From NCBI RefSeq assembly GCF_022843985.1, contig NZ_JALHMP010000019.1, forward strand, positions 1 to 64,000: 64,000 bases of DNA. Reading direction: 5' to 3'. Numbering within the stretch: the stretch's first letter is position 1; each line of letters opens with the position of its first letter. The notes below the pieces were generated by a model. The model saw nothing but the letters and a program-made list of their open reading frames with translations, was not told where the DNA came from and ran no database searches. Shown in pieces: positions 1 through 64,000 of this stretch. Position numbers and translations under genes: made by a program. Origin of the DNA: Phreatobacter sp. Lineage in GTDB: Bacteria > Pseudomonadota > Alphaproteobacteria > Rhizobiales > Phreatobacteraceae.

Positions 1-390
1 GCGGTTGCCCTCGGCGAGTCGCGTCACCAGCCCGGCCGGCTGGCGCAGGTTGCGCATCAGCGTCCGCGCCTCGGCGCCGCGCGCCTCGATCACCGCCACG
101 GCGATGCGTTCGGGACAGGCCGCCGCCGGGCAGGCGCCGACCGAGACGGGCGTCACGGTATCGCGGGTGATCCAGGCGCCGGTGGGCACGAAGACCCAGG
201 GATTGTCGGCATCGCGCGCGGCGATGTCCGGGCGCGTCGTCACCCCCTCCACCGCCACGGGCACATAGGCGCAGGAGGCGAGGACGACGGTGGCGAAGAC
301 GGCGAGGAAGCCGGCGCGGAGCAGGACGAAGGTCTCACCGGCGGCAGCCGCCGGTGCATCGAGGGTCGGCCTGCGCGCAAGAAGGCGCAT
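1..390 (-). CDS. putative lipoprotein/secreted protein (partial, C-terminus beyond window start)
   Basis: Open minus-strand frame from ATG at 390 to the window edge; translation MRLLARRPTLDAPAAAAGETFVLLRAGFLAVFATVVLASCAYVPVAVEG... has a lipobox-like LASC. Absent from the ORF track because it runs off the edge. Confidence 0.6.
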   Translation of the reverse strand, partial: MRLLARRPTLDAPAAAAGETFVLLRAGFLAVFATVVLASCAYVPVAVEGVTTRPDIAARDADNPWVFVPTGAWITRDTVTPVSVGACPAAACPERIAVAVIEARGAEARTLMRNLRQPAGLVTRLAEGNR

Positions 391-400
391 GGCGCAGCGG

Positions 401-1189
401 TCACTGCACCAGGACGGGACCGGTCGGGCGCTCGTTCTCGCCCATCACGCCCAGCCGGCGCGCCACTTCCGTATAGGCCTCGATCAGGCCGCCGAGATCC
501 TTGCGGAAGCGGTCCTTGTCCATCTTGTCGTTCGACTTGATGTCCCAGAGCCGGCACGAATCGGGAGAGATCTCGTCAGCGACGACGATGCGCATGACAT
601 CGTTCTCCCACAGGCGGCCGCATTCCAGCTTGAAGTCGATCAGGCGGATGCCGGCGCCCAGGAACAGGCCCGAGAGGAAGTCGTTGACGCGGATCGCCAG
701 GGCGATGATGTCGTCGATCTCCTGCGGAGTCGCCCAGCCGAAGGCTGTGATATGCTCCTCGGACACCAGCGGATCGTTCAACGCGTCGTTCTTGTAGTAG
801 AATTCAATGATCGAGCGCGGCAGCTGCGTGCCCTCGTCGATGCCGAGGCGCGTCGACAGCGATCCCGCCGCGACGTTGCGCACCACCACCTCAAGCGGGA
901 TGATCTCGACCTCGCGGATGAGCTGCTCGCGCATGTTCAGCCGACGGATGAAATGCGTCGGCACGCCGATGTCGTTCAGCTTCGAGAAGATATACTCGGA
1001 GATGCGATTGTTAAGCACGCCCTTGCCGTCGATCACCTCATGCTTCTTGGCATTGAAGGCGGTCGCGTCGTCCTTGAAGTGCTGGATCAGGGTTCCCGGC
1101 TCGGGGCCTTCGTAGAGAACCTTGGCCTTGCCTTCGTAGATGCGGCGACGGCGGCTCATGGGGATATACCGTGTCTTGAGGAAGTCCAT
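401..1189 (-). CDS. purC: phosphoribosylaminoimidazolesuccinocarboxamide synthase (SAICAR synthetase)
   Basis: Translation [34 protein letters not shown]...[37 protein letters not shown] is PurC; start could be 1159 ([11 protein letters not shown]). Confidence 0.96.
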
Positions 1190-1518
1190 CTTTCACCAGG
1201 TGTCCGGTTTGCCGGTCTCCGGCGACGGGGCAGACGGACGATCGACGCGCACCAATCAGAATCGGGCGCGCTGAGCCCTTGCCCGCTGGGCCTTCCTATC
1301 CGATCGTTCGCGATTGCACAATGAAGTCGGTCGAAGCTGGCCAAGGTCGACCCGGCATCGGCGCGCGCTGCCCTGCGTGAAAACGCGTGGTGCGACGCCT
1401 TTGCTCTCGCCAAGGTGGGGAGGGCGCGCCTATATGCAAGCCTGAGCGGGGCCATGCCCCTTCCCGGCGGGTCCGACGATCCGCTAGAGATGACGGACCC
1501 GAGCCCGAGGATACGCCC

Positions 1519-1839
1519 ATGAGCACCTTCGACAAACGTCAGGAAGGTTTCGAGAAGAAATTCGCCCATGACGAGGAACTGCGTTTCAAGGCCACGGCCC
1601 GGCGCAACAAGCTCCTCGGCCTGTGGGTCGCCGAGAAGATCGGCAAGACCGGCGAGGACGCCGAGGCCTATGCCAAGAGCGTCGTCATGGCCGATTTCGA
1701 GGAAGCCGGCGACGACGACGTGTTCCGGAAGGTGAAGGCCGACCTCGATGCCGCCGGCTCCGACCAGTCCGACCACCAGATCCGCCGCACCATGGACGAG
1801 CTGATGGCCACGGCCATTGCCCAGATCCAGGCGAGTTGA
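1519..1839 (+). CDS. DUF1476 domain-containing protein
   Basis: MSTFDKRQEGFEKKFAHDEELRFKATARRNKLLGLWVAEKIG is typical of the DUF1476 family, often near purC in alphaproteobacteria. Confidence 0.85.
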   Translation: MSTFDKRQEGFEKKFAHDEELRFKATARRNKLLGLWVAEKIGKTGEDAEAYAKSVVMADFEEAGDDDVFRKVKADLDAAGSDQSDHQIRRTMDELMATAIAQIQAS

Positions 1840-2050
1840 AGCGCCGGCAACCACCTGTTCGACCAGAGGCCCCTGGACGATGTTCAGGGGCCGTTGACGT
1901 TGTCGACGGCGCTGTCCGCGTCACGGCGGCGTGCTGGGCGGCGGCACCCCGCAGGCGCGCCGCAGCCCTGTGTGCGAAGCCCTTGCCGACGGCCGCGGGC
2001 CGGTCCATTGCAGCCTGACTCGCTGCATGCGCTTCGCCCCGGTTGGTGTC

Positions 2051-2989
2051 ATGGCCCTCGATGAGCCGGCGGCAAGACCGCTCCCGTCCCCCTCCCCGTC
2101 CTCCTCCCCGGCCGCCGGCCGCGGCCGGCTGATCGGCTTTGCCTGCGGCGCCGGGGCGGCGCTGATCTGGGGTATCCAGGCCGTCGTTTCCCGGCAGTCG
2201 GTCGCTGACGGCCTCGGCCCGGTCGATGTCACGGTGCTGCGTTTCGTCACCGCCGCCGTGGCTCTCCTGCCTTTTGCCCTGATGCGGCTGAAGCCCTTTC
2301 CCGTCGGGCGTCTCGGCTGGCGGAAGGCCCTGATCCTGACCTTCTTCGCCGGCGCCCCCTTCTCCACCGTGCTGGTCGGCGGCTCGACCTTCGCCCCCGC
2401 CCTGCACACCGCGGTGATCGCGCCGAGCCTCATCCCCGTGGTCACCGCCCTCCTCGCCTATGCGGTGATGGGCGAGAAGAGCCCACTCGGCCGCATCGTC
2501 GGCCTGGCGCTCATCGTCACCGGCATCGGCCTGTTTGCCGGTCAGGGGCTGTTCCAAGGCGGCCAGGAGGGTGCCTGGCGCGGCGACCTGCTCTTCGTGC
2601 TGGCCTCCACCATGTGGGCCATCTTCGGCCTGCTGGCAAAGCGCTGGGGGGCCGACGCTTTCGACCTCACCATCTCGCTGTCCATCCTGTCGCTCGCCGT
2701 CCTGCCGCTGCTGGCTTTTGTCGTGCCGCTGAAACTCGCCGGCGCCAGCCTATCCGCCATTGCCCTGCAGGCCGGCTACCAGGGCCTGCTGGTCGGCGTC
2801 GCTTCCGTGTTTCTCTATGCCAGCGCCAACCAGACGCTCGGGGCGGCGCGCGCCTCGCTCTTCCTGCCTTTGGTGCCCGCCATTACGGCGGTGGCGAGCG
2901 CCATCCTGCTCGGCGAATGGCCCTCGGCGCTGGAACTGGTCGGCATGGTCATCGTCATGGCCGGCATGACCATCGCCATGCGCGCCTGA
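2051..2989 (+). CDS. EamA/DMT family transporter
   Basis: Multi-TM protein, GFACGAGAALIWGIQAVVSRQSVADGLGPVDVTVLRF, EamA-type repeats. Confidence 0.85.
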   Translation: MALDEPAARPLPSPSPSSSPAAGRGRLIGFACGAGAALIWGIQAVVSRQSVADGLGPVDVTVLRFVTAAVALLPFALMRLKPFPVGRLGWRKALILTFFAGAPFSTVLVGGSTFAPALHTAVIAPSLIPVVTALLAYAVMGEKSPLGRIVGLALIVTGIGLFAGQGLFQGGQEGAWRGDLLFVLASTMWAIFGLLAKRWGADAFDLTISLSILSLAVLPLLAFVVPLKLAGASLSAIALQAGYQGLLVGVASVFLYASANQTLGAARASLFLPLVPAITAVASAILLGEWPSALELVGMVIVMAGMTIAMRA

Positions 2990-2992
2990 CGG

Positions 2993-4186
2993 TCAGGCCG
3001 CGCCGCCCGCCAGTAGCACCTCGAGCCGGTCGAGCGCCGCAGGCGGATCAGCCTCCACGCCGCGTGCCTCCATGACGATGATGCGGTAGCCGCGCGCGGC
3101 GAGCCAGGCGCGCTTCTCGGTCCGCCGCTCGGCCGCCTCGTCCCCTTGCGTATGCGGATCGAAATCGATGACGACGCGCAGGTCGAAGGAGACGAGATCG
3201 GCCACGTGCGGGCCGATCGGCACGGCGCGCTTGAAGCCGCGGCCGGCGAAACGGCGGTCCTTGACCATCACCTCCCACAGCGCCTTCTCGGCCTCGGTCG
3301 GGTTGCGGCGGATGAGGCGGGAAATGCCGCGGATCGGCGCCGTGCCGCCGCTCAGGCCCTTGGTCGAATCGGCGAGGAAATTGCGCAGCGCCTCGGCGCC
3401 GTCCGGCGTCAGGGTGGCGCCGCGCGCCGGGCCCTTGGCACCCTCGCCGAGCGCCGTGACGACACCGTGCAGCGTCGCCACGTCCTGCTGGGTCGGCTGC
3501 ATGCGCTGGAAGATGTTGCGCAGGTTGATGACCATGCCCTCGCGCTTTTCCGGCGGGCGGAAGAACTCGACCCGGTCCAGCGCCTTCTCCAGCGAGGCGA
3601 AAAAGGCCAGCATCTGCGACTTGGTGGCGGGCTCGGAGCGCTCCTCCCCCTGATGCGGCAGCACCGCGCCATGGGCCTGGGAGAACCATTCGTAGCCGAG
3701 CACCAGCACCGCCTGAGCAAGGTTCAGCGACGAGAAGGCCGGGTTCACCGGATAGGTCAGGATGGCATTGGCCAGCGCCACCTCGCCGGCGAGCAGGCCG
3801 TTCCGCTCGCGGCCGAAGACGACGCCCACCGCCTCCCCCGCCGCAACCCGCGTCACCAGCCCTGCCACGGCCTCCCGCGGTCCGACGACCGGCTTGACCT
3901 GGTCATGGCCCCGCGCCGTGGCGGCATAGGTATAGGTCAGTTCGGCGATCGCCTCCTCGAGGGTCGCATAGACCTCCGCCTCGTCGAGGACGCGGTTCGC
4001 CCCCGAGGCCGCCGGATAGGCCCGCGCCTGGGGCCAGCCGTCACGGGGCGCCACCAGCCTGAGCCGCGACAGCCCGAAATTCGCCATGGCGCGCGCCGTC
4101 GTGCCGATATTCTCGGCCATCTGTGGCTCGACCAGGATGACGACGGGGCTGCCCGTCAGGGGGGCGGTGGGAGAGGAAAGCGTCAT
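2993..4186 (-). CDS. TrmJ-like tRNA/rRNA methyltransferase (SpoU/TrmH) with C-terminal DUF559 domain
   Basis: N-terminus VVILVEPQMAENIGTTARAMANFGLSRLRLVAPRDGWP...GVVFGRERNGLL...NPAFSSLNLAQAV is SPOUT/TrmJ-like; the last ~110 aa RLIRRNPTEAEKALWEVMVKDRRFAGRGFKRAVPIGPHVADLVSFDLRVVIDFD...RAWLAARGYRII match the DUF559 pattern. Confidence 0.9.
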   Translation of the reverse strand: MTLSSPTAPLTGSPVVILVEPQMAENIGTTARAMANFGLSRLRLVAPRDGWPQARAYPAASGANRVLDEAEVYATLEEAIAELTYTYAATARGHDQVKPVVGPREAVAGLVTRVAAGEAVGVVFGRERNGLLAGEVALANAILTYPVNPAFSSLNLAQAVLVLGYEWFSQAHGAVLPHQGEERSEPATKSQMLAFFASLEKALDRVEFFRPPEKREGMVINLRNIFQRMQPTQQDVATLHGVVTALGEGAKGPARGATLTPDGAEALRNFLADSTKGLSGGTAPIRGISRLIRRNPTEAEKALWEVMVKDRRFAGRGFKRAVPIGPHVADLVSFDLRVVIDFDPHTQGDEAAERRTEKRAWLAARGYRIIVMEARGVEADPPAALDRLEVLLAGGAA

Positions 4187-4313
4187 GGGCTCTGCGGCTG
4201 GCCTGCGAAGCGGCGCCTATACCGGCAAATGACCTTGGAGGGAATTGGCCCCGACGTCGCGAGGGGCCATGATGGCGCCACGCCGCGGCGAGGCCGCGCG
4301 GGAGGATGAGAGC

Positions 4314-5594
4314 ATGCGCCTGCCCCTCTACTATGGCTGGGTCATCGTCGCGGTGACCTTTGTCACCATGGGGATCGGGGTCAATGCCCGCACCGCATTC
4401 TCGCTGTTTTACGCCCCCATCATCGACGAGTTCGGCTGGGACCGCGGCCTCACCGCCGGCGCCTTCTCCTTCGGCTTCCTGGCTTCGGCGGCGCTCTCGC
4501 CCCTGATGGGCAAGCTGATGGACCGCACGGGTCCGCGCACCGTGATGGAGCTCGGCGTCGTGCTGATGGGCGCCGGCCTGCTCCTCGCCCCACTCACCAC
4601 CCAACCCTGGCACCTCTATCTCACCATCGGCGTCCTCGTCGGCGCGGGTTCGGTCTGCCTTGGCTATTCCGGCCAGTCGCTGTTCCTGCCCAACTGGTTC
4701 GTCCGCAACCGGGGCCTCGCCGTCGGCATCGCCTTCGCCGGCGTCGGGATCGGCTCGGTGACGCTGCTGCCCTGGGTCCAGACCATGATCGACGGCGCCG
4801 GCTGGCGGCAGGCGAGCATGGCGATGGGCCTCTTGATCCTTGTCGTCCTCGCCCCGCTCAACCTGCTGCTGCGCAAGCGCCCGCAGGACATGGGCCTCGA
4901 ACCCGACGGCGACGCGACGCCGCTGCCCAATGCGGAACCGCCGCGCTCCAACGTCGTCGACGCGGCCTGGGCCGCCACCGACTGGACGCTGCGCCGCGCC
5001 CTCGCGACGGCGCGGTTCTGGTGGCTGGCACTCGGCTATTTCGGCGCGCTCTATGCCTGGTACGCGGTGCAGGTGCACCAGACCAAATATCTGGTCGAGA
5101 TCGGCTTCGGCTCCACCGCCGCCGCCTGGGCCCTCGGCTTCGTCAGCCTGCTCGGCATTCCCGGCGGCATCGCGCTCGGCGCCCTCTCCGACCGCATCGG
5201 CCGCGAATGGATCTGGTCGATGTCGGTCGGCGGCTTCGCCCTCTGCTTCATCGCCCTCATCGCGCTGGAGAAAAACCCCTCCTTCCTCCTTGTCTACGCC
5301 ATGGTCGCCGTCCAGGGCTTCCTGGGCTATGGCCTTACCTCGATCCTCGGGGCGGTGGTCGCCGAGATTTTCCAGGGGCGGCATTTCGGCACGATCTTCG
5401 GCACCCTGATGTTCGTGGCCCTCTCCGGCGGCGCAGCCGGGCCCTATGTCACCGGCCTGATCCACGACCTCACCGACAGCTACCGCCTGGCCTTCATGAT
5501 CGGCATCGCCATGAGCCTTGTCTCCGCCGCCGCTATCTGGCTCGCCGCCCCGCGCCGGGTGCGCGTGGTGGCGGGGCGGATGAAGCCTGCGTGA
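4314..5594 (+). CDS. MFS transporter
   Basis: MRLPLYYGWVIVAVTFVTMGIGVNARTAFSLFYAPIIDEFGWDRG..., about 12 TM segments; start reassigned from 4245 to 4314. Confidence 0.85.
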   Translation: MRLPLYYGWVIVAVTFVTMGIGVNARTAFSLFYAPIIDEFGWDRGLTAGAFSFGFLASAALSPLMGKLMDRTGPRTVMELGVVLMGAGLLLAPLTTQPWHLYLTIGVLVGAGSVCLGYSGQSLFLPNWFVRNRGLAVGIAFAGVGIGSVTLLPWVQTMIDGAGWRQASMAMGLLILVVLAPLNLLLRKRPQDMGLEPDGDATPLPNAEPPRSNVVDAAWAATDWTLRRALATARFWWLALGYFGALYAWYAVQVHQTKYLVEIGFGSTAAAWALGFVSLLGIPGGIALGALSDRIGREWIWSMSVGGFALCFIALIALEKNPSFLLVYAMVAVQGFLGYGLTSILGAVVAEIFQGRHFGTIFGTLMFVALSGGAAGPYVTGLIHDLTDSYRLAFMIGIAMSLVSAAAIWLAAPRRVRVVAGRMKPA

Positions 5595-5598
5595 GGGA

Positions 5599-6786
5599 TC
5601 AGCGCCGCGCGCTCGCCGGCGTTAGCGCATAGACGACCGTCGCGGCCAGCAGCACCGCCGCCAGCACCGCGTGCATGCGGGCGAAGGCGGCGGCCTCGCC
5701 CAGGCCCTCGGTGCGGCCGAGGTCGATGAGCCAGCCCGAGCCCGTCTGCACCAGCGCTGCGCCGCCGATGAAGAGGAAGTTCATCAGCGTCATGCCGCGC
5801 CCGACCAGGTGGTCGGGGAAGAAGGGACGCATATGCGCCATCAGGATCGTATAGCTGAAGCCGCAGAAGCCGATGGCGACGAAGGCGAGCGCGGCCCAGA
5901 ACGCCGTCTGCACGCCCGAGATGGCGAGCGCGGCGAGAATGCCGACGAGGGCAAGATTGCCGAGGAGGGCGATCGCCTTGGCGAAGCCCCAGCGGCTCTC
6001 GATCCAGCCGAACAGGAAGGCGCTGGCCGTCATGGCCAGCGCCATGAACAGCGCCACGTCGCCCTGCGCCAGAGCATCGAGCCCGACGACCTTTTCGAGG
6101 TAGGGCGCCACCCACAGGCCGCGCAGCGTCACGGTGATGGCATAGCTGAAGATGACGATGGGCACGAAGGCCCAGATGACGCGGCTGGCGACGATCTGGC
6201 CGATGCCGGCAAAAATGCCGCCGTCCGCTTGACGGGCGAGCTGCGGCGGGTCCTTGAGGAACAGCACTGCCATGACGAAGGCGAGCACATAGAGCCCGCC
6301 GAGCCCCATCATCGCCTGGCGCCAGCCCCAGGCCTCGGCGGCATAGGCGAGCGGCGTCGTGCCGATGAGATTGCCGATGGAGCCGAAGCCGAGCAGGAGC
6401 GAGGCGAGGAAGCCGAAGCGGTGCGGCGCATTCACCCGGGCGAAGACATAGAGCGCCCCCATGAACACCGGCGAGCAGCCGACCCCGATCAGCCCCATGG
6501 CGAGGGCCCCGACCACGGCATTGGGCGCGAAGGGAAACAGGGCGACCCCGATGCCGCCCACCGCCATCAGCGGCAGCACAGTGCGCCGCGGCCCCAGCGC
6601 GTCGAGCGCCCATCCCACCGGAAACTGCATCAGCGCGAAGACGATGAACCAGGCTGAACTCATCGCCGCGAGTTCGGTCGCGCCGATCTGCATGTCGCCC
6701 ATGATCTTCGTCGCCAGCACCGAGAGGAACGAGCGGAAGAAGATCGAGAGGATGTAGGCGAGGAGAAGGGCGGCGAAGGTCTGCAT
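5599..6786 (-). CDS. MFS transporter
   Basis: FFRSFLSVLATKIMGDMQIGATELAAMSSAWFIVFALMQFPVGWALDALGPRRT, MFS signature. Confidence 0.85.
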   Translation of the reverse strand: MQTFAALLLAYILSIFFRSFLSVLATKIMGDMQIGATELAAMSSAWFIVFALMQFPVGWALDALGPRRTVLPLMAVGGIGVALFPFAPNAVVGALAMGLIGVGCSPVFMGALYVFARVNAPHRFGFLASLLLGFGSIGNLIGTTPLAYAAEAWGWRQAMMGLGGLYVLAFVMAVLFLKDPPQLARQADGGIFAGIGQIVASRVIWAFVPIVIFSYAITVTLRGLWVAPYLEKVVGLDALAQGDVALFMALAMTASAFLFGWIESRWGFAKAIALLGNLALVGILAALAISGVQTAFWAALAFVAIGFCGFSYTILMAHMRPFFPDHLVGRGMTLMNFLFIGGAALVQTGSGWLIDLGRTEGLGEAAAFARMHAVLAAVLLAATVVYALTPASARR

Positions 6787-7087
6787 CGGCGTCCGCGTCG
6801 GAAGGCTCGGCAGCGGGAGCTGGTGCCGGGCGCGGCGATGCTCTTAGCCGATCCGGAAGCAGGCGGTCAGCAGCTTTTGCGGGGGGCTGTCATCTGCGCA
6901 GTGGTGCCGGAGGAGGCCATGGCCCGCCGGCTTTGCCCGCGCTTGTCCGACCTTCTTCTCCCTTACCCCCCGCCCACGCCTCTGCTATGAGGCGCGCGCC
7001 AGTCGCGGGGGCCCGGGCTCACAGAGCGCATGTCCGGTGCACCGAGACTGAGTCCCCTCTGCTCCAGCGCTCTCAAACAGGCCGACC

Positions 7088-8308
7088 ATGTCGAAGATCA
7101 AGGTCGCGGGAACCGTCGTCGAACTCGACGGCGACGAGATGACCCGCATCATCTGGGACCTCATCAAGAAGAAGCTCATCCACCCCTATCTGGATGTGAA
7201 TCTCGAATATTACGACCTCGGCGTGGAGCACCGCGACGCCACCAACGACCAGGTGACGATCGATTCGGCCAACGCCATCAAGAAGCACGGCGTCGGCGTC
7301 AAATGCGCCACCATCACCCCCGACGAGGGCCGCGTGAAGGAATTCGGCCTGAAGGAAATGTGGAAGAGCCCGAACGGCACCATCCGCAATATCCTCGGCG
7401 GCGTCATCTTCCGCGAGCCGATCATCTGCAAGAACGTGCCGCGCCTCGTCCCCGGCTGGACCCAGCCGATCGTCGTCGGCCGCCACGCCTTCGGCGACCA
7501 GTATCGCGCTACCGACTTCAAGTTCCCCACCGCCGGCACCCTGACCATCAAGTTCGTCGGCGACGACGGCAAGGTCATCGAGCGCGAGGTCTTCAAGGCC
7601 CCAGGCTCGGGCGTCGCCATGGCCATGTACAACCTCGACGAATCGATCAGGGATTTCGCCCGCGCCTCCTTCAACTATGGCCTGGCCCGCGGCTATCCGG
7701 TCTATCTGTCGACCAAGAACACCATCCTGAAGCAGTATGACGGCCGCTTCATGGAGATTTTCCAGGCCATCTTCGACGCCGAGTTCAAGGCCGAGTTCGA
7801 CAAGAAGAAGATCCATTACGAGCACCGCCTGATCGACGACATGGTCGCCTCGGCGCTCAAGTGGTCCGGCGGCTATGTCTGGGCCTGCAAGAACTATGAC
7901 GGCGACGTGCAGTCCGACATCGTCGCCCAGGGCTTCGGCTCGCTGGGACTGATGACCTCGGTGCTGCTGACGCCCGACGGCAAGACCGTCGAGGCCGAGG
8001 CCGCCCATGGCACCGTGACGCGCCACTACCGCGAACACCAGAAGGGCAAGGAGACCTCGACCAACTCGATCGCCTCCATCTTCGCCTGGTCGCGCGGTCT
8101 CGCCCATCGCGCCAAGCTGGACGACAACGCCCAGCTGAAGCGCTTCGCCGAGGAGCTGGAGAAGGTCTGCATCGACACTGTCGAGGCGGGCTACATGACC
8201 AAGGATCTCGCCCTGCTCATCGGCGCCGACCAGAAGTGGCTCTCCACCACCGGCTTCCTCGACAAGGTCTCGGAGAACCTCTCCACCGCCATGGGCAAGT
8301 GGAGCTGA
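7088..8308 (+). CDS. icd: NADP-dependent isocitrate dehydrogenase
   Basis: [61 protein letters not shown]...[27 protein letters not shown]. Confidence 0.96.
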
Positions 8309-8336
8309 CGCACGGTTCATCCGCAGCAACGACAGA

Positions 8337-8365
8337 GCCGTCCGGAGCGATCCGGGCGGCTTTTT
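8337..8365 (+). terminator. Rho-independent terminator after icd
   Basis: GCCGTCCGGA-GCGA-TCCGGGCGGC-TTTTT (10-bp stem with one G.T pair, 4-nt loop, T-run). Confidence 0.8.
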
Positions 8366-8422
8366 CCTGGCCGGAACGGAACAGGCCGATGCGGCCCTGC
8401 AGGCGCGACGCCGCTGATGGCC

Positions 8423-8761
8423 TCAGGCGAAGAAGTCGAAATTCCCGCCGAGCCCGCCGCCGTTGAGGGCCTTGGTCGTCGCCTCGTCGGCCTTCGAGGG
8501 CGTGTCCCTCGCCCAGGCGGCTCGCGCCATGGCGATGGTCATCGAGGCCTCGATCCCCTCATTGGTCGCCGCGAAGAGGCTGTCGGCATTGCCGGTATCG
8601 ATGCCGAAGATGGAGAGCGCGGCATTGGTGGAGGGATCGACGCCGAAAATCTGGCTGGTCATGGCTGACGAGTTCGCCAGCCCCTGCGCCGCGCCGAAGC
8701 TGCGGCTGGTGCGGAACGACTGCATCGTGTCCCAGGCGCTCGGGCCCAGACTGGAGACCAT
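8423..8761 (-). CDS. hypothetical protein
   Basis: MVSSLGPSAWDTMQSFRTSRSFGAAQGLANSSAMTSQIFGVDPSTNAALSIFGIDTGNADSLFAATNEGIEASMTIAMARAAWARDTPSKADEATTKALNGG; reading frame consistent, no recognised family. Confidence 0.5.
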   Translation of the reverse strand: MVSSLGPSAWDTMQSFRTSRSFGAAQGLANSSAMTSQIFGVDPSTNAALSIFGIDTGNADSLFAATNEGIEASMTIAMARAAWARDTPSKADEATTKALNGGGLGGNFDFFA

Positions 8762-8919
8762 GTCGGAAATCCTTTCCTCGACTCCATCATCGCCGCGGAG
8801 CCTTAACATTGCGTTGCCGCCCGCGGCCGGACCGATCACCGGCCGTGATGGCGGCGATGACGAAAGCGCTCTGGACTGGCGCCCGCGGCGCGCCACACTG
8901 GCGGGCCAAGGAGGAACCC

Positions 8920-9363
8920 ATGAGTCTGACCACCCGCGAACTGACGCCCACCGACCGCGCCGCCTGGGAACCGCTCTGGCGCGGCTACCAGGCCTTCTAC
9001 AAGGTCGACATTCCCGCCGGCGTGACCGATGTCACCTGGGCCCGTTTCCACGACCCGAAGGAGCCCATGTGGGCCTATGGCGCCTTCCAGGGCGAGCGCA
9101 TGGTCGGCATCGTCCATGCCGTGCTGCACCGCTCCTGCTGGACCGCGGAGGACTATTGCTACCTGCAGGACCTCTTCGTCGATCCGGCAGTGCGGGGCAG
9201 CGGCGCCGGCCGCGCCCTCATCGAGAAGGTCTACGCCATCGCCAGGGAGAAGGGCGCCGGCCGTGTCCACTGGCTCACCCACGAGACCAACGACGCCGCC
9301 ATGCTGCTCTACGACCGCATCGCCGACAGATCCGGCTTCATCCAGTACCGCAAGATCTTCTGA
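8920..9363 (+). CDS. GNAT family N-acetyltransferase
   Basis: MSLTTRELTPTDRAAWEPLWRGYQAFYKVDIP...YLQDLFVDPAVRGSGAGRALIEKVYAIAREKG (acetyl-CoA binding motif VRGSGAGRAL). Confidence 0.88.
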   Translation: MSLTTRELTPTDRAAWEPLWRGYQAFYKVDIPAGVTDVTWARFHDPKEPMWAYGAFQGERMVGIVHAVLHRSCWTAEDYCYLQDLFVDPAVRGSGAGRALIEKVYAIAREKGAGRVHWLTHETNDAAMLLYDRIADRSGFIQYRKIF

Positions 9364-9375
9364 CCCGGCAGCGCC

Positions 9376-10539
9376 TCAGGCTCCCCGGTCATCTCCCGCG
9401 ATCCGGGTCTCGGCCACCGCCGCAATGACCAGACCGATGGCCGGTCGCGTCGTCATCAGATGGTGCAGTTCCTCGGCATCGAGGGCCAGCACCTTGACCC
9501 GGCTGGTCGCCCTGACCGTCACGTCCATCGGCGTGCCGTGAAGGACCGCCGCCTCGCCGAAGCAGCGGCCGGCGCCGAGGGTGTGGTGCATCTCGCCCGC
9601 CTGCACCTCCACCTCGCCCTCGGCGATGACGAACATGGCATGGGCCGGCTGGCCGGCCCGGCAGATCAGCGCGCCGGGCTCATAGGTGGCGCTGGTCACC
9701 GCCCGCATCACCTCGGCGACGGAGGCGGCATCCAGCCCGGCGAAGAGCGGCACGCTCGAAACCATGCTCCAGGTGACGACGAAATCGCGGCGCTGGATCT
9801 CGCGGGCGAAAGCCGTGGCGATGATGCCGACCGGCAGGGCCAGCATGACGATGCCGAGCACCGCTGTGACGCCGGCGATGAGCTTGCCGGCCGGCGTCAC
9901 CGGAAAGACGTCGCCATAGCCGACCGTCGTCAGGGTGATGACCGCCCACCACAGGGCGTCCGGGATGGTGGCGAACTTGTCCGGCTGCGCCTCCTGCTCG
10001 GCAATCCGCATCGTGGCGGCCACGATTACCAGGGCGCCGAGAAAAATCAGCAGCGAGGCGCCGAGCGCCCGGCGCTCGCTCCACAAGGCATCAACGAGGC
10101 TGGCGAAACCCGGCGAATAGCGCGCGAGTTTGAAGAAGCGGACCAGCCTGAGAAGCAGCAGGAAGCGCAGGTCGAGATCGAAGATGAGGCCGAGATAGAA
10201 TGGCACGATGGCCAGCATGTCGATGACCATGCCGGGCGAAAGCGCCGCGCGCAGACGCGCGCGCAACGGGGAAAGGCCCCGATAGGGCGGATGCTCGGGC
10301 GCCGCCCACAGGCGCGCCAGATATTCCGCCGTGAAGGCGGCGACCGACGCGACCTCGAGAACCCGGAACTGCCACCCATAGGCACTGGCCACCGCGGGCA
10401 GCGATTCCAGCACCACCGCCGCGACATTGACGATGACCAGCGCGATCAGCGACCCGTGGACGACGTCGGCGAAGGCCGAGCCGGCAAGACCCTTGTCGAG
10501 CAGTTCATAGACCCGTCGTCGCAGCCCCGCCGCCGCCAT
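9376..10539 (-). CDS. voltage-gated-type potassium channel with C-terminal cyclic nucleotide-binding domain
   Basis: Six TM pattern, selectivity filter TLTTVGYGDVFP, then CNBD-like VPLFAGLDAASVAEVMRAVTSATYEPGALICRAGQPAHAMFVIAEGEVEV...GRCFGEAAVLHGTPMDVTVRATSRVKVLAL. Confidence 0.9.
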   Translation of the reverse strand: MAAAGLRRRVYELLDKGLAGSAFADVVHGSLIALVIVNVAAVVLESLPAVASAYGWQFRVLEVASVAAFTAEYLARLWAAPEHPPYRGLSPLRARLRAALSPGMVIDMLAIVPFYLGLIFDLDLRFLLLLRLVRFFKLARYSPGFASLVDALWSERRALGASLLIFLGALVIVAATMRIAEQEAQPDKFATIPDALWWAVITLTTVGYGDVFPVTPAGKLIAGVTAVLGIVMLALPVGIIATAFAREIQRRDFVVTWSMVSSVPLFAGLDAASVAEVMRAVTSATYEPGALICRAGQPAHAMFVIAEGEVEVQAGEMHHTLGAGRCFGEAAVLHGTPMDVTVRATSRVKVLALDAEELHHLMTTRPAIGLVIAAVAETRIAGDDRGA

Positions 10540-10622
10540 GATCCCCCCGTCGCCGGACCGACACCGCGACACCTTGCCGCGCCGGGGCCCGGCGCGTCAA
10601 ACCGGGCCGGTGCGACAGCGTC

Positions 10623-13280
10623 TCAGGCCGCGGCGAGCGCGGCCTCGATGGCGGCGAGCGCCGCCTCGGCCTGGTGACCGTCCGGACCGCCGGCCTGGGC
10701 CATATCGGGACGGCCGCCGCCGCCCTTGCCGCCTAGCGCCTCGGAGCCGATCTTGACCAGATCGACGGCATTGACCTTGCCGGCGAGGTCCGCGGTGACC
10801 CCGACGACGATGCCGGCCTTGCCGTCCGCGGAGACACCGACAATGGCGACGACGCCCGAGCCGATCTGGGTCTTTCCGGCATCGGCGAGGCCCTTCAGGT
10901 CCTTCATCTCGATGCCGGAGACGCTTTTGGCCATGAGCCTGAGGCTGCCGACCGTCTTCACCGGATCGGCGCCGGCGGCGCCGCCGCCCATGGCCAGCTT
11001 CTTCTTCGCCTCGGCGAGTTCGCGCTCCAGCCGGCGACGGTCCTCGACCAGGGCCTCGACCCGGGCTTCGACATCGGCGACGGAGGTCTTGACGAGGCCG
11101 GCGACCGCTTCCAGCCGCCGCGCCTGTTCGGCGAGGTGGCGCCGCGCCGCATCGCCGGTCATCGCCTCGAGCCGGCGCACGCCGGCGGCGACGGCCCCCT
11201 CGCCCACCACGGTGACGAGGCCAATATCGCCGGTGCGCGCCACATGGGTGCCGCCGCAGAGCTCGACCGACCAGCCGGAGGCGGTCGACCCGGCCGGCGC
11301 CGGCCCGATGGAGACCACGCGCACCTCGTCGCCATATTTCTCGCCGAACAGCGCGCGAGCGCCGGAGGCGATGGCATCCTCCTGGCCCATCAGCCGGGTG
11401 ACCACCGGCGCATTGGCGAGCAGCACGCGGTTGGCAATGTCCTCGACACGGGCGAGGTCCTCGTCCGCGATGGGCTTGGGATGGGAGAAGTCGAAGCGCA
11501 GCCGGTCGGGCGCGACCAGTGAGCCCTTCTGCGCCACATGGTCGCCGAGGACCTGGCGCAGCGCCTCGTGCAAGAGATGGGTGGCCGAATGATTGGCGCG
11601 GATGGCCGCGCGGCGCGCGTGGTCGACGTCGAGCTGAACCGCCTGGCCGACGGCGAGCCGCCCTTCCGTCACCGTCACGGCATGGACGAAGAGATCGCCG
11701 AGCTTCTTCTGCGTGTCGGTGACGGAGGCCTTCACCCCCTCGCCGCTCATCACCCCGCGATCGCCCTGCTGGCCGCCGGATTCGCCGTAGAACGGTGTCT
11801 GGTTGAGGACGACGAGACCGCTCTCGCCGGGGGCAAGGCCCGCCACCTCGGCACCATCGCGGAGGATGGCGAGGACCTGGCCTTCCGCCGTCTCGGTGTC
11901 ATAGCCCAGGAACTCCGTGGCGCCGGTCTTCTCCTTGACCGCGAACCAGACCGTGTCGGTGGCCGCCTCGCCAGACCCGGCCCAGGCGGCGCGCGCCTTC
12001 TGCTTCTGCAGCTGCATCGCCGCCTCGAAGGCGGCGGTGTCGACGGCGATGCCGCGCGGCCGCAGCGCATCCTGGGTGAGATCCAGCGGGAAGCCGTAGG
12101 TGTCGTAAAGGGTGAAGGCGGTCTCGCCTGAGAAGGTGGCGCCGTCGCCGAGGCCGGCCGATTCGGTATCGAGGATCGACAGGCCCCGCTCCAGCGTCTT
12201 GCGGAAGCGGGTTTCCTCGAGGCGCAGCGTCTCGCCGATCAGGCTCTCGGCACGCACCAGTTCGGGATAGGCCTGGCCCATCTCGCGCACCAGGACCGGC
12301 ACCAGCTTGTGCATCAGCGGCTCCTTGGCGCCGAGCAGCGAGGCGTGGCGCATGGCGCGGCGCATGATGCGGCGGACGACATAGCCACGGCCCTCGTTGG
12401 AGGGCAGCACGCCGTCGGCGACGAGGAAGGAGGCGGCGCGCAGATGGTCGGCGATGACGCGGTGCGAGACCTTGTGGGCACCGTCCGGCGCGACGCCGGT
12501 CTCCACGGCGCTGGCCCCGATCAGGGCGCGCATGAGGTCGATCTCGTAATTGTCATGGGTGCCCTGGAGCACGGCGGAGATGCGCTCGAGGCCCATGCCC
12601 GTGTCGATGGAGGGGCGCGGCAGATGGGTGCGGATGCCGCCGGCCTGTTCCTCATATTGCATGAACACGAGGTTCCAGATCTCGATGAACCGGTCGCCGT
12701 CCTGCTCGGCCGAGCCGGGCGGGCCGCCCCAGATCTGGTCGCCGTGGTCGTAGAAGATCTCCGAACAGGGGCCGCAGGGCCCGGTATCGCCCATGCGCCA
12801 GAAATTGTCCGAGGTCGGGATGCGGATGATCTTGGAATCCGGCAGGCCGGCGATCTTCTTCCACAGGTCATAGGCCTCCTGGTCCTCGGAAAAGACCGTG
12901 ACGAGGAGGCGCGACACCGGCAGCTCGTATTCCCTGGTGATCAGCGTCCAGGCATGGGCGATGGCCTGTTCCTTGAAATAGTCGCCGAAGGAGAAATTGC
13001 CGAGCATCTCGAAGAAGGTGTGGTGGCGCGCCGTATAGCCGACATTGTCGAGGTCGTTGTGCTTGCCGCCGGCACGGACACATTTCTGCGCCGTCGTCGC
13101 CGTCGTGTAGGGCCGCTTCTCGACGCCGGTGAAGACGTTCTTGAACTGGACCATGCCGGAATTGGCGAACATCAGCGTCGGATCGTTGCGCGGCACGAGC
13201 GGCGAACTCTCCACCACGGCATGGCCGTTCTTGGCGAAGAAATCGAGGAAGGTCTTGCGGATCTGGTTGACGCCGGTCAT
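10623..13280 (-). CDS. alaS: alanyl-tRNA synthetase
   Basis: [52 protein letters not shown]...; start reassigned to 13280. Confidence 0.97.
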
Positions 13281-13517
13281 GGCCCGAACTGAGAGGTTGC
13301 GGCCGGGCCCGGGACGAGCGCGGCCTGAAATGGGGTCGGCGCGTGTTCTAGACCATTTTTGGCCGGAGGAAACCGGTTTCGATGGCACTCCCCTGTCCGT
13401 GACGCCGGAAGGGCCTGGCGGCGGCGCCCGGCCCCGCTCCGGCGGTGCGGGAAAAGCTCCGGCCTCCCCGCAGCACGGGGGGCCCGGACCCCGCGCGAAT
13501 CCACCCCTTGGACGCAC

Positions 13518-13540
13518 GAAAGGCCGGGAGAACCCGGCCT
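13518..13540 (-). terminator. Rho-independent terminator after recA
   Basis: Minus strand AGGCCGGG-TTCT-CCCGGCCT-TTCGTG; 8-bp perfect stem just beyond the recA stop. Confidence 0.7.
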
Positions 13541-13568
13541 TCGCGAGAGCGGGACAGGCGCGAAGGAC

Positions 13569-14648
<1,080 letters not shown>

Positions 14649-14731
14649 GGCGGTAGCTCCCCTGTGCTGGCAAGGCCTGATGGCCGAAACCTCACTTAAA
14701 TCGACCGTACACGGTTTGTTCCAGCTCGCAA

Positions 14732-14746
14732 GTTCTTTTTTTGTTC
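14732..14746 (-). promoter_or_regulatory. alphaproteobacterial LexA/SOS box (GTTC-N7-GTTC) upstream of recA
   Basis: Plus strand GTTCTTTTTTTGTTC (minus GAACAAAAAAAGAAC), exactly GTTCN7GTTC, about 84 nt upstream of the recA ATG. Confidence 0.85.
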
Positions 14747-14925
14747 TCACCACCCCTGCTGACACGATCCGGCACCGGGGCCCTGCCCTTCGCCCGGCGC
14801 GCTTCGCCCCACCCGGGGCCTGCCCTACGTTGGAACGCCTTCAAACTGGCGCGGCGATGGCTTAAGGGATTGGCCTCACCTCGGCCGGGACGCCCAATCC
14901 CGGCCTCATCGACGGGACCGCCCTG

Positions 14926-16554
<1,629 letters not shown>

Positions 16555-16673
16555 GGCATTGAGCAGGTCAGAGGGGCCCGGGCTGTTTCTGAGCGGAAAC
16601 ATGGCGTTCCCCGGCTGAAATCCCGGGGAAACGGGTGCGGCGCATCTGTGTCGCCAACACGGAGCCCCTCGCC

Positions 16674-17138
16674 ATGCGCAGCCCGCACGTCACCGTCGCC
16701 TCCTCCCGCACCACCGGCGCCGATGCCCATACGCTCGCCCTGATCGCCTCCTCCCTGGTGGCGGCCACCGCCATCGCCTTCCTCGCCATGGTGATCACCG
16801 CCTGGCCGGCCAAGGCTGGCGGCATGGGCGAGGCGCCGGGCCGGCTGGCGCTTGCCGCGGCGGGCCCGGCGATGGCCGGCCAGGATACCGGGCGCTGCGA
16901 GGCGGACCTCGTCCTCACCGATATCCGCCTGCGCCAGGCCACCGAGCGGCTCGCCGCCACCCGCACGGCGCCGGTGCCGCAGCGCTGCACGGTCTTTCGC
17001 AGCCATGTCGGGGTGATGCAGGCGGCGGCCGACGTCTTCCGCCGCTGCACCCACGGTCGCCATCGCCAGGAGAATGTCGGGCAGATGCAGGGCTCGATCG
17101 CCGACTGGAACGAGATCATCGCCCGCAACTGCCGCTGA
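16674..17138 (+). CDS. hypothetical membrane-anchored/secreted protein
   Basis: N-terminal TM LIASSLVAATAIAFLAMVITAW followed by Cys-containing helical domain; start reassigned to 16674. Confidence 0.55.
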   Translation: MRSPHVTVASSRTTGADAHTLALIASSLVAATAIAFLAMVITAWPAKAGGMGEAPGRLALAAAGPAMAGQDTGRCEADLVLTDIRLRQATERLAATRTAPVPQRCTVFRSHVGVMQAAADVFRRCTHGRHRQENVGQMQGSIADWNEIIARNCR

Positions 17139-17144
17139 CGCCCC

Positions 17145-19271
17145 TCACGCCGAGAACAGCAGGTCCTTCACCGTGTCGCCGACATGGGCAAGGTCGCCTA
17201 GCGCTGCCTTCAGGCGCGCTTGGCCGACCCGACCGAGAATGGCGGGATCGACGCGGTTGCCCGGCGGGCGGCCGGCGGCGAGATCGGCCACCTGCTGGCG
17301 CAGGATGGCGTCCACCAGCACGCCATGGGCTTCCATCCAGCGCGTCAGGTCCTCCGCCGCGCCGATCTGCCGGTCGCGCAGCGCCTCCAGCCGCTCGCGG
17401 GTCGAGCGCAACCGGATGTCGTGGCGCAGGGCGAGGCAGCGCGCCGCCGCCACCACCGGGAACAGGCCGCCCATCTTCAGGTCCACCCGCCCCTCGCTGA
17501 GCCTGATACCGCCGAACAGCGTCAGCGGAGGGCGGTGCTCGCCGATCTGTTCGGCCAGCAGCTTGGCCAGCAGCGGTGCCCGGTGCGCCGCCTCATAGGC
17601 TTCGTCGAAGAGCGTCGCGGCCAGCGCCATGTCGCCGTGGACGGCGCGGAAGTCGAAGACGATGTCGACCGCCAGCAGGTCCTCGGGCCGTGTCTTGGCG
17701 ATCCAGCCGGCGATGCGCGCCCGCCAGTCGTCGATCGAGCCGCGGAAGCCGGGATTGCGGGCCATCACACCGCCCTTGCAATAGGCAACGCCGGCCGCGT
17801 CCAGCATATCGGCGAGATGCTCGCCGAACCGGGCGAACCAAGCATCGGCGGCTTCCGGGTCGTCGGGAACGGCGGTGACCACCGCATTGTCCTGGTCGGC
17901 GGCCAGCAGGCTCTCGCCGCGCCCCACCGAGCCCAGCACCAGCACCGCATAGGCAACCGGCGGCGGACCGGCGCCCTCGGCCAGCATCATCGCCTCGGCC
18001 TCGCGGGCGGCGGTCGCCGTCAGCGCCCCGATCTCGTGGCTGACCACGGCGGCGATGGCGGTGGCTGAGACCTCCTCCTTGATCAGCCGGCGGGCAACCT
18101 CCGGCATCCGGGCGAAGGCGGCGGCGAGCGCCGGTGCGCCCTTCGCGGCGGCGATCGCATCGCCCAGCATCAGGGCGTCGCTCGCCCGCATCCGCAACAG
18201 GTCGCGGGCCGACAGGGCGCCGACGATCCGGCCGCCCTCGTCGGTCACCGCCAGGTGGCGCACCTTCAGCCGGTCCATGCGGCCGATGGCGCGATAGACG
18301 AAATCCATCGCCGCGACGCTCTCCAGCGGCCGCGACGCAAAATCCGCGACCGGCCGTTCCAGCGCCGCAGCGCCGCCGCCTGTCACCGCCCGCATGACGT
18401 CGCGCTCGGTGACGATGCCGGCCTCCGCCGCCAAGGGCCGGTCGGCGCCGGCGACGAAGACCGAGGAGACGCGCCGGTCCATCATGGTGCGCGCCGCCTC
18501 CGCCACGGTCGTCTCCGGCGGCACCACCAGCGGCGGCTGGCCCATGACGTCACCGACGCGGTGGCGGAACGGATAGGAATCGATCCGCGCCAGCGCCCCC
18601 TCCTCGACGGAGCGCGGCGTCAGCGCCTGCGGCTCGACCCAGCCGGCGCGGGCGAAGCCGTCCAGCGCCCCGGTCAGTTGCCGGCAGGCGGCATGGGCCT
18701 CGCCGACGGTGCGGATGCCCTTCTCCTTGAGGACCGGAACCAGTCCAACGAAGATGGCGCCGGCGCTTTCCGCATCGCCCACCGCATCGTGCCGACCGGC
18801 GCTCTCCAGCGTCACGCCGAGCCGGCTGGCGAGGATTTCCAGTGAATAGCCGGCGAGCGAGGGAAAGCAGAGCTCACCGAGCAGGCGCGTGCAGAGCGCC
18901 GGAGGCGGTTCGAAGGACAGCCCGGCGCGCTGGCATTCCCCACGGAACAGGGCGAGATCGTAGCCGATCGTGTGGCCGATCACCGGCCGGCCCTGCCGGA
19001 AGGCCTCGAAGGCCGCGAAGGCGTCGGCGAAGGTGGCGGCGCCGGCCACGTCGGTATCGCCGATGCCGTGGATCGCGGTGGCGGAGGCCGGGATCGGTTC
19101 GCCGGGATCGACCAGGCGCTCGAAGCGCTCCTCACGGACGATCCGCCCCTCGCTGAGGGCGACGGCGCCGATCTGCACGATGCGCGCCTTGGCCGGGTCG
19201 AGCCCGGTCGTTTCCGTGTCGACGACGACGGCATCAAGGGCGATCAGCGGCTGGACGGAACGGGCCGACAT
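17145..19271 (-). CDS. DEDDh exonuclease + tandem CBS + DUF294 nucleotidyltransferase-like fusion protein
   Basis: LDAVVVDTETTGLDPAKARIVQIGAVAL (PolC/DnaQ-type), then PLVVPPETTVAEAARTMMDRRVSSVFVA...IVTERDVMRAVTGG and DEGGRIVGALSARDLLRMR (CBS), then VLVLGSVGRGESLLAADQDNAVV (GSxGRxE nucleotidyltransferase of DUF294). Confidence 0.9.
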   Translation of the reverse strand: MSARSVQPLIALDAVVVDTETTGLDPAKARIVQIGAVALSEGRIVREERFERLVDPGEPIPASATAIHGIGDTDVAGAATFADAFAAFEAFRQGRPVIGHTIGYDLALFRGECQRAGLSFEPPPALCTRLLGELCFPSLAGYSLEILASRLGVTLESAGRHDAVGDAESAGAIFVGLVPVLKEKGIRTVGEAHAACRQLTGALDGFARAGWVEPQALTPRSVEEGALARIDSYPFRHRVGDVMGQPPLVVPPETTVAEAARTMMDRRVSSVFVAGADRPLAAEAGIVTERDVMRAVTGGGAAALERPVADFASRPLESVAAMDFVYRAIGRMDRLKVRHLAVTDEGGRIVGALSARDLLRMRASDALMLGDAIAAAKGAPALAAAFARMPEVARRLIKEEVSATAIAAVVSHEIGALTATAAREAEAMMLAEGAGPPPVAYAVLVLGSVGRGESLLAADQDNAVVTAVPDDPEAADAWFARFGEHLADMLDAAGVAYCKGGVMARNPGFRGSIDDWRARIAGWIAKTRPEDLLAVDIVFDFRAVHGDMALAATLFDEAYEAAHRAPLLAKLLAEQIGEHRPPLTLFGGIRLSEGRVDLKMGGLFPVVAAARCLALRHDIRLRSTRERLEALRDRQIGAAEDLTRWMEAHGVLVDAILRQQVADLAAGRPPGNRVDPAILGRVGQARLKAALGDLAHVGDTVKDLLFSA

Positions 19272-19307
19272 GGGATCAGCCTAGTCCCGGCCGTCCAAAC
19301 CCGCCAG

Positions 19308-22016
19308 TCAGCCTTTCGCCTGTTCCTTCACCGCCTCAATGAGCTGTTTCAGCGAGAAGGGCTTGGGCAGGAAGGCGAAGGCCTGGCCTTCCGGCAGGTC
19401 GTTCTTGAAGGCCTCCTCGGCATAGCCGGAGACGAAGATCACCTTGATGCCGGGATTGGTCTTGCGCAGCTCGCCAAGCAGGGTCGGGCCGTTCATCTCG
19501 GGCATGACGACGTCCGAAACGACGAGGTCCACCGTGCCGCCATGTTCCGCCATCACCTCCAGCGCCTCGACGCCGGAACCGGCTTCCAGAACCGTATAGC
19601 CGCGCGAGGCGAGGGCCCGGGAAGCGAAGGCGCGCACCGCCTCCTCGTCCTCGACCAGCAGGATGGTGCCGGCACCCGTGTCGTCCCGCGGCGGAATTGC
19701 AGTGGGGGTCGGCGGAGCGACCTCCACCGACGCGGGCGGAGCGGCAACCTGAGCGTCCGCGGGCTCCGCGCCGGCCTCGGACTCGCCGGCGACGAGCATC
19801 GCGGCCGGAGCGGAGGGCGTCTGCAGGGCAACGGGGGGAGCCTGCGGTACGGCCGGCTCGGCACTCTCGACATGGCGGGGCAGGAAGACCCGGAAGATGG
19901 TGCCGCGGCCGACCTCGCTGTCGACGAAGACATAGCCGCCCGACTGCTTGACGATGCCATAGACCGTCGACAGACCGAGGCCGGTGCCCTTGCCGACCTC
20001 CTTGGTCGAGAAGAAGGGGTCGAAGATCTTCTGCTTGATGTCGTCGGGAATACCGGTGCCGGTATCGGTCACCTCGATCATCACCGCATCGCTTTCCGGC
20101 ATGTCCACCGGGTCGTCCTTGGAGCGGTGGCGGGCGATGTCGGCGGCCAGCACATTGGCGGTGCGGATGGTCAGCTTGCCGCCGTCCGGCATCGCGTCGC
20201 GGGCATTGACCGCGAGATTAAGGATCACCTGCTCGAGCTGGGTCACGTCGGCACGGATCGGCCAGAGGTCGCGGCCATGGATCATGTCGAGCCCGACGCG
20301 CTCGCCGAGGGAGCGGCGCAGCAGCATCGACAGGTCGGACAGGACGTCGCCGAGCTGGACGACCTGCGGACGCAGGGTCTGCTTGCGCGAGAAGGCGAGG
20401 AGCTGGCGCACCAGGCTCGCCGCCCGGTTGGCGTTCTGCTTGATCTGCATGACGTCGTTGAACGACGGGTCCGCCGGCTTGTGGTCCATCAGCAGGAGAT
20501 CGGCATGGCCGATGATCGCCTGCAGCACGTTGTTGAAGTCGTGGGCGACGCCGCCGGCGAGCTGGCCGACGGCATTCATCTTCTGCGACTGTGCGAACTG
20601 CTCCTGCAGCTGGCGCAGCTCGGTCGTCTCCACCGCATAGACGATGGCGGCTTCGCCCGGTTGCTCGGGGTCATCCACCGGGGCGACAAAGAAATGACAG
20701 AAGCGGTTGGCATTGCCCTGCAGCGCGCCGTCGACGGCGGCAAGGTCGCCCTTGCCGGCCGCAGCCTCGCCGATCGCCTGTGTCAGCGCCGGACGCGAGC
20801 TGTCCTTTACCAGCGACAGGATGGAGCGCGGTCCGGCCTGCGTCGCCGGGGCGACCTCGGCGAGCATGCGGGCGAAGATCGGATTGGCTCGGCCGACATG
20901 GCCCTCGCGGTCGACGGTCGCGATGGCGAGCGGCGAGGAATTGAAGAAGCGGGCAAACCGGACCTCGGCGGCCCGCAGGCTGTCGCCGCTGTCGGCCGAC
21001 CGTCCGCGGTTGATGACCAGCGTCCGCGAGGCTCCCGGCGTGCCGTCGGCGGAGAAGGCGACCTTGTGCAGGAGGCGCACCGGCAAGGCCTCGCCGGAGC
21101 GGCGCTTCAGGTCGAGGTCGAAGGTCGCCGTGGTCACTTCCGAGGGCTTAGCCGGGACGGTGCGCAGGAGGGCCGCGGCATCGGCGGCGAGGATGTCGGC
21201 GAGGGCCAATCCGCCGGGACCGACCTCGGTCAGATCATGGTCGAGCCAGCCGGCCAGCGTCGCGTTCATGTAGGCGATGTCGCCGCTCGGCTCCATGGAG
21301 AAGAAGCCGGCGGGCGCATGGTCGAGGAAGTCGATCGCCTTCTGCAGGGTCTCGAAGGCGCTCTCGGCGCTCTGGCGGTCGCGGGTGATGTCCTCGACGG
21401 TCCAGACGCTGGCGCGGCCGCCGCCCTTGATGCGGCCGGCCCCCTCCCCGGACATCGGGCGCACCTTCAGGCGCAGCCAGCGGGCATCCTCGGCCTCGGC
21501 GCGGCGCACCTCCTCCTGGTGGCGGCGCCCCTCGCGGGCGGCCTGCGACAGGCGGTAGATGGCCTCCGATACCTCGGGAGCGCCGGTAAAGGCCCGCTCG
21601 ACGGCGCGCACATCCTCGTCGCCGGAGGCTCCCGTCATGGCGAGATAGGCGGGGTTGGCATAGAGGACGCGGCCCGAGGGATCGCTCACCACCACCGCCT
21701 CGCCGGCGCTGTCGACCATCGCCTTGGTGAAGTCGTTGCGGTTGTCCTCGCTGGCGAAGCGCAGGATGCCGGAGGCATAGGCGAAGAGCGAGAAGACCCC
21801 GCAGACCGCGAGGCTGGCGAGCAGCCCGATGACATAGGGATAGGCGTTGTCGCGGCCGATCATCAGGAAGAACAGGGCGGCCCCGACCAGCACCACAGCG
21901 ACGACCAGCACCATGGCCGTCGAGCCCGACTGCTCTGAGCGGTCGACCGCACGGCGCGCCGCGGCGAGGGCCGGGGGCGCACGGTCGGCGCGGATGTTCT
22001 TGTCGGCGAAGGCCAT
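19308..22016 (-). CDS. cckA: hybrid sensor histidine kinase CckA (PAS, HisKA, HATPase, receiver)
   Basis: [37 protein letters not shown]...[39 protein letters not shown]...[33 protein letters not shown]; next to flhB. Confidence 0.93.
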
Positions 22017-22149
22017 GGCAGGGGAAGAGCCGTTGGTCAGGGTCAGCAAGAATCCAGGTCCGATTCTCACTCCCTAGTGGTGCCGCGTCGCCGTCCTCGA
22101 GGCAAGGGCGGCGGCGCCTCAGGGGCGCGCAATTTGCAGCACGCAGCAC

Positions 22150-23217
22150 CTAGCTGAGCTGGCCCTTGAGCCGCATCACGTAGCCGATCACCTCCGCCAC
22201 CGCCCGGAAATGCTCCTCCTGGATCGGCTGATCGATCTCGACGCTGGCGTGCAGGGCCCGGGCCAGCGGCACGTTCTCGACGATCGGCACGTCGTTGGCG
22301 GTCGCCAGTTCGCGGATCTTGAGGGCGATCTGGTCCATGCCCTTGGCGACGCAGACCGGGGCGACCATGCCGGCCTCGTATTTCAGCGCCACGGCATAAT
22401 GGGTCGGGTTGGTCACCACAACGGTGGCGGTCGGCACATTGGCCATCATCCGCTTGCGCGAGCGCTCGCGGCGCAGCTGCTTGATCTTGCCCTTGATCTC
22501 GGGATTGCCGTCCGACTGCTTGAATTCCTCCTTGAGGTCCTGGATCGACATTTTCTGGCGGTTGTACCAACGCTGGTACTGGTAGACGTAGTCCGCCAGC
22601 GCCAGGATCGTCAGGATCGCCACCACTGCGATCAACACGGTCATTACGATCGAGAACGTGTGCGGCAGAAGCATCTCGACATCCATGCGCACCAGGCTGT
22701 CGATGGTCCCGCGCTGCGGCCACAGCACCGCGAAGATGACGACGCCGAGGATCAGGATCTTGGCGAGGCCCTTGACGAAATTGACGATGGCATCGAGGCC
22801 GAAGATCCGCTTGAAGCCGGCCAGCGGCGAGATCTTCGACAGTTTGGGCTTGAGGCTCTCGGCCGAGAAGACCAGCCGGTGCTGCACGAGATTGGCGCCG
22901 ACACCGGTCAGGAAGAGGCCGAGCATCGGCAGGCCCACCGCCACAACGATGGCGAGGATCAGCGACATCAGCAGCTGCATGAGAGCGGAGCGGTCGATGG
23001 TGACGAGGTCGGCATTGGCGATGAGGTTCTTCAGCGGCACCGCCAGCCCGCTCGCCGATCCCGCCGCCATGGTCGCGACGATCAGCGTGGATGCAAACAG
23101 CAGAAACCAGGCGACCAGATCCTGGCTCTTGGCGACGTCGCCCTTCTGCAGGGCATCGTCGAGCTTCTTCTGCGTCGGATCGAGTGTTTTCTGGTCTTTG
23201 TCCTCTCCCTCGGCCAC
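22150..23217 (-). CDS. flhB: flagellar biosynthesis protein FlhB
   Basis: KTLDPTQKKLDDALQKGDVAKSQDLVAWFLL...VVVTNPTHYAVALKYEAGMVAPVCVAKGMDQIALKIRELA (NPTH autocleavage motif). Confidence 0.97.
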   Translation of the reverse strand: MAEGEDKDQKTLDPTQKKLDDALQKGDVAKSQDLVAWFLLFASTLIVATMAAGSASGLAVPLKNLIANADLVTIDRSALMQLLMSLILAIVVAVGLPMLGLFLTGVGANLVQHRLVFSAESLKPKLSKISPLAGFKRIFGLDAIVNFVKGLAKILILGVVIFAVLWPQRGTIDSLVRMDVEMLLPHTFSIVMTVLIAVVAILTILALADYVYQYQRWYNRQKMSIQDLKEEFKQSDGNPEIKGKIKQLRRERSRKRMMANVPTATVVVTNPTHYAVALKYEAGMVAPVCVAKGMDQIALKIRELATANDVPIVENVPLARALHASVEIDQPIQEEHFRAVAEVIGYVMRLKGQLS

Positions 23218-23220
23218 CGG

Positions 23221-23988
23221 CTACCTCCGGTTGACCGCCATCTCGCCCAGGATCGCTTCGAGACTGCCCATGTAATGGGACATCATGACCGACAGGACGA
23301 GAAGGAGGATGAAGAAGCCGACACCGATGGTCACCGGCATGGCGATGAAGAAGACCTGCATCTGCGGCATCAGCTTCGACAGGACGCCGAGGCCGATGTT
23401 GAAGACCAGGGCGAAGACCAGGAACGGCGCCGACAGCTGGATGGCGATGAGGAAGGAACGGGCCATCACCATGGTCAGGAACTGCGCCGCGTCCCCCGAG
23501 GCCGGCAACTGACCGGGCCGGATGATGGTGAAACTGTCAGAGATCGCCGCGATGATCAGGTGATGCAGGTCCGTGGCGAAGACCAGCGCCAGGCCGACCA
23601 GCGACAGGAAGGTGCCGATCACCGCGCCCTGTTGTCCCTGGGTCGGATCGACCTGCATGGCAAAGCCGATTCCCATCGCCTGGGCGATGACGACACCGGC
23701 GGTCAGCAGCGCCGAGACGGCGATGCGCGCCGCCATGCCGAGGGTGAAGCCGACCGCGATCTCCATGAGCAGCACCATGAGGACGCCGCCGGGACGGCCG
23801 ATATCGATGTCGTAGAGCGGCCGGTGCAGCGGAAACAGCACGAGCGTCAGGAGCAGGGCGATGCCGAGCCTGACGCGCATCGGCAGCGAACGCTCGCCGA
23901 GCCCGGGCATCAGCGCCATCATGGTTCCGACCCGCGCGAAGACCAGCAGGAAGACGACCATGAGGTCCGGGGTGATCGGGACGGTCAC
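23221..23988 (-). CDS. fliR: flagellar biosynthetic protein FliR
   Basis: FLLVFARVGTMMALMPGLGERSLPMRVRLGIALLLTLVLFP..., between flhB and fliQ. Confidence 0.95.
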   Translation of the reverse strand: MTVPITPDLMVVFLLVFARVGTMMALMPGLGERSLPMRVRLGIALLLTLVLFPLHRPLYDIDIGRPGGVLMVLLMEIAVGFTLGMAARIAVSALLTAGVVIAQAMGIGFAMQVDPTQGQQGAVIGTFLSLVGLALVFATDLHHLIIAAISDSFTIIRPGQLPASGDAAQFLTMVMARSFLIAIQLSAPFLVFALVFNIGLGVLSKLMPQMQVFFIAMPVTIGVGFFILLLVLSVMMSHYMGSLEAILGEMAVNRR

Positions 23989-24054
23989 AGGCGGGCGCCC
24001 CTCCTGGAGCTGGCCGGATCCCGGCGGGTCCTGGTCCCGCCGATCAAAGCTGAT

Positions 24055-24321
24055 TCACCCGCCCGAGACCACCTTGGCCATGATCCGCGCCGTAACGCCG
24101 TTCATCATGTCGCCCATGAAGGGCAGCGCGATGATGAGGGTGGCGAAGATCGCCAGGATTTTCGGCACGAAGACCAGCGTCTGTTCCTGGATCTGCGTCA
24201 GCGCCTGCACCAGCGAGACGAGGACGCCGACCACCAGCCCGACCACCATCAGAGGAGCAGAAACGAGGATCACCGTGAGGATGCCGTCGCGGGCGACGTC
24301 GAGAATATCGGCGGGATTCAT
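24055..24321 (-). CDS. fliQ: flagellar biosynthetic protein FliQ
   Basis: 88 aa, LMVVGLVVGVLVSLVQALTQIQEQTLVFVPKILAIF. Confidence 0.96.
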   Translation of the reverse strand: MNPADILDVARDGILTVILVSAPLMVVGLVVGVLVSLVQALTQIQEQTLVFVPKILAIFATLIIALPFMGDMMNGVTARIMAKVVSGG

Positions 24322-24330
24322 GGCCGTGTC

Positions 24331-24639
24331 CTAGATCTGCATCCGCATGATTTCATCGTAGGACTGCACGACCTTGTCGCGCACCGCCACGAGCGATTCG
24401 ATGGCAACCTCGGTCTCCGCCACCGCCGTCACCACGTCGATGAGGTCGGCGCGGCCATTGGCCATGGCCCGACTGCGCTGGTCGGTGGTGCGGGCGGTCT
24501 GGTCGAGGCTTTGCACGGCGCTGCGCAGCATGTCGCCGAAGCCGTTGCCCTGGCCGGCCGATCCGGAGGCCCCTGCCGAGGGGGAGAACAGGCGGGCGGC
24601 TGTTGCATAGGCATTGGCGGCGATGGAAGAGGTCGACAT
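24331..24639 (-). CDS. fliE: flagellar hook-basal body complex protein FliE
   Basis: GNGFGDMLRSAVQSLDQT...VAETEVAIESLVAVRDKVVQSYDEIMRMQI. Confidence 0.93.
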   Translation of the reverse strand: MSTSSIAANAYATAARLFSPSAGASGSAGQGNGFGDMLRSAVQSLDQTARTTDQRSRAMANGRADLIDVVTAVAETEVAIESLVAVRDKVVQSYDEIMRMQI

Positions 24640-24643
24640 GAGC

Positions 24644-25054
24644 TCAGCTTCTCAGCAGTTCGATGGTGCGCTGGATCATCCGCCGGGTGGAGGTGACCAC
24701 GTTGAGATTGGCCTCGTAGCTGCGCTGCGCCTCGCGCAGATCCATGCTTTCCACCAGCGAATTGACGTTGGGGATCTTCACATAGCCGCGCGGATCGGCA
24801 GCCGGATGCTGCGGATCGAAGCGCGTGCGGAACTCGCCCTGCTGCTGGCGCACCGGGCCGAGCTGCACGGTGGTGGCCTGCAACTCGCGGTCGAAGGAGG
24901 TGCGGAACGTGGGCACCCTGCGGCGATAGGGGTCGCCGCCAGGCGTCTGCGCCGTCGAATTGGCATTGGCGATGTTCTCCGCCGAAATGCGCATCCGGCC
25001 GGCCTGGGCCCGCATGCCGCCGGAAGCGATGCGGATCGATTTGAGGAAGTCCAT
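24644..25054 (-). CDS. flgC: flagellar basal-body rod protein FlgC
   Basis: MDFLKSIRIASGGMRAQAGRMRISAENIANANSTAQTPGGDPYRRRVPTF...VKIPNVNSLVESMDLREAQRSYEANLNVV. Confidence 0.96.
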   Translation of the reverse strand: MDFLKSIRIASGGMRAQAGRMRISAENIANANSTAQTPGGDPYRRRVPTFRTSFDRELQATTVQLGPVRQQQGEFRTRFDPQHPAADPRGYVKIPNVNSLVESMDLREAQRSYEANLNVVTSTRRMIQRTIELLRS

Positions 25055-25071
25055 GGACATGCGCTGTCTCC

Positions 25072-25497
25072 TCAGCCTCTCTTGCCGATGGCGGTGCGGA
25101 TGAGCCCCAGCGAGCGCTGGTAGAGTCCGGCGACCGCCTGGTAATCCATCTGGTTCTGCGCGACCTTCAGCATTTCATCCTCGAGATTGACGCGGTTGCC
25201 CTCGGGCGTCGCGACCTGACCGGCATCGCGGCGCACATCGAATCGCGTCTGCGCACTCGATGCGGTCTGGATGTGCCGCGGATCGGTGCGCATCGGCCCG
25301 GCCCCGATACTGGCGCCGGCTGTCGCGGTGGCGTAGCCGCGCGCCATCCGATCGAAATTGGGGGCCCGAAGGTCGCGCGCGCGAAATCCCGGCGTGTCCG
25401 CATTGGCGACATTTTCGGCCAGTATCTTCTGGCGATCCTGGTGCCAGCGCATGCGCTCGCGGAGCATGGAAAAGATCGGCACGTCGCTCGTCGCCAT
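25072..25497 (-). CDS. flgB: flagellar basal-body rod protein FlgB
   Basis: MATSDVPIFSMLRERMRWHQDRQKILAENVANADTPGFRARDLRAPNF...; start reassigned to 25497. Confidence 0.94.
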   Translation of the reverse strand: MATSDVPIFSMLRERMRWHQDRQKILAENVANADTPGFRARDLRAPNFDRMARGYATATAGASIGAGPMRTDPRHIQTASSAQTRFDVRRDAGQVATPEGNRVNLEDEMLKVAQNQMDYQAVAGLYQRSLGLIRTAIGKRG

Positions 25498-25544
25498 GGA
25501 ATCCCCCGCGCCCCGTCGATAGGCAAAGGATGCCGGGTTCATGG

Positions 25545-25559
25545 TTAACGACCGGTTAA
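25545..25559. promoter_or_regulatory. CtrA-type box TTAA-N7-TTAA in flgB/fliO intergenic region
   Basis: TTAA CGACCGG TTAA, exact match to the CtrA full-site pattern. Confidence 0.65.
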
Positions 25560-25617
25560 TCGTTAAGGGACTTTCAACCTCTGCCCCGCCGGGTTAACCA
25601 TCCGGCGAGGTCGAAGT

Positions 25618-25632
25618 CGGCAAGGCTTGCCG
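25618..25632. promoter_or_regulatory. palindromic flagellar regulatory element (FlbD/ftr-like)
   Basis: CGGCAAG-G-CTTGCCG perfect 15-bp palindrome; related palindromes at 34423, 40297 and 45506. Confidence 0.5.
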
Positions 25633-25693
25633 GGTCTGTTAACCTCAACATAGATTTAACGCGCGCTCTTCCGGGGTGGGCGTCCGGAATGCC

Positions 25694-26635
25694 ATGGGAT
25701 CGGTCTCGATGAACCTTCTCACCAATCTGCTCGGTCCCAACGCGCCCCTTGCCGCCACCTTCATCGTTGCCTTCGCGGCGGTGCTGGTGCTCATCGGCCT
25801 GACGGCGTGGATCTTTCGTCTCATCCGCGGCCGCGGGCTGGGCATCGGATCGGGCGGTCGCGGCCGCCAGCCGCGCCTCGCCGTCCTCGACTATGCCGAC
25901 GTCGACCAGCGCCGCAAACTCGTGCTGATCCGGCGCGACAATGTGGAGCACCTCCTGCTCCTCGGCGGCCCGACCGATGTTGTCGTGGAGACCTCGATCG
26001 TCCGCGGCATGCCCGTCCAGGCCACCGCCCTGCGTGAAACCGCGCCCGCGCCGGCCTATGTCGAGCCGGATCCGCCGATGCCGCAGCCGCGCCCGTCACT
26101 GCGCGAGACCGCCCGCCAGGCCGCCGGCGAGCCGGTGACGGCACGGCCGGTCAATCTCGACATGCCACTGGCCCCGCCCCGTTCCGAGCCCATCCGTCCC
26201 GAGCCCGTCCGTCCCGAGCCCGTCCGTCCCGAGCCCGCCCGCGTCGCGCCGGCTCCCGCCGCGGTTCGCCCGGAACCGCCCCGCCCCGCCCCGGCAGCGC
26301 CTGCGGCCCGTGCGGAAGTGCCGCGCATCACGCCAGTCGTCACCCAGCCAGTCCGGGCGGGCACGCCGGTGCCACCGCCCCGTCCGGCGCCGCCCGCTGC
26401 TGCGGCCACCGGCGCCGATGATGTCGCGGCCCGCTTGGAAGCCGCCCTGCGCAAGCCGATCGGCACGGCATCGCCGCCGGCCGGAGCGAAACCCGCTGCA
26501 CCGGCCGTACCGCCGCGACCGCAGCCGGCGCCCCCCGCCAAGGCCCTGTCGGCCGACGAGAAATCCGTCTTCGACAGCCTCGAGGAGGAGATGGCGGCTC
26601 TTCTTGGACGTGGACCGACACCGCCGAAGCCCTGA
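25694..26635 (+). CDS. FliO-like flagellar biosynthesis protein
   Basis: MGSVSMNLLTNLLGPNAPLAATFIVAFAAVLVLIGLTAWIFRLIRGRG...PRLAVLDYADVDQRRKLVLIRRDNVEHLLLLGGPTDVVVE, then long Pro-rich tail; upstream of fliP. Confidence 0.82.
   Translation: MGSVSMNLLTNLLGPNAPLAATFIVAFAAVLVLIGLTAWIFRLIRGRGLGIGSGGRGRQPRLAVLDYADVDQRRKLVLIRRDNVEHLLLLGGPTDVVVETSIVRGMPVQATALRETAPAPAYVEPDPPMPQPRPSLRETARQAAGEPVTARPVNLDMPLAPPRSEPIRPEPVRPEPVRPEPARVAPAPAAVRPEPPRPAPAAPAARAEVPRITPVVTQPVRAGTPVPPPRPAPPAAAATGADDVAARLEAALRKPIGTASPPAGAKPAAPAVPPRPQPAPPAKALSADEKSVFDSLEEEMAALLGRGPTPPKP
26186..26240 (+). repeat. 15-bp tandem repeat (GAGCCCGTCCGTCCC, ~3.7 copies) within the FliO-like gene
   Basis: GAGCCCATCCGTCCC GAGCCCGTCCGTCCC GAGCCCGTCCGTCCC GAGCCCGCCC, encoding EPIRPEPVRPEPVRPEPAR. 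Confidence 0.9.
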
Positions 26636-26947
26636 CGCTCGGCCTCGCTGCCCGCACCAGGGGCAGCGCCATCGCCGCGTGCGATGGCGTGACCTAAGTA
26701 GCGCGGGACGAAATGTCCCACCATCCACCTCCCTGCCGCGCCGGAACAGCGGAATCGCCGGTTTCGGCCCGCGGCGGACATCCGGGCCGCAGCACGCGAC
26801 GATGACAGGGGACTTTCACCGCCTTCCGGGCCCAATCCGCCGCCGCCTGGCGGCAGGCCCGCCGCCCAGGCCGGCGCGTCGCCCCCACAGGCCTGCCCCC
26901 CGACCTGCTAAGCTTGCCAGCAGCGATTCGGATGGCGCGGAACGGCA

Positions 26948-27724
26948 ATGGCCCCGACGACCCCACATGGCAGGATGCCCAGGCGCCCGGCATTGCGCCG
27001 CGCGGCGGTGCTGTGTGCCCTCGTTGCCGCTGGCCTTGCCGCCGGTCCGGCCGCTGCCCAGGACATCTCGATCAATCTCGGCCAGGGTGCCGGCGTCAAC
27101 GAGCGGGTCATCCAGCTCATCGGCCTCATCACCATTCTGTCGGTCGCCCCCTCCATCCTGATCATGGTGACCAGCTTCGTGCGCATCGCCGTGGTGCTCT
27201 CACTGCTGCGCACGGCCATCGGCACCCAGACCGCGCCGCCCAACGCGGTCATTGTCGGCCTGTCGCTTTTCCTGACCGGTTTCGTCATGGCGCCGACGCT
27301 GCAGCAGAGCTACGACCTCGGCGTCAGACCGCTGATCGAGAACCAGATCGAACTGCCGCAGGCCTTCGAGCGCGCCTCCGGACCGTTCCGGGACTTCATG
27401 CTGAAACATGTGCGGGAGAACGATTTGGCGCTGTTCCAGGAGCTCTCCCGGGAACCGGTGCCGGCGACGCCCCAGGAGGTCTCGTTCCGCGTGCTCGTCC
27501 CCGCCTTCATGATCTCCGAGCTGCGCCGCGCCTTCGAGATCGCCTTCCTGCTCTTCGTGCCCTTCCTCGTCATCGACCTGGTCGTGGCCTCGGTCCTCAT
27601 GTCCATGGGCATGATGATGTTGCCACCGATCACGGTCTCGATGCCGTTCAAGCTGATCTTCTTCGTGCTGGTCGACGGCTGGAATCTCGTCGCCGGCAGC
27701 CTGGTGCGAAGTTTCGGCACCTAG
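26948..27724 (+). CDS. fliP: flagellar biosynthetic protein FliP
   Basis: VIQLIGLITILSVAPSILIMVTSFVRIAVVLSLLRTAIGTQTAPPNAVIVGLSLFLTGFVMAP...FMISELRRAFEIAFLLFVPFLVIDLVVASVLMSMGMMMLPP. Confidence 0.97.
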   Translation: MAPTTPHGRMPRRPALRRAAVLCALVAAGLAAGPAAAQDISINLGQGAGVNERVIQLIGLITILSVAPSILIMVTSFVRIAVVLSLLRTAIGTQTAPPNAVIVGLSLFLTGFVMAPTLQQSYDLGVRPLIENQIELPQAFERASGPFRDFMLKHVRENDLALFQELSREPVPATPQEVSFRVLVPAFMISELRRAFEIAFLLFVPFLVIDLVVASVLMSMGMMMLPPITVSMPFKLIFFVLVDGWNLVAGSLVRSFGT

Positions 27725-27746
27725 GTAGAGCGCGCAACTCCTCGCC

Positions 27747-30700
27747 TCATCCCTGGCGCGGCGTCGCGCCGGTCGGCGTGTCGGATTGCTGCGCGGGCGG
27801 CTCGGCGGCGCCGGGTGTCTCGTTCGGATAGCGCTCGCGATAGTTCTTCAGGAAAGCGTCCAGCGTGTCACGGTCGGCGATGGACTTGGCAATCTCGCGA
27901 TATTCGACGCCGCGCGCCTCGATGGGTGAGGTCACCACGTCGAAGGAACGCTCGTCCGGCGTGCCCTTCATGGCCTCGCGCCAGCGGTTGCGCAGGCGGT
28001 CGAGGCCGAGGGCGTCGTCCACCAGTGCATAGCCGATCGCCGCCCTGAGGAGATGGCGCCGCTCGTCGTTGCCGAGGGGGGCGTTGCCGGAGCGGGCCGA
28101 GACCCAGCGTTCGCTCTGCTCGGCCGACTCGCGGTGCCGTTGGGCGCCCCAGTGGATGTCAGCGCGAAGCATCTCGGCTTCCGGCGTCTGGATGCCGGAG
28201 AGCATTTCCAGCGCCTGGTCGGGCCGGCCGGCATCGGCATGGGCGCGGGCCTCGAGCAGGTAGCGCTGGACCCGCAATTCCTCCGGGAGATCGGCAAGGC
28301 GCGTCGTGCGCAGCGCCTGGAGGGCTGCCGCGGGCTTGCGGTTGCTCAAATGGATCAGGGCCAGCCGGGCTGCGACCTGCGACCGGGCCGCCCCCGTCAG
28401 GCGCCGGTCGATCTGGTGCTGTAGCAGCGCTGCCGCCTGGTCGAGAAGGTCCATGCCTGCGAGCCGGTCGGCCAGGCGGCGGATGATCTCGTCGCCGCGG
28501 CGTCCCTGCGGGGTCATGTCGCGGAAATCAAAATAGAGTGCCAGCGCATCGACCGGCTTCATCTGGTCGGCATTGCCGTCAAGGAACAGCCGCTCGAAAT
28601 GGCGGGCGACGTCGTCCTGCATGCCGCGCACTGTTTCCGAGCGCGGATGGGCACGCATCGCCAGCCGCATGGTGGTGAAGGCCTCGCGGAACTGGCCCTG
28701 GTCGGCATAGAGCTTGGCGAGCAGGGCAAGCGTCCGGGCCTCGACCTCGTCACCGCGCCAGCTGTAGCTCTGCACCTCGAGTTCCTCGATCGCCGCCTTG
28801 CGGTCGATCTCGCCGAGGCGGTGGCGGGCAGCGAGCAAGCGTTGCTCGGCATCGGCACGGACCGGCAGGTCGGGCCCGTTGGCGGCGCGGCCATAGGCGA
28901 CCACGGCGTCGCGGTCCATGCCCTTGGCCTCGATGACGCGCCCGCGCAGGAGGGCGAACTGCTGCTCGGCGGACGGCGGGATGCCGATCTCCTGCAACTC
29001 GGCGAGATGCTTGTCGGCGCGCTCGACCGCACCGCTGTCGAGCGCCGCCTCGATGGCACGCACCAGGATCGCCCGCGCCAGCGGATGCGGCAGGGTCGCC
29101 GGCGACACGTCGGAGCCCTCGAACGTGTCGTGCGCCTCGCGCGACCGGCCATCCATGGCGAGCGCCGTGGCGCGCCACAGCGCGATGTCCGGTGCGTTCG
29201 CCATGGCCGGATGGGCGAATTCCCGCAGTGCATCGGCCGGGCGGTGCATCATGATCGAGACCACACCGCGGAGGCCCTGAATCGCGCCGTCCTCGGCGAT
29301 CCGCCGGTCCTGCCGCACGATGGCGTCGAGGACAGCCTTGGCCTCCGCCCAGCGCTGCTGCGCCATGTAGAACCGCACGAGGTCGAGGCGTCTGGCGGTT
29401 CGCTGCGTGTCGTGGACGGCGGCCGCGGTCGCAATCAGATCGCCCTCGCGCTCGCGGAACGGGGCGCGTTCATCCGCCGCCCAGAGTTCGAGATCGAAAG
29501 TGATCGTCCGGGGCCGCCGCACCATGCGCTGGACCGGCGTTGGCTTGGCGAGGCCGGCGCTGAGCAGCAGGCCGGAGGGGCGGCCGATATTGACCTGATC
29601 GCCCGAGATCGTCACCGACAGGTCGTCGGCAAGGGGCTGGAACACGAGACCGTGGCTTCCCGCCAGCGCGACGAACTCGACCATTTCCCGAGGCTGGACG
29701 AAGGACCGTGCAGGCCCCGCGCCGGTCACCACCAGCAGCGTGTCGCCGGCCAGCGGGTCGGCGAGGCGATGCACCGAGCCGGCATTGGGAAAATCGACGG
29801 TCGCGATCAGCCGGTCGCCCTGCTCGGTGGCGCGGGAGAGATGCATCGGGCGCGGCGGCTCCAGGATACTGTCAGCCAGCGTGACGATCCAGGCGAGGCC
29901 GTCGCGGCTGGCCGATGCCAGGCTCTGGCGCTCCAGACCGATGCGCACGGCGATGCCGTTGCGCGAGCGGGAGGCGTCGACGGAGGAGAAAATGCCGGCG
30001 GCTTCGGCCTGGAGCCCGGCGAGCGCCACCTCCTCCAGCGTGTCGAAGACGAGCCAGAGCGTGTCGCCGCGCTGGAAGACGGCACCGGGCGTCTCGCGGG
30101 TGAAGGGGACGAGAATGCGGACGGTTCCCCCGGCGCGACGCGCCTGCATGGCGACCGGTCCGGCGGCCGGCGGCGCCGGTGGGACGGCCGGGTCGGCGGT
30201 CTCGACATGCGCCGGCGCCGCGACTGGAGCAATGGGAGGGCCCGCTGCGACGGCGGGAGCGGCGGGTTCGGCAGCGGCAGCAGGTGAAGCAACGGGTGCG
30301 AGCGGTGGCCGCGCGGCTTCGACTGGCGGCGGCGAGGGAGGCAGGCGTGGCATCGGCGGCAGGGCCGGTCGGGCGGCGACGAGCGGCGGCGTCGGCACAT
30401 TGCCCGGCAGCATGGTGACGGCCGGCGGCACCAGCCCCGGCTGGCGCAACTGCGCGGCGGCCGGATCCCGCGGATTGACTGCGGCGCCGCGCATGGTCAG
30501 GTCGAGCACATAGGTGCCCTCCTCCCGGAATGCCCGCACATCAGCCTGTGGCGATACCGCCATGCGGAACACCAGTTCATCCGTCCCGGTATCGGCCTCG
30601 ATCTCGCCGACGAAGGGCGGCAGCGCATCGCGCACCTGCCGGAGGTCGGAGGTAAAGGGCTTGGCGACGCGCAGCATTAGGCGGTCACCGCTCCGGTCGA

Positions 30701-31334
30701 TCGAGATGGCGGCCGGCTCGGGCAGCGAGAAAACGAAGCGAGAGAAGGTCGGATGATTGCCGACCCGCACGGTCACCGCGGGCATGGTCCGCGCCACGCG
30801 CTGCGACTCGGCGAGACGGGCCCGCCGCTCGGCCTCGCGGGCGCGCCGCGTCAGTTCCTCGACCACGTCCAGCGGCAGACCCGGCGGCAGACCGCGCCAG
30901 TTGTCCGGCATCATGTCGACGAAGAGCCGCTCGCCCGCCTCCATGGAATTGACCGTGACACGCTGCGCCAGGGCGAAGCGGAGCGACTTGCCGTCAGGGT
31001 CGCGCCGGACGGCGGTGACATAGTCGCGCAGCACGGTCGTCAACGGGGCGACCTGGACATCGACCGGCTGCGAGAAGGCGATGACGAGGACCCCGCCGGT
31101 GACCTTCACCTCGGTGGGCACCTGCTGGTCGAAATGGAAGACGAGGCGGGCGAAGCCACCCGTGGTCGAGGCGGTCAGTTCGGCCTTGCTGACCGCGGGG
31201 CGCGCATCGGCGGCGGCGGGTGCCGGAGGGCGCGGAGCCTGCGCCTGCGCGCTCGACAGCGGGACATGGCAAAGCAGGGCGGCAGCAAGGCCGACCCGCG
31301 TCACACGCCATACGCACCACGCGTTCCCGTCCAT
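27747..31334 (-). CDS. large secreted AMIN-like/tetratricopeptide-repeat protein of the flagellar operon
   Basis: Signal peptide RVTRVGLAAALLCHVPLSSAQA, beta-rich N-terminal region (FARLVFHFDQQVPTEVKVTGGVLVIAFSQPVDV), Pro/Ala linker and TPR-like C-terminal half (LLAKLYADQGQFREAFTTMRLAMRAHP); last gene of the fliL-fliM operon. Confidence 0.75.
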   Translation of the reverse strand: MDGNAWCVWRVTRVGLAAALLCHVPLSSAQAQAPRPPAPAAADARPAVSKAELTASTTGGFARLVFHFDQQVPTEVKVTGGVLVIAFSQPVDVQVAPLTTVLRDYVTAVRRDPDGKSLRFALAQRVTVNSMEAGERLFVDMMPDNWRGLPPGLPLDVVEELTRRAREAERRARLAESQRVARTMPAVTVRVGNHPTFSRFVFSLPEPAAISIDRSGDRLMLRVAKPFTSDLRQVRDALPPFVGEIEADTGTDELVFRMAVSPQADVRAFREEGTYVLDLTMRGAAVNPRDPAAAQLRQPGLVPPAVTMLPGNVPTPPLVAARPALPPMPRLPPSPPPVEAARPPLAPVASPAAAAEPAAPAVAAGPPIAPVAAPAHVETADPAVPPAPPAAGPVAMQARRAGGTVRILVPFTRETPGAVFQRGDTLWLVFDTLEEVALAGLQAEAAGIFSSVDASRSRNGIAVRIGLERQSLASASRDGLAWIVTLADSILEPPRPMHLSRATEQGDRLIATVDFPNAGSVHRLADPLAGDTLLVVTGAGPARSFVQPREMVEFVALAGSHGLVFQPLADDLSVTISGDQVNIGRPSGLLLSAGLAKPTPVQRMVRRPRTITFDLELWAADERAPFREREGDLIATAAAVHDTQRTARRLDLVRFYMAQQRWAEAKAVLDAIVRQDRRIAEDGAIQGLRGVVSIMMHRPADALREFAHPAMANAPDIALWRATALAMDGRSREAHDTFEGSDVSPATLPHPLARAILVRAIEAALDSGAVERADKHLAELQEIGIPPSAEQQFALLRGRVIEAKGMDRDAVVAYGRAANGPDLPVRADAEQRLLAARHRLGEIDRKAAIEELEVQSYSWRGDEVEARTLALLAKLYADQGQFREAFTTMRLAMRAHPRSETVRGMQDDVARHFERLFLDGNADQMKPVDALALYFDFRDMTPQGRRGDEIIRRLADRLAGMDLLDQAAALLQHQIDRRLTGAARSQVAARLALIHLSNRKPAAALQALRTTRLADLPEELRVQRYLLEARAHADAGRPDQALEMLSGIQTPEAEMLRADIHWGAQRHRESAEQSERWVSARSGNAPLGNDERRHLLRAAIGYALVDDALGLDRLRNRWREAMKGTPDERSFDVVTSPIEARGVEYREIAKSIADRDTLDAFLKNYRERYPNETPGAAEPPAQQSDTPTGATPRQG

Positions 31335-31437
31335 GGGACTCGAATCTTCTGCCGGCCCTGGGGACCCGGCATGCGGCGGCTCCATGCCCCCGATTGCGGG
31401 GCATCATGGACATTCGTGATTAACACGGCGTTTCGCC

Positions 31438-32172
31438 TCAGCGGCTCGGCCGGCCCTCGATCTTCGGCAGCGTGTCGGGCGACACGACCCGCGGATCGGC
31501 CGCAGCCTGCTGGTTCGGCCGGCGCGCCAGTTCGGTCGTCAGGCGCTTGGCCTGCTCGGCCTGCATCTGTGCGATGACATCGGCGAGTTTCGGCGGGCGC
31601 ATAGCACGGGCGACCTCGATCAGCACGTTCATGTCGAGGCTGTCGAAGATCCGTGCCGCATCCTTCGGCCGCATCGACTCGTACATGCTGACGACACCGC
31701 GGAAACGGGCCTGCTCGGCCTCGTCGCGGCGCTGTTCGAGCCCGGTGATGCGCGTCTCCAGTTCGCGCAATTCATTGACGCGCTGTTCCATGCGCCGCTC
31801 GGTGGCGCGCAACAGGTTCTCGCGCATGTCGAGTTCGCGCTGCCGGGTATCCAGTTCCTGACGGCGTTCCTGCAGGCGCTCGAGAATGGCGCGTTCGGCG
31901 GCCGAAACGGTGGGGGCCTGGGGCGCGGCGGCCTGCGGCAGGGGTTGCGGTGGAGGCGGCGCTGCCGCCGGGGCCGCTGCCGGAGCGGCCGCCGGCGTCG
32001 CACCTGTGGTGAGATCGGCATCGGCCGGCGATTCGATGCCGGGGATCGTCGTGTCCTGCGCCATGACCTGGCGAGGGCCGGCGAGATCCCCGCTGAGCAG
32101 TCCCACGGCCTTCAGGAACAGAAGACCGCCGGCCGCGAAGATGACGATGGGAAGAAGCCGCAGGTCCCGCAT
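31438..32172 (-). CDS. MotE-like protein (MgtE N-domain-like)
   Basis: N-terminal TM, coiled coil, then FRGVVSMYESMRPKDAARIFDSLDMNVLIEVARAMRPPKLADVIAQMQAEQAKRLTTELA. Confidence 0.82.
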   Translation of the reverse strand: MRDLRLLPIVIFAAGGLLFLKAVGLLSGDLAGPRQVMAQDTTIPGIESPADADLTTGATPAAAPAAAPAAAPPPPQPLPQAAAPQAPTVSAAERAILERLQERRQELDTRQRELDMRENLLRATERRMEQRVNELRELETRITGLEQRRDEAEQARFRGVVSMYESMRPKDAARIFDSLDMNVLIEVARAMRPPKLADVIAQMQAEQAKRLTTELARRPNQQAAADPRVVSPDTLPKIEGRPSR

Positions 32173-32182
32173 GGTTTATCCT

Positions 32183-32671
32183 CTAGGCGGCGCGCGTCTG
32201 CGCGCGCGCGGCGAAGGCCTTGGCCGCTGCCAGCGTCGAGGCGGCGCCCGCGGGGTGATTGTCGCCGGGGTCGCGGACGATGACCGGGATGATCGGCTCG
32301 ACCGCCGGGATGGGCGGTCTGCGCGGCCGACCGGCGTCGCGGGCTGCCTCGGTGATCCGGCTGATGCGCTCCACCACGACCTCACCGGCCTTCACCTCGC
32401 GCTCGATGTCGACGAGAAAGCGTTCGGCGGTCCGCAGCCGCTCGCCGAGCGTGCCGTCGCATTCGCGCACCGTGACCTTCAGGCCCTGGATCGCCCGCTC
32501 GGCGATTTCGGTCGCGGTGATCAGTTCGGCGATCGTCGCCTTCAGCGACTGTTCGTCGGAGCGCAGCCGCTGCAGGCGCCGGTTGAGGGTGATGCAATAG
32601 GCGATGGTCGCCGCCAGCAGCCCTGCAACGAGAAGTTCCACCACCATCGACACGGTGAAGCTGGTCATCAT
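32183..32671 (-). CDS. DUF6468-like flagellar-operon membrane protein
   Basis: FTVSMVVELLVAGLLAATIAYCITLNRRLQRLRSDEQSLKATIAELITATEIAERAIQGLK; overlaps fliM by 4 bp. Confidence 0.7.
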   Translation of the reverse strand: MMTSFTVSMVVELLVAGLLAATIAYCITLNRRLQRLRSDEQSLKATIAELITATEIAERAIQGLKVTVRECDGTLGERLRTAERFLVDIEREVKAGEVVVERISRITEAARDAGRPRRPPIPAVEPIIPVIVRDPGDNHPAGAASTLAAAKAFAARAQTRAA

Positions 32672-33825
32672 GCCTCCTGTCCGCCCGAAGAGATCTGTTC
32701 GAATTGCGACATCGAGGTGCGACCGCGTCGCAGCGGCTTCTGGATCCGGATGGCGACCCTGTCACCCACCCGGCCCATGCGCCCCTCGGTCAACGTCTCG
32801 CTGCCACAGCGCACCTTGACCAGGGCATCCGGCTTCATGTCGAGGACGAGCGTGTCGCCGACCTTCAAGTTCATCAGCTTGCGCAGCGGAAACGCATTCT
32901 CGTAGAGGACAGCTTCCACATCCGTGCAAGACTGGAAGATCTCGGTCGCCAGGTGCCCCTCCCAGACCGGGTCGCGGCCGAGCTTCTCGCCGACGAAGGT
33001 CTGCATCAGGCGATCGCGGATGGGCTCCAGCGTCGCATAGGGCAGCAGCATCTCGATCGAGCCGCCGCGCTCTTCCATATCGATGCGGAAGCGCACGAGG
33101 ATGGCGGCATTGTTGGGCCGCGAGATGGCGGCGAAGCGCGGATTGGTCTCCAGCCGGTCGATCTTGAAGGTGACCGGCGAGATCGGCCGGAAAGCCGCCT
33201 CGGCATCGGCCAGGATGACCTCGATCATCCGCTTGACGAGGCCCATCTCGATGGTCGTGTAGGGACGCCCCTCGACGCGGATGGCGGTGACGCCGCGGCG
33301 GCCGCCCAGCAGCACGTCGATAATCGAGTAGATCAGGCTCGAATCGACCGTGGCGATGCCGAAATTGTCCCATTCCTCGGCCTTGAAGATGGAGAGGATG
33401 GCCGGCAGCGGGATCGAGTTCAGATAGTCGGCGAAGCGGACAGCATGGATCCGGTCGAGCGAGACCTCGACATTGTCGGAGGTGAAGTTGCGCAAGGAGG
33501 TCGTGAGCAGCCGCACCAGGCGGTCGAACACGATATCGAGCATCGGCAGACGCTCGTAGGCGACCATGGCGGAGTCGATGATGGCGCGGATGCCGCCATT
33601 GTCGGACAGCGCCAGGTCTTCGATCGAGAAGCCGAGGAGATTGTCGATCTCCTCCTGGTTGAGGATGCGCTCGGCGCCGCCCTTCGAGCCGGCGCTGACA
33701 TGGGCCATGCCGTCTTCGCCGACGGATTCCCACGTCTGTTCTGCATCCGATCCCGAGGAGCCCTGCTCCTCCAGCGCCATGCCCCATTCGGCGGCAAGGG
33801 CATCCTGATCGATATCGCCAGCCAT
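32668..33825 (-). CDS. fliM: flagellar motor switch protein FliM
   Basis: LNQEEIDNLLGFS...YERLPMLDIVFDRLVRLLTTSLRNFTSDNVEVSLDRIHAVRFADYLNSIPLPAILSIFKAEEWDNFGI. Confidence 0.96.
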   Translation of the reverse strand: MAGDIDQDALAAEWGMALEEQGSSGSDAEQTWESVGEDGMAHVSAGSKGGAERILNQEEIDNLLGFSIEDLALSDNGGIRAIIDSAMVAYERLPMLDIVFDRLVRLLTTSLRNFTSDNVEVSLDRIHAVRFADYLNSIPLPAILSIFKAEEWDNFGIATVDSSLIYSIIDVLLGGRRGVTAIRVEGRPYTTIEMGLVKRMIEVILADAEAAFRPISPVTFKIDRLETNPRFAAISRPNNAAILVRFRIDMEERGGSIEMLLPYATLEPIRDRLMQTFVGEKLGRDPVWEGHLATEIFQSCTDVEAVLYENAFPLRKLMNLKVGDTLVLDMKPDALVKVRCGSETLTEGRMGRVGDRVAIRIQKPLRRGRTSMSQFEQISSGGQEA

Positions 33826-33835
33826 GGTCAGACCG

Positions 33836-34345
33836 TCACTGCACGACGATTTCGCGGAACAGCACGGCGTTGACCCGTGCCGGGTGGACGGCGGTATTGA
33901 CCCGCCGGGTCAACTCGTCGCGCAGCCGGAAGATGCCGGCCGAGCCCTCGATGTCGGACGGGCGCATCTCACGCAGATAGAGCTGAAAGGCGTCGACCAC
34001 CCGCGGCATGATCGGCTTGATCTGGTCAGCGACCTTGGAATCCGTCACCTCAAGGGCAACCTTGACCCTCAGATATTGCGGCCGGTCCTGTCCGACCGAC
34101 AGGTTCACGGTCATGTCCGGCAGATCAACGAAGGCCACCGGCTTGACCGCCTGAACAGGGGGAGCGGCCGCGGTCTCCGGCTTCTTCTTGAGGAAGAAAA
34201 ACCAGCCGCCACCGCCCAGCGCGATCACTGCGACCGCAGCGCCCGCGATCATGATCATCTTCTTCTTGCCGCCGCCGGCCTCCGCCGCGACGCCCTCTTC
34301 GGCGTCCTCGCCGTCCGCTTCAGGCTTCTTCGGTTTCTTCGCCAT
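33836..34345 (-). CDS. fliL: flagellar basal body-associated protein FliL
   Basis: MAKKPKKPEADGEDAEE...KKKMIMIAGAAVAVIALGGGGWFFFLKKKPE...VDLPDMTVNLSVGQDRPQYLRVKVALEV; start reassigned to 34345. Confidence 0.92.
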   Translation of the reverse strand: MAKKPKKPEADGEDAEEGVAAEAGGGKKKMIMIAGAAVAVIALGGGGWFFFLKKKPETAAAPPVQAVKPVAFVDLPDMTVNLSVGQDRPQYLRVKVALEVTDSKVADQIKPIMPRVVDAFQLYLREMRPSDIEGSAGIFRLRDELTRRVNTAVHPARVNAVLFREIVVQ

Positions 34346-34392
34346 CAGTGAATGCCCCGGATTCTCTGAATGGGACAATGGCGCCCCAATGG

Positions 34393-34407
34393 TTAACGCC
34401 TCGTTTA
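34393..34407. promoter_or_regulatory. CtrA-type box (one mismatch) in fliL/flgF intergenic region
   Basis: TTAA CGCCTCG TTTA. Confidence 0.45.
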
Positions 34408-34422
34408 TTTTCGTTAAGCGCG

Positions 34423-34437
34423 CGGCAAGATTTGCCG
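34423..34437. promoter_or_regulatory. palindromic flagellar regulatory element (FlbD/ftr-like)
   Basis: CGGCAA-GAT-TTGCCG, between divergent fliL and flgF, ~100 nt upstream of a sigma54-type site. Confidence 0.55.
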
Positions 34438-34525
34438 GGACGAAACGGCCGGGCGGACCATTCGTGCCGCCCGCCGCCCCACCAGAGACCATGGTTAAGC
34501 AATTGATATTCCTTGCATCGAGCAG

Positions 34526-34541
34526 TTGGCACGAAGGCTGC
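34526..34541 (+). promoter_or_regulatory. sigma54 (-24/-12) promoter of flgF operon
   Basis: TTGGCACG-AAGG-CTGC with correct GG/GC spacing (12 nt). Confidence 0.75.
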
Positions 34542-34666
34542 GTGATGGTCTTCGGTCACCGGGCCCGTTTGGGAGAACGGATACGGGGGCCAACTGGGGA
34601 GCACCGCTTCGGACGACCGTCTTGGGAGAGACGGTCCGGCGAGGCGGACACGAAGGGACTGGTCCG

Positions 34667-35416
34667 ATGGAGAATATTGGTCTCGTCGGCCTTTCGCGGC
34701 AGGTCGCCCTGCAGCGGGAGCTCGAGGTCATTGCGAACAACCTCGCCAACTTGAACACCACGGGGTTCAAGCAGGACGACGTCGTGTTCCAGGAGTACCT
34801 GATGCCTGTCGCGCGGGACGATACGTTCCAGCGCGGCGCCGATCGCCGCATGTCATTCGTCTGGGACCGCGCCACCACGACCAACCTCGCCCAGGGCGGC
34901 GTCACCCAGACCGGCAATTCGCTCGACGCGGCCATCAACGGCCGCGGCCTCTTCGTCGTCCAGACACCGGAAGGCGAGCGCTACACCCGCAACGGCTCCT
35001 TCGAGCTCAATGCCCAGAACCAGCTCGTCACCAAGCAGGGCCAGATCGTCCTCGGTGAGGGCGGCCCCATCGCCTTCGAGGCCAACGACGTCGGCATCAC
35101 CATCGGTCGCGACGGTTCGGTCGCCTCCTCGGGCGGTGCCCGCGGTCGTCTGCGGGTGGTCGACGGCAACGTGCCGCGCGCCTTCGAGAAGGTCGGCGAC
35201 AACCTCTTCCGCCTGCGCGACGGCGCCCAGGCGGTGGCCGTGCCCACCGCCGATGTGAGGCAGGGCGCTCTCGAATCCTCCAATGTCACGCCCGTTCTTG
35301 CTCTGTCGCGGATGATCGAGGTCACCCGCTCCTACCAGTCGCTGGCCTCGAGCCTCGAGCGCCACGACCAGATGCGGCGGGACGCCATCCGTTCCCTCGG
35401 CAACACGTCGACCTGA
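34667..35416 (+). CDS. flgF: flagellar basal-body rod protein FlgF
   Basis: MENIGLVGLSRQVALQRELEVIANNLANLNTTGFKQDDVVFQEYL...; start reassigned to 34667. Confidence 0.95.
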   Translation: MENIGLVGLSRQVALQRELEVIANNLANLNTTGFKQDDVVFQEYLMPVARDDTFQRGADRRMSFVWDRATTTNLAQGGVTQTGNSLDAAINGRGLFVVQTPEGERYTRNGSFELNAQNQLVTKQGQIVLGEGGPIAFEANDVGITIGRDGSVASSGGARGRLRVVDGNVPRAFEKVGDNLFRLRDGAQAVAVPTADVRQGALESSNVTPVLALSRMIEVTRSYQSLASSLERHDQMRRDAIRSLGNTST

Positions 35417-35428
35417 GGACGCTGAACC

Positions 35429-36217
35429 ATGCGCGCGCTCCACACTGCCGCCAGCGGCATGAAGGCCCAGGAACTCACCGTCGAGGTGATCTCCAACAAC
35501 ATTGCCAACATGCGCACCACGGGATTCAAGCGCCAGCGCGCCGAGTTCCAGGACATGCTCTACGACCACCAGCGCCGAGCCGGCACCCAGAATTCGCAGC
35601 AGGGCAACCTTCTGCCGGTCGGCATTTCCGTGGGCTCCGGCGTCAAGGCCGCCGGCACCTCCCGGATCATGACGCAGGGCAACGTCCTGTCCACCGAGAA
35701 GGACTATGACGTCGCCATCCGCGGCGAGGGCTTCTTCCGCATCAGCCTTCCCGACGGCCGCACCGCCTTCACCCGCGACGGCTCCTTCGAGCGTAATGCC
35801 GACGGCCAGATCGTGACCGTCGACGGCTACCAGATCGAGCCGGGCATCACCGTGCCAAACAATGCCAGCGCCGTGACCATCAGCGCCGCCGGCGTGGTCC
35901 AGGCGACCCTGCCCGGCCAGACCGCGGCCCAGGTCATCGGCCAGATCCAGCTCTCCCGTTTCGTCAACAAGGCGGGTCTTGAATCGATGGGCGACAACCT
36001 CTTCATGGAGACCGCCGCCTCCGGTCAGGCGATCACCACCACGCCCGGCAACGAAGGCATGGGCTCGCTGCTGCAGAAGAACCTCGAGCAATCAAACGTC
36101 ACCGCCGTCTCTGAAATCTCCGACCTGATCGCCGCCCAGCGCGCCTATGAGATGAATGCGCGCATCATCTCCGCGGCCGACCAGATGCTGCAGTCCACCT
36201 CGCAGCTGATGCGGTGA
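35429..36217 (+). CDS. flgG: flagellar basal-body rod protein FlgG
   Basis: MRALHTAASGMKAQELTVEVISNNIANMRTTGFKRQRAEFQDMLYDH...QSNVTAVSEISDLIAAQRAYEMNARIISAADQML. Confidence 0.97.
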   Translation: MRALHTAASGMKAQELTVEVISNNIANMRTTGFKRQRAEFQDMLYDHQRRAGTQNSQQGNLLPVGISVGSGVKAAGTSRIMTQGNVLSTEKDYDVAIRGEGFFRISLPDGRTAFTRDGSFERNADGQIVTVDGYQIEPGITVPNNASAVTISAAGVVQATLPGQTAAQVIGQIQLSRFVNKAGLESMGDNLFMETAASGQAITTTPGNEGMGSLLQKNLEQSNVTAVSEISDLIAAQRAYEMNARIISAADQMLQSTSQLMR

Positions 36218-36225
36218 GGCTGATC

Positions 36226-37221
36226 ATGGCCCGCGCCCGCAACCTCCTCGCCGCCACGCTGCTCGCCGGGCTGGTCCTGCCGGCCGGTGCGGATACGGGC
36301 CGCCCGGTACTCCGGCACGACGTCACCGTCGCCGGCGACATCGTGCGGCTCGGCGACCTCTTCGACAATGCCGGCCGTCATGCCGACGTCGCCGTCTTCC
36401 GCTCACCCGATCCCGGTCATACCGGCCAGGTCCCGGCCTGGCGGATCGTCGAGGCGGCGCGCCGCGCCGGGCTTGAACCCGAAACTGCCGACCGCGACCG
36501 CGATGTCAGCGTCACCCGGGACGCCCGCATCGTGCCGCTGGCGGAAATGGAGGAGAAGATCGCGGCGGCGCTCGCCAGCAGCCTCGGCCTCGGGGATTCC
36601 AGCCGCGTCCAGGTGGTCTTCGATCGCGGCACCCGTCCGCTGACGGTGGAGCGTCAGGCCAGCGGCCAGGTCGACATTCTGCGCCTCGACCATGATCCGC
36701 GCAGCGGCCGCTTCGATGCCGTCCTCGGCATCCGCGGCTCGGGACGTTCCGAGCGCGCCGGTGGATTCCGCGTTCATGGCACCGCCAACGAACTGGTCGA
36801 GTTTGCCGTGCCGGCCCGCACCATCGGTCGTGGCGAGGTCGTCCGCGCCTCCGACCTGGTCATCGACCGCAAGCCGCGCAACACCCTGCCGATGATGACC
36901 GCGGACACTGTTGTCTCCCTCGCTCAGGCCGTCGGCCTCGCCGCCCGCCGCCCGCTGTCGCCGGAGCGCCCGTTCCGGACCATCGACCTGATGAAACCGG
37001 AACTGGTCGAACGCAACGCCAACGTCATCATCATCGTCGAGCGTCCCGGCCTGTCGCTGACGATGCGTGGCAGGGCGCTCGAAGCCGGCGCCGAAGGCGA
37101 CGTCATCCAGGTGGAGAACATCCAGTCGCGCAAGAGACTGCAGGCGGTGGTGACGGGCCTCAACCGGGTCTCGCTGGCGACACAGCCGACCACCCTCGCC
37201 GCCGCGACGAGGACCCCGTGA
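36226..37221 (+). CDS. flgA: flagellar basal body P-ring formation protein FlgA
   Basis: RPVLRHDVTVAGDIVRLGDLFDNAGRHADVAVFRSPDPGHTGQVPAWRI...FAVPARTIGRGEVVRASDLV; between flgG and flgH. Confidence 0.93.
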   Translation: MARARNLLAATLLAGLVLPAGADTGRPVLRHDVTVAGDIVRLGDLFDNAGRHADVAVFRSPDPGHTGQVPAWRIVEAARRAGLEPETADRDRDVSVTRDARIVPLAEMEEKIAAALASSLGLGDSSRVQVVFDRGTRPLTVERQASGQVDILRLDHDPRSGRFDAVLGIRGSGRSERAGGFRVHGTANELVEFAVPARTIGRGEVVRASDLVIDRKPRNTLPMMTADTVVSLAQAVGLAARRPLSPERPFRTIDLMKPELVERNANVIIIVERPGLSLTMRGRALEAGAEGDVIQVENIQSRKRLQAVVTGLNRVSLATQPTTLAAATRTP

Positions 37222-37271
37222 TGACCGCCGCGCTCGCCACATCCCATCCTCGTTCCGCGTCAGGAACCGCC

Positions 37272-38006
37272 ATGCGAACCGCCCGCCCGCTCCTCATCCT
37301 CCTGGCCGGCCTATCGACGGCCGCCTGCGGCGCGCCGGACCGGCTGCGCAATATCGGCCAGGCCCCGGCCCTCTCGGCGGTGGAGAACCCGCAGGCCCGC
37401 GCCGGCTACCGCCCGGTCTCCATGCCCATGCCGGAGCCGCAGCCGATCTCGCACAATCCGAACTCGCTCTGGCGCAACGGGTCGCGCGCCTTCTTCCGCG
37501 ACCAGCGCGCCCAGCGCGTCGGCGACATCCTCACCGTCAAGGTCAGGTTCCAGGACCAGGCCAACATCCAGAACACCACGAACCAGTCGCGCACCGGCTC
37601 GCAGAGCATGGGCACCCCCAACCTCTTCGGCGCCGAACGGCTGATCGCGCGGACCGGGGCCGATCCCGCCAGCCTGGTGTCCACCACAGGCTCGAACTCC
37701 AACGAGGGCCGAGGCTCCGTGGCGCGGTCGGAGACCCTGACGACGAATGTCGCCGCCGTCGTCATGCAGGTCCTGCCCAACGGCAATCTCGTGCTCGAAG
37801 GCAAGCAGGAGATGCGGGTCAATTTCGAGGTGCGAGAACTGATCGTCGCTGGCGTCGTGCGGCCGGAGGATATCGAGAGCGACAACACCATCGACTCCAA
37901 CAAGATCGCCCAGGCCCGCATCGGTTATGGCGGTCGCGGCCAGATCACCGATCAGCAGCAGCCGCGCTATGGCCAGCAGGTCCTCGACGTCCTCCTGCCC
38001 TTCTGA
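37272..38006 (+). CDS. flgH: flagellar L-ring protein FlgH
   Basis: Lipoprotein signal MRTARPLLILLAGLSTAACG; SLWRNGSRAFFRDQRAQRVGDILTVKVRFQDQANIQNTTNQSRT. Confidence 0.95.
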   Translation: MRTARPLLILLAGLSTAACGAPDRLRNIGQAPALSAVENPQARAGYRPVSMPMPEPQPISHNPNSLWRNGSRAFFRDQRAQRVGDILTVKVRFQDQANIQNTTNQSRTGSQSMGTPNLFGAERLIARTGADPASLVSTTGSNSNEGRGSVARSETLTTNVAAVVMQVLPNGNLVLEGKQEMRVNFEVRELIVAGVVRPEDIESDNTIDSNKIAQARIGYGGRGQITDQQQPRYGQQVLDVLLPF

Positions 38007-38302
38007 CCAAACCCAGAGCTCCCAGCCGTCCCCGCTCCCCAGCGACTACGGCAAGTCCGGCGCCGCCCGCGTTCTCCCAACGCCGGCGGCGTCGGCATTT
38101 CGGGCCGCCGCGGCGATACAGGATATGCGCTCCCCGTGCGGCAGGGGCAAACACGATCCGCAACGCGAACCATGGCCTGGCGCGCTGTAACGGCGAAATC
38201 CGGTTGATGTCCGCACGGACGGCAAACGAGAATCCGCTTGCACGAGCAGGCATTCCATCGCGGTAGTCAGCGCTTGGCAGGACCTGGGCAGGGGCCGTGA
38301 AC

Positions 38303-38767
38303 ATGCGGGTAATCCGTTTCGTCGCAATCTTCGCCGCAGTGGCAGCCATCGTCACAGTGGCGGCGGTGACGGCGGCTTTCATGGTGTGGAGCATGATGTC
38401 GGTACAGCCGGGAACGGCGACGGCGCTATTTACGCTGTTCATCCTGGCACCGGGGGCCGGATTGGCCGCAGGGCTTTATTTTGCAGCACGGAGCGCGATG
38501 CGCACTGGCGGCGGGACGGGGCCGCGAGACGGGCAAGGGGCGCAGGGCCCGGCCATCCTGCTTGCCATTTTCGCCGGTCTCGCAGGATTTCTTGCCGGCT
38601 ATGGCGGGACGCGGGCCTGGATCGACCTCAACTATACAGACCGATGGAGCAACCCGGCCGCGGCTCCTGTCTGGATTCCCCATGCGCCGGCTTTCGCCGG
38701 TGCCGCGCTTGCGCTCGTGCTCGCTGCGCTCGTCCTCGCCGGCCGGCGCGGCAGTGCGCGCCGCTGA
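38303..38767 (+). CDS. hypothetical membrane protein
   Basis: Four hydrophobic segments (FVAIFAAVAAIVTVAAVTAAFMVWSMM, ALFTLFILAPGAGLAAGLYFA, ...). Confidence 0.55.
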   Translation: MRVIRFVAIFAAVAAIVTVAAVTAAFMVWSMMSVQPGTATALFTLFILAPGAGLAAGLYFAARSAMRTGGGTGPRDGQGAQGPAILLAIFAGLAGFLAGYGGTRAWIDLNYTDRWSNPAAAPVWIPHAPAFAGAALALVLAALVLAGRRGSARR

Positions 38768-38780
38768 GGCGCCCCTGTCC

Positions 38781-38987
38781 TTATCCCTGGCGACGACGCA
38801 GGCGGTCTACGATGACAAGCACAAGGCCGACGCCGGCGAACGTGCCGCAGAGCTGTCCGGCGAGGCGGAGCACCTCGGCCGGGTCGTTCGACTGCGGCGC
38901 GAGATAGGCCGCGCCGCCGAACAGAGCGACGGCGACCACGATCAGGAAAACACCGGCGCGGCCGAGCTTCAGCTTGGTCGACGACAT
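38781..38987 (-). CDS. hypothetical small membrane protein
   Basis: 68 aa with two TM-like segments: MSSTKLKLGRAGVFLIVVAVALFGGAAYLAPQSNDPAEVLRLAGQLCGTFAGVGLVLVIVDRLRRRQG. Confidence 0.5.
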   Translation of the reverse strand: MSSTKLKLGRAGVFLIVVAVALFGGAAYLAPQSNDPAEVLRLAGQLCGTFAGVGLVLVIVDRLRRRQG

Positions 38988-39101
38988 TGATGGACTCCGG
39001 TGCGCAGGACATTGGCCCCGACCATCACTAGGCCGTCGAGGGCTTGACTGCTACAGCTCAACCGGCGGCAGAGGCCATGTCCCCGACCCGGCCCCATATC
39101 G

Positions 39102-39126
39102 AAACGGCCGCCCCGAGGGGCGGCCG
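39102..39126 (-). terminator. Rho-independent terminator after dksA
   Basis: Minus strand CGGCCGCCCC-TC-GGGGCGGCCG-TTTC; 10-bp perfect inverted repeat. Confidence 0.65.
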
Positions 39127-39154
39127 CCTTGTCCCGATCGGGCGCGGTGGCGCC

Positions 39155-39571
39155 CTATTCGTCGCGGTAGACCCGCTCGCGACGCTCGTGGCGCTCCTGC
39201 GCCTCCAGCGACAGGGTGGCGATCGGCCGGGCCTCGAGGCGCTTCAGCGAAATCGGATCGCCGGTCTCCTCGCAGAACCCATAGGTGCCGTCCTCGATGC
39301 GGGCGAGTGCCGCGTCGATCTTGGCGATCAGCTTGCGCTGGCGGTCCCGGGCCCGCAATTCGATCGCACGGTCCGTCTCGGACGACGCGCGGTCGGCAAT
39401 GTCCGGATGGTTCTGGTTCTCGTCCTGCAGGTTTTGCAGGGTTTCCTTGGCTTCGCGAAGGATGTCGTCCTTCCAAGCCAGCAGCTTCTTGCGGAAAAAC
39501 TCTTTCTGCCGCTCGTTCATGAACGGCTCCGAGTCATTCGGGCGGTAATCCGCTTCCAACTCCAACGTCAT
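39155..39571 (-). CDS. dksA: DksA/TraR family RNA polymerase-binding protein (single-cysteine type)
   Basis: MNERQKEFFRKKLLAWKDDILREAKETLQNLQDENQNHPDIADRASSETDRAIELRARDRQRKLIAKIDAALARIEDGTYGFCEETGDPISLKRLEARPIATLSLEAQERHERRERVYRDE. Confidence 0.92.
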   Translation of the reverse strand: MTLELEADYRPNDSEPFMNERQKEFFRKKLLAWKDDILREAKETLQNLQDENQNHPDIADRASSETDRAIELRARDRQRKLIAKIDAALARIEDGTYGFCEETGDPISLKRLEARPIATLSLEAQERHERRERVYRDE

Positions 39572-39769
39572 GCGCCGAACCCCTCAAGATTCACGGTAAA
39601 AGTCTCCGTGTTTCGGCGCGCTCATAGCATTCGTCCCGAGGGCAGACAACCTGAAAGCAGGTCATGCAGCCGTCATGGAGCCGCGAGCGCAACCCCTGCA
39701 AAAGCAGAAACCGTGCCATAAGGCCTGATTTCCGGGATTCCCGTTGGTTCGACCGCCGATCGGCAGGAT

Positions 39770-40204
39770 TCAGGCCTTTGCCGCGGCCTCGCGCTTGGCG
39801 ATCTCCACCTGCGCCCTGAGGTCGATTTCCGCGAGGACAGAGTCGAGGCCGGGATCGCCCGAATCCTCGAGGCTCGCCGCGGTCAGGCTGCGCAGCTTGA
39901 GGAGCACCGCCGGCAGGGGCTCGCCGGCGAGGAGCGACAGCTTCAGGTCGTCGAGGAGGTCGAGGGACTGACGTCCGCGCTGCATGGCCCGTCGCCGTTT
40001 CTCGCGGCGGTCTTCCGGCTGCATGCCCTGCACCGCCAGCAGCGTCTCCAGACCGGCGGCCGCCATGGTCGGGCGGCTCGCGGCGGTCGCCGGCGATTCC
40101 GTCTTCTCGCCCGGCAGTTCGAAGGCCGTGCGGGGGCGATCGGCCTTCTGGGCCGGCTGGCCGGTTGTGACGGCGCCGATGGCAGGCGGCGTGATGATCC
40201 GCAT
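39770..40204 (-). CDS. fliX: flagellar assembly regulator FliX
   Basis: MRIITPPAIGAVTTGQPAQK...LLAVQGMQPEDRREKRRRAMQRGRQSLDLLDDLKLSLLAGEPLPAVLLKLRSLTAASLEDSGDPGLDSVLAEIDLRAQVEIAKREA; divergent from flgI. Confidence 0.9.
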   Translation of the reverse strand: MRIITPPAIGAVTTGQPAQKADRPRTAFELPGEKTESPATAASRPTMAAAGLETLLAVQGMQPEDRREKRRRAMQRGRQSLDLLDDLKLSLLAGEPLPAVLLKLRSLTAASLEDSGDPGLDSVLAEIDLRAQVEIAKREAAAKA

Positions 40205-40279
40205 GGGTCCCTCTCCGGAACGGCCACTTCAGCAAAGCGCAACAGGTGTTGAGCGACCGTTAAGAGAGCCCCGCCATGG

Positions 40280-40294
40280 TTAAGGGGCCGTTAA
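40280..40294. promoter_or_regulatory. CtrA-type box TTAA-N7-TTAA in fliX/flgI intergenic region
   Basis: TTAA GGGGCCG TTAA. Confidence 0.65.
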
Positions 40295-40296
40295 TG

Positions 40297-40315
40297 CCCG
40301 GCAAGAGTTGCCGGG
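40297..40315. promoter_or_regulatory. palindromic flagellar regulatory element (FlbD/ftr-like)
   Basis: CCCGGCAA-GAG-TTGCCGGG, ~80 nt upstream of the flgI sigma54-type site. Confidence 0.6.
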
Positions 40316-40396
40316 CAGTCGGCAGGATCCCCCCGAAATCCGCGCAACTGGAAAAAACTTTGTTAGCAAATCAAGGAGTTAAAAGCCAAATCCGGG

Positions 40397-40413
40397 TTGG
40401 CACGCCGCATGCT
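40397..40413 (+). promoter_or_regulatory. sigma54 (-24/-12) promoter of flgI operon
   Basis: TTGGCACG-CCGC-ATGCT, GG/GC spacing 12 nt, ~28 nt upstream of the flgI ATG. Confidence 0.8.
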
Positions 40414-40440
40414 TGTCCATGACGACCCAAGGGGATCCCG

Positions 40441-41541
40441 ATGTTCCGCCGCCTCGCCCTTCTTCTGAGCCTCCTGGCCCTTGCCGCTCCGGCCGGAGCC
40501 ACGACCTCGCGCATCAAGGATCTGGTCGACGTCGAGGGCATCCGCGAGAACCAGCTCATCGGATACGGCCTCGTGGTTGGCCTCAACGGCACCGGCGACA
40601 CGCTGAACAACTCGCCCTTCACCCGCCAGTCCATCCAGTCGATGATGGAGCGCCTCGGCGTCAATACGCGCGGCATGAACCTGCGCACCGCCAATGTCGC
40701 TGCCGTCATGGTCACCGCCAACCTGCCGCCCTTCGCCACCCAGGGCACGCGCATCGACCTCAAGGTCTCCGCCATGGGCGATTCCCGCTCGCTGCAGGGC
40801 GGCGAGCTCCTGGTCACCCCGCTCGTCGGCGCCGATGGCGAGGTCTATGCGGTCGGCCAGGGCGCCGTTGCCATCGCCGGCTTCCAGGCTCAGGGAGCGG
40901 CCGCCACCATCACCCGCGGCGTCCCGACCGTCGGGCGCGTCTCCAACGGCGGCATCGTCGAGCGGGAGGTCGCCTTCTCGATCAACCGCATGGCCTCGCT
41001 GAAGCTCGCCCTGCGCAATCCCGACCTGACCACGGCGCGCCGCATCGCCGCCGCCATCAACGACTTCATCGGGGCCCCGGCGGCCGAGCCAACCGACCCC
41101 GCCACTATCCACCTCAAGGTACCGCCGCGCTTCGAGGGCAACATCGTCGCCCTGCTCACCGAGATCGAGCAGTTGCGCGTCCAGCCCGACCAGGTGGCGA
41201 AGGTGGTCATCGACGAAGCCTCCGGCATCATCGTCATGGGCAAGGACGTCCGGGTCTCGACCGTGGCAATCGCCCAGGGCAACCTCACCGTGACGGTGTC
41301 CGAGCGACCACAGGTCGTCCAGCCCAACCCCCTCGCCCAGGGCGAAACCGTCGTCGTGCCCCGCACCCAGATCCAGGCGACCGAGGAGGGCAAGCGCCTC
41401 GCCCTGGTCCGCGAGGGGGTGTCGCTGCAGGAACTGGTCGACGGCCTCAACGCCCTCGGCATCGGCCCGCGTGACATGATCGCCATTCTGCAGGCCATCA
41501 AGGCCGCCGGCGCCCTTCAGGCCGAGATCGAGGTGCTGTGA
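40441..41541 (+). CDS. flgI: flagellar P-ring protein FlgI
   Basis: TTSRIKDLVDVEGIRENQLIGYGLVVGLNGTGDTLNNSPFTRQSIQSMMERLGVNTRG. Confidence 0.97.
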   Translation: MFRRLALLLSLLALAAPAGATTSRIKDLVDVEGIRENQLIGYGLVVGLNGTGDTLNNSPFTRQSIQSMMERLGVNTRGMNLRTANVAAVMVTANLPPFATQGTRIDLKVSAMGDSRSLQGGELLVTPLVGADGEVYAVGQGAVAIAGFQAQGAAATITRGVPTVGRVSNGGIVEREVAFSINRMASLKLALRNPDLTTARRIAAAINDFIGAPAAEPTDPATIHLKVPPRFEGNIVALLTEIEQLRVQPDQVAKVVIDEASGIIVMGKDVRVSTVAIAQGNLTVTVSERPQVVQPNPLAQGETVVVPRTQIQATEEGKRLALVREGVSLQELVDGLNALGIGPRDMIAILQAIKAAGALQAEIEVL

Positions 41542-41870
41542 TGCGCAGCCTGACCCCCGAAGTCACCGCCGTCAACGCCGCCACACCCGCCGCCGCCCGG
41601 GTCACGGGATCGCGCGAGCAGCGTGCCTGGTCACAGGCGCAGAATTTCGAGCAGGTGTTCCTCAACACCATGTTCTCGCAGATGTTCACCGGCATCGGCA
41701 CGGAATCGCCGCTCGGCGGCAAGCAGAGCGAAGCCTGGCGTGGAATGCTGGTCGACGAATATGCCAAGTCGGTCACCGGCCAGGGCGGCGTCGGCCTAGC
41801 CAACCATGTCTATCGTGAACTGATCGGCGCGCAGGAAGCCGCGCCCCGCCGTGTTCCGGCCAGGAGCTGA
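41541..41870 (+). CDS. rod-binding protein (FlgJ N-terminal-like)
   Basis: AQNFEQVFLNTMFSQMFTGIGTESPLGGKQSEAWRGMLVDEYAKSVTGQGGVGLANHVYREL; directly after flgI. Confidence 0.88.
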   Translation: MRSLTPEVTAVNAATPAAARVTGSREQRAWSQAQNFEQVFLNTMFSQMFTGIGTESPLGGKQSEAWRGMLVDEYAKSVTGQGGVGLANHVYRELIGAQEAAPRRVPARS

Positions 41871-41873
41871 CCC

Positions 41874-42353
41874 ATGCAGCACCCCGCCACCCGTCCCGTT
41901 CCGCCACCCTTCGCCAGCGCCGCGGAGGCCATCGCCTTCGCCAACGGGCTGCGCGCCACCATGACGGAGCTCAGGGCCGTGCTGGCCGAGGAGACGGCTC
42001 TGGTTCGCGCCGCCCAGATCAAGGCCGCGCAGCCCTTCGAGGCGCGCAAGACCGAGCTGTCGCATCGCTACCTCGCCGATCTCGCCCGCCTCAAGCTGCA
42101 CAGCGCTGCCCTGCGAACCCATGCCGGCGCCGCGCTTGCCGGACTGGAAGCTGAGCATGCCGCCCTGCAGGACGCACTGCAGGTGAATCTCGCCGTCCTC
42201 GCCACCGCCCATGCCGTCGCCGAGGGCATCATCCGCCATGTCTCGCAGGCGGTTCAGGCGCGCCGAGCCCCGGCCGGCTACGGTGCCAACGGCCGCGCCA
42301 CGGCGCCCGCCCCCCGTGCGAGCGCGCCGGTCGCCGTGGTCCGGAGTCTTTGA
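41874..42353 (+). CDS. putative FlgN-like flagellar export chaperone
   Basis: All-helical, FANGLRATMTELRAVLAEETALVRAAQIKAAQPFEARKTELSHRYLADLARL; position after flgI and rod-binding gene. Confidence 0.6.
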   Translation: MQHPATRPVPPPFASAAEAIAFANGLRATMTELRAVLAEETALVRAAQIKAAQPFEARKTELSHRYLADLARLKLHSAALRTHAGAALAGLEAEHAALQDALQVNLAVLATAHAVAEGIIRHVSQAVQARRAPAGYGANGRATAPAPRASAPVAVVRSL

Positions 42354-42506
42354 CGGCCGGCGACGAACATTCGCACATGATTTTCAAGAATAATGCATCG
42401 CAACATTTACCATATGTCCTAACGAGAGCTTAGGACATCGGGTTCATGATCCGGCACTTGGGAGAAGAGGGATCACGAGGTCCTTCCCCCGCAGGGAGTA
42501 CCGGTC

Positions 42507-42944
42507 ATGGACATCCCGTCCACACGACCGGCCGTCGGAACGAATTCTACCGGGCGGCCGGATCCCGTCCAGTACCGCGAAGCGGTGCGGACGGAATTGC
42601 CCCGCGCACAGCGGGTGACACAGCCTCCGTCGAACAGCGCCGGATCGGCGCTGGACGATCGACGCCCTGGCGACGTCGCCGCGCGCGACGAGCGCATCCT
42701 CGCCGACCGCCGCGCCCGCATGGAGCGCATCGCCGACACGATCCGGGAATCGCTCCAGCGCCGGATCGAGAAGGACGAAGCCGCGGGACTTCTCGTCTAT
42801 CGCACGGTCGACAAGGAGACCGGCGAGGTGGTGCGGCAATATCCCGACGAGATGGTGCTGAAGCTCAGGGCCTATGCACGCGAGATGGCGCGCAAGGAGG
42901 AGAACGAGGCGGCCGACACCCGGCGGGTCGAACGGGTCGCCTGA
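42507..42944 (+). CDS. FlaG-like flagellar protein (putative)
   Basis: C-terminal LLVYRTVDKETGEVVRQYPDEMVLKLRAYAREMA resembles the FlaG motif (DKETGEVIRQIP). Confidence 0.55.
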   Translation: MDIPSTRPAVGTNSTGRPDPVQYREAVRTELPRAQRVTQPPSNSAGSALDDRRPGDVAARDERILADRRARMERIADTIRESLQRRIEKDEAAGLLVYRTVDKETGEVVRQYPDEMVLKLRAYAREMARKEENEAADTRRVERVA

Positions 42945-42971
42945 CCCTCGCCGCACCCCTGACCACCACGA

Positions 42972-42992
42972 CCGCCCCGGAAGGGCGGCTTT
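42972..42992 (+). terminator. Rho-independent terminator after FlaG-like gene
   Basis: CCGCCC-CGGAA-GGGCGG-CTTTT. Confidence 0.65.
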
Positions 42993-43010
42993 TGGCGTTG
43001 CGGATCCAGG

Positions 43011-43874
43011 TTATCCACCGCCCCTGCGCGGGGCGAGCAGGATCAGGGTCACGCCGGCGAGGACCACCGCCGATCCCGCGATCATCCGCATGTCGAAACT
43101 GTCGCCGGTGATCAGCACGCCGAGACCGATGGCCATCAGCGGGCACATCAGCGTTAGCGTCGAGATGAGATTGGCCTCGTATTTCATGATCAGTTTGAAG
43201 AACAGGCTGTGCCCGAGAAGCGAGACGAACAGCGCCGTGTAGACGAGCGCCATGAGAAAGGGCCAGCCGGCATGCACCGCCCGCTCCAGTTGGTTCGTCT
43301 CCAGGGCCATCGAGCCGAAGGCGAGCGGGATCGACGAGGCGAACCCTACCCAGGCCTGGAACTGCAGCGGCTGCACATTGTGCATCTTCTTCATCAGCAC
43401 GACGCCGAAGGCCGATGCGAAGGCGCTGCCGAGGACGAAGATCAGGCCGACCGAGAGCACGAAGCCCTGAGGATCGTACATGACGAGGACAGCGCCCGCG
43501 AAGGCGAGCGCGATACCGGTGCCGCGGCGCCAGTCGATCCGCTCGCCGAGCATGACCACCGACAGGAGGGCGGTGATCGGCACGCCGAGCTGTGTCACCA
43601 CCGCCGCGCTCGACGGCGTCGCCGTCATCAGGCCGATGGAAACGAGGCCAAATCCCCCCGCCCCCATCATCAAGCCGACCAGCGCGATGCGCCAGCGCGG
43701 CCGCGGCCAGGGCAGCAGCCAGGGCAGCGCCACCAGCAGCACCAGGACGAAGCGGAGCGAGGAGAACAGGAGCGGCGGAATGTCGAGATGAACGAGCGCC
43801 AGCTTCGTCACGATGAAATTGGTTGCCCAGATCAGGCAGACCAGCATCAGAAGGGCGAAGTCGCGCAGGAGCAT
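43011..43874 (-). CDS. EamA/DMT family transporter
   Basis: LLMLVCLIWATNFIVTKLALVHLDIPPLLFSSLRFVLVLLVALPWLLP, 10-TM pattern. Confidence 0.87.
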   Translation of the reverse strand: MLLRDFALLMLVCLIWATNFIVTKLALVHLDIPPLLFSSLRFVLVLLVALPWLLPWPRPRWRIALVGLMMGAGGFGLVSIGLMTATPSSAAVVTQLGVPITALLSVVMLGERIDWRRGTGIALAFAGAVLVMYDPQGFVLSVGLIFVLGSAFASAFGVVLMKKMHNVQPLQFQAWVGFASSIPLAFGSMALETNQLERAVHAGWPFLMALVYTALFVSLLGHSLFFKLIMKYEANLISTLTLMCPLMAIGLGVLITGDSFDMRMIAGSAVVLAGVTLILLAPRRGGG

Positions 43875-43968
43875 TCTCCCGCTTGCGACAGCACGGGCCC
43901 GGGCGCAACCGGCTGGGCCGCGCGGCAGTCATGCCGGGGCGCCGCCCCGCGGTCGGATCCAGCCCGGA

Positions 43969-45360
43969 TCAGCCCGGCGCGATCATCTTGCGCGGGTCGA
44001 CCAGACGGTCATAGTCCGCGGCGCTGACGAGGCCGGTCTTCAGCGCCTCCTCCCTCAGCGTCGTGCCGTTAGCGTGCGCGGTCTTGGCGATCTTCGCCGC
44101 CGCGTCGTAGCCGATCGTCGGGGCGAGCGCCGTCACCAGCATGAGCGAGCGCTCGACACCGGCGCGGATATTGTCCTCGCGCGGGACGATGCCGACGACG
44201 CAATGGTCGGTGAAGGAGACCGCGGCATCGGCCATCAGCCGCACCGATTGCAGGAAATTATAGGCCATGACCGGGTTGAAGACGTTCAGCTCGAAATGGC
44301 CCTGGCTGCCGGCGAAGGTCAGCGCGGCATGATTGCCGAAGATCTGGACGCAGACCTGCGTCAGCGCCTCGCACTGGGTCGGATTGACCTTGCCCGGCAT
44401 GATCGAGGAGCCCGGCTCGTTCTCCGGCAGCGCCAGTTCGCCGAGGCCGGCGCGCGGGCCCGAGCCGAGAAAGCGGATGTCGTTGGCGATCTTGAAGAGC
44501 GAGGCCGCCACCGTGTTGATCGCCCCGTGCGAGAAGACCATCGCGTCATGGGCGGCGAGCGCCTCGAACTTGTTCGGCGCCGAGGTGAACGGCAGGCCGG
44601 TGATCGCGGCGATCCGCTCGGCAACCGCAGTGGCGAAACCGACGGGGGCATTGAGCCCGGTGCCGACGGCGGTGCCGCCCTGTGCCAGTTCCATCAGCGC
44701 CGGCAGCGTCAGTTCGATCCGGGCGATGCCGTTCGCCACCTGCTGCGCGTAGCCGGAAAATTCCTGGCCCAGCGTCAGCGGCGTCGCGTCCTGGGTATGG
44801 GTGCGGCCGATCTTGATGATCTCCGTCCAGGCGCGCGCCTTGGCATCGAGGGCCGCATGCAGATGGGTCAGGGCCGGCAGCAGGCGATGCACGATCTCCT
44901 CGGCACAGGCAACATGCATGGCGGTCGGAAAGGTGTCGTTCGACGACTGGCTCATATTGACGTGGTCGTTGGGATGGACCGGTGTCTTGGAGCCCAGCGT
45001 CCCGCCGGCCATCTCGATGGCGCGGTTGGAGATCACCTCGTTGGCGTTCATGTTCGACTGTGTGCCAGAGCCGGTCTGCCAAACCACCAGCGGGAAATGG
45101 TCGTCGAGCCGGCCGTCGATCACCTCCTGCGCCGCGGCGACGATCGTCGCGCCGATCGCCGGGTCGAGCCGGCCGAGTGCCATGTTGGTCTCGGCGGCCG
45201 CCCGCTTGACGATGCCGAGCGCCCGCACGATGGCCGCCGGCTGCTTTTCCAAGCCGATCCGGAAATTGCCGAGGGAGCGCTGCGCCTGGGCTCCCCAGTA
45301 GCGGTCGGACGCAACGGCGATGGGGCCGAACGTGTCGGTTTCGATGCGGGTTTTCGCCAT
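43969..45360 (-). CDS. fumC: class II fumarate hydratase
   Basis: [33 protein letters not shown]...[21 protein letters not shown]...[20 protein letters not shown]. Confidence 0.97.
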
Positions 45361-45505
45361 GAATCGGTCTCCGGAGGCCGTCCGGCGGGGGGACGGGCCA
45401 TCGACGTCGCGGGGAGCCCGCGCGGTCTCGATACGCCTCCGGGATAGACCCGAAGCACGCGGCGCGCAATCGGGCAGGACATGGCGCGGCAGGCCCCCGC
45501 CCCAC

Positions 45506-45522
45506 CCGGCAATTCCTGCCGG
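45506..45522. promoter_or_regulatory. palindromic element upstream of flagellin (variant of the flagellar palindrome)
   Basis: CCGGCA-ATTCC-TGCCGG. Confidence 0.35.
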
Positions 45523-45605
45523 TTAACTCTTGCCGTGTCGCACAGGCCACAGGGACCTGAGCCAACCCCTTTAAATCGCGCGCGATTTTGGTTTCGAGAC
45601 GAAAA

Positions 45606-45620
45606 TTAACTTTTGATTAG
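45606..45620. promoter_or_regulatory. CtrA-like box (one mismatch) upstream of flagellin
   Basis: TTAA CTTTTGA TTAG. Confidence 0.3.
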
Positions 45621-45683
45621 GGTTAACGCGGCAGGGTGCGTCAAAGGCCCGTGAGAATCGTCGGGCCCGGCCGAGGACCACCC

Positions 45684-46904
45684 ATGAGCGACATCGTCCT
45701 TTCAAAAGGCATTCGCGGCAATCTTCTCTCGCTGATGAGCACCGCCGACCTGCGTGACCGCACCCAGTTTCGGCTCTCCACCGGCAAGAAGGTGAACTCC
45801 GCGCTGGACAATCCCGGCAACTTCTTCTCCGCCGCGATGCTCAATTCGCGCGCCACCGACATCACCAACCTGCTCGATGGCATCGGCACCGCGATCAAGA
45901 CCCTGGAAGCGGCCGACAACGGCATCCGCTCCATCGTCCGCGTCGTCGAAAACGCCCAGGCCCTGGCCCGTCAGGCCCAGGGATCGGCCGCCACCACCGC
46001 CCGTCTCGGTGGCGTCCTGCCTGTGGTCAACGGCGCCCAGGGCGCCATGACCATGACCACACCGCTTACCAGCCTCGGATTCTCCAATACCGAGACCATC
46101 ACCATCAACACCGGAACCAACCGCTCGACGACCCTGACGATCGGCGCCGGCATGACGGTTGGCGACCTCATCAACGCCGTCAACGACAACACGTCGGAAG
46201 CAACGGCCAGCGGCGTCGGCGTGACCGTCGGCACCGCGGCCGGCGCCGATGCGCGGGCCCTGCTCTCTCCCGATGGCCGCCTCGTTCTCGAATCCGTCGG
46301 CACCCAGCCGATCACCCTCTCCTCGTCCAATGCCGGCACCGCCCTCACGAATATGGGCTTCGGCCTGAACGACCGGACCAAACCCGCCGGCGAGCTCAAT
46401 GTCACCCGCTCGAACATCGCCGCCCAGTTTTCCGAACTGCGCCGCCAGATCGATCAGTTGGCCAAGGATTCCGGCTTCAACGGCGTCAATCTTCTGAACG
46501 CCGACACTCTCCAGGCCATGTTCAACGAGCGGCAGACCTCGTCGCTGACGATCACCGGCGTGCGGTTCTCGGTCAACGAGGACCTGGCGATCGGCGACCA
46601 GATGAACAACTTCCAGACCGATCGCGACATTAACGTCGCCATGGCCGACCTGTCCCAGGCCATGGCGCGGCTGCGCTCGCAGTCGAGCGCCTTCGGCTCC
46701 AACCTGGCCCTGGTGCAGATCCGCCAGAAATTCACCCAGGAAATGGCCAACACGCTGAAGACCGGCGCCGACAACCTGGTGCTGGCCGACATGAACGAGG
46801 AAGGCGCCAACATGCTCGCCCTCCAGACCCGCCAGCAGCTCTCCACCCAGGCCCTGTCGCTCGCGAACCAGGCCGACCAGAGCGTCCTCAGCCTGTTCGG
46901 CTAA
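45684..46904 (+). CDS. flagellin
   Basis: MSDIVLSKGIRGNLLSLMSTADLRDRTQFRLSTGKKVNSALDNPGNFFSAAMLNSRATDITNLLDGIGTAIKTLEAADNGI...LALQTRQQLSTQALSLANQADQSVLSLFG; start reassigned to 45684. Confidence 0.95.
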   Translation: MSDIVLSKGIRGNLLSLMSTADLRDRTQFRLSTGKKVNSALDNPGNFFSAAMLNSRATDITNLLDGIGTAIKTLEAADNGIRSIVRVVENAQALARQAQGSAATTARLGGVLPVVNGAQGAMTMTTPLTSLGFSNTETITINTGTNRSTTLTIGAGMTVGDLINAVNDNTSEATASGVGVTVGTAAGADARALLSPDGRLVLESVGTQPITLSSSNAGTALTNMGFGLNDRTKPAGELNVTRSNIAAQFSELRRQIDQLAKDSGFNGVNLLNADTLQAMFNERQTSSLTITGVRFSVNEDLAIGDQMNNFQTDRDINVAMADLSQAMARLRSQSSAFGSNLALVQIRQKFTQEMANTLKTGADNLVLADMNEEGANMLALQTRQQLSTQALSLANQADQSVLSLFG

Positions 46905-47033
46905 GGGGGTTGAAGGGCCGAGGCCGCGCCGCGTGATCAACAGGAACCGGAGGACGCCGCTGCTCGGGAAGGTCATGCCATCGCGGGCGCATGTGCTAGC
47001 ATCTCGCGTTGACGAATCGTGCGGAGGCTCGGG

Positions 47034-47447
47034 ATGGCGCTCAAGGTCGAATTGAAGCCCGGCGAGAAGTTCATTCTCGGCGACAGCGTCATTGTCAATG
47101 ACGACCAGCGCACCCGGCTGACCATCGAGGGCGAGGCGCCGATCCTGCGCGAGAAGGACGTCATGACGGTGGAAGCCGCCGACACGCCCTGCAAGAAGAT
47201 CTATCTCCTCGTCCAGCTGATGTACCTGTCCCGCGATCCCGGCCGTCATCACAAGATGTATTTCGACCTGGTCAACGACGTGGTGAAGGCGGCCCCCTCC
47301 ACTCTCGGCTTCATCGACGACATCAACAATCACATATTAACCGGTTCGCTGTACAAAGCTCTAAAGGCCACGAAGGGCCTGATCGAGTACGAAGGGACTC
47401 TGTTGGGTCATGCATCACGGAGCAGCGGCGTACGCGTCGACCGCTAA
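47034..47447 (+). CDS. flbT: flagellar biosynthesis repressor FlbT
   Basis: MALKVELKPGEKFILGDSVIVNDDQRTRLTIEGEAPILREKDVMT. Confidence 0.95.
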   Translation: MALKVELKPGEKFILGDSVIVNDDQRTRLTIEGEAPILREKDVMTVEAADTPCKKIYLLVQLMYLSRDPGRHHKMYFDLVNDVVKAAPSTLGFIDDINNHILTGSLYKALKATKGLIEYEGTLLGHASRSSGVRVDR

Positions 47448-47781
47448 GGTCACGGCAACAACGAACCCGCGCGATCTGGAGGCGAGCCTGCTCCTGAGGG
47501 CGGCGGCCAGACTGCAGTCGGTGAAGGACAATTGGGACACCGGAAAGGCCGAGCTCGGCCCGGCCCTTGCCTATAACCGCAAGCTCTGGACGATCCTGTC
47601 GACCTCGGCGACCCAGCCCGACAACCCGCTGCCGCTGCCGATCAAGAACAACATCGCCAATCTCGGCCTGTTCATCTTCCAGCGCACCATCGACATCGAG
47701 ATCGCGCCGGCGCCCGAGAAGCTTGGAATTCTCGTCACCATCAATTCGAACATCGCCGCGGGCCTCGCCGGCCGCGGCTGA
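47410..47781 (+). CDS. flaF: flagellar biosynthesis regulator FlaF
   Basis: AAYASTAKVTATTNPRDLEASLLLRAAARLQSVKDNW...NRKLWTILSTSATQPDNPLPLPIKNNIANLGLFIFQRT; overlaps flbT by 38 bp. Confidence 0.95.
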   Translation: MHHGAAAYASTAKVTATTNPRDLEASLLLRAAARLQSVKDNWDTGKAELGPALAYNRKLWTILSTSATQPDNPLPLPIKNNIANLGLFIFQRTIDIEIAPAPEKLGILVTINSNIAAGLAGRG

Positions 47782-47800
47782 GGCAGGCCGCCTGGCCGCA

Positions 47801-47842
47801 CGCAAAAAGGGGCGCAACCGCTGATGGCTGCGCCCTTTTGCG
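47801..47842. terminator. bidirectional terminator between convergent flaF and flgL
   Basis: CGCAAAAAGGGGCGCA ... TGCGCCCTTTTGCG inverted repeat with A/T-rich flanks in both orientations. Confidence 0.75.
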
Positions 47843-47868
47843 TGGGGGCGGGGATGCGGCGCCGTTTC

Positions 47869-49452
47869 TTACATATAGTTGACGATGGTGAGCTTGGAGA
47901 GCATCGAGCTCGTCTGGTAGCTCGCCTGCAGATTCGTCTGCAGCGCCAGGATCTGCACTGTGACGTCATTATCGTCGACGCCCTCGATGTCGGCGAGCAG
48001 CCCGCCGAGCATGGCGCGGCGGTCGCTGTGGCGGGTCTTGGCGGAATCGGCGGCAGTGTTGGCGGCGGCGATCTCGATCTGGATCGACTGTACCGTCTGG
48101 CTGGCCTTGTCCATGCTGAGGCCGGAAACGACCCGCGGCGTCAGCGCCTGAAAGCGCTCGAGCCCGTTCGGATCGCTTTCGCTGAAGCGCAGCGAACTCG
48201 CCACCGCCATGTATTGGACCGCGGTGCGCAGCGCTTCCTCGTCGGCGCGCACGCCGTAGAAGACCGCCTGCGAATTGTCGACTTCGGCGGAGGCGGTGGC
48301 GCGGGGGTTCGGCGAGACCCGGTCCCCCTGGTACCAGCGCACGGTGCGGGCCTCGGCATTCTGCGGCGTGTCATAGGCGATGGCATCGGCCATGGTCCCG
48401 GACACGCCCGCCACCAGCCGCTTCGGCACGCCCGGCTCAATCGCCGGCGGGCCGACCAGGGCCGCGGCCTGCGTCTCGCCATGGAAGAAATCGTCGCCGG
48501 CCTTCACGGCCGAGGCGGCGGCGAGCTTCGTGCCGACCATCCGGCTGACCTGCGTGCCGAGCGCGGCCCGCAGATTGTTCAGCGTGTCGGCCGAGGTGGC
48601 GCCGACCCGGAACTGGTCGGGCGCGACCAGTTGCGCATCCGCCGCGACCGCGGTCAGGGTCAGGTTCTCGATGCTGCCGTCCGGCAGGGTGAAGCCGATG
48701 GTGAGGGACTGGTTCGGCGCGGCATTGCCGGCGCCCGCAGCAATGGAAACCGAGGCGGGCGGACCCGCTGTCCGCGTCGCCGTCAGGCCGTCCACCGCGC
48801 CCGAGACGAGGCCGACCTTCAGCCCGAACGCATGGGTGCCGTCTTCGGCCAGCGTCACGGGCTGCGTCCCCGTCGCCGAGAGGGTCAGCCGGCCGGTGGC
48901 GGCCGGGTTGCTCTCCGGATTGGCGGAGGCGACACCAAGATCGGCCTGCATTCTCTGCAGCAGGACGGTCTTGAACCCGTCCTTGGAATTGTCACCGCTG
49001 AGGAAGATCGAGGGATCGAGCACTGGCGGCGTCGCCGACTTGCGGCCGCCGAAGACATAGCGGGTCCCGTCGTTGGCATTGAGCATGGAGACGACAGCAT
49101 TCAGCCCGTCGCCGGCGGCGACCTGGCCGATGGTGCGACCCGAGGAGAGCTTGTACTCATTCGGCTGGAACGACGTCTTGGTCGAGGAGACCGTCTTGGC
49201 GATCCCGGTCAGCGAGGTGTCGATGATCGAGATGCGCGTGGTCACCAGGGAGATGCTTTGCTGCCAGGCATCGATCTGGCTCATCGATGCACGAAAGGCG
49301 AGCGAGAAACCGCGCTCGGGGCCGAGGCCTCCGTAAGTTTCCGACTTCTTGCCGGAGCCGAGCTGCCGCTGCAGATCGGACAACTGGGCCTTCATACGCA
49401 TGAAGTCGCTGGCATTCAGGCCGGACAGGATCCCTGCGGTACGGATGGACAT
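47869..49452 (-). CDS. flgL: flagellar hook-associated protein FlgL-like
   Basis: N-terminal MKAQLSDLQRQLGSGKKSETYGGLGPERGFSLAFRASMSQIDAWQQSI (flagellin/FlgL N-domain); downstream of flgK. Confidence 0.85.
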   Translation of the reverse strand: MSIRTAGILSGLNASDFMRMKAQLSDLQRQLGSGKKSETYGGLGPERGFSLAFRASMSQIDAWQQSISLVTTRISIIDTSLTGIAKTVSSTKTSFQPNEYKLSSGRTIGQVAAGDGLNAVVSMLNANDGTRYVFGGRKSATPPVLDPSIFLSGDNSKDGFKTVLLQRMQADLGVASANPESNPAATGRLTLSATGTQPVTLAEDGTHAFGLKVGLVSGAVDGLTATRTAGPPASVSIAAGAGNAAPNQSLTIGFTLPDGSIENLTLTAVAADAQLVAPDQFRVGATSADTLNNLRAALGTQVSRMVGTKLAAASAVKAGDDFFHGETQAAALVGPPAIEPGVPKRLVAGVSGTMADAIAYDTPQNAEARTVRWYQGDRVSPNPRATASAEVDNSQAVFYGVRADEEALRTAVQYMAVASSLRFSESDPNGLERFQALTPRVVSGLSMDKASQTVQSIQIEIAAANTAADSAKTRHSDRRAMLGGLLADIEGVDDNDVTVQILALQTNLQASYQTSSMLSKLTIVNYM

Positions 49453-49460
49453 GATGCCCC

Positions 49461-51353
49461 TTACATTCTCTGGAGAGATTCCAGCATCTCGCGGACGGCG
49501 CTCATGACACGCGCATTGGCGCCGTAAGCCGTCTGGAGCTGGATCAGGAGCGTCATCTCATTGTCGATATTGACCGCCGCCACGCTGTCGAACCGCGCTT
49601 GCAGCTGCGTGACCACGGCCTCCTGGCCTTGCGAGACCTGCAAGGCGCTGGCGGCGTCGTTGGTCTGAGTGACGATGACGGAGCGCGCATAGGACAGCAC
49701 CGAGCCCTGGAAGGGGTTCGACGTCGTGCCGAGGCCACCGGCCGGGGCGAAGTAGCGTTCGGTATTGGCCAAGGCGGCAACAAGGAAGGAGGGGCGCGTC
49801 TCGTCCGATTCCAGCGTCGTCGGACTGATCTTCACCAGCGCGCTGGGATCGGCCTTGAGGGCAGCGTTGACATCGATACGGGCGGCGAAGCCGACATACT
49901 GAGACCTGGAAGCTGTGACCTGATTGCTGTAGAGACCGCCGGCCCCTGCGGGGTCGGTGAAGAAGGGCATAGCGCTGCCACCGTCGGCCAACGTGCGCGC
50001 CGTGACATTGGCGGCGGCCCGACCAACCCTGGCGCCGCCGGCGACGGTCGGATCGGCGAGGACCCTCAGATTGCCGCCATTGACCGAGATGGCGAAGGCG
50101 CCGGCGGGAGCGCCGGCCCCCGCGGCCCAGGTGTCGATCGCCGCCTGAATCTGGGTTGCATGGGCTGCCGACGAAGTTCCGGTGAGGCGGAAAACGATGT
50201 CGTTGGGGTCGGCGGTCATGGGATCGGACATCGGCAAGGTCGTGTCATCGACCCGCTTGAAGGTGATCTTCTGCGTGACGCCGTTGGCCGTCAGTTCGAG
50301 GGATACCGTATCGCCGTCAACAAGGCCGCTGCGCAGCGCGGTGTCGAAGCCGGTCGTCGGCCCCGGCCCAGCCACGGTGACGGGCGTCGAGGTGGATGTG
50401 TTGCCGAGCGCCTCGGCCAGGGTGGCGGCGATCTGGTCAAGCTGCGCCTGGGTCGCCGGAAGGTCCTTGTCGCGCAGTTCGATCAGCGCGGCGATCCTTC
50501 CCGACGTGAACACGCCGGCAGCGATCAGGTCGATGGTGCCTGACGTGGTGCTGGCCGTGATGGTACCGACGGTGCGCTTGGCGGGATCCTTGTCATAGAC
50601 GTTGGTCGGCCCGATGATGTCGCGGGCATCGAAGGACAGCTCCGAGCGGCTGGTCGACAGCAGCACGAAGCCCGCCCCGCCATAAAGCTGCACCGCGCCG
50701 CTGTCGTCATAGACGGTGCGGACCTGCACATAGTCGGCAATCTCCGCCACCATGGCGTCGCGCTGGTCGAGGAGGCCGACGCGGCTCTCGTCGGTGAAGG
50801 CCACGGACAGGCGGCTGTTGATCTTCGACAGGTCGGTCAGCAGCGTGTTGAGGCGAACGGTGGCATCGGCGAGGCCGCTCTCCGCATCGAGGCGCATGTC
50901 CTGCGTCGTGCTCGACAGGCTGCGCAGCGTCTGCGTGACGACGGTGGCGGAATTGATGACGCCGGCCCGGGCCGTGTCGCTCTCCGGCGAGGTCAGCAGC
51001 GTCTGGAACGAGGACGAGAAGGTGTTCAGCACCGTATCGAGGGCGCGTGCCGAGCCGGGCGCGCCCATCATCTGGTCGAGCCGCGACAGGAATTGCGAAC
51101 GTGTCGACGCATAGCCGGCATTGGAGCGTTCGCCGACAAGCTGGCGCTGCACAAAGGCGTCATATTCGCGCCGGATCGAGCCGACCTTGACGCCGGCGAT
51201 CTGGTCGCCGGCAAGCGCATCGACCGGATCGATCAGCTTGCGGGTATAGCTGGGGTTCCCTGCATTGGCGATGTTGGCGCTGGTCAGCGCCGTCGCTGTC
51301 GAGGTGAACCGCAGTCCCGAGAGCGAATTGCTCAGCGCGCTGGTCAAAGTCAT
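49461..51353 (-). CDS. flgK: flagellar hook-associated protein FlgK
   Basis: LTSALSNSLSGLRFTSTATALTSANIANAGNPSYTRKLID...NIDNEMTLLIQLQTAYGANARVMSAVREMLESLQRM. Confidence 0.93.
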   Translation of the reverse strand: MTLTSALSNSLSGLRFTSTATALTSANIANAGNPSYTRKLIDPVDALAGDQIAGVKVGSIRREYDAFVQRQLVGERSNAGYASTRSQFLSRLDQMMGAPGSARALDTVLNTFSSSFQTLLTSPESDTARAGVINSATVVTQTLRSLSSTTQDMRLDAESGLADATVRLNTLLTDLSKINSRLSVAFTDESRVGLLDQRDAMVAEIADYVQVRTVYDDSGAVQLYGGAGFVLLSTSRSELSFDARDIIGPTNVYDKDPAKRTVGTITASTTSGTIDLIAAGVFTSGRIAALIELRDKDLPATQAQLDQIAATLAEALGNTSTSTPVTVAGPGPTTGFDTALRSGLVDGDTVSLELTANGVTQKITFKRVDDTTLPMSDPMTADPNDIVFRLTGTSSAAHATQIQAAIDTWAAGAGAPAGAFAISVNGGNLRVLADPTVAGGARVGRAAANVTARTLADGGSAMPFFTDPAGAGGLYSNQVTASRSQYVGFAARIDVNAALKADPSALVKISPTTLESDETRPSFLVAALANTERYFAPAGGLGTTSNPFQGSVLSYARSVIVTQTNDAASALQVSQGQEAVVTQLQARFDSVAAVNIDNEMTLLIQLQTAYGANARVMSAVREMLESLQRM

Positions 51354-51388
51354 GCCCGGTCACTCCTTGCCGTGCGTCACGATCCGCG

Positions 51389-52741
51389 TCAGCGGATCAT
51401 GTTGATCGTTTCCTGCAGCATCGAGTTGGACGTCGTGACGATCCGCGTATTGGCCGCATAGGCCTGCTGGGTGATGATCAGCTTGGTGAACTCTTCGGAG
51501 ATGTCGACGTTCGAGCTCTCAAGGCTCTGCGACATGATTCGGCCGGAAGCACCGAGGATCGGCGGCCCCGATCCCGACGTCTCGGCGAAGGCTCCGCCGT
51601 CGAGACGCTTCAGCATGTTGTCGCCATTGAAGCTGGCGAGCGGAATGGAGAAAAGGTCGACGGACTGGCCGTTGGAATAGTTGCCGCGAACCCGTCCCGA
51701 ATCGGTGATCGCCACGTTCATCAGCTCGCCGACCGCATAGCCGTTCTGGCCGATATCGGTGACCTGCACAGTGCCGTCGGAGCGCGCATATTGCGACAGG
51801 CCATTGGTGCCGATATCGAGCGTCACATTGCCGATATTGGTACCGTTGACCGTCAGGTTTGGGAAGCTCGGGTTGGCGGTCGGCGCAGTCAATTGCCCGG
51901 TTGCAGAGAAGGTGAAGTCGCCACCGATCCGGGTCCAGGTCTCAGCCCCCGTCGCCGAAGCGGACTGGTAATAGGCGCTCCAGGTGTCGGACACGGCCGG
52001 CGGACCGGCGGCGGCATTCGCCGTCTTGGCCCAGCGGATCTGGACGTTCACCTCGTTGCCGAGTGTGTCATAGGCCGTCTGCGAACCGCCGGCGATGGAG
52101 GTCGCAACGAAGTCGGCCGCATTCGTCGGGCCGATCGTCGCTTGGCCGATCAGCGAGGCCTGCATCAGTTCCGTGCCGGCGACGCTGGTGGCATTGGCCG
52201 TGTTCGGCCGCGTCGGAAGGCTGGCGCGGTACTTCAGATTGTCGGTTGCGCGGGCGGGAATGACATCGTTGGTGATCTGGATCGGCACCGGCGAGGAACC
52301 AAGCGGGTTGCCGGTGTTGCGGTCAAGCGGCAGGCCGCGCAGGTAGTAGCCGGCACCGTTGACCATATAGCCATTGGCGTCGACCGCGAAGTCGCCGCGG
52401 CGGGTAAAGGCGTTGGAGGTGGAGAAGGTCGGCCTGCCGTCGACAAAGCCCGACGGTTGCTGGACGACGAAATAGCCGTCACCATTGATGGCGAGGTTAG
52501 TCGTGATCGAGGTCGCCGAAATCTGACCCTGGATCGTGTTGGTCGAGCGCGAAAAGCCGGTGACCGACCCGGACAATTCCCGTTTCGGGGCGGAATCGGG
52601 GATGAGATCGACGAAGCTCGTCTCGATCCGCTTGAAGGCCGTCGTCTGCGAATTGGCGATGTTGCCGGAAATGTTCTCGAGGGCATAGGCCTGCGCCGCC
52701 AGGCCACTGACCGCCGTCGTCATTGCACCGAAGATACCCAT
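51389..52741 (-). CDS. flgE: flagellar hook protein FlgE
   Basis: MGIFGAMTTAVSGLAAQAYALENISGNIANSQTTAFKRIETSFVDLI...SLESSNVDISEEFTKLIITQQAYAANTRIVTTSNSMLQETINMIR; start reassigned to 52741. Confidence 0.95.
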   Translation of the reverse strand: MGIFGAMTTAVSGLAAQAYALENISGNIANSQTTAFKRIETSFVDLIPDSAPKRELSGSVTGFSRSTNTIQGQISATSITTNLAINGDGYFVVQQPSGFVDGRPTFSTSNAFTRRGDFAVDANGYMVNGAGYYLRGLPLDRNTGNPLGSSPVPIQITNDVIPARATDNLKYRASLPTRPNTANATSVAGTELMQASLIGQATIGPTNAADFVATSIAGGSQTAYDTLGNEVNVQIRWAKTANAAAGPPAVSDTWSAYYQSASATGAETWTRIGGDFTFSATGQLTAPTANPSFPNLTVNGTNIGNVTLDIGTNGLSQYARSDGTVQVTDIGQNGYAVGELMNVAITDSGRVRGNYSNGQSVDLFSIPLASFNGDNMLKRLDGGAFAETSGSGPPILGASGRIMSQSLESSNVDISEEFTKLIITQQAYAANTRIVTTSNSMLQETINMIR

Positions 52742-52812
52742 CGAACTTCCCTTCGCCGATGCCGGCAGAACGCGAACGCGACGGACCACCGCCGCACCAT
52801 GCGATCTTCCCG

Positions 52813-52829
52813 TGCAGTCGCCATGCCAA
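52813..52829 (-). promoter_or_regulatory. sigma54 (-24/-12) promoter of flgE operon
   Basis: Minus strand TTGGCATG-GCGA-CTGCA, GG/GC spacing 12 nt, ~72 nt upstream of the flgE ATG. Confidence 0.65.
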
Positions 52830-52899
52830 AGGCCGGGGCAAACGAAAGCACGCGATTTCAGAGACTTGGATGGTTTACAAAGCGTTTATGGCGGTGCAC

Positions 52900-52919
52900 C
52901 GGCACAATTGCCTGTGCCG
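52900..52919. promoter_or_regulatory. inverted repeat upstream of flgE sigma54-type promoter
   Basis: CGGCACA-ATTGCC-TGTGCCG, perfect 7-bp arms, ~70-85 nt upstream of the sigma54-type site. Confidence 0.4.
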
Positions 52920-53026
52920 ATCGGCATATTCTGCCGGGTGTTGCAGGGGCCTGCTGCGGCCCCTACCTTGCCTCCCGACATGGAGGCAGCTGCTTCCGCC
53001 ATCCATCATGACATGAGGCACATCAC

Positions 53027-53875
53027 ATGGCGTCCGGGCGTTTCGAGGGGACGAGCGGCTATGTCGCGACCGACGATCTGAAGGTGGCGGTCAATGCCGC
53101 GATCACCCTGCAGCGGCCCCTGCTGGTCAAGGGCGAGCCCGGCACCGGCAAGACGGTGCTGGCCATCGAGATCGCCAAGGCCATCGGCGCGCCGCTGATC
53201 GAGTGGCACGTGAAGTCGACCACCAAGGCGCAGCAGGGCCTCTACGAATACGACGCCGTCTCGCGCCTGCGCGACAGCCAGCTCGGCGACGAGCGGGTCA
53301 AGGACATCGGCAACTACATCAAGCGCGGCAAGCTCTGGGAAGGCTTCACCGCGCCGGTCCGCCCGGTCCTGCTCATCGACGAGATCGACAAGGCCGACAT
53401 CGAGTTCCCGAACGACCTCCTTCAGGAGCTCGATCGTATGGAGTTCTTCGTCTACGAGACCGGCGAGACGGTGAAGGCGGCCCAGCGCCCCATCGTCATC
53501 ATCACTTCGAACAACGAGAAGGAGCTGCCGGACGCCTTCCTGCGCCGCTGCTTCTTCCACTACATCAAGTTCCCCGACTCCGAGACCATGCAGGCCATCG
53601 TCGACGTCCACTTCCCCGGCATCAAGCAGAAGCTGGTCGCCGAGGCCCTGCGCATCTTCTATGACGTCCGCGACGTGCCGGGCCTGAAGAAGAAGCCCTC
53701 CACCTCCGAGCTTCTCGACTGGCTGAAACTGCTGATGGTCGAGGACATCTCGCTGGAGACGCTGCGCGAGAAGGACCCGCGCAAGGCCATTCCGCCGTTG
53801 CACGGCGCGCTGCTGAAGAACGAGCAGGACGTGCACCTGTTCGAGCGCCTGGCCTTCCTCGCCAAGCGCGGTTGA
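53027..53875 (+). CDS. MoxR family AAA+ ATPase
   Basis: QRPLLVKGEPGTGKTVLAIEIAKAIGAPLIEWHVKSTTKAQQGLYEYDAVSRLRDSQLGDERV...RPVLLIDEIDKADIEFPNDLLQELDRMEFFV. Confidence 0.94.
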   Translation: MASGRFEGTSGYVATDDLKVAVNAAITLQRPLLVKGEPGTGKTVLAIEIAKAIGAPLIEWHVKSTTKAQQGLYEYDAVSRLRDSQLGDERVKDIGNYIKRGKLWEGFTAPVRPVLLIDEIDKADIEFPNDLLQELDRMEFFVYETGETVKAAQRPIVIITSNNEKELPDAFLRRCFFHYIKFPDSETMQAIVDVHFPGIKQKLVAEALRIFYDVRDVPGLKKKPSTSELLDWLKLLMVEDISLETLREKDPRKAIPPLHGALLKNEQDVHLFERLAFLAKRG

Positions 53876-53925
53876 GGCATGGTGCGGTCGGTCGATTCCG
53901 CGACGAACCACCCGGATCGGGAGAG

Positions 53926-54480
53926 ATGACCGCCGTGATGTCCCTGGGCGCCCGCGCAGTCGCCCTGCCATTCGTCGTTCTGCTCGCCGGCTGCTCGGCG
54001 GGGCTTGAGGCCAGCCCGCCGGGCCGGCCGGAGGCGGCGGTCTGGGCCATCGACCGCCAGGTCGCCCGCTGCCGGGCCACCCAGTCGGGTGGCACCCGGG
54101 CCGGCATGGCCGGGGGCGGCGGCTTCGTCGTCTTCGGTTCCGTCACAGCCGTCTCCCGCAGCGGATCGGCCGAGGATTGCCCCTCGATCCTCGCCCTCAC
54201 CGACGAGGATGTCGGCGAGATCCAGACCCTCGTGCTCGCCACCGCCGCCAGCGCCCGCGGCATGGAGACCAACTGGCGCAGCCGCGCCGGCGCCCGTCGC
54301 GAGATCACGCTCTCGGTCTATCCCGTCGAGGCAAGCCGCGGCCGCCCCTGCCGCGTCGTCGCCGCGACCCTCACCGTCTATGGCCCGGCCCCCGAAGCCC
54401 TCCTCGGCGCTCCGCCGGCGGTCCCGCTCGACGAACAGCGCTTCTGCCGCGCGCCGGTCGGCGCCTGGGAACCGGCCTGA
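53926..54480 (+). CDS. hypothetical lipoprotein
   Basis: MTAVMSLGARAVALPFVVLLAGCSAGLEAS, lipobox LAGC. Confidence 0.6.
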   Translation: MTAVMSLGARAVALPFVVLLAGCSAGLEASPPGRPEAAVWAIDRQVARCRATQSGGTRAGMAGGGGFVVFGSVTAVSRSGSAEDCPSILALTDEDVGEIQTLVLATAASARGMETNWRSRAGARREITLSVYPVEASRGRPCRVVAATLTVYGPAPEALLGAPPAVPLDEQRFCRAPVGAWEPA

Positions 54481-54579
54481 TCCGTCGCCGTGGTCGGGTG
54501 GCGCGACGGCTGGAGATTCGGCGGCTTTTCGCCCAATATCTTCGCGAAGCGGCAAGGTTTTCGCGCTAGTGTTGCGTTC

Positions 54580-54759
54580 ATGGAGCTGTTCGCCGGTCTC
54601 AATCTGATCACTCTTGGGGCGACGGCCGCGCTCCTTGCGCTGGTCGGCGCCCATCTCTGGTACGATCGCTGGTGTGACAACAACGGCGTCCCGCGCCCGT
54701 CCGGATCGACCTCCGCCGACGGCATCTCCTGCAGCGACGGGGACGGCGGCGGCGACTGA
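54580..54759 (+). CDS. hypothetical small membrane protein
   Basis: MELFAGLNLITLGATAALLALVGAHLWYDRWCDNNGVPRPSGSTSADGISCSDGDGGGD; one TM segment. Confidence 0.45.
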   Translation: MELFAGLNLITLGATAALLALVGAHLWYDRWCDNNGVPRPSGSTSADGISCSDGDGGGD

Positions 54760-54812
54760 TCCGCCCAAAGGCACGGGATGACGGACGGCTTGTTCCATCC
54801 TATCCTCCCGCC

Positions 54813-55988
54813 ATGTTCATCAATTTCTTCCACGACCTGAAGAAGGCGGGCGTGCCGGTCACGGTGCGCGAATATCTGACGCTCATGGAGGCGCTGGACG
54901 CCGACATCATCGAACGGGCCCCGACCGACTTCTACTATCTGTCGCGCGCCACCCTGGTGAAGGACGAGCGCAACATCGACAAGTTCGACAAGGTCTTCGG
55001 CGCCACCTTCAAGGGGTTCGAGACCCTCGCCGAGGGCCTTGAGGTCAATGTCCCCGAGGAATGGCTGAGGAAACTCACCGAGAAGTTCCTCACCGAGGAG
55101 GAAAAGGCCCAGATCGAGGCGCTCGGCGGCTGGGACAAGCTGATGGAGACGCTGAAGAAGCGGCTCGAGGAGCAGAAGGGCCGCCACCAGGGCGGCAACA
55201 AGTGGATCGGCACGGGCGGCACCTCGCCCTTCGGCGCCTATGGCTACAATCCCGAAGGCGTGCGCATCGGCCAGGACGGCAACCGCAATTTCCGCGCCGT
55301 GAAGGTCTGGGACAAGCGCGAGTTCAAGGACTACGACGACACGGTCGAGTTCGGCACCCGCAACATCAAGATCGCGCTGCGCCGCCTGCGCAAATTCGCC
55401 CGCACCGGCTCGCCCGACGAGCTCGACCTCGACGGCACCATCCGCGAGACGGCGCGCCATGGGTTCCTCGACGTGCAGATGCGACCCGAGCGGCGCAACT
55501 CCATCAAGGTGCTGATCTTCTTCGACGTCGGCGGCTCGATGGATTGGCACATCCAGCTCTGCGAGGAGCTGTTCTCCGCCGCCAAGGCCGAGTTCAAGCA
55601 CATGGAATATTTCTACTTCCACAACTGCCTCTACGAGAAAGTGTGGAAGAAGAACCAGCGCCGCTTCGACGAGACAATGCCGACGTGGGACGTGCTGAAC
55701 AAATACGGGAACGACTACAAGGTCATCTTCGTCGGCGACGCCTCCATGTCCCCCTACGAGATCGCCCAGCCCGGCGGCTCGGTCGAGCATTTCAACGAGG
55801 AGGCCGGCGTCACCTGGATGAAGCGCGTCGCCTCCATCTACCCCTCCATGGTCTGGCTCAACCCGGTGAAGGAGAAGCACTGGGACTACACCCACTCCAT
55901 CGGCATGATGCGCGACATCATGGAACAGCGCATGTTTCCGCTCACCCTCACTGGCCTCGACAAGGCGATGAAGGAACTGGTGCGGTAG
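54813..55988 (+). CDS. VWA domain-containing CoxE-like protein
   Basis: MFINFFHDLKKAGVPVTVREYLTLMEALDADI...RRNSIKVLIFFDVGGSMDWHIQLCEELFSAAKAEFKHMEYFYFHNCLYEKVW (modified MIDAS DVGGSM). Confidence 0.92.
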   Translation: MFINFFHDLKKAGVPVTVREYLTLMEALDADIIERAPTDFYYLSRATLVKDERNIDKFDKVFGATFKGFETLAEGLEVNVPEEWLRKLTEKFLTEEEKAQIEALGGWDKLMETLKKRLEEQKGRHQGGNKWIGTGGTSPFGAYGYNPEGVRIGQDGNRNFRAVKVWDKREFKDYDDTVEFGTRNIKIALRRLRKFARTGSPDELDLDGTIRETARHGFLDVQMRPERRNSIKVLIFFDVGGSMDWHIQLCEELFSAAKAEFKHMEYFYFHNCLYEKVWKKNQRRFDETMPTWDVLNKYGNDYKVIFVGDASMSPYEIAQPGGSVEHFNEEAGVTWMKRVASIYPSMVWLNPVKEKHWDYTHSIGMMRDIMEQRMFPLTLTGLDKAMKELVR

Positions 55989-56105
55989 GGGAGTCGCTCT
56001 CCCTCCACGCGCCGCCCTTCCATGCATGTCCCGCCCTTGCGAAAGGTTTGAAGAGGCCGGCATCATTCCGCCAACGACGCTTCGACAACAACGGGAGGGA
56101 TAGTC

Positions 56106-56951
56106 GTGAAACTCGTTCGCTATGGCGCCAAGGGCAAGGAAAAGCCCGGCCTCATCGACCCTGACGGCAAGATCCGCGATCTGTCGGAGATCGTGCCCGA
56201 CATTGCCGGCGCCGCGCTGACCAAGAAGGGCCTCGCCAAGATCGCCAAGGCCAAGTGGGACAAGCTTCCCCTGGTGAAGGGCCGCCCGCGGCTCGGCGCC
56301 TGTGTCGGCGATGTCGGCAACTTCATCGCCGTCGGCCTCAACTATGCCGACCATGCCGCCGAGACCGGCGCCGCCATCCCGACCGAGCCGATCCTCTTCA
56401 ACAAGGCGCGCTCCTGCATCGTCGGCCCCAATGACGACGTCATGCTGCCGAAGAAGTCGGTGAAGACCGACTGGGAGATCGAGCTCGCCATCGTCATCGG
56501 CGAGCGTGCCCGCTACGTCTCCAAGAAGGATGCCCTCTCCGTCGTCGCCGGCTTCTGCGTCTGCAACGACGTCTCCGAGCGCGAGTACCAGATCGAGCGC
56601 GGCGGCCAGTGGATGAAGGGCAAGGGCTGCGAGACCTTCGGCCCGCTCGGCCCCTGGCTCGTCACCACCGACGAGATCAAGGACGTGCAGAAGCTCGGCA
56701 TGTGGCTCGACGTCAACGGCGAGCGCATGCAGACCGGCTCGACCAAGACCATGATCTTCGACGTCAGGACCATCGTCTCCTACATCTCCGAATTCATGGT
56801 TCTCGAGCCCGGCGACGTCATCACCACCGGCACGCCGCCCGGCGTCGGCCTCGGCATGAAGCCGCCGAAATTCCTCCGCGCCGGCGACGTCATGACCCTC
56901 GGCATCGAGGGACTCGGCGAGCAGAAACAGAAGGTCATCGCCTGGCAGTGA
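56106..56951 (+). CDS. fumarylacetoacetate hydrolase family protein
   Basis: MKLVRYGAKGKEKPGLIDPDGKIRDLSEI...VGLNYADHAAETGAAIPTEPILFNKARSCIVGPNDDVMLPKKSVKTDWEIELAIVIG...FVITTGTPPGVGLG-type C-terminus. Confidence 0.94.
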   Translation: MKLVRYGAKGKEKPGLIDPDGKIRDLSEIVPDIAGAALTKKGLAKIAKAKWDKLPLVKGRPRLGACVGDVGNFIAVGLNYADHAAETGAAIPTEPILFNKARSCIVGPNDDVMLPKKSVKTDWEIELAIVIGERARYVSKKDALSVVAGFCVCNDVSEREYQIERGGQWMKGKGCETFGPLGPWLVTTDEIKDVQKLGMWLDVNGERMQTGSTKTMIFDVRTIVSYISEFMVLEPGDVITTGTPPGVGLGMKPPKFLRAGDVMTLGIEGLGEQKQKVIAWQ

Positions 56952-57000
56952 GCCGGACTGGCGGGCGCCCAAGCGCCCGCCCGCCGCGCCCGCGCCGGAC

Positions 57001-57873
57001 ATGAAGCCACTCCCGATGCTGAGAACCATCGCCCTCACCGCGACGGCGATGGTCGCCTTCGCCGCCAATTCCATCCTGGCACGCCTCGCCCTCGCCGGCG
57101 GGGCCATCGACGACATGGGCTATACCGGCTGGCGCCTCGCCTCGGGGGCCATCGTGCTCTTCGCCCTGGCGCGCATCGTCGGGCGTCAGGACGGCGGGCC
57201 CGCCGTCGCCGGCAGCTGGCCGCAGGCAGCGGCGCTGTTCGGCTATGCCCTCGCCTTCTCCATCGCCTATCTCTGGCTCGGCGCGGCCATCGGCGCCATC
57301 GTCCTCTTCGGTGCTGTGCAATTCGGCATGATCGCCCGCGCCATCGCCGCAGGAGACCGGCCCGGCCCGCTGGAGGGCGCCGGCCTTGTCATCGCCTTCG
57401 CCGCCCTCGTCTGGCTTGTCGCACCGGGGACCGCCGCCCCCTCGCCCCTCGGCGTGCTGCTGATGGCCATCGCCGGGCTCTGCTGGGCGGTCTATTCGCT
57501 GCTGGGACGCGGCTCCGCCGATCCGCTTGCCGACACTGCCGGCAACTTCCTGCGCTGCCTGCCGGTGGCGCTGCTGCTCATCGGCTGGGGCTGGCGCGTC
57601 CATCCGCCGGACGCGGCGGGCCTCGCCTATGCGGTGGCCTCGGGGGCCCTCGCCTCCGGCCTTGGCTATGCCGTCTGGTATGCCGTGCTGCCGTCTCTGT
57701 CCCGCGTCACCGCGGCCTCGGTCCAGCTCACTGTGCCGGCCATCGCCGCGGCGGGCGCGGTGGTCTTCATCGGCGAGGCACTGACCCTGCGCATGGCCGC
57801 AGCTTCGCTGGCGATCCTCGCGGGGATCGCGCTGGTCATCCTGGCGGGCGAAAAGCGGCGCCGGAGTAGTTGA
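57001..57873 (+). CDS. EamA/DMT family transporter
   Basis: ALTATAMVAFAANSILARLALAGGAIDDMGYTGWRLASGAIVLF, 10-TM pattern. Confidence 0.86.
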   Translation: MKPLPMLRTIALTATAMVAFAANSILARLALAGGAIDDMGYTGWRLASGAIVLFALARIVGRQDGGPAVAGSWPQAAALFGYALAFSIAYLWLGAAIGAIVLFGAVQFGMIARAIAAGDRPGPLEGAGLVIAFAALVWLVAPGTAAPSPLGVLLMAIAGLCWAVYSLLGRGSADPLADTAGNFLRCLPVALLLIGWGWRVHPPDAAGLAYAVASGALASGLGYAVWYAVLPSLSRVTAASVQLTVPAIAAAGAVVFIGEALTLRMAAASLAILAGIALVILAGEKRRRSS

Positions 57874-57987
57874 ATCACCACGTAAAGAACCGGACTCTCC
57901 ACCTGAGCACAAGGACGGATTGCGATTCACGTCCAGACACTTGCGGGGCGATACGGAATCGCGAGGAGAGACCGGCGGGCGCCGCCC

Positions 57988-58602
57988 TCACTCCATCACG
58001 GCCGCCTTGAGGATGCAGACCATCACCGCATGGGCGGGTTCATGGCCGACATTGCGGATGACGTGCCGCCCGTCGCAGCGGTAGCGGGCGCTCTCGCCGG
58101 TCCCCACCGTCTCGAACCGGTCTCCCACCTCGACCTGCAATTCGCCGGACAGCACGGAGAGGCTCTCGATGGAGCCGCGCTGGTGCCCCTCGCTCTCCAG
58201 GACGCCGCCGGGATCGCACTGGAAATCATACCATTGAAGCCATTCGACGGTCTTGATCCAGCCGATGATCGACAGCCGGCACTTGCCGTCGTCGGACACC
58301 AGCAGCGGGGTATCGGCCCGCGACAGCTTCTCGAGGAAGGGCTCCTCGGTCGCCGTTGCCAGCACCCGCTCGATCGAGACGTCGAGCGCCTGGCTGAGGC
58401 GCCAGATGGTGGCGAGCGTCGGATTGGTCTCGTTGCGCTCGATCTGGCTGATGATCGATTTGGCGACACCCGACTGTTCCGACAGTTCCGACAGCGACAG
58501 GTTGTAGGCCTTGCGCAGTCGCTGCACGGTCTTGCCGAGATTGCCGGACAGCACATGGGCGCCGGCATCCATCTCGATTTTTTTCGGGTCCCGGTCGGCC
58601 AT
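57988..58602 (-). CDS. XRE family transcriptional regulator with C-terminal cupin domain
   Basis: LGKTVQRLRKAYNLSLSELSEQSGVAKSIISQIERNETNPTLATIWRLSQALDVSIERVL (HTH_3) followed by cupin-like C-terminus. Confidence 0.9.
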   Translation of the reverse strand: MADRDPKKIEMDAGAHVLSGNLGKTVQRLRKAYNLSLSELSEQSGVAKSIISQIERNETNPTLATIWRLSQALDVSIERVLATATEEPFLEKLSRADTPLLVSDDGKCRLSIIGWIKTVEWLQWYDFQCDPGGVLESEGHQRGSIESLSVLSGELQVEVGDRFETVGTGESARYRCDGRHVIRNVGHEPAHAVMVCILKAAVME

Positions 58603-58629
58603 CGGCGGCAAGGCGTCTCGTACGTTGTT

Positions 58630-58645
58630 TCGAACGATCGTTCGA
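58630..58645. promoter_or_regulatory. candidate operator palindrome upstream of XRE-cupin gene
   Basis: TCGAACGATCGTTCGA, 16-bp perfect palindrome, 28 nt upstream of the regulator start codon. Confidence 0.5.
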
Positions 58646-58718
58646 CTAAACGATCTTATGCCCTGCCGGCCCCGGGAGCAAGGATGGCGGCCCGCCATCG
58701 CCCGCCGCGGACGAGCCG

Positions 58719-59789
58719 TCACACCTCGCGCGCACCGAGAGCGGCATGGGTGGATACCCGCGTCCAAGGCCCAATCCGTCCCTGGAAGGCGGTGTAATGC
58801 GCGGCGATCTTGCCCGCCATGGCGCTGCGGGTGGCAAGTTCGCCGACCAGGTCGGCGGCATGACGGCGGGCGATCCGCACCAGCGGCGTCGGGAAGCCGC
58901 GCAGCCGGACGCCGTGGGTCGAGACCATTGTCGCCAGCGCGTCCATGTTCAGGATCTCGATCTCGGCGAGGGCGATGGCCTGCTCCGCGTCACTGGCCGC
59001 CTGGACGACACCCTTCAGGTCGGCCGGCAACCCGTCCCACAGCGCCTTGTTGACCACGAGCTCGCTCGATCCGTTCGGCTTGTTGAAGCCGGGTGCATAA
59101 TAGAATGGCGCCACCCGCCACAGTCCCAGCTGGATGTCGGAACCGGGCGAGGTGAACTCCGCCCCGTCGATCGCCCCACGCTCCAGCGACGGGTAGATAT
59201 CGCCCGGCGGGATGGCGATGGCGGTAGCGCCGAGGCGCTGGAAGAGCTCCGCCCCGAGGCCCACCATGCGGATGGTGAGACCCTTCACGTCGTCGGCCGA
59301 TTGCAGCTCCCTGCGGAACCAGCCGCCCATCGACACGCCGGTATTGCCGCCGAGGAAGGGCTTCACCCCGAACCGCGCCGCCGCCTCGTCCCACAAAGCC
59401 TGCCCGCCGCCCTTCAGCACCCAGGCATTGTGCTCGGGCGGAGTCAGGCCAAAGGGGATGGTGGTGAAGAAGGCGAGAGCCGGCTCCCGCCCGATGGCGA
59501 AGAAGGAGGCGGTATGGCCGAGTTCGACGGTGCCATTGCCCACCGCCTCGTGGACGGCGAAGGCCGGCACCACCTCGCCAGCGGCGAGGACCTGGACCTC
59601 GATCCGCCCGCCGGACAGGAGCTTGATCCGGTCGGCGATGCGCTGGGCCGAGAAGGCCGGGCCGGGCAGGTTGCGCGGCCAGGATGTGACGAGGCGCCAG
59701 CGCAGGACGGGCTGGGCCCGGACGAGACCCGGCGCGGCGATCAGGCCGGTGGCACCAGCGACAAGCGCGGAGCGGCGATTGAAGGTCAT
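58719..59789 (-). CDS. TRAP transporter substrate-binding protein (DctP/TakP-like)
   Basis: FNRRSALVAGATGLIAAPGLVRAQPVLRWRLVTSWPRNLPGPAFSAQRIADRIKLLSGGRIEVQVLAAGEVVPAFAVHEAVGNGTVELGHTASFF...YPSLERGAIDGAEFTSPGSDIQLGLWRVAPFYYAPG; ATG lies 1 nt after the thiD stop. Confidence 0.92.
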   Translation of the reverse strand: MTFNRRSALVAGATGLIAAPGLVRAQPVLRWRLVTSWPRNLPGPAFSAQRIADRIKLLSGGRIEVQVLAAGEVVPAFAVHEAVGNGTVELGHTASFFAIGREPALAFFTTIPFGLTPPEHNAWVLKGGGQALWDEAAARFGVKPFLGGNTGVSMGGWFRRELQSADDVKGLTIRMVGLGAELFQRLGATAIAIPPGDIYPSLERGAIDGAEFTSPGSDIQLGLWRVAPFYYAPGFNKPNGSSELVVNKALWDGLPADLKGVVQAASDAEQAIALAEIEILNMDALATMVSTHGVRLRGFPTPLVRIARRHAADLVGELATRSAMAGKIAAHYTAFQGRIGPWTRVSTHAALGAREV

Positions 59790-59790
59790 G

Positions 59791-60588
59791 TCACCACCAG
59801 GCGTGGAAATGATGGGTGGGCCCATGGCCGCTGCCGACCTGCAGCCGTTCCGATGCGGCGATGGCGGCAGTCACATAATCCTTTGCCTCGCTGACCGCCT
59901 GTCCCAGTGGAAAGCCCTTGGCGAGGCCGGCGGCAATGGCCGAGGAGAGCGTGCAGCCGGTGCCGTGGGTGTTGCGGGTGGCGACGCGCGGCGCCTCCAG
60001 CCGTACCGTTCCGGCCGGCGTCACCAGAAGATCGACGCTGGTATCGCCGGTGCCGTGGCCGCCCTTCATCAGCACTGCCTTTGCCCCCTGCGCCATCAGC
60101 GCCTGTCCCTGGGCGAGCATGTCGTCCTCCCCCCGTGCCACCGGCTGATCGAGCAGGGCCGCCGCCTCCAGCAGGTTGGGCGTGACGAGAACGGCGCGCG
60201 GGAAGAGCAAGCGCCGCAGCGCCGAGACCGCGTCGGGATGGAGCAGCCGGTCGCCGGAGGTCGCAACCATGACTGGATCGAGCACGACCTGGCCGACCCG
60301 GTGCCGGTCGAGCCCCGCCGCCACGGCCGCGATCACCGGCACTTGCGACAGCATGCCGATCTTGGCAGCGCCGACCTTCAGGTCGGAGAAGACCGAATCC
60401 ATCTGCGCGGCGATGAAATCCGCCGGCACGTCATGGATCGCCTGGACGCCGCGGGTGTTCTGCGCGGTGAGCGCCGTGACGACGCTGGCACCATAGACGC
60501 CGAGCGCCGAGAAGGTCTTGAGATCCGCCTGGATGCCGGCACCGCCGCCGGAATCCGAGCCCGCAATGGTCACCGCGATGGCCGTCAT
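59791..60588 (-). CDS. thiD: hydroxymethylpyrimidine/phosphomethylpyrimidine kinase
   Basis: [70 protein letters not shown]...[21 protein letters not shown]; start reassigned to 60588. Confidence 0.96.
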
Positions 60589-61391
60589 GGCGCCTCTCCC
60601 TGCTCTGGTGTCGTGATCCGCGCCCGCGCCGCGATATCGGCCGCTTCTAGACCGTAGAGGGCGTCGAGATAGGCGGATGCGAAACTGCCCGGCCCGCGCG
60701 CCGTCTCGGCGGCGCTCTCTCCGACGATTCCGAGCACGAGCATGGCGGCGGCGCTCGCCGCTCCGGCATCGTCGCCGACGGCGAGAAAGGCGGCGGTGAT
60801 CGCCGCCCCGGCGCAGCCCATGGCGGTCACCCGCGCCATCAGCGGATGGCCGTTGGCGATGGCGACAAGGCGATCGCCGTCGGTCACCACATCCGTCTCC
60901 CCGGTCGCCGCCACGACGGTGGCGAGGCGGCGGGCGATCATGGCGAGGTCCTCGTCCGGACCGAGCACCGCGATCTCGGCGCCGTTGCCGCGGATCGCCG
61001 CCGGTGCGAGCGCGGCGAGGTCGCGCGCGAAGGCGGCGCGCCCGGCCGAGCGGTCGATGAAGACGGGGTCGAGGAGCCAGGGCCGGCCGGCCGCGCTGGC
61101 CACCTCGATCGCCGTGCGGATGACGGCGCGCCGCTCCGGCTCCAGCGTGCCGAGATTGACCAGGAGCGCATCGGCGCTGCCGGCGAAGGCGGCGATCTCG
61201 TCCGGCGCCGTCGTCATCGACGGCACCGCACCGAGGGCGAGCAGCGCATTGGCGGTATAGGCCTGCGCCACCGTGTTGGTGATGCAATGGACACGCGGCC
61301 TGCGTGCACGGATCGCGGCGAGGCCGTCACGGGCGGTGTGCAGGACGCGGTCGCTGAAGTCGGAATCCCCGCTTGGGGGCCATCTGTCCAT
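60585..61391 (-). CDS. thiM: hydroxyethylthiazole kinase
   Basis: [61 protein letters not shown]...[21 protein letters not shown]; overlaps thiD by ATGA; downstream of a TPP riboswitch. Confidence 0.93.
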
Positions 61392-61394
61392 CTC

Positions 61395-61485
61395 GGTTTC
61401 CTCCGCCGGCATGACCCGGTTCAGGTACGACGGGTTGGCCTTGCGACCTCTCAGCCCGATGAGGGCACCCCGACGAGACAATGAG
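61395..61485 (-). ncRNA. TPP riboswitch (THI element)
   Basis: Minus strand CGTCGGGGTGCCCTCATCGGGCTGAGAGGTCGCAAGGCCAACCCGTCGTACCTGAACCGGGTCATGCCGGCGGAGGAAACCGAG: contains GGGGTGCC, GGCTGAGA and ACCTGAACCGGGTCATGCCGGCG THI-box elements, directly upstream of thiM. Confidence 0.95.
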
Positions 61486-61585
61486 TGACAGTTAGGCCAA
61501 GGAACCCGCCGGCGCAAGCACCGGGGGGATGACGCGCGCGCCCATTGATGGCATGGGTGAGGCCTTGCGCGCCGCGAGGGTCCCC

Positions 61586-61822
61586 ATGATCGCCTTCTTC
61601 GTCCAGATCAAATGCCAGCTCGGCAAGGCCTATCAGGTCGCCGCCGCCCTCGCCGACCGCGAGATCGCCTCGGAGATCTATTCGACCGCCGGTAATTTCG
61701 ACCTGCTGGTGAAGTTCTATGTCGAGCCCGGCACCGATATCGGCCATTTCGTCAACGAGAAGGTGCAGCTGATCCCGGGCATCCAGGACACCCATACGAT
61801 CATCACCTTCAAGGCGTTCTGA
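61586..61822 (+). CDS. Lrp/AsnC ligand-binding (RAM) domain protein
   Basis: MIAFFVQIKCQLGKAYQVAAALADREIASEIYSTAGNFDLLVKFYVEPGTDIGHFVNEKVQLIPGIQDTHTIITFKAF; no HTH. Confidence 0.9.
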   Translation: MIAFFVQIKCQLGKAYQVAAALADREIASEIYSTAGNFDLLVKFYVEPGTDIGHFVNEKVQLIPGIQDTHTIITFKAF

Positions 61823-61831
61823 CCGCGCCGG

Positions 61832-62119
61832 TCAGGGCTGGCGCTGCCGCCAGATCTGGAAGACGCCGAAGGCCAGCGTCACCATGCCGGCATACCAGAG
61901 CACCGGCACGTAGCGCGGAATCGCCCCGCGGATATTGGCCTGGAAGAAGGCGCATTCGGGTGTCGCGAAGCCGATGCAGGCGAGCTTCAGGCCGAGGAGG
62001 CCGAAGGCGCCGCCATACTGGGCATAGTAGACGAACCACCAGACCACCGAGACTAGGCAGAAGGCGAGGCCGAGATAGATGGCCGGCGGGGTCGATGTCT
62101 TCGGATCGTCCGGCGCCAT
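61832..62119 (-). CDS. hypothetical membrane protein
   Basis: MAPDDPKTSTPPAIYLGLAFCLVSVVWWFVYYAQYGGAFGLLGLKLACIGFATPECAFFQANIRGAIPRYVPVLWYAGMVTLAFGVFQIWRQRQP; about two TM segments. Confidence 0.6.
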   Translation of the reverse strand: MAPDDPKTSTPPAIYLGLAFCLVSVVWWFVYYAQYGGAFGLLGLKLACIGFATPECAFFQANIRGAIPRYVPVLWYAGMVTLAFGVFQIWRQRQP

Positions 62120-62273
62120 GAAGCCCGTCCTGCGCTGATCGTGATCCCTGCCATTTACGCGGGTTCTCCGTGGCAAGGCCAGTCTCCGCCGCATTGCGCC
62201 TTTGCGACGGCCAAGGCTTGCCTCGCAGCCGCGAAGCGTTCCATTCTGATTCCGAGTTCCCGGAGCACATGAC

Positions 62274-64000
62274 ATGACGCCGACGAAATTCGGAATGGGC
62301 CAGGCATTGAGCCGGGTCGAGGACGCGCCGCTGATCAAGGGCGAGGGACGCTTCGTCTCCGACCTGGTGCCGGACGGCGCGCTGATCGGCTATGTCGTGC
62401 GTTCGCCCTTCGCCTTCGCCGACTTCGTGATCACCGACACCAGCGCGGCCCGCGCCATGAAGGGCGTCAAGGCGATCTTCACCCATGCCGACCTCGAGGG
62501 CATCGGCAACCTGCCCTGCCTGTCGCAGATCCCCTCGGTGACCCCGATCCCCAATCCGCCCTGGGAGGTGCTCTGCTCTAAGACCGTCCGCCATGTCGGT
62601 GACGGCATCGCCTTCGTCGTGGCGGATACGCTCGACCGGGCCAAGGACGCCGCCGAGGCCATCGCCATCGAATGGACGTCGCGCGAGCCGATCATCGACG
62701 CCGTCGATGCCCTGCAGAAGGGCGCTCCCCAGGTCTGGCCCGACATTCCCGGCAATCTCTGCGGCGAGGTGCATCTCGGCGAGGCGGAGGCGACCGAGAA
62801 GGCCTTCGCCAAGGCCCACCGCACGGTGTCGCTGACCATCGTCAACAACCGCCTGGTCACCAACTACATGGAGACGCGCGGCTGCCTCGCCGAATATGAT
62901 TCCAAGGCGAAGAGCTTCACCCTGACCCTCGGAAGCCAGGGCAGCCACAGCATCCAGGCGACGCTGGCGACCCGCATCTTCAACATGCCGAAGGAACAGA
63001 TCCGCGTCATCACGCCTGATGTCGGTGGCGGCTTCGGCACCAAGACCTTCATGTTCCGCGAATATCCGCTCTGCATGCTCGCCGCCCGCAAGCTGAAGAA
63101 GCCGGTCGCCTGGGTGCAGGACCGCGGCGACCATTTCGTCAATTGCAGCCAGGGCCGCGACAATGTCTCCACCGCCACGGCGGCGCTCGACAAGCGCGGC
63201 AAGGTGCTGGCGGTAAAGGTCGACACTGTGGCCGACATGGGCGCCTATCTGTCCCAGTACGCGACCTTCATCCCCTATGTCGGCGCCCTCATGCTGGCCG
63301 GTGTCTATGCCTTCCCCGCCATGCATGTCCGGCTGAAATATGCCTATACCAACACCGTCCCCGTCGACGCCTATCGCGGCGCCGGGCGCCCGGAGGCGGC
63401 CTATCTCATCGAGCGCCTGATGGACCGCATCGCCATCGAGACCGGCATGAGCCCGGCCGAGGTGCGCCGCCGCAACTTCATCCAGCCCGACCAGTTCCCC
63501 TGGAAGACGCCCGTCGGCCGCACCTACGATTCCGGCGAGTTCGACGGCCACATGACCCGCGCCATGGCGGTCGCCGGCTGGGACGCCTTCAAGGACCGCC
63601 TGAAGGCGGCGAAGAAGGCCGGCAAGATCCGCGGCATCGGCATGGCCACCTATGTGGAGGCGTGCGGCGGCGGTGCCCCCGAGAACGCCTGGATGAGCCT
63701 GGAGAAGGACGGCACGGTGACCATCAAGATCGGCACCCAGTCCAACGGCCAGGGCCACAAGACGGCCTATGCCCAGCTCGCCTCCCAGCACCTCGACATC
63801 CCCATCGAGAAGATCAACGTCATCCAGGGCGACACCGCCCAGATTCCTACCGGCACTGGCACCGGCGGCTCGCGCTCGCTGCCCGTCGGCGGCGCCGCCG
63901 TCGATGTCGGCGCGCGGGCCCTGGCAGACGTGATCAAGGACATGGCGGCGACCGAGATGGAGGTCGGCGTCGGCGATGTCGAGATCGTCGGTGGCGCGGT
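62274..64000 (+). CDS. xanthine dehydrogenase/form II CO dehydrogenase-like molybdopterin-binding subunit (partial)
   Basis: MTPTKFGMGQALSRVEDAPLIKGEGRFVSD...VRHVGDGIAFVVADTLDRAKDAAEAIAIEW...TPDVGGGFGTKTFMFREYPL...AYRGAGRPEAAYLIERLMDRIA...GTQSNGQGHKTAYAQLAS; runs off the 3' edge. Confidence 0.93.
   Translation, partial: MTPTKFGMGQALSRVEDAPLIKGEGRFVSDLVPDGALIGYVVRSPFAFADFVITDTSAARAMKGVKAIFTHADLEGIGNLPCLSQIPSVTPIPNPPWEVLCSKTVRHVGDGIAFVVADTLDRAKDAAEAIAIEWTSREPIIDAVDALQKGAPQVWPDIPGNLCGEVHLGEAEATEKAFAKAHRTVSLTIVNNRLVTNYMETRGCLAEYDSKAKSFTLTLGSQGSHSIQATLATRIFNMPKEQIRVITPDVGGGFGTKTFMFREYPLCMLAARKLKKPVAWVQDRGDHFVNCSQGRDNVSTATAALDKRGKVLAVKVDTVADMGAYLSQYATFIPYVGALMLAGVYAFPAMHVRLKYAYTNTVPVDAYRGAGRPEAAYLIERLMDRIAIETGMSPAEVRRRNFIQPDQFPWKTPVGRTYDSGEFDGHMTRAMAVAGWDAFKDRLKAAKKAGKIRGIGMATYVEACGGGAPENAWMSLEKDGTVTIKIGTQSNGQGHKTAYAQLASQHLDIPIEKINVIQGDTAQIPTGTGTGGSRSLPVGGAAVDVGARALADVIKDMAATEMEVGVGDVEIVGGA

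Follow-up and report, generated by a model that had tools for sequence, protein, structure and literature searches.

Our data indicate that a gene for a TRAP-type substrate-binding protein (SBP) of the DctP family forms one minus-strand unit with a TPP riboswitch, thiM, and thiD in a Phreatobacter genome, and that this arrangement recurs in many families of the order. We consider it reasonably likely that the unit as a whole serves thiazole salvage in a thiazole auxotroph, with the SBP capturing the thiazole moiety of thiamine, most likely as 5-(2-hydroxyethyl)-4-methylthiazole-2-carboxylate (cHET), and working with a permease encoded in trans. TRAP receptors and TPP regulons are each of a known kind; in the open literature (subscription papers and supplements lie outside this scope), we found no description of a TRAP receptor paired with thiM, thiD, or a TPP riboswitch. 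Most likely, many soil and freshwater bacteria that lack thiazole synthesis hold, in a vitamin-switched operon, a receptor for thiazole, probably in its carboxylated form. If so, the vitamin B1 cycle would gain an uptake step that has been missing from it, TRAP transporters would join the thiamine importers, and genomes could be read as those of thiazole auxotrophs living on their neighbors' cHET. Uptake is least understood for the thiazole half of thiamine, and the question can be tested directly, given the diagnostic motif of the pocket ([EK]PNGx[GSA]E), the clear regulon, and the pattern of co-occurrence.

Organization of the thi operon

The window analyzed here is a 64,000-nt stretch of the Phreatobacter genome, and the features that concern us are collected in Table 1. 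A first-pass annotation of this DNA had described a THI element in front of thiM, an ATGA overlap between thiM and thiD, and a junction of a single nucleotide between thiD and the next gene; the coordinates and the junctions proved correct. Its assignment of the third gene to a DctP/TakP-like binding protein is borne out by the PF03480 match and a TakP-like fold, and the local lack of dctQ and dctM that it reported was confirmed, with no DctM gene present on this contig.

Table 1. Features of the thi operon and its flanks in the window
Feature	Coordinates	Strand	Evidence
TPP riboswitch aptamer (THI element), operon head	61380..61482	-	Rfam RF00059, 61.8 bits (gathering score 54.3 bits)
thiM, hydroxyethylthiazole kinase	60585..61391	-	PF02110, 197.6 bits; PRK09355, 230 bits (cut-off 180)
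thiD, HMP/HMP-P kinase	59791..60588	-	PF08543, 322 bits; TIGR00097, 328 bits
TRAP-type SBP (DctP family, TakP-like)	58719..59789	-	PF03480, 132.9 bits (cut-off 23.4)
XRE-cupin regulator, 116 nt downstream of the SBP gene, same strand	57988..58602	-	PF01381 and PF07883; synteny
Stand-alone Lrp/AsnC ligand-binding-domain protein, divergent to the operon	61529..61822	+	PF01037, 46 bits; synteny

The thiM reading frame, with its stop at 60585, could start from the ATG at 61391, which has a good Shine-Dalgarno sequence, or from that at 61412. The junction of thiD and the SBP gene, with one nucleotide after the TGA of thiD, reads TGGTGACATG, and the SBP carries a twin-arginine-like signal. We infer that thiM, thiD, and the SBP gene are cotranscribed and respond to TPP. 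Terminator-like matches occur in this region at chance frequency, the sole one within the operon lying inside the SBP gene and not upstream of it. Folding the leader by minimum energy gave no useful signal (z = 0.08), and the riboswitch call rests on the Rfam model. The window operon does not contain thiE, which is found elsewhere in the genome (contig C38, position 18050).

Two flanking genes recur with the operon. An XRE-cupin gene follows the SBP gene on the same strand in Phreatobacter, in Beijerinckiaceae-type genomes, and in some Microvirga; it may belong to the operon and is a neighbor in only part of the clade. The Lrp/AsnC-like protein lacks a DNA-binding domain, and the divergent position of its gene is conserved in many families of the order; it is a conserved neighbor whose membership in the operon is uncertain.

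Conservation of thi-linked SBPs

Orthologs of the SBP were present in all 12 Phreatobacter genomes compared, and a contig scan together with an order-wide profile search found the same clade in Microvirga, Salinarimonas, Beijerinckiaceae-type genomes, Xanthobacteraceae, and many others, as well as outside the order in Marinimicrococcus (Geminicoccaceae). The profile separates the clade from its paralogs (at least 525 versus at most 349 bits in the loci compared). Strong matches, i.e., those of at least 444 bits, which alone were scored as SBP-positive, occurred in 82 of the 398 genomes of the order and in 19 families. Weaker matches (~380-400 bits) in other families were considered as further clade members and set aside, since most belong to sister TakP-like receptors that come with a dctQM of their own.

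Gene order within the clade is strikingly stable. The thiD gene lies on the strand of the SBP gene in 72 of 74 clade loci and directly upstream of it in 69 of them, with a median gap of 39 nt as judged by BLAST edges, and the SBP gene precedes thiD in 3 loci. A thiM gene is present in 70 of the 74, and thiM-thiE-thiD-SBP is the typical order in most families other than Phreatobacter. In addition, every one of the 42 further loci tested with Rfam has an operon headed by a TPP riboswitch. The first-pass annotation had named loss of this synteny as grounds for giving up its reading; the synteny is instead kept in at least 19 families. From such sequence comparisons, both chance association and passenger status are in practice excluded. 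In a maximum-likelihood tree (74 rows, midpoint root), all thi-linked SBPs are monophyletic (support 100/99), and their neighbors are TakP-like SBPs with their own dctQM.

Thiamine genes and their co-occurrence with the SBP

The genome from which the window comes (completeness 100%) has just one further TPP riboswitch, which heads thiC, and it has thiE, thiM, and thiD as well. No ThiG match exceeded the cut-off in this genome, full-length Thi4 was not found in it (the matches over the cut-off are short N-terminal nucleotide-binding fragments), and ThiB (TIGR01254) stayed below its cut-off there (best 52.4 versus 93.4 bits). Since thiC is kept and ThiG is missing, this strain should make HMP but not thiazole.

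The same tendency is seen across the order. Among the 82 SBP-positive genomes, 68 lack ThiG and 14 have it, whereas the corresponding SBP-negative counts are 136 and 180 (p = 4e-11). Restricting the comparison to ThiC-positive genomes, the SBP occurs in 25 of 43 that lack ThiG and in 9 of 157 that have it (odds ratio 23, p ~3e-13); with Phreatobacter left out, the figures are 17 of 35 versus 5 of 153 (p = 1e-10). These tables cover 398 genomes and were transcribed by hand, and the counts ignore phylogeny, related genomes not being independent. Nonetheless, the SBP-positive, ThiG-negative state is found in 18 of the 19 families. Given this enrichment in genomes with ThiC and without ThiG, the cargo is likely to be the thiazole half of thiamine. 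The link is a tendency, and pure thiazole auxotrophs are not the only carriers of the receptor: of the 82 SBP-positive genomes, 43 have neither ThiC nor ThiG.

Fold and binding pocket of the SBP

The AF2 model of the SBP (pLDDT 84.7) superimposes on TakP, the Na+/alpha-keto-acid TRAP receptor of Rhodobacter sphaeroides (2hzk/2hzl; PMC1839085), with a Foldseek TM score of 0.88 (1.7 A, 32% identity). It also matches 4yic (1.7 A, 35% identity) and 7ug8, which contains alpha-ketovalerate and calcium. Against the dctP subfamily model of NCBIfam (TIGR00787), the SBP scores 52.7 bits, below the cut-off of 175. The carboxylate of the TakP ligand is paired with Arg177 and Tyr100. A cation, coordinated by Gln156, Glu214, Glu240, and the carbonyl of Trp215, forms a bridge to the 2-oxo and carboxylate oxygens of that ligand (PMC1839085). 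The pocket of the window SBP is lined by W37, P44, A94, F96, F97, S153, R174, E211, F212, K237, G240, S242, and E243. Thus, the fold, Arg177 (R174), and Glu214 (E211) are shared with TakP, whereas Gln156 and Glu240 have become Ser153 and Lys237, so that only E211 is kept of these three cation ligands; Tyr99 and Tyr100 are both Phe, the pocket is smaller at positions 97, 243, and 245, and a Pro stands at 47. The gene also differs from takP in its setting, a TPP-riboswitch thi operon and not the side of dctQM. Judged by its residues, the window SBP would not be a TakP-type keto-acid receptor with a cation site, and it has no linked tripartite operon.

We compared the pockets of 79 distinct clade sequences with those of 19 outgroups in TakP numbering. 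Arg177 and Glu214 are invariant in all 79 clade members, as are P47, P241, N242, G243, and E246. Changes relative to TakP include I47P, P243G, V245 to Ser, Gly, or Ala, and Y99 mostly to Phe or Leu, and position 97 is Ala in 77 of the 79; as a result of these changes, smaller side chains line the pocket, and the acid-binding Arg is retained. Position 240 is Lys in 58 members and Glu in 21 (Glu or Gln in 19/19 outgroups), and Gln156 is replaced by Ser, Cys, Asn, or Thr in 57 of the 79 (Gln or Glu in 19/19 outgroups). Lys240 had been considered as a marker of the whole clade, an idea dropped on wider sampling, because the 21 members with Glu240, most of which also keep Gln156, make the lysine a later change; the clade markers are therefore P47, P241-N242-G243, and E246. 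Tree parsimony requires at least three Glu-to-Lys changes at position 240. The pocket descends from that of keto-acid receptors (TakP), and the lysine ammonium at 240 may take the place of the cation. The repeated replacement of Glu by Lys at the cation site amounts to a natural experiment on the ion dependence of TRAP receptors.

Candidate ligands

That the SBP has a role in thiamine salvage is nearly certain in our judgment, and a thiazole-type ligand is quite probable. Narrowing the ligand to cHET itself is a step that we favor somewhat over its alternatives taken together. Because the carboxylate-binding Arg is conserved, carboxythiazole fits better than 5-(2-hydroxyethyl)-4-methylthiazole (HET), thiamine, or HMP; moreover, a ligand with a carboxylate beside the ring nitrogen, such as cHET, could fit both types of pocket (Glu240 and Lys240), although the replacement of residues that hold the cation could point to another ligand for the Lys subclade. 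Of the cargoes that the first-pass annotation had listed, thiazole gained support (thiC kept, thiG lost) and HMP lost it, with carboxythiazole now preferred on account of the retained carboxylate Arg. It has been reported that E. coli and algae use cHET through ThiM and that its uptake systems are of "unknown sequence identity" (PMC5899164). In river water, median concentrations were 80-220 pM for cHET and 3-5 pM for HET in one river study, and in fresh water the level of cHET can be far above that of dissolved thiamine (PMC10807462).

The closest competitor leaves the rest of the operon reading unchanged and has the SBP bind the uncarboxylated alcohol HET. All of the genomic evidence for thiazole salvage applies to it equally, and HET is the textbook substrate of ThiM, a HET kinase, yet it has no carboxylate to offer to an Arg177-Glu214 pair that never varies in the clade, and the 21 Glu240 members, most with Gln156, keep the cation-dependent acid site of TakP. 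Together with the scarcity of HET relative to cHET in the single freshwater study (PMC10807462), this makes HET an unlikely ligand. Intact thiamine, HMP, or a pyrimidine degradation product would suit the genomes without ThiC and ThiG, which would need both halves; thiD, whose product acts on HMP, is in the operon, and most known TPP-regulated importers carry thiamine or HMP (PMC10881298). On the other hand, thiC is kept in the window genome and in 24 other SBP-positive genomes without ThiG, thiM neighbors the SBP gene at 70 of the 74 loci, and neither thiamine nor HMP has a carboxylate for Arg177 and Glu214, so that we regard this cargo as rather improbable.

It is also conceivable, if very unlikely, that the SBP has kept an ordinary 2-oxo acid as its ligand (pyruvate or a branched keto acid), for instance as a carbon source or as the substrate of a thiamine-dependent enzyme, and is merely co-regulated by TPP. 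Many TPP enzymes do act on 2-oxo acids, and the nearest solved relatives, TakP and 7ug8, bind keto acids; but other residues stand in for Gln156 and Glu240 in the window SBP and most of the clade, the pocket floor is altered throughout it (P47, G243, and a small residue at 245), TakP-like paralogs with a canonical site are encoded separately in the genome, and the enrichment in ThiG-negative genomes would go unexplained. As for the SBP gene being an unrelated passenger beside thiD with its own promoter, the lack of dctQM in the operon speaks for it. The 1-nt gap, the same gene order in 19 families whose wider neighborhoods differ, and the fact that no promoter-like site was found in 58000-63000 reduce that option to a marginal one.

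Comparison with known systems

The Bordetella bronchiseptica BB0280 receptor (4yic/4yzz), though 35% identical to the SBP, keeps Gln156 and Glu240 and has no known link to thiamine. The 4yic ligand, which we take to be picolinate, is a 2-carboxylated N-heterocycle and would resemble cHET chemically, an analogy that serves as a lead only. In Firmicutes, ThiW is encoded beside thiM and is a TPP-regulated, predicted thiazole importer. ThiW is an ECF-type membrane component, in contrast to the periplasmic TRAP receptor of Alphaproteobacteria described here, and may thus be seen as a functional analogue from a different protein class. ThiBPQ, ThiXYZ, ThiT, PnuT, ThiV, and CytX likewise serve TPP-riboswitch-controlled uptake for thiamine salvage (PMC10881298 and general knowledge), but they belong to other transporter classes and their ligands are thiamine or pyrimidine. 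No TRAP-type transporter and no importer of thiazole or cHET is included in a list of thiamine-related transporters (PMC10881298), nor is either named in the main-text passages searched of a TPP regulon survey (PMC3766115).

Proposed mechanism and the membrane partner

We propose that, when TPP is scarce, the riboswitch would permit expression of thiM, thiD, and the SBP gene. The SBP would be exported to the periplasm, capture the thiazole half (most likely cHET), and deliver it to a TRAP permease whose dctQM genes lie elsewhere. The imported thiazole would be phosphorylated by ThiM, HMP-PP would be supplied by ThiC and ThiD, and ThiE (contig C38) would join the two halves. The suggestion of the first-pass annotation that a TRAP receptor for a thiamine precursor is under TPP control is supported by the synteny, the conserved riboswitch, and the loss of thiG. 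A broader scenario, to which we give slightly less than even weight, is that a cHET TRAP receptor replaced de novo thiazole synthesis across the Hyphomicrobiales, with the Na+ of TakP replaced by lysine at least three times, yielding a cation-independent receptor with a borrowed permease.

No dctQM was found next to the SBP gene in any thi-linked locus examined, and the transport step therefore rests on an unlinked permease. The idea that a distant dctQM is itself preceded by a THI element did not hold for the window genome: no such pair was found there, the second riboswitch belonging to thiC. This genome has about 20 DctM genes and further TakP-like SBPs that are paralogs of the thi-linked one. 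A TakP-type dctQM at C2:159300-162100 has no in-line SBP, a TakP-like SBP gene being located nearby in convergent orientation. The DctM genes on contigs C5 and C14, considered as orphan partners, were rejected as fused TAXI-type TRAP permeases beside TAXI receptors. In the 2.6-Mb genome G032, the long TakP-type form of DctM occurs just once, together with an SBP and a DctQ of its own; if the thi-linked SBP of G032 uses a TRAP permease, this would be the obvious one. The permease in trans would probably be a TakP-type dctQM shared with a paralogous SBP.

Variant thi loci

Most of the Microvirga loci scanned have two divergent THI elements ~90 nt apart. In locus L065 (positions 3462-3761), one element drives thiC and the other thiM-thiE-thiD-SBP; divergent pairs are also present in L061, L066, L069, L072, L076, L078, L080, and L093. 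Two clade SBPs (L177, 7685-8674, and L162, 7913-8932) have no adjoining thiM or thiD, that of L177 still being located beside an AsnC-like gene, and either secondary loss of linkage or a changed function would account for them. Finally, a match to PYLIS_3, a pyrrolysine insertion element, was recorded at 232-330 (+) of L148 in an alphaproteobacterial genome (42 bits) and is probably due to chance.
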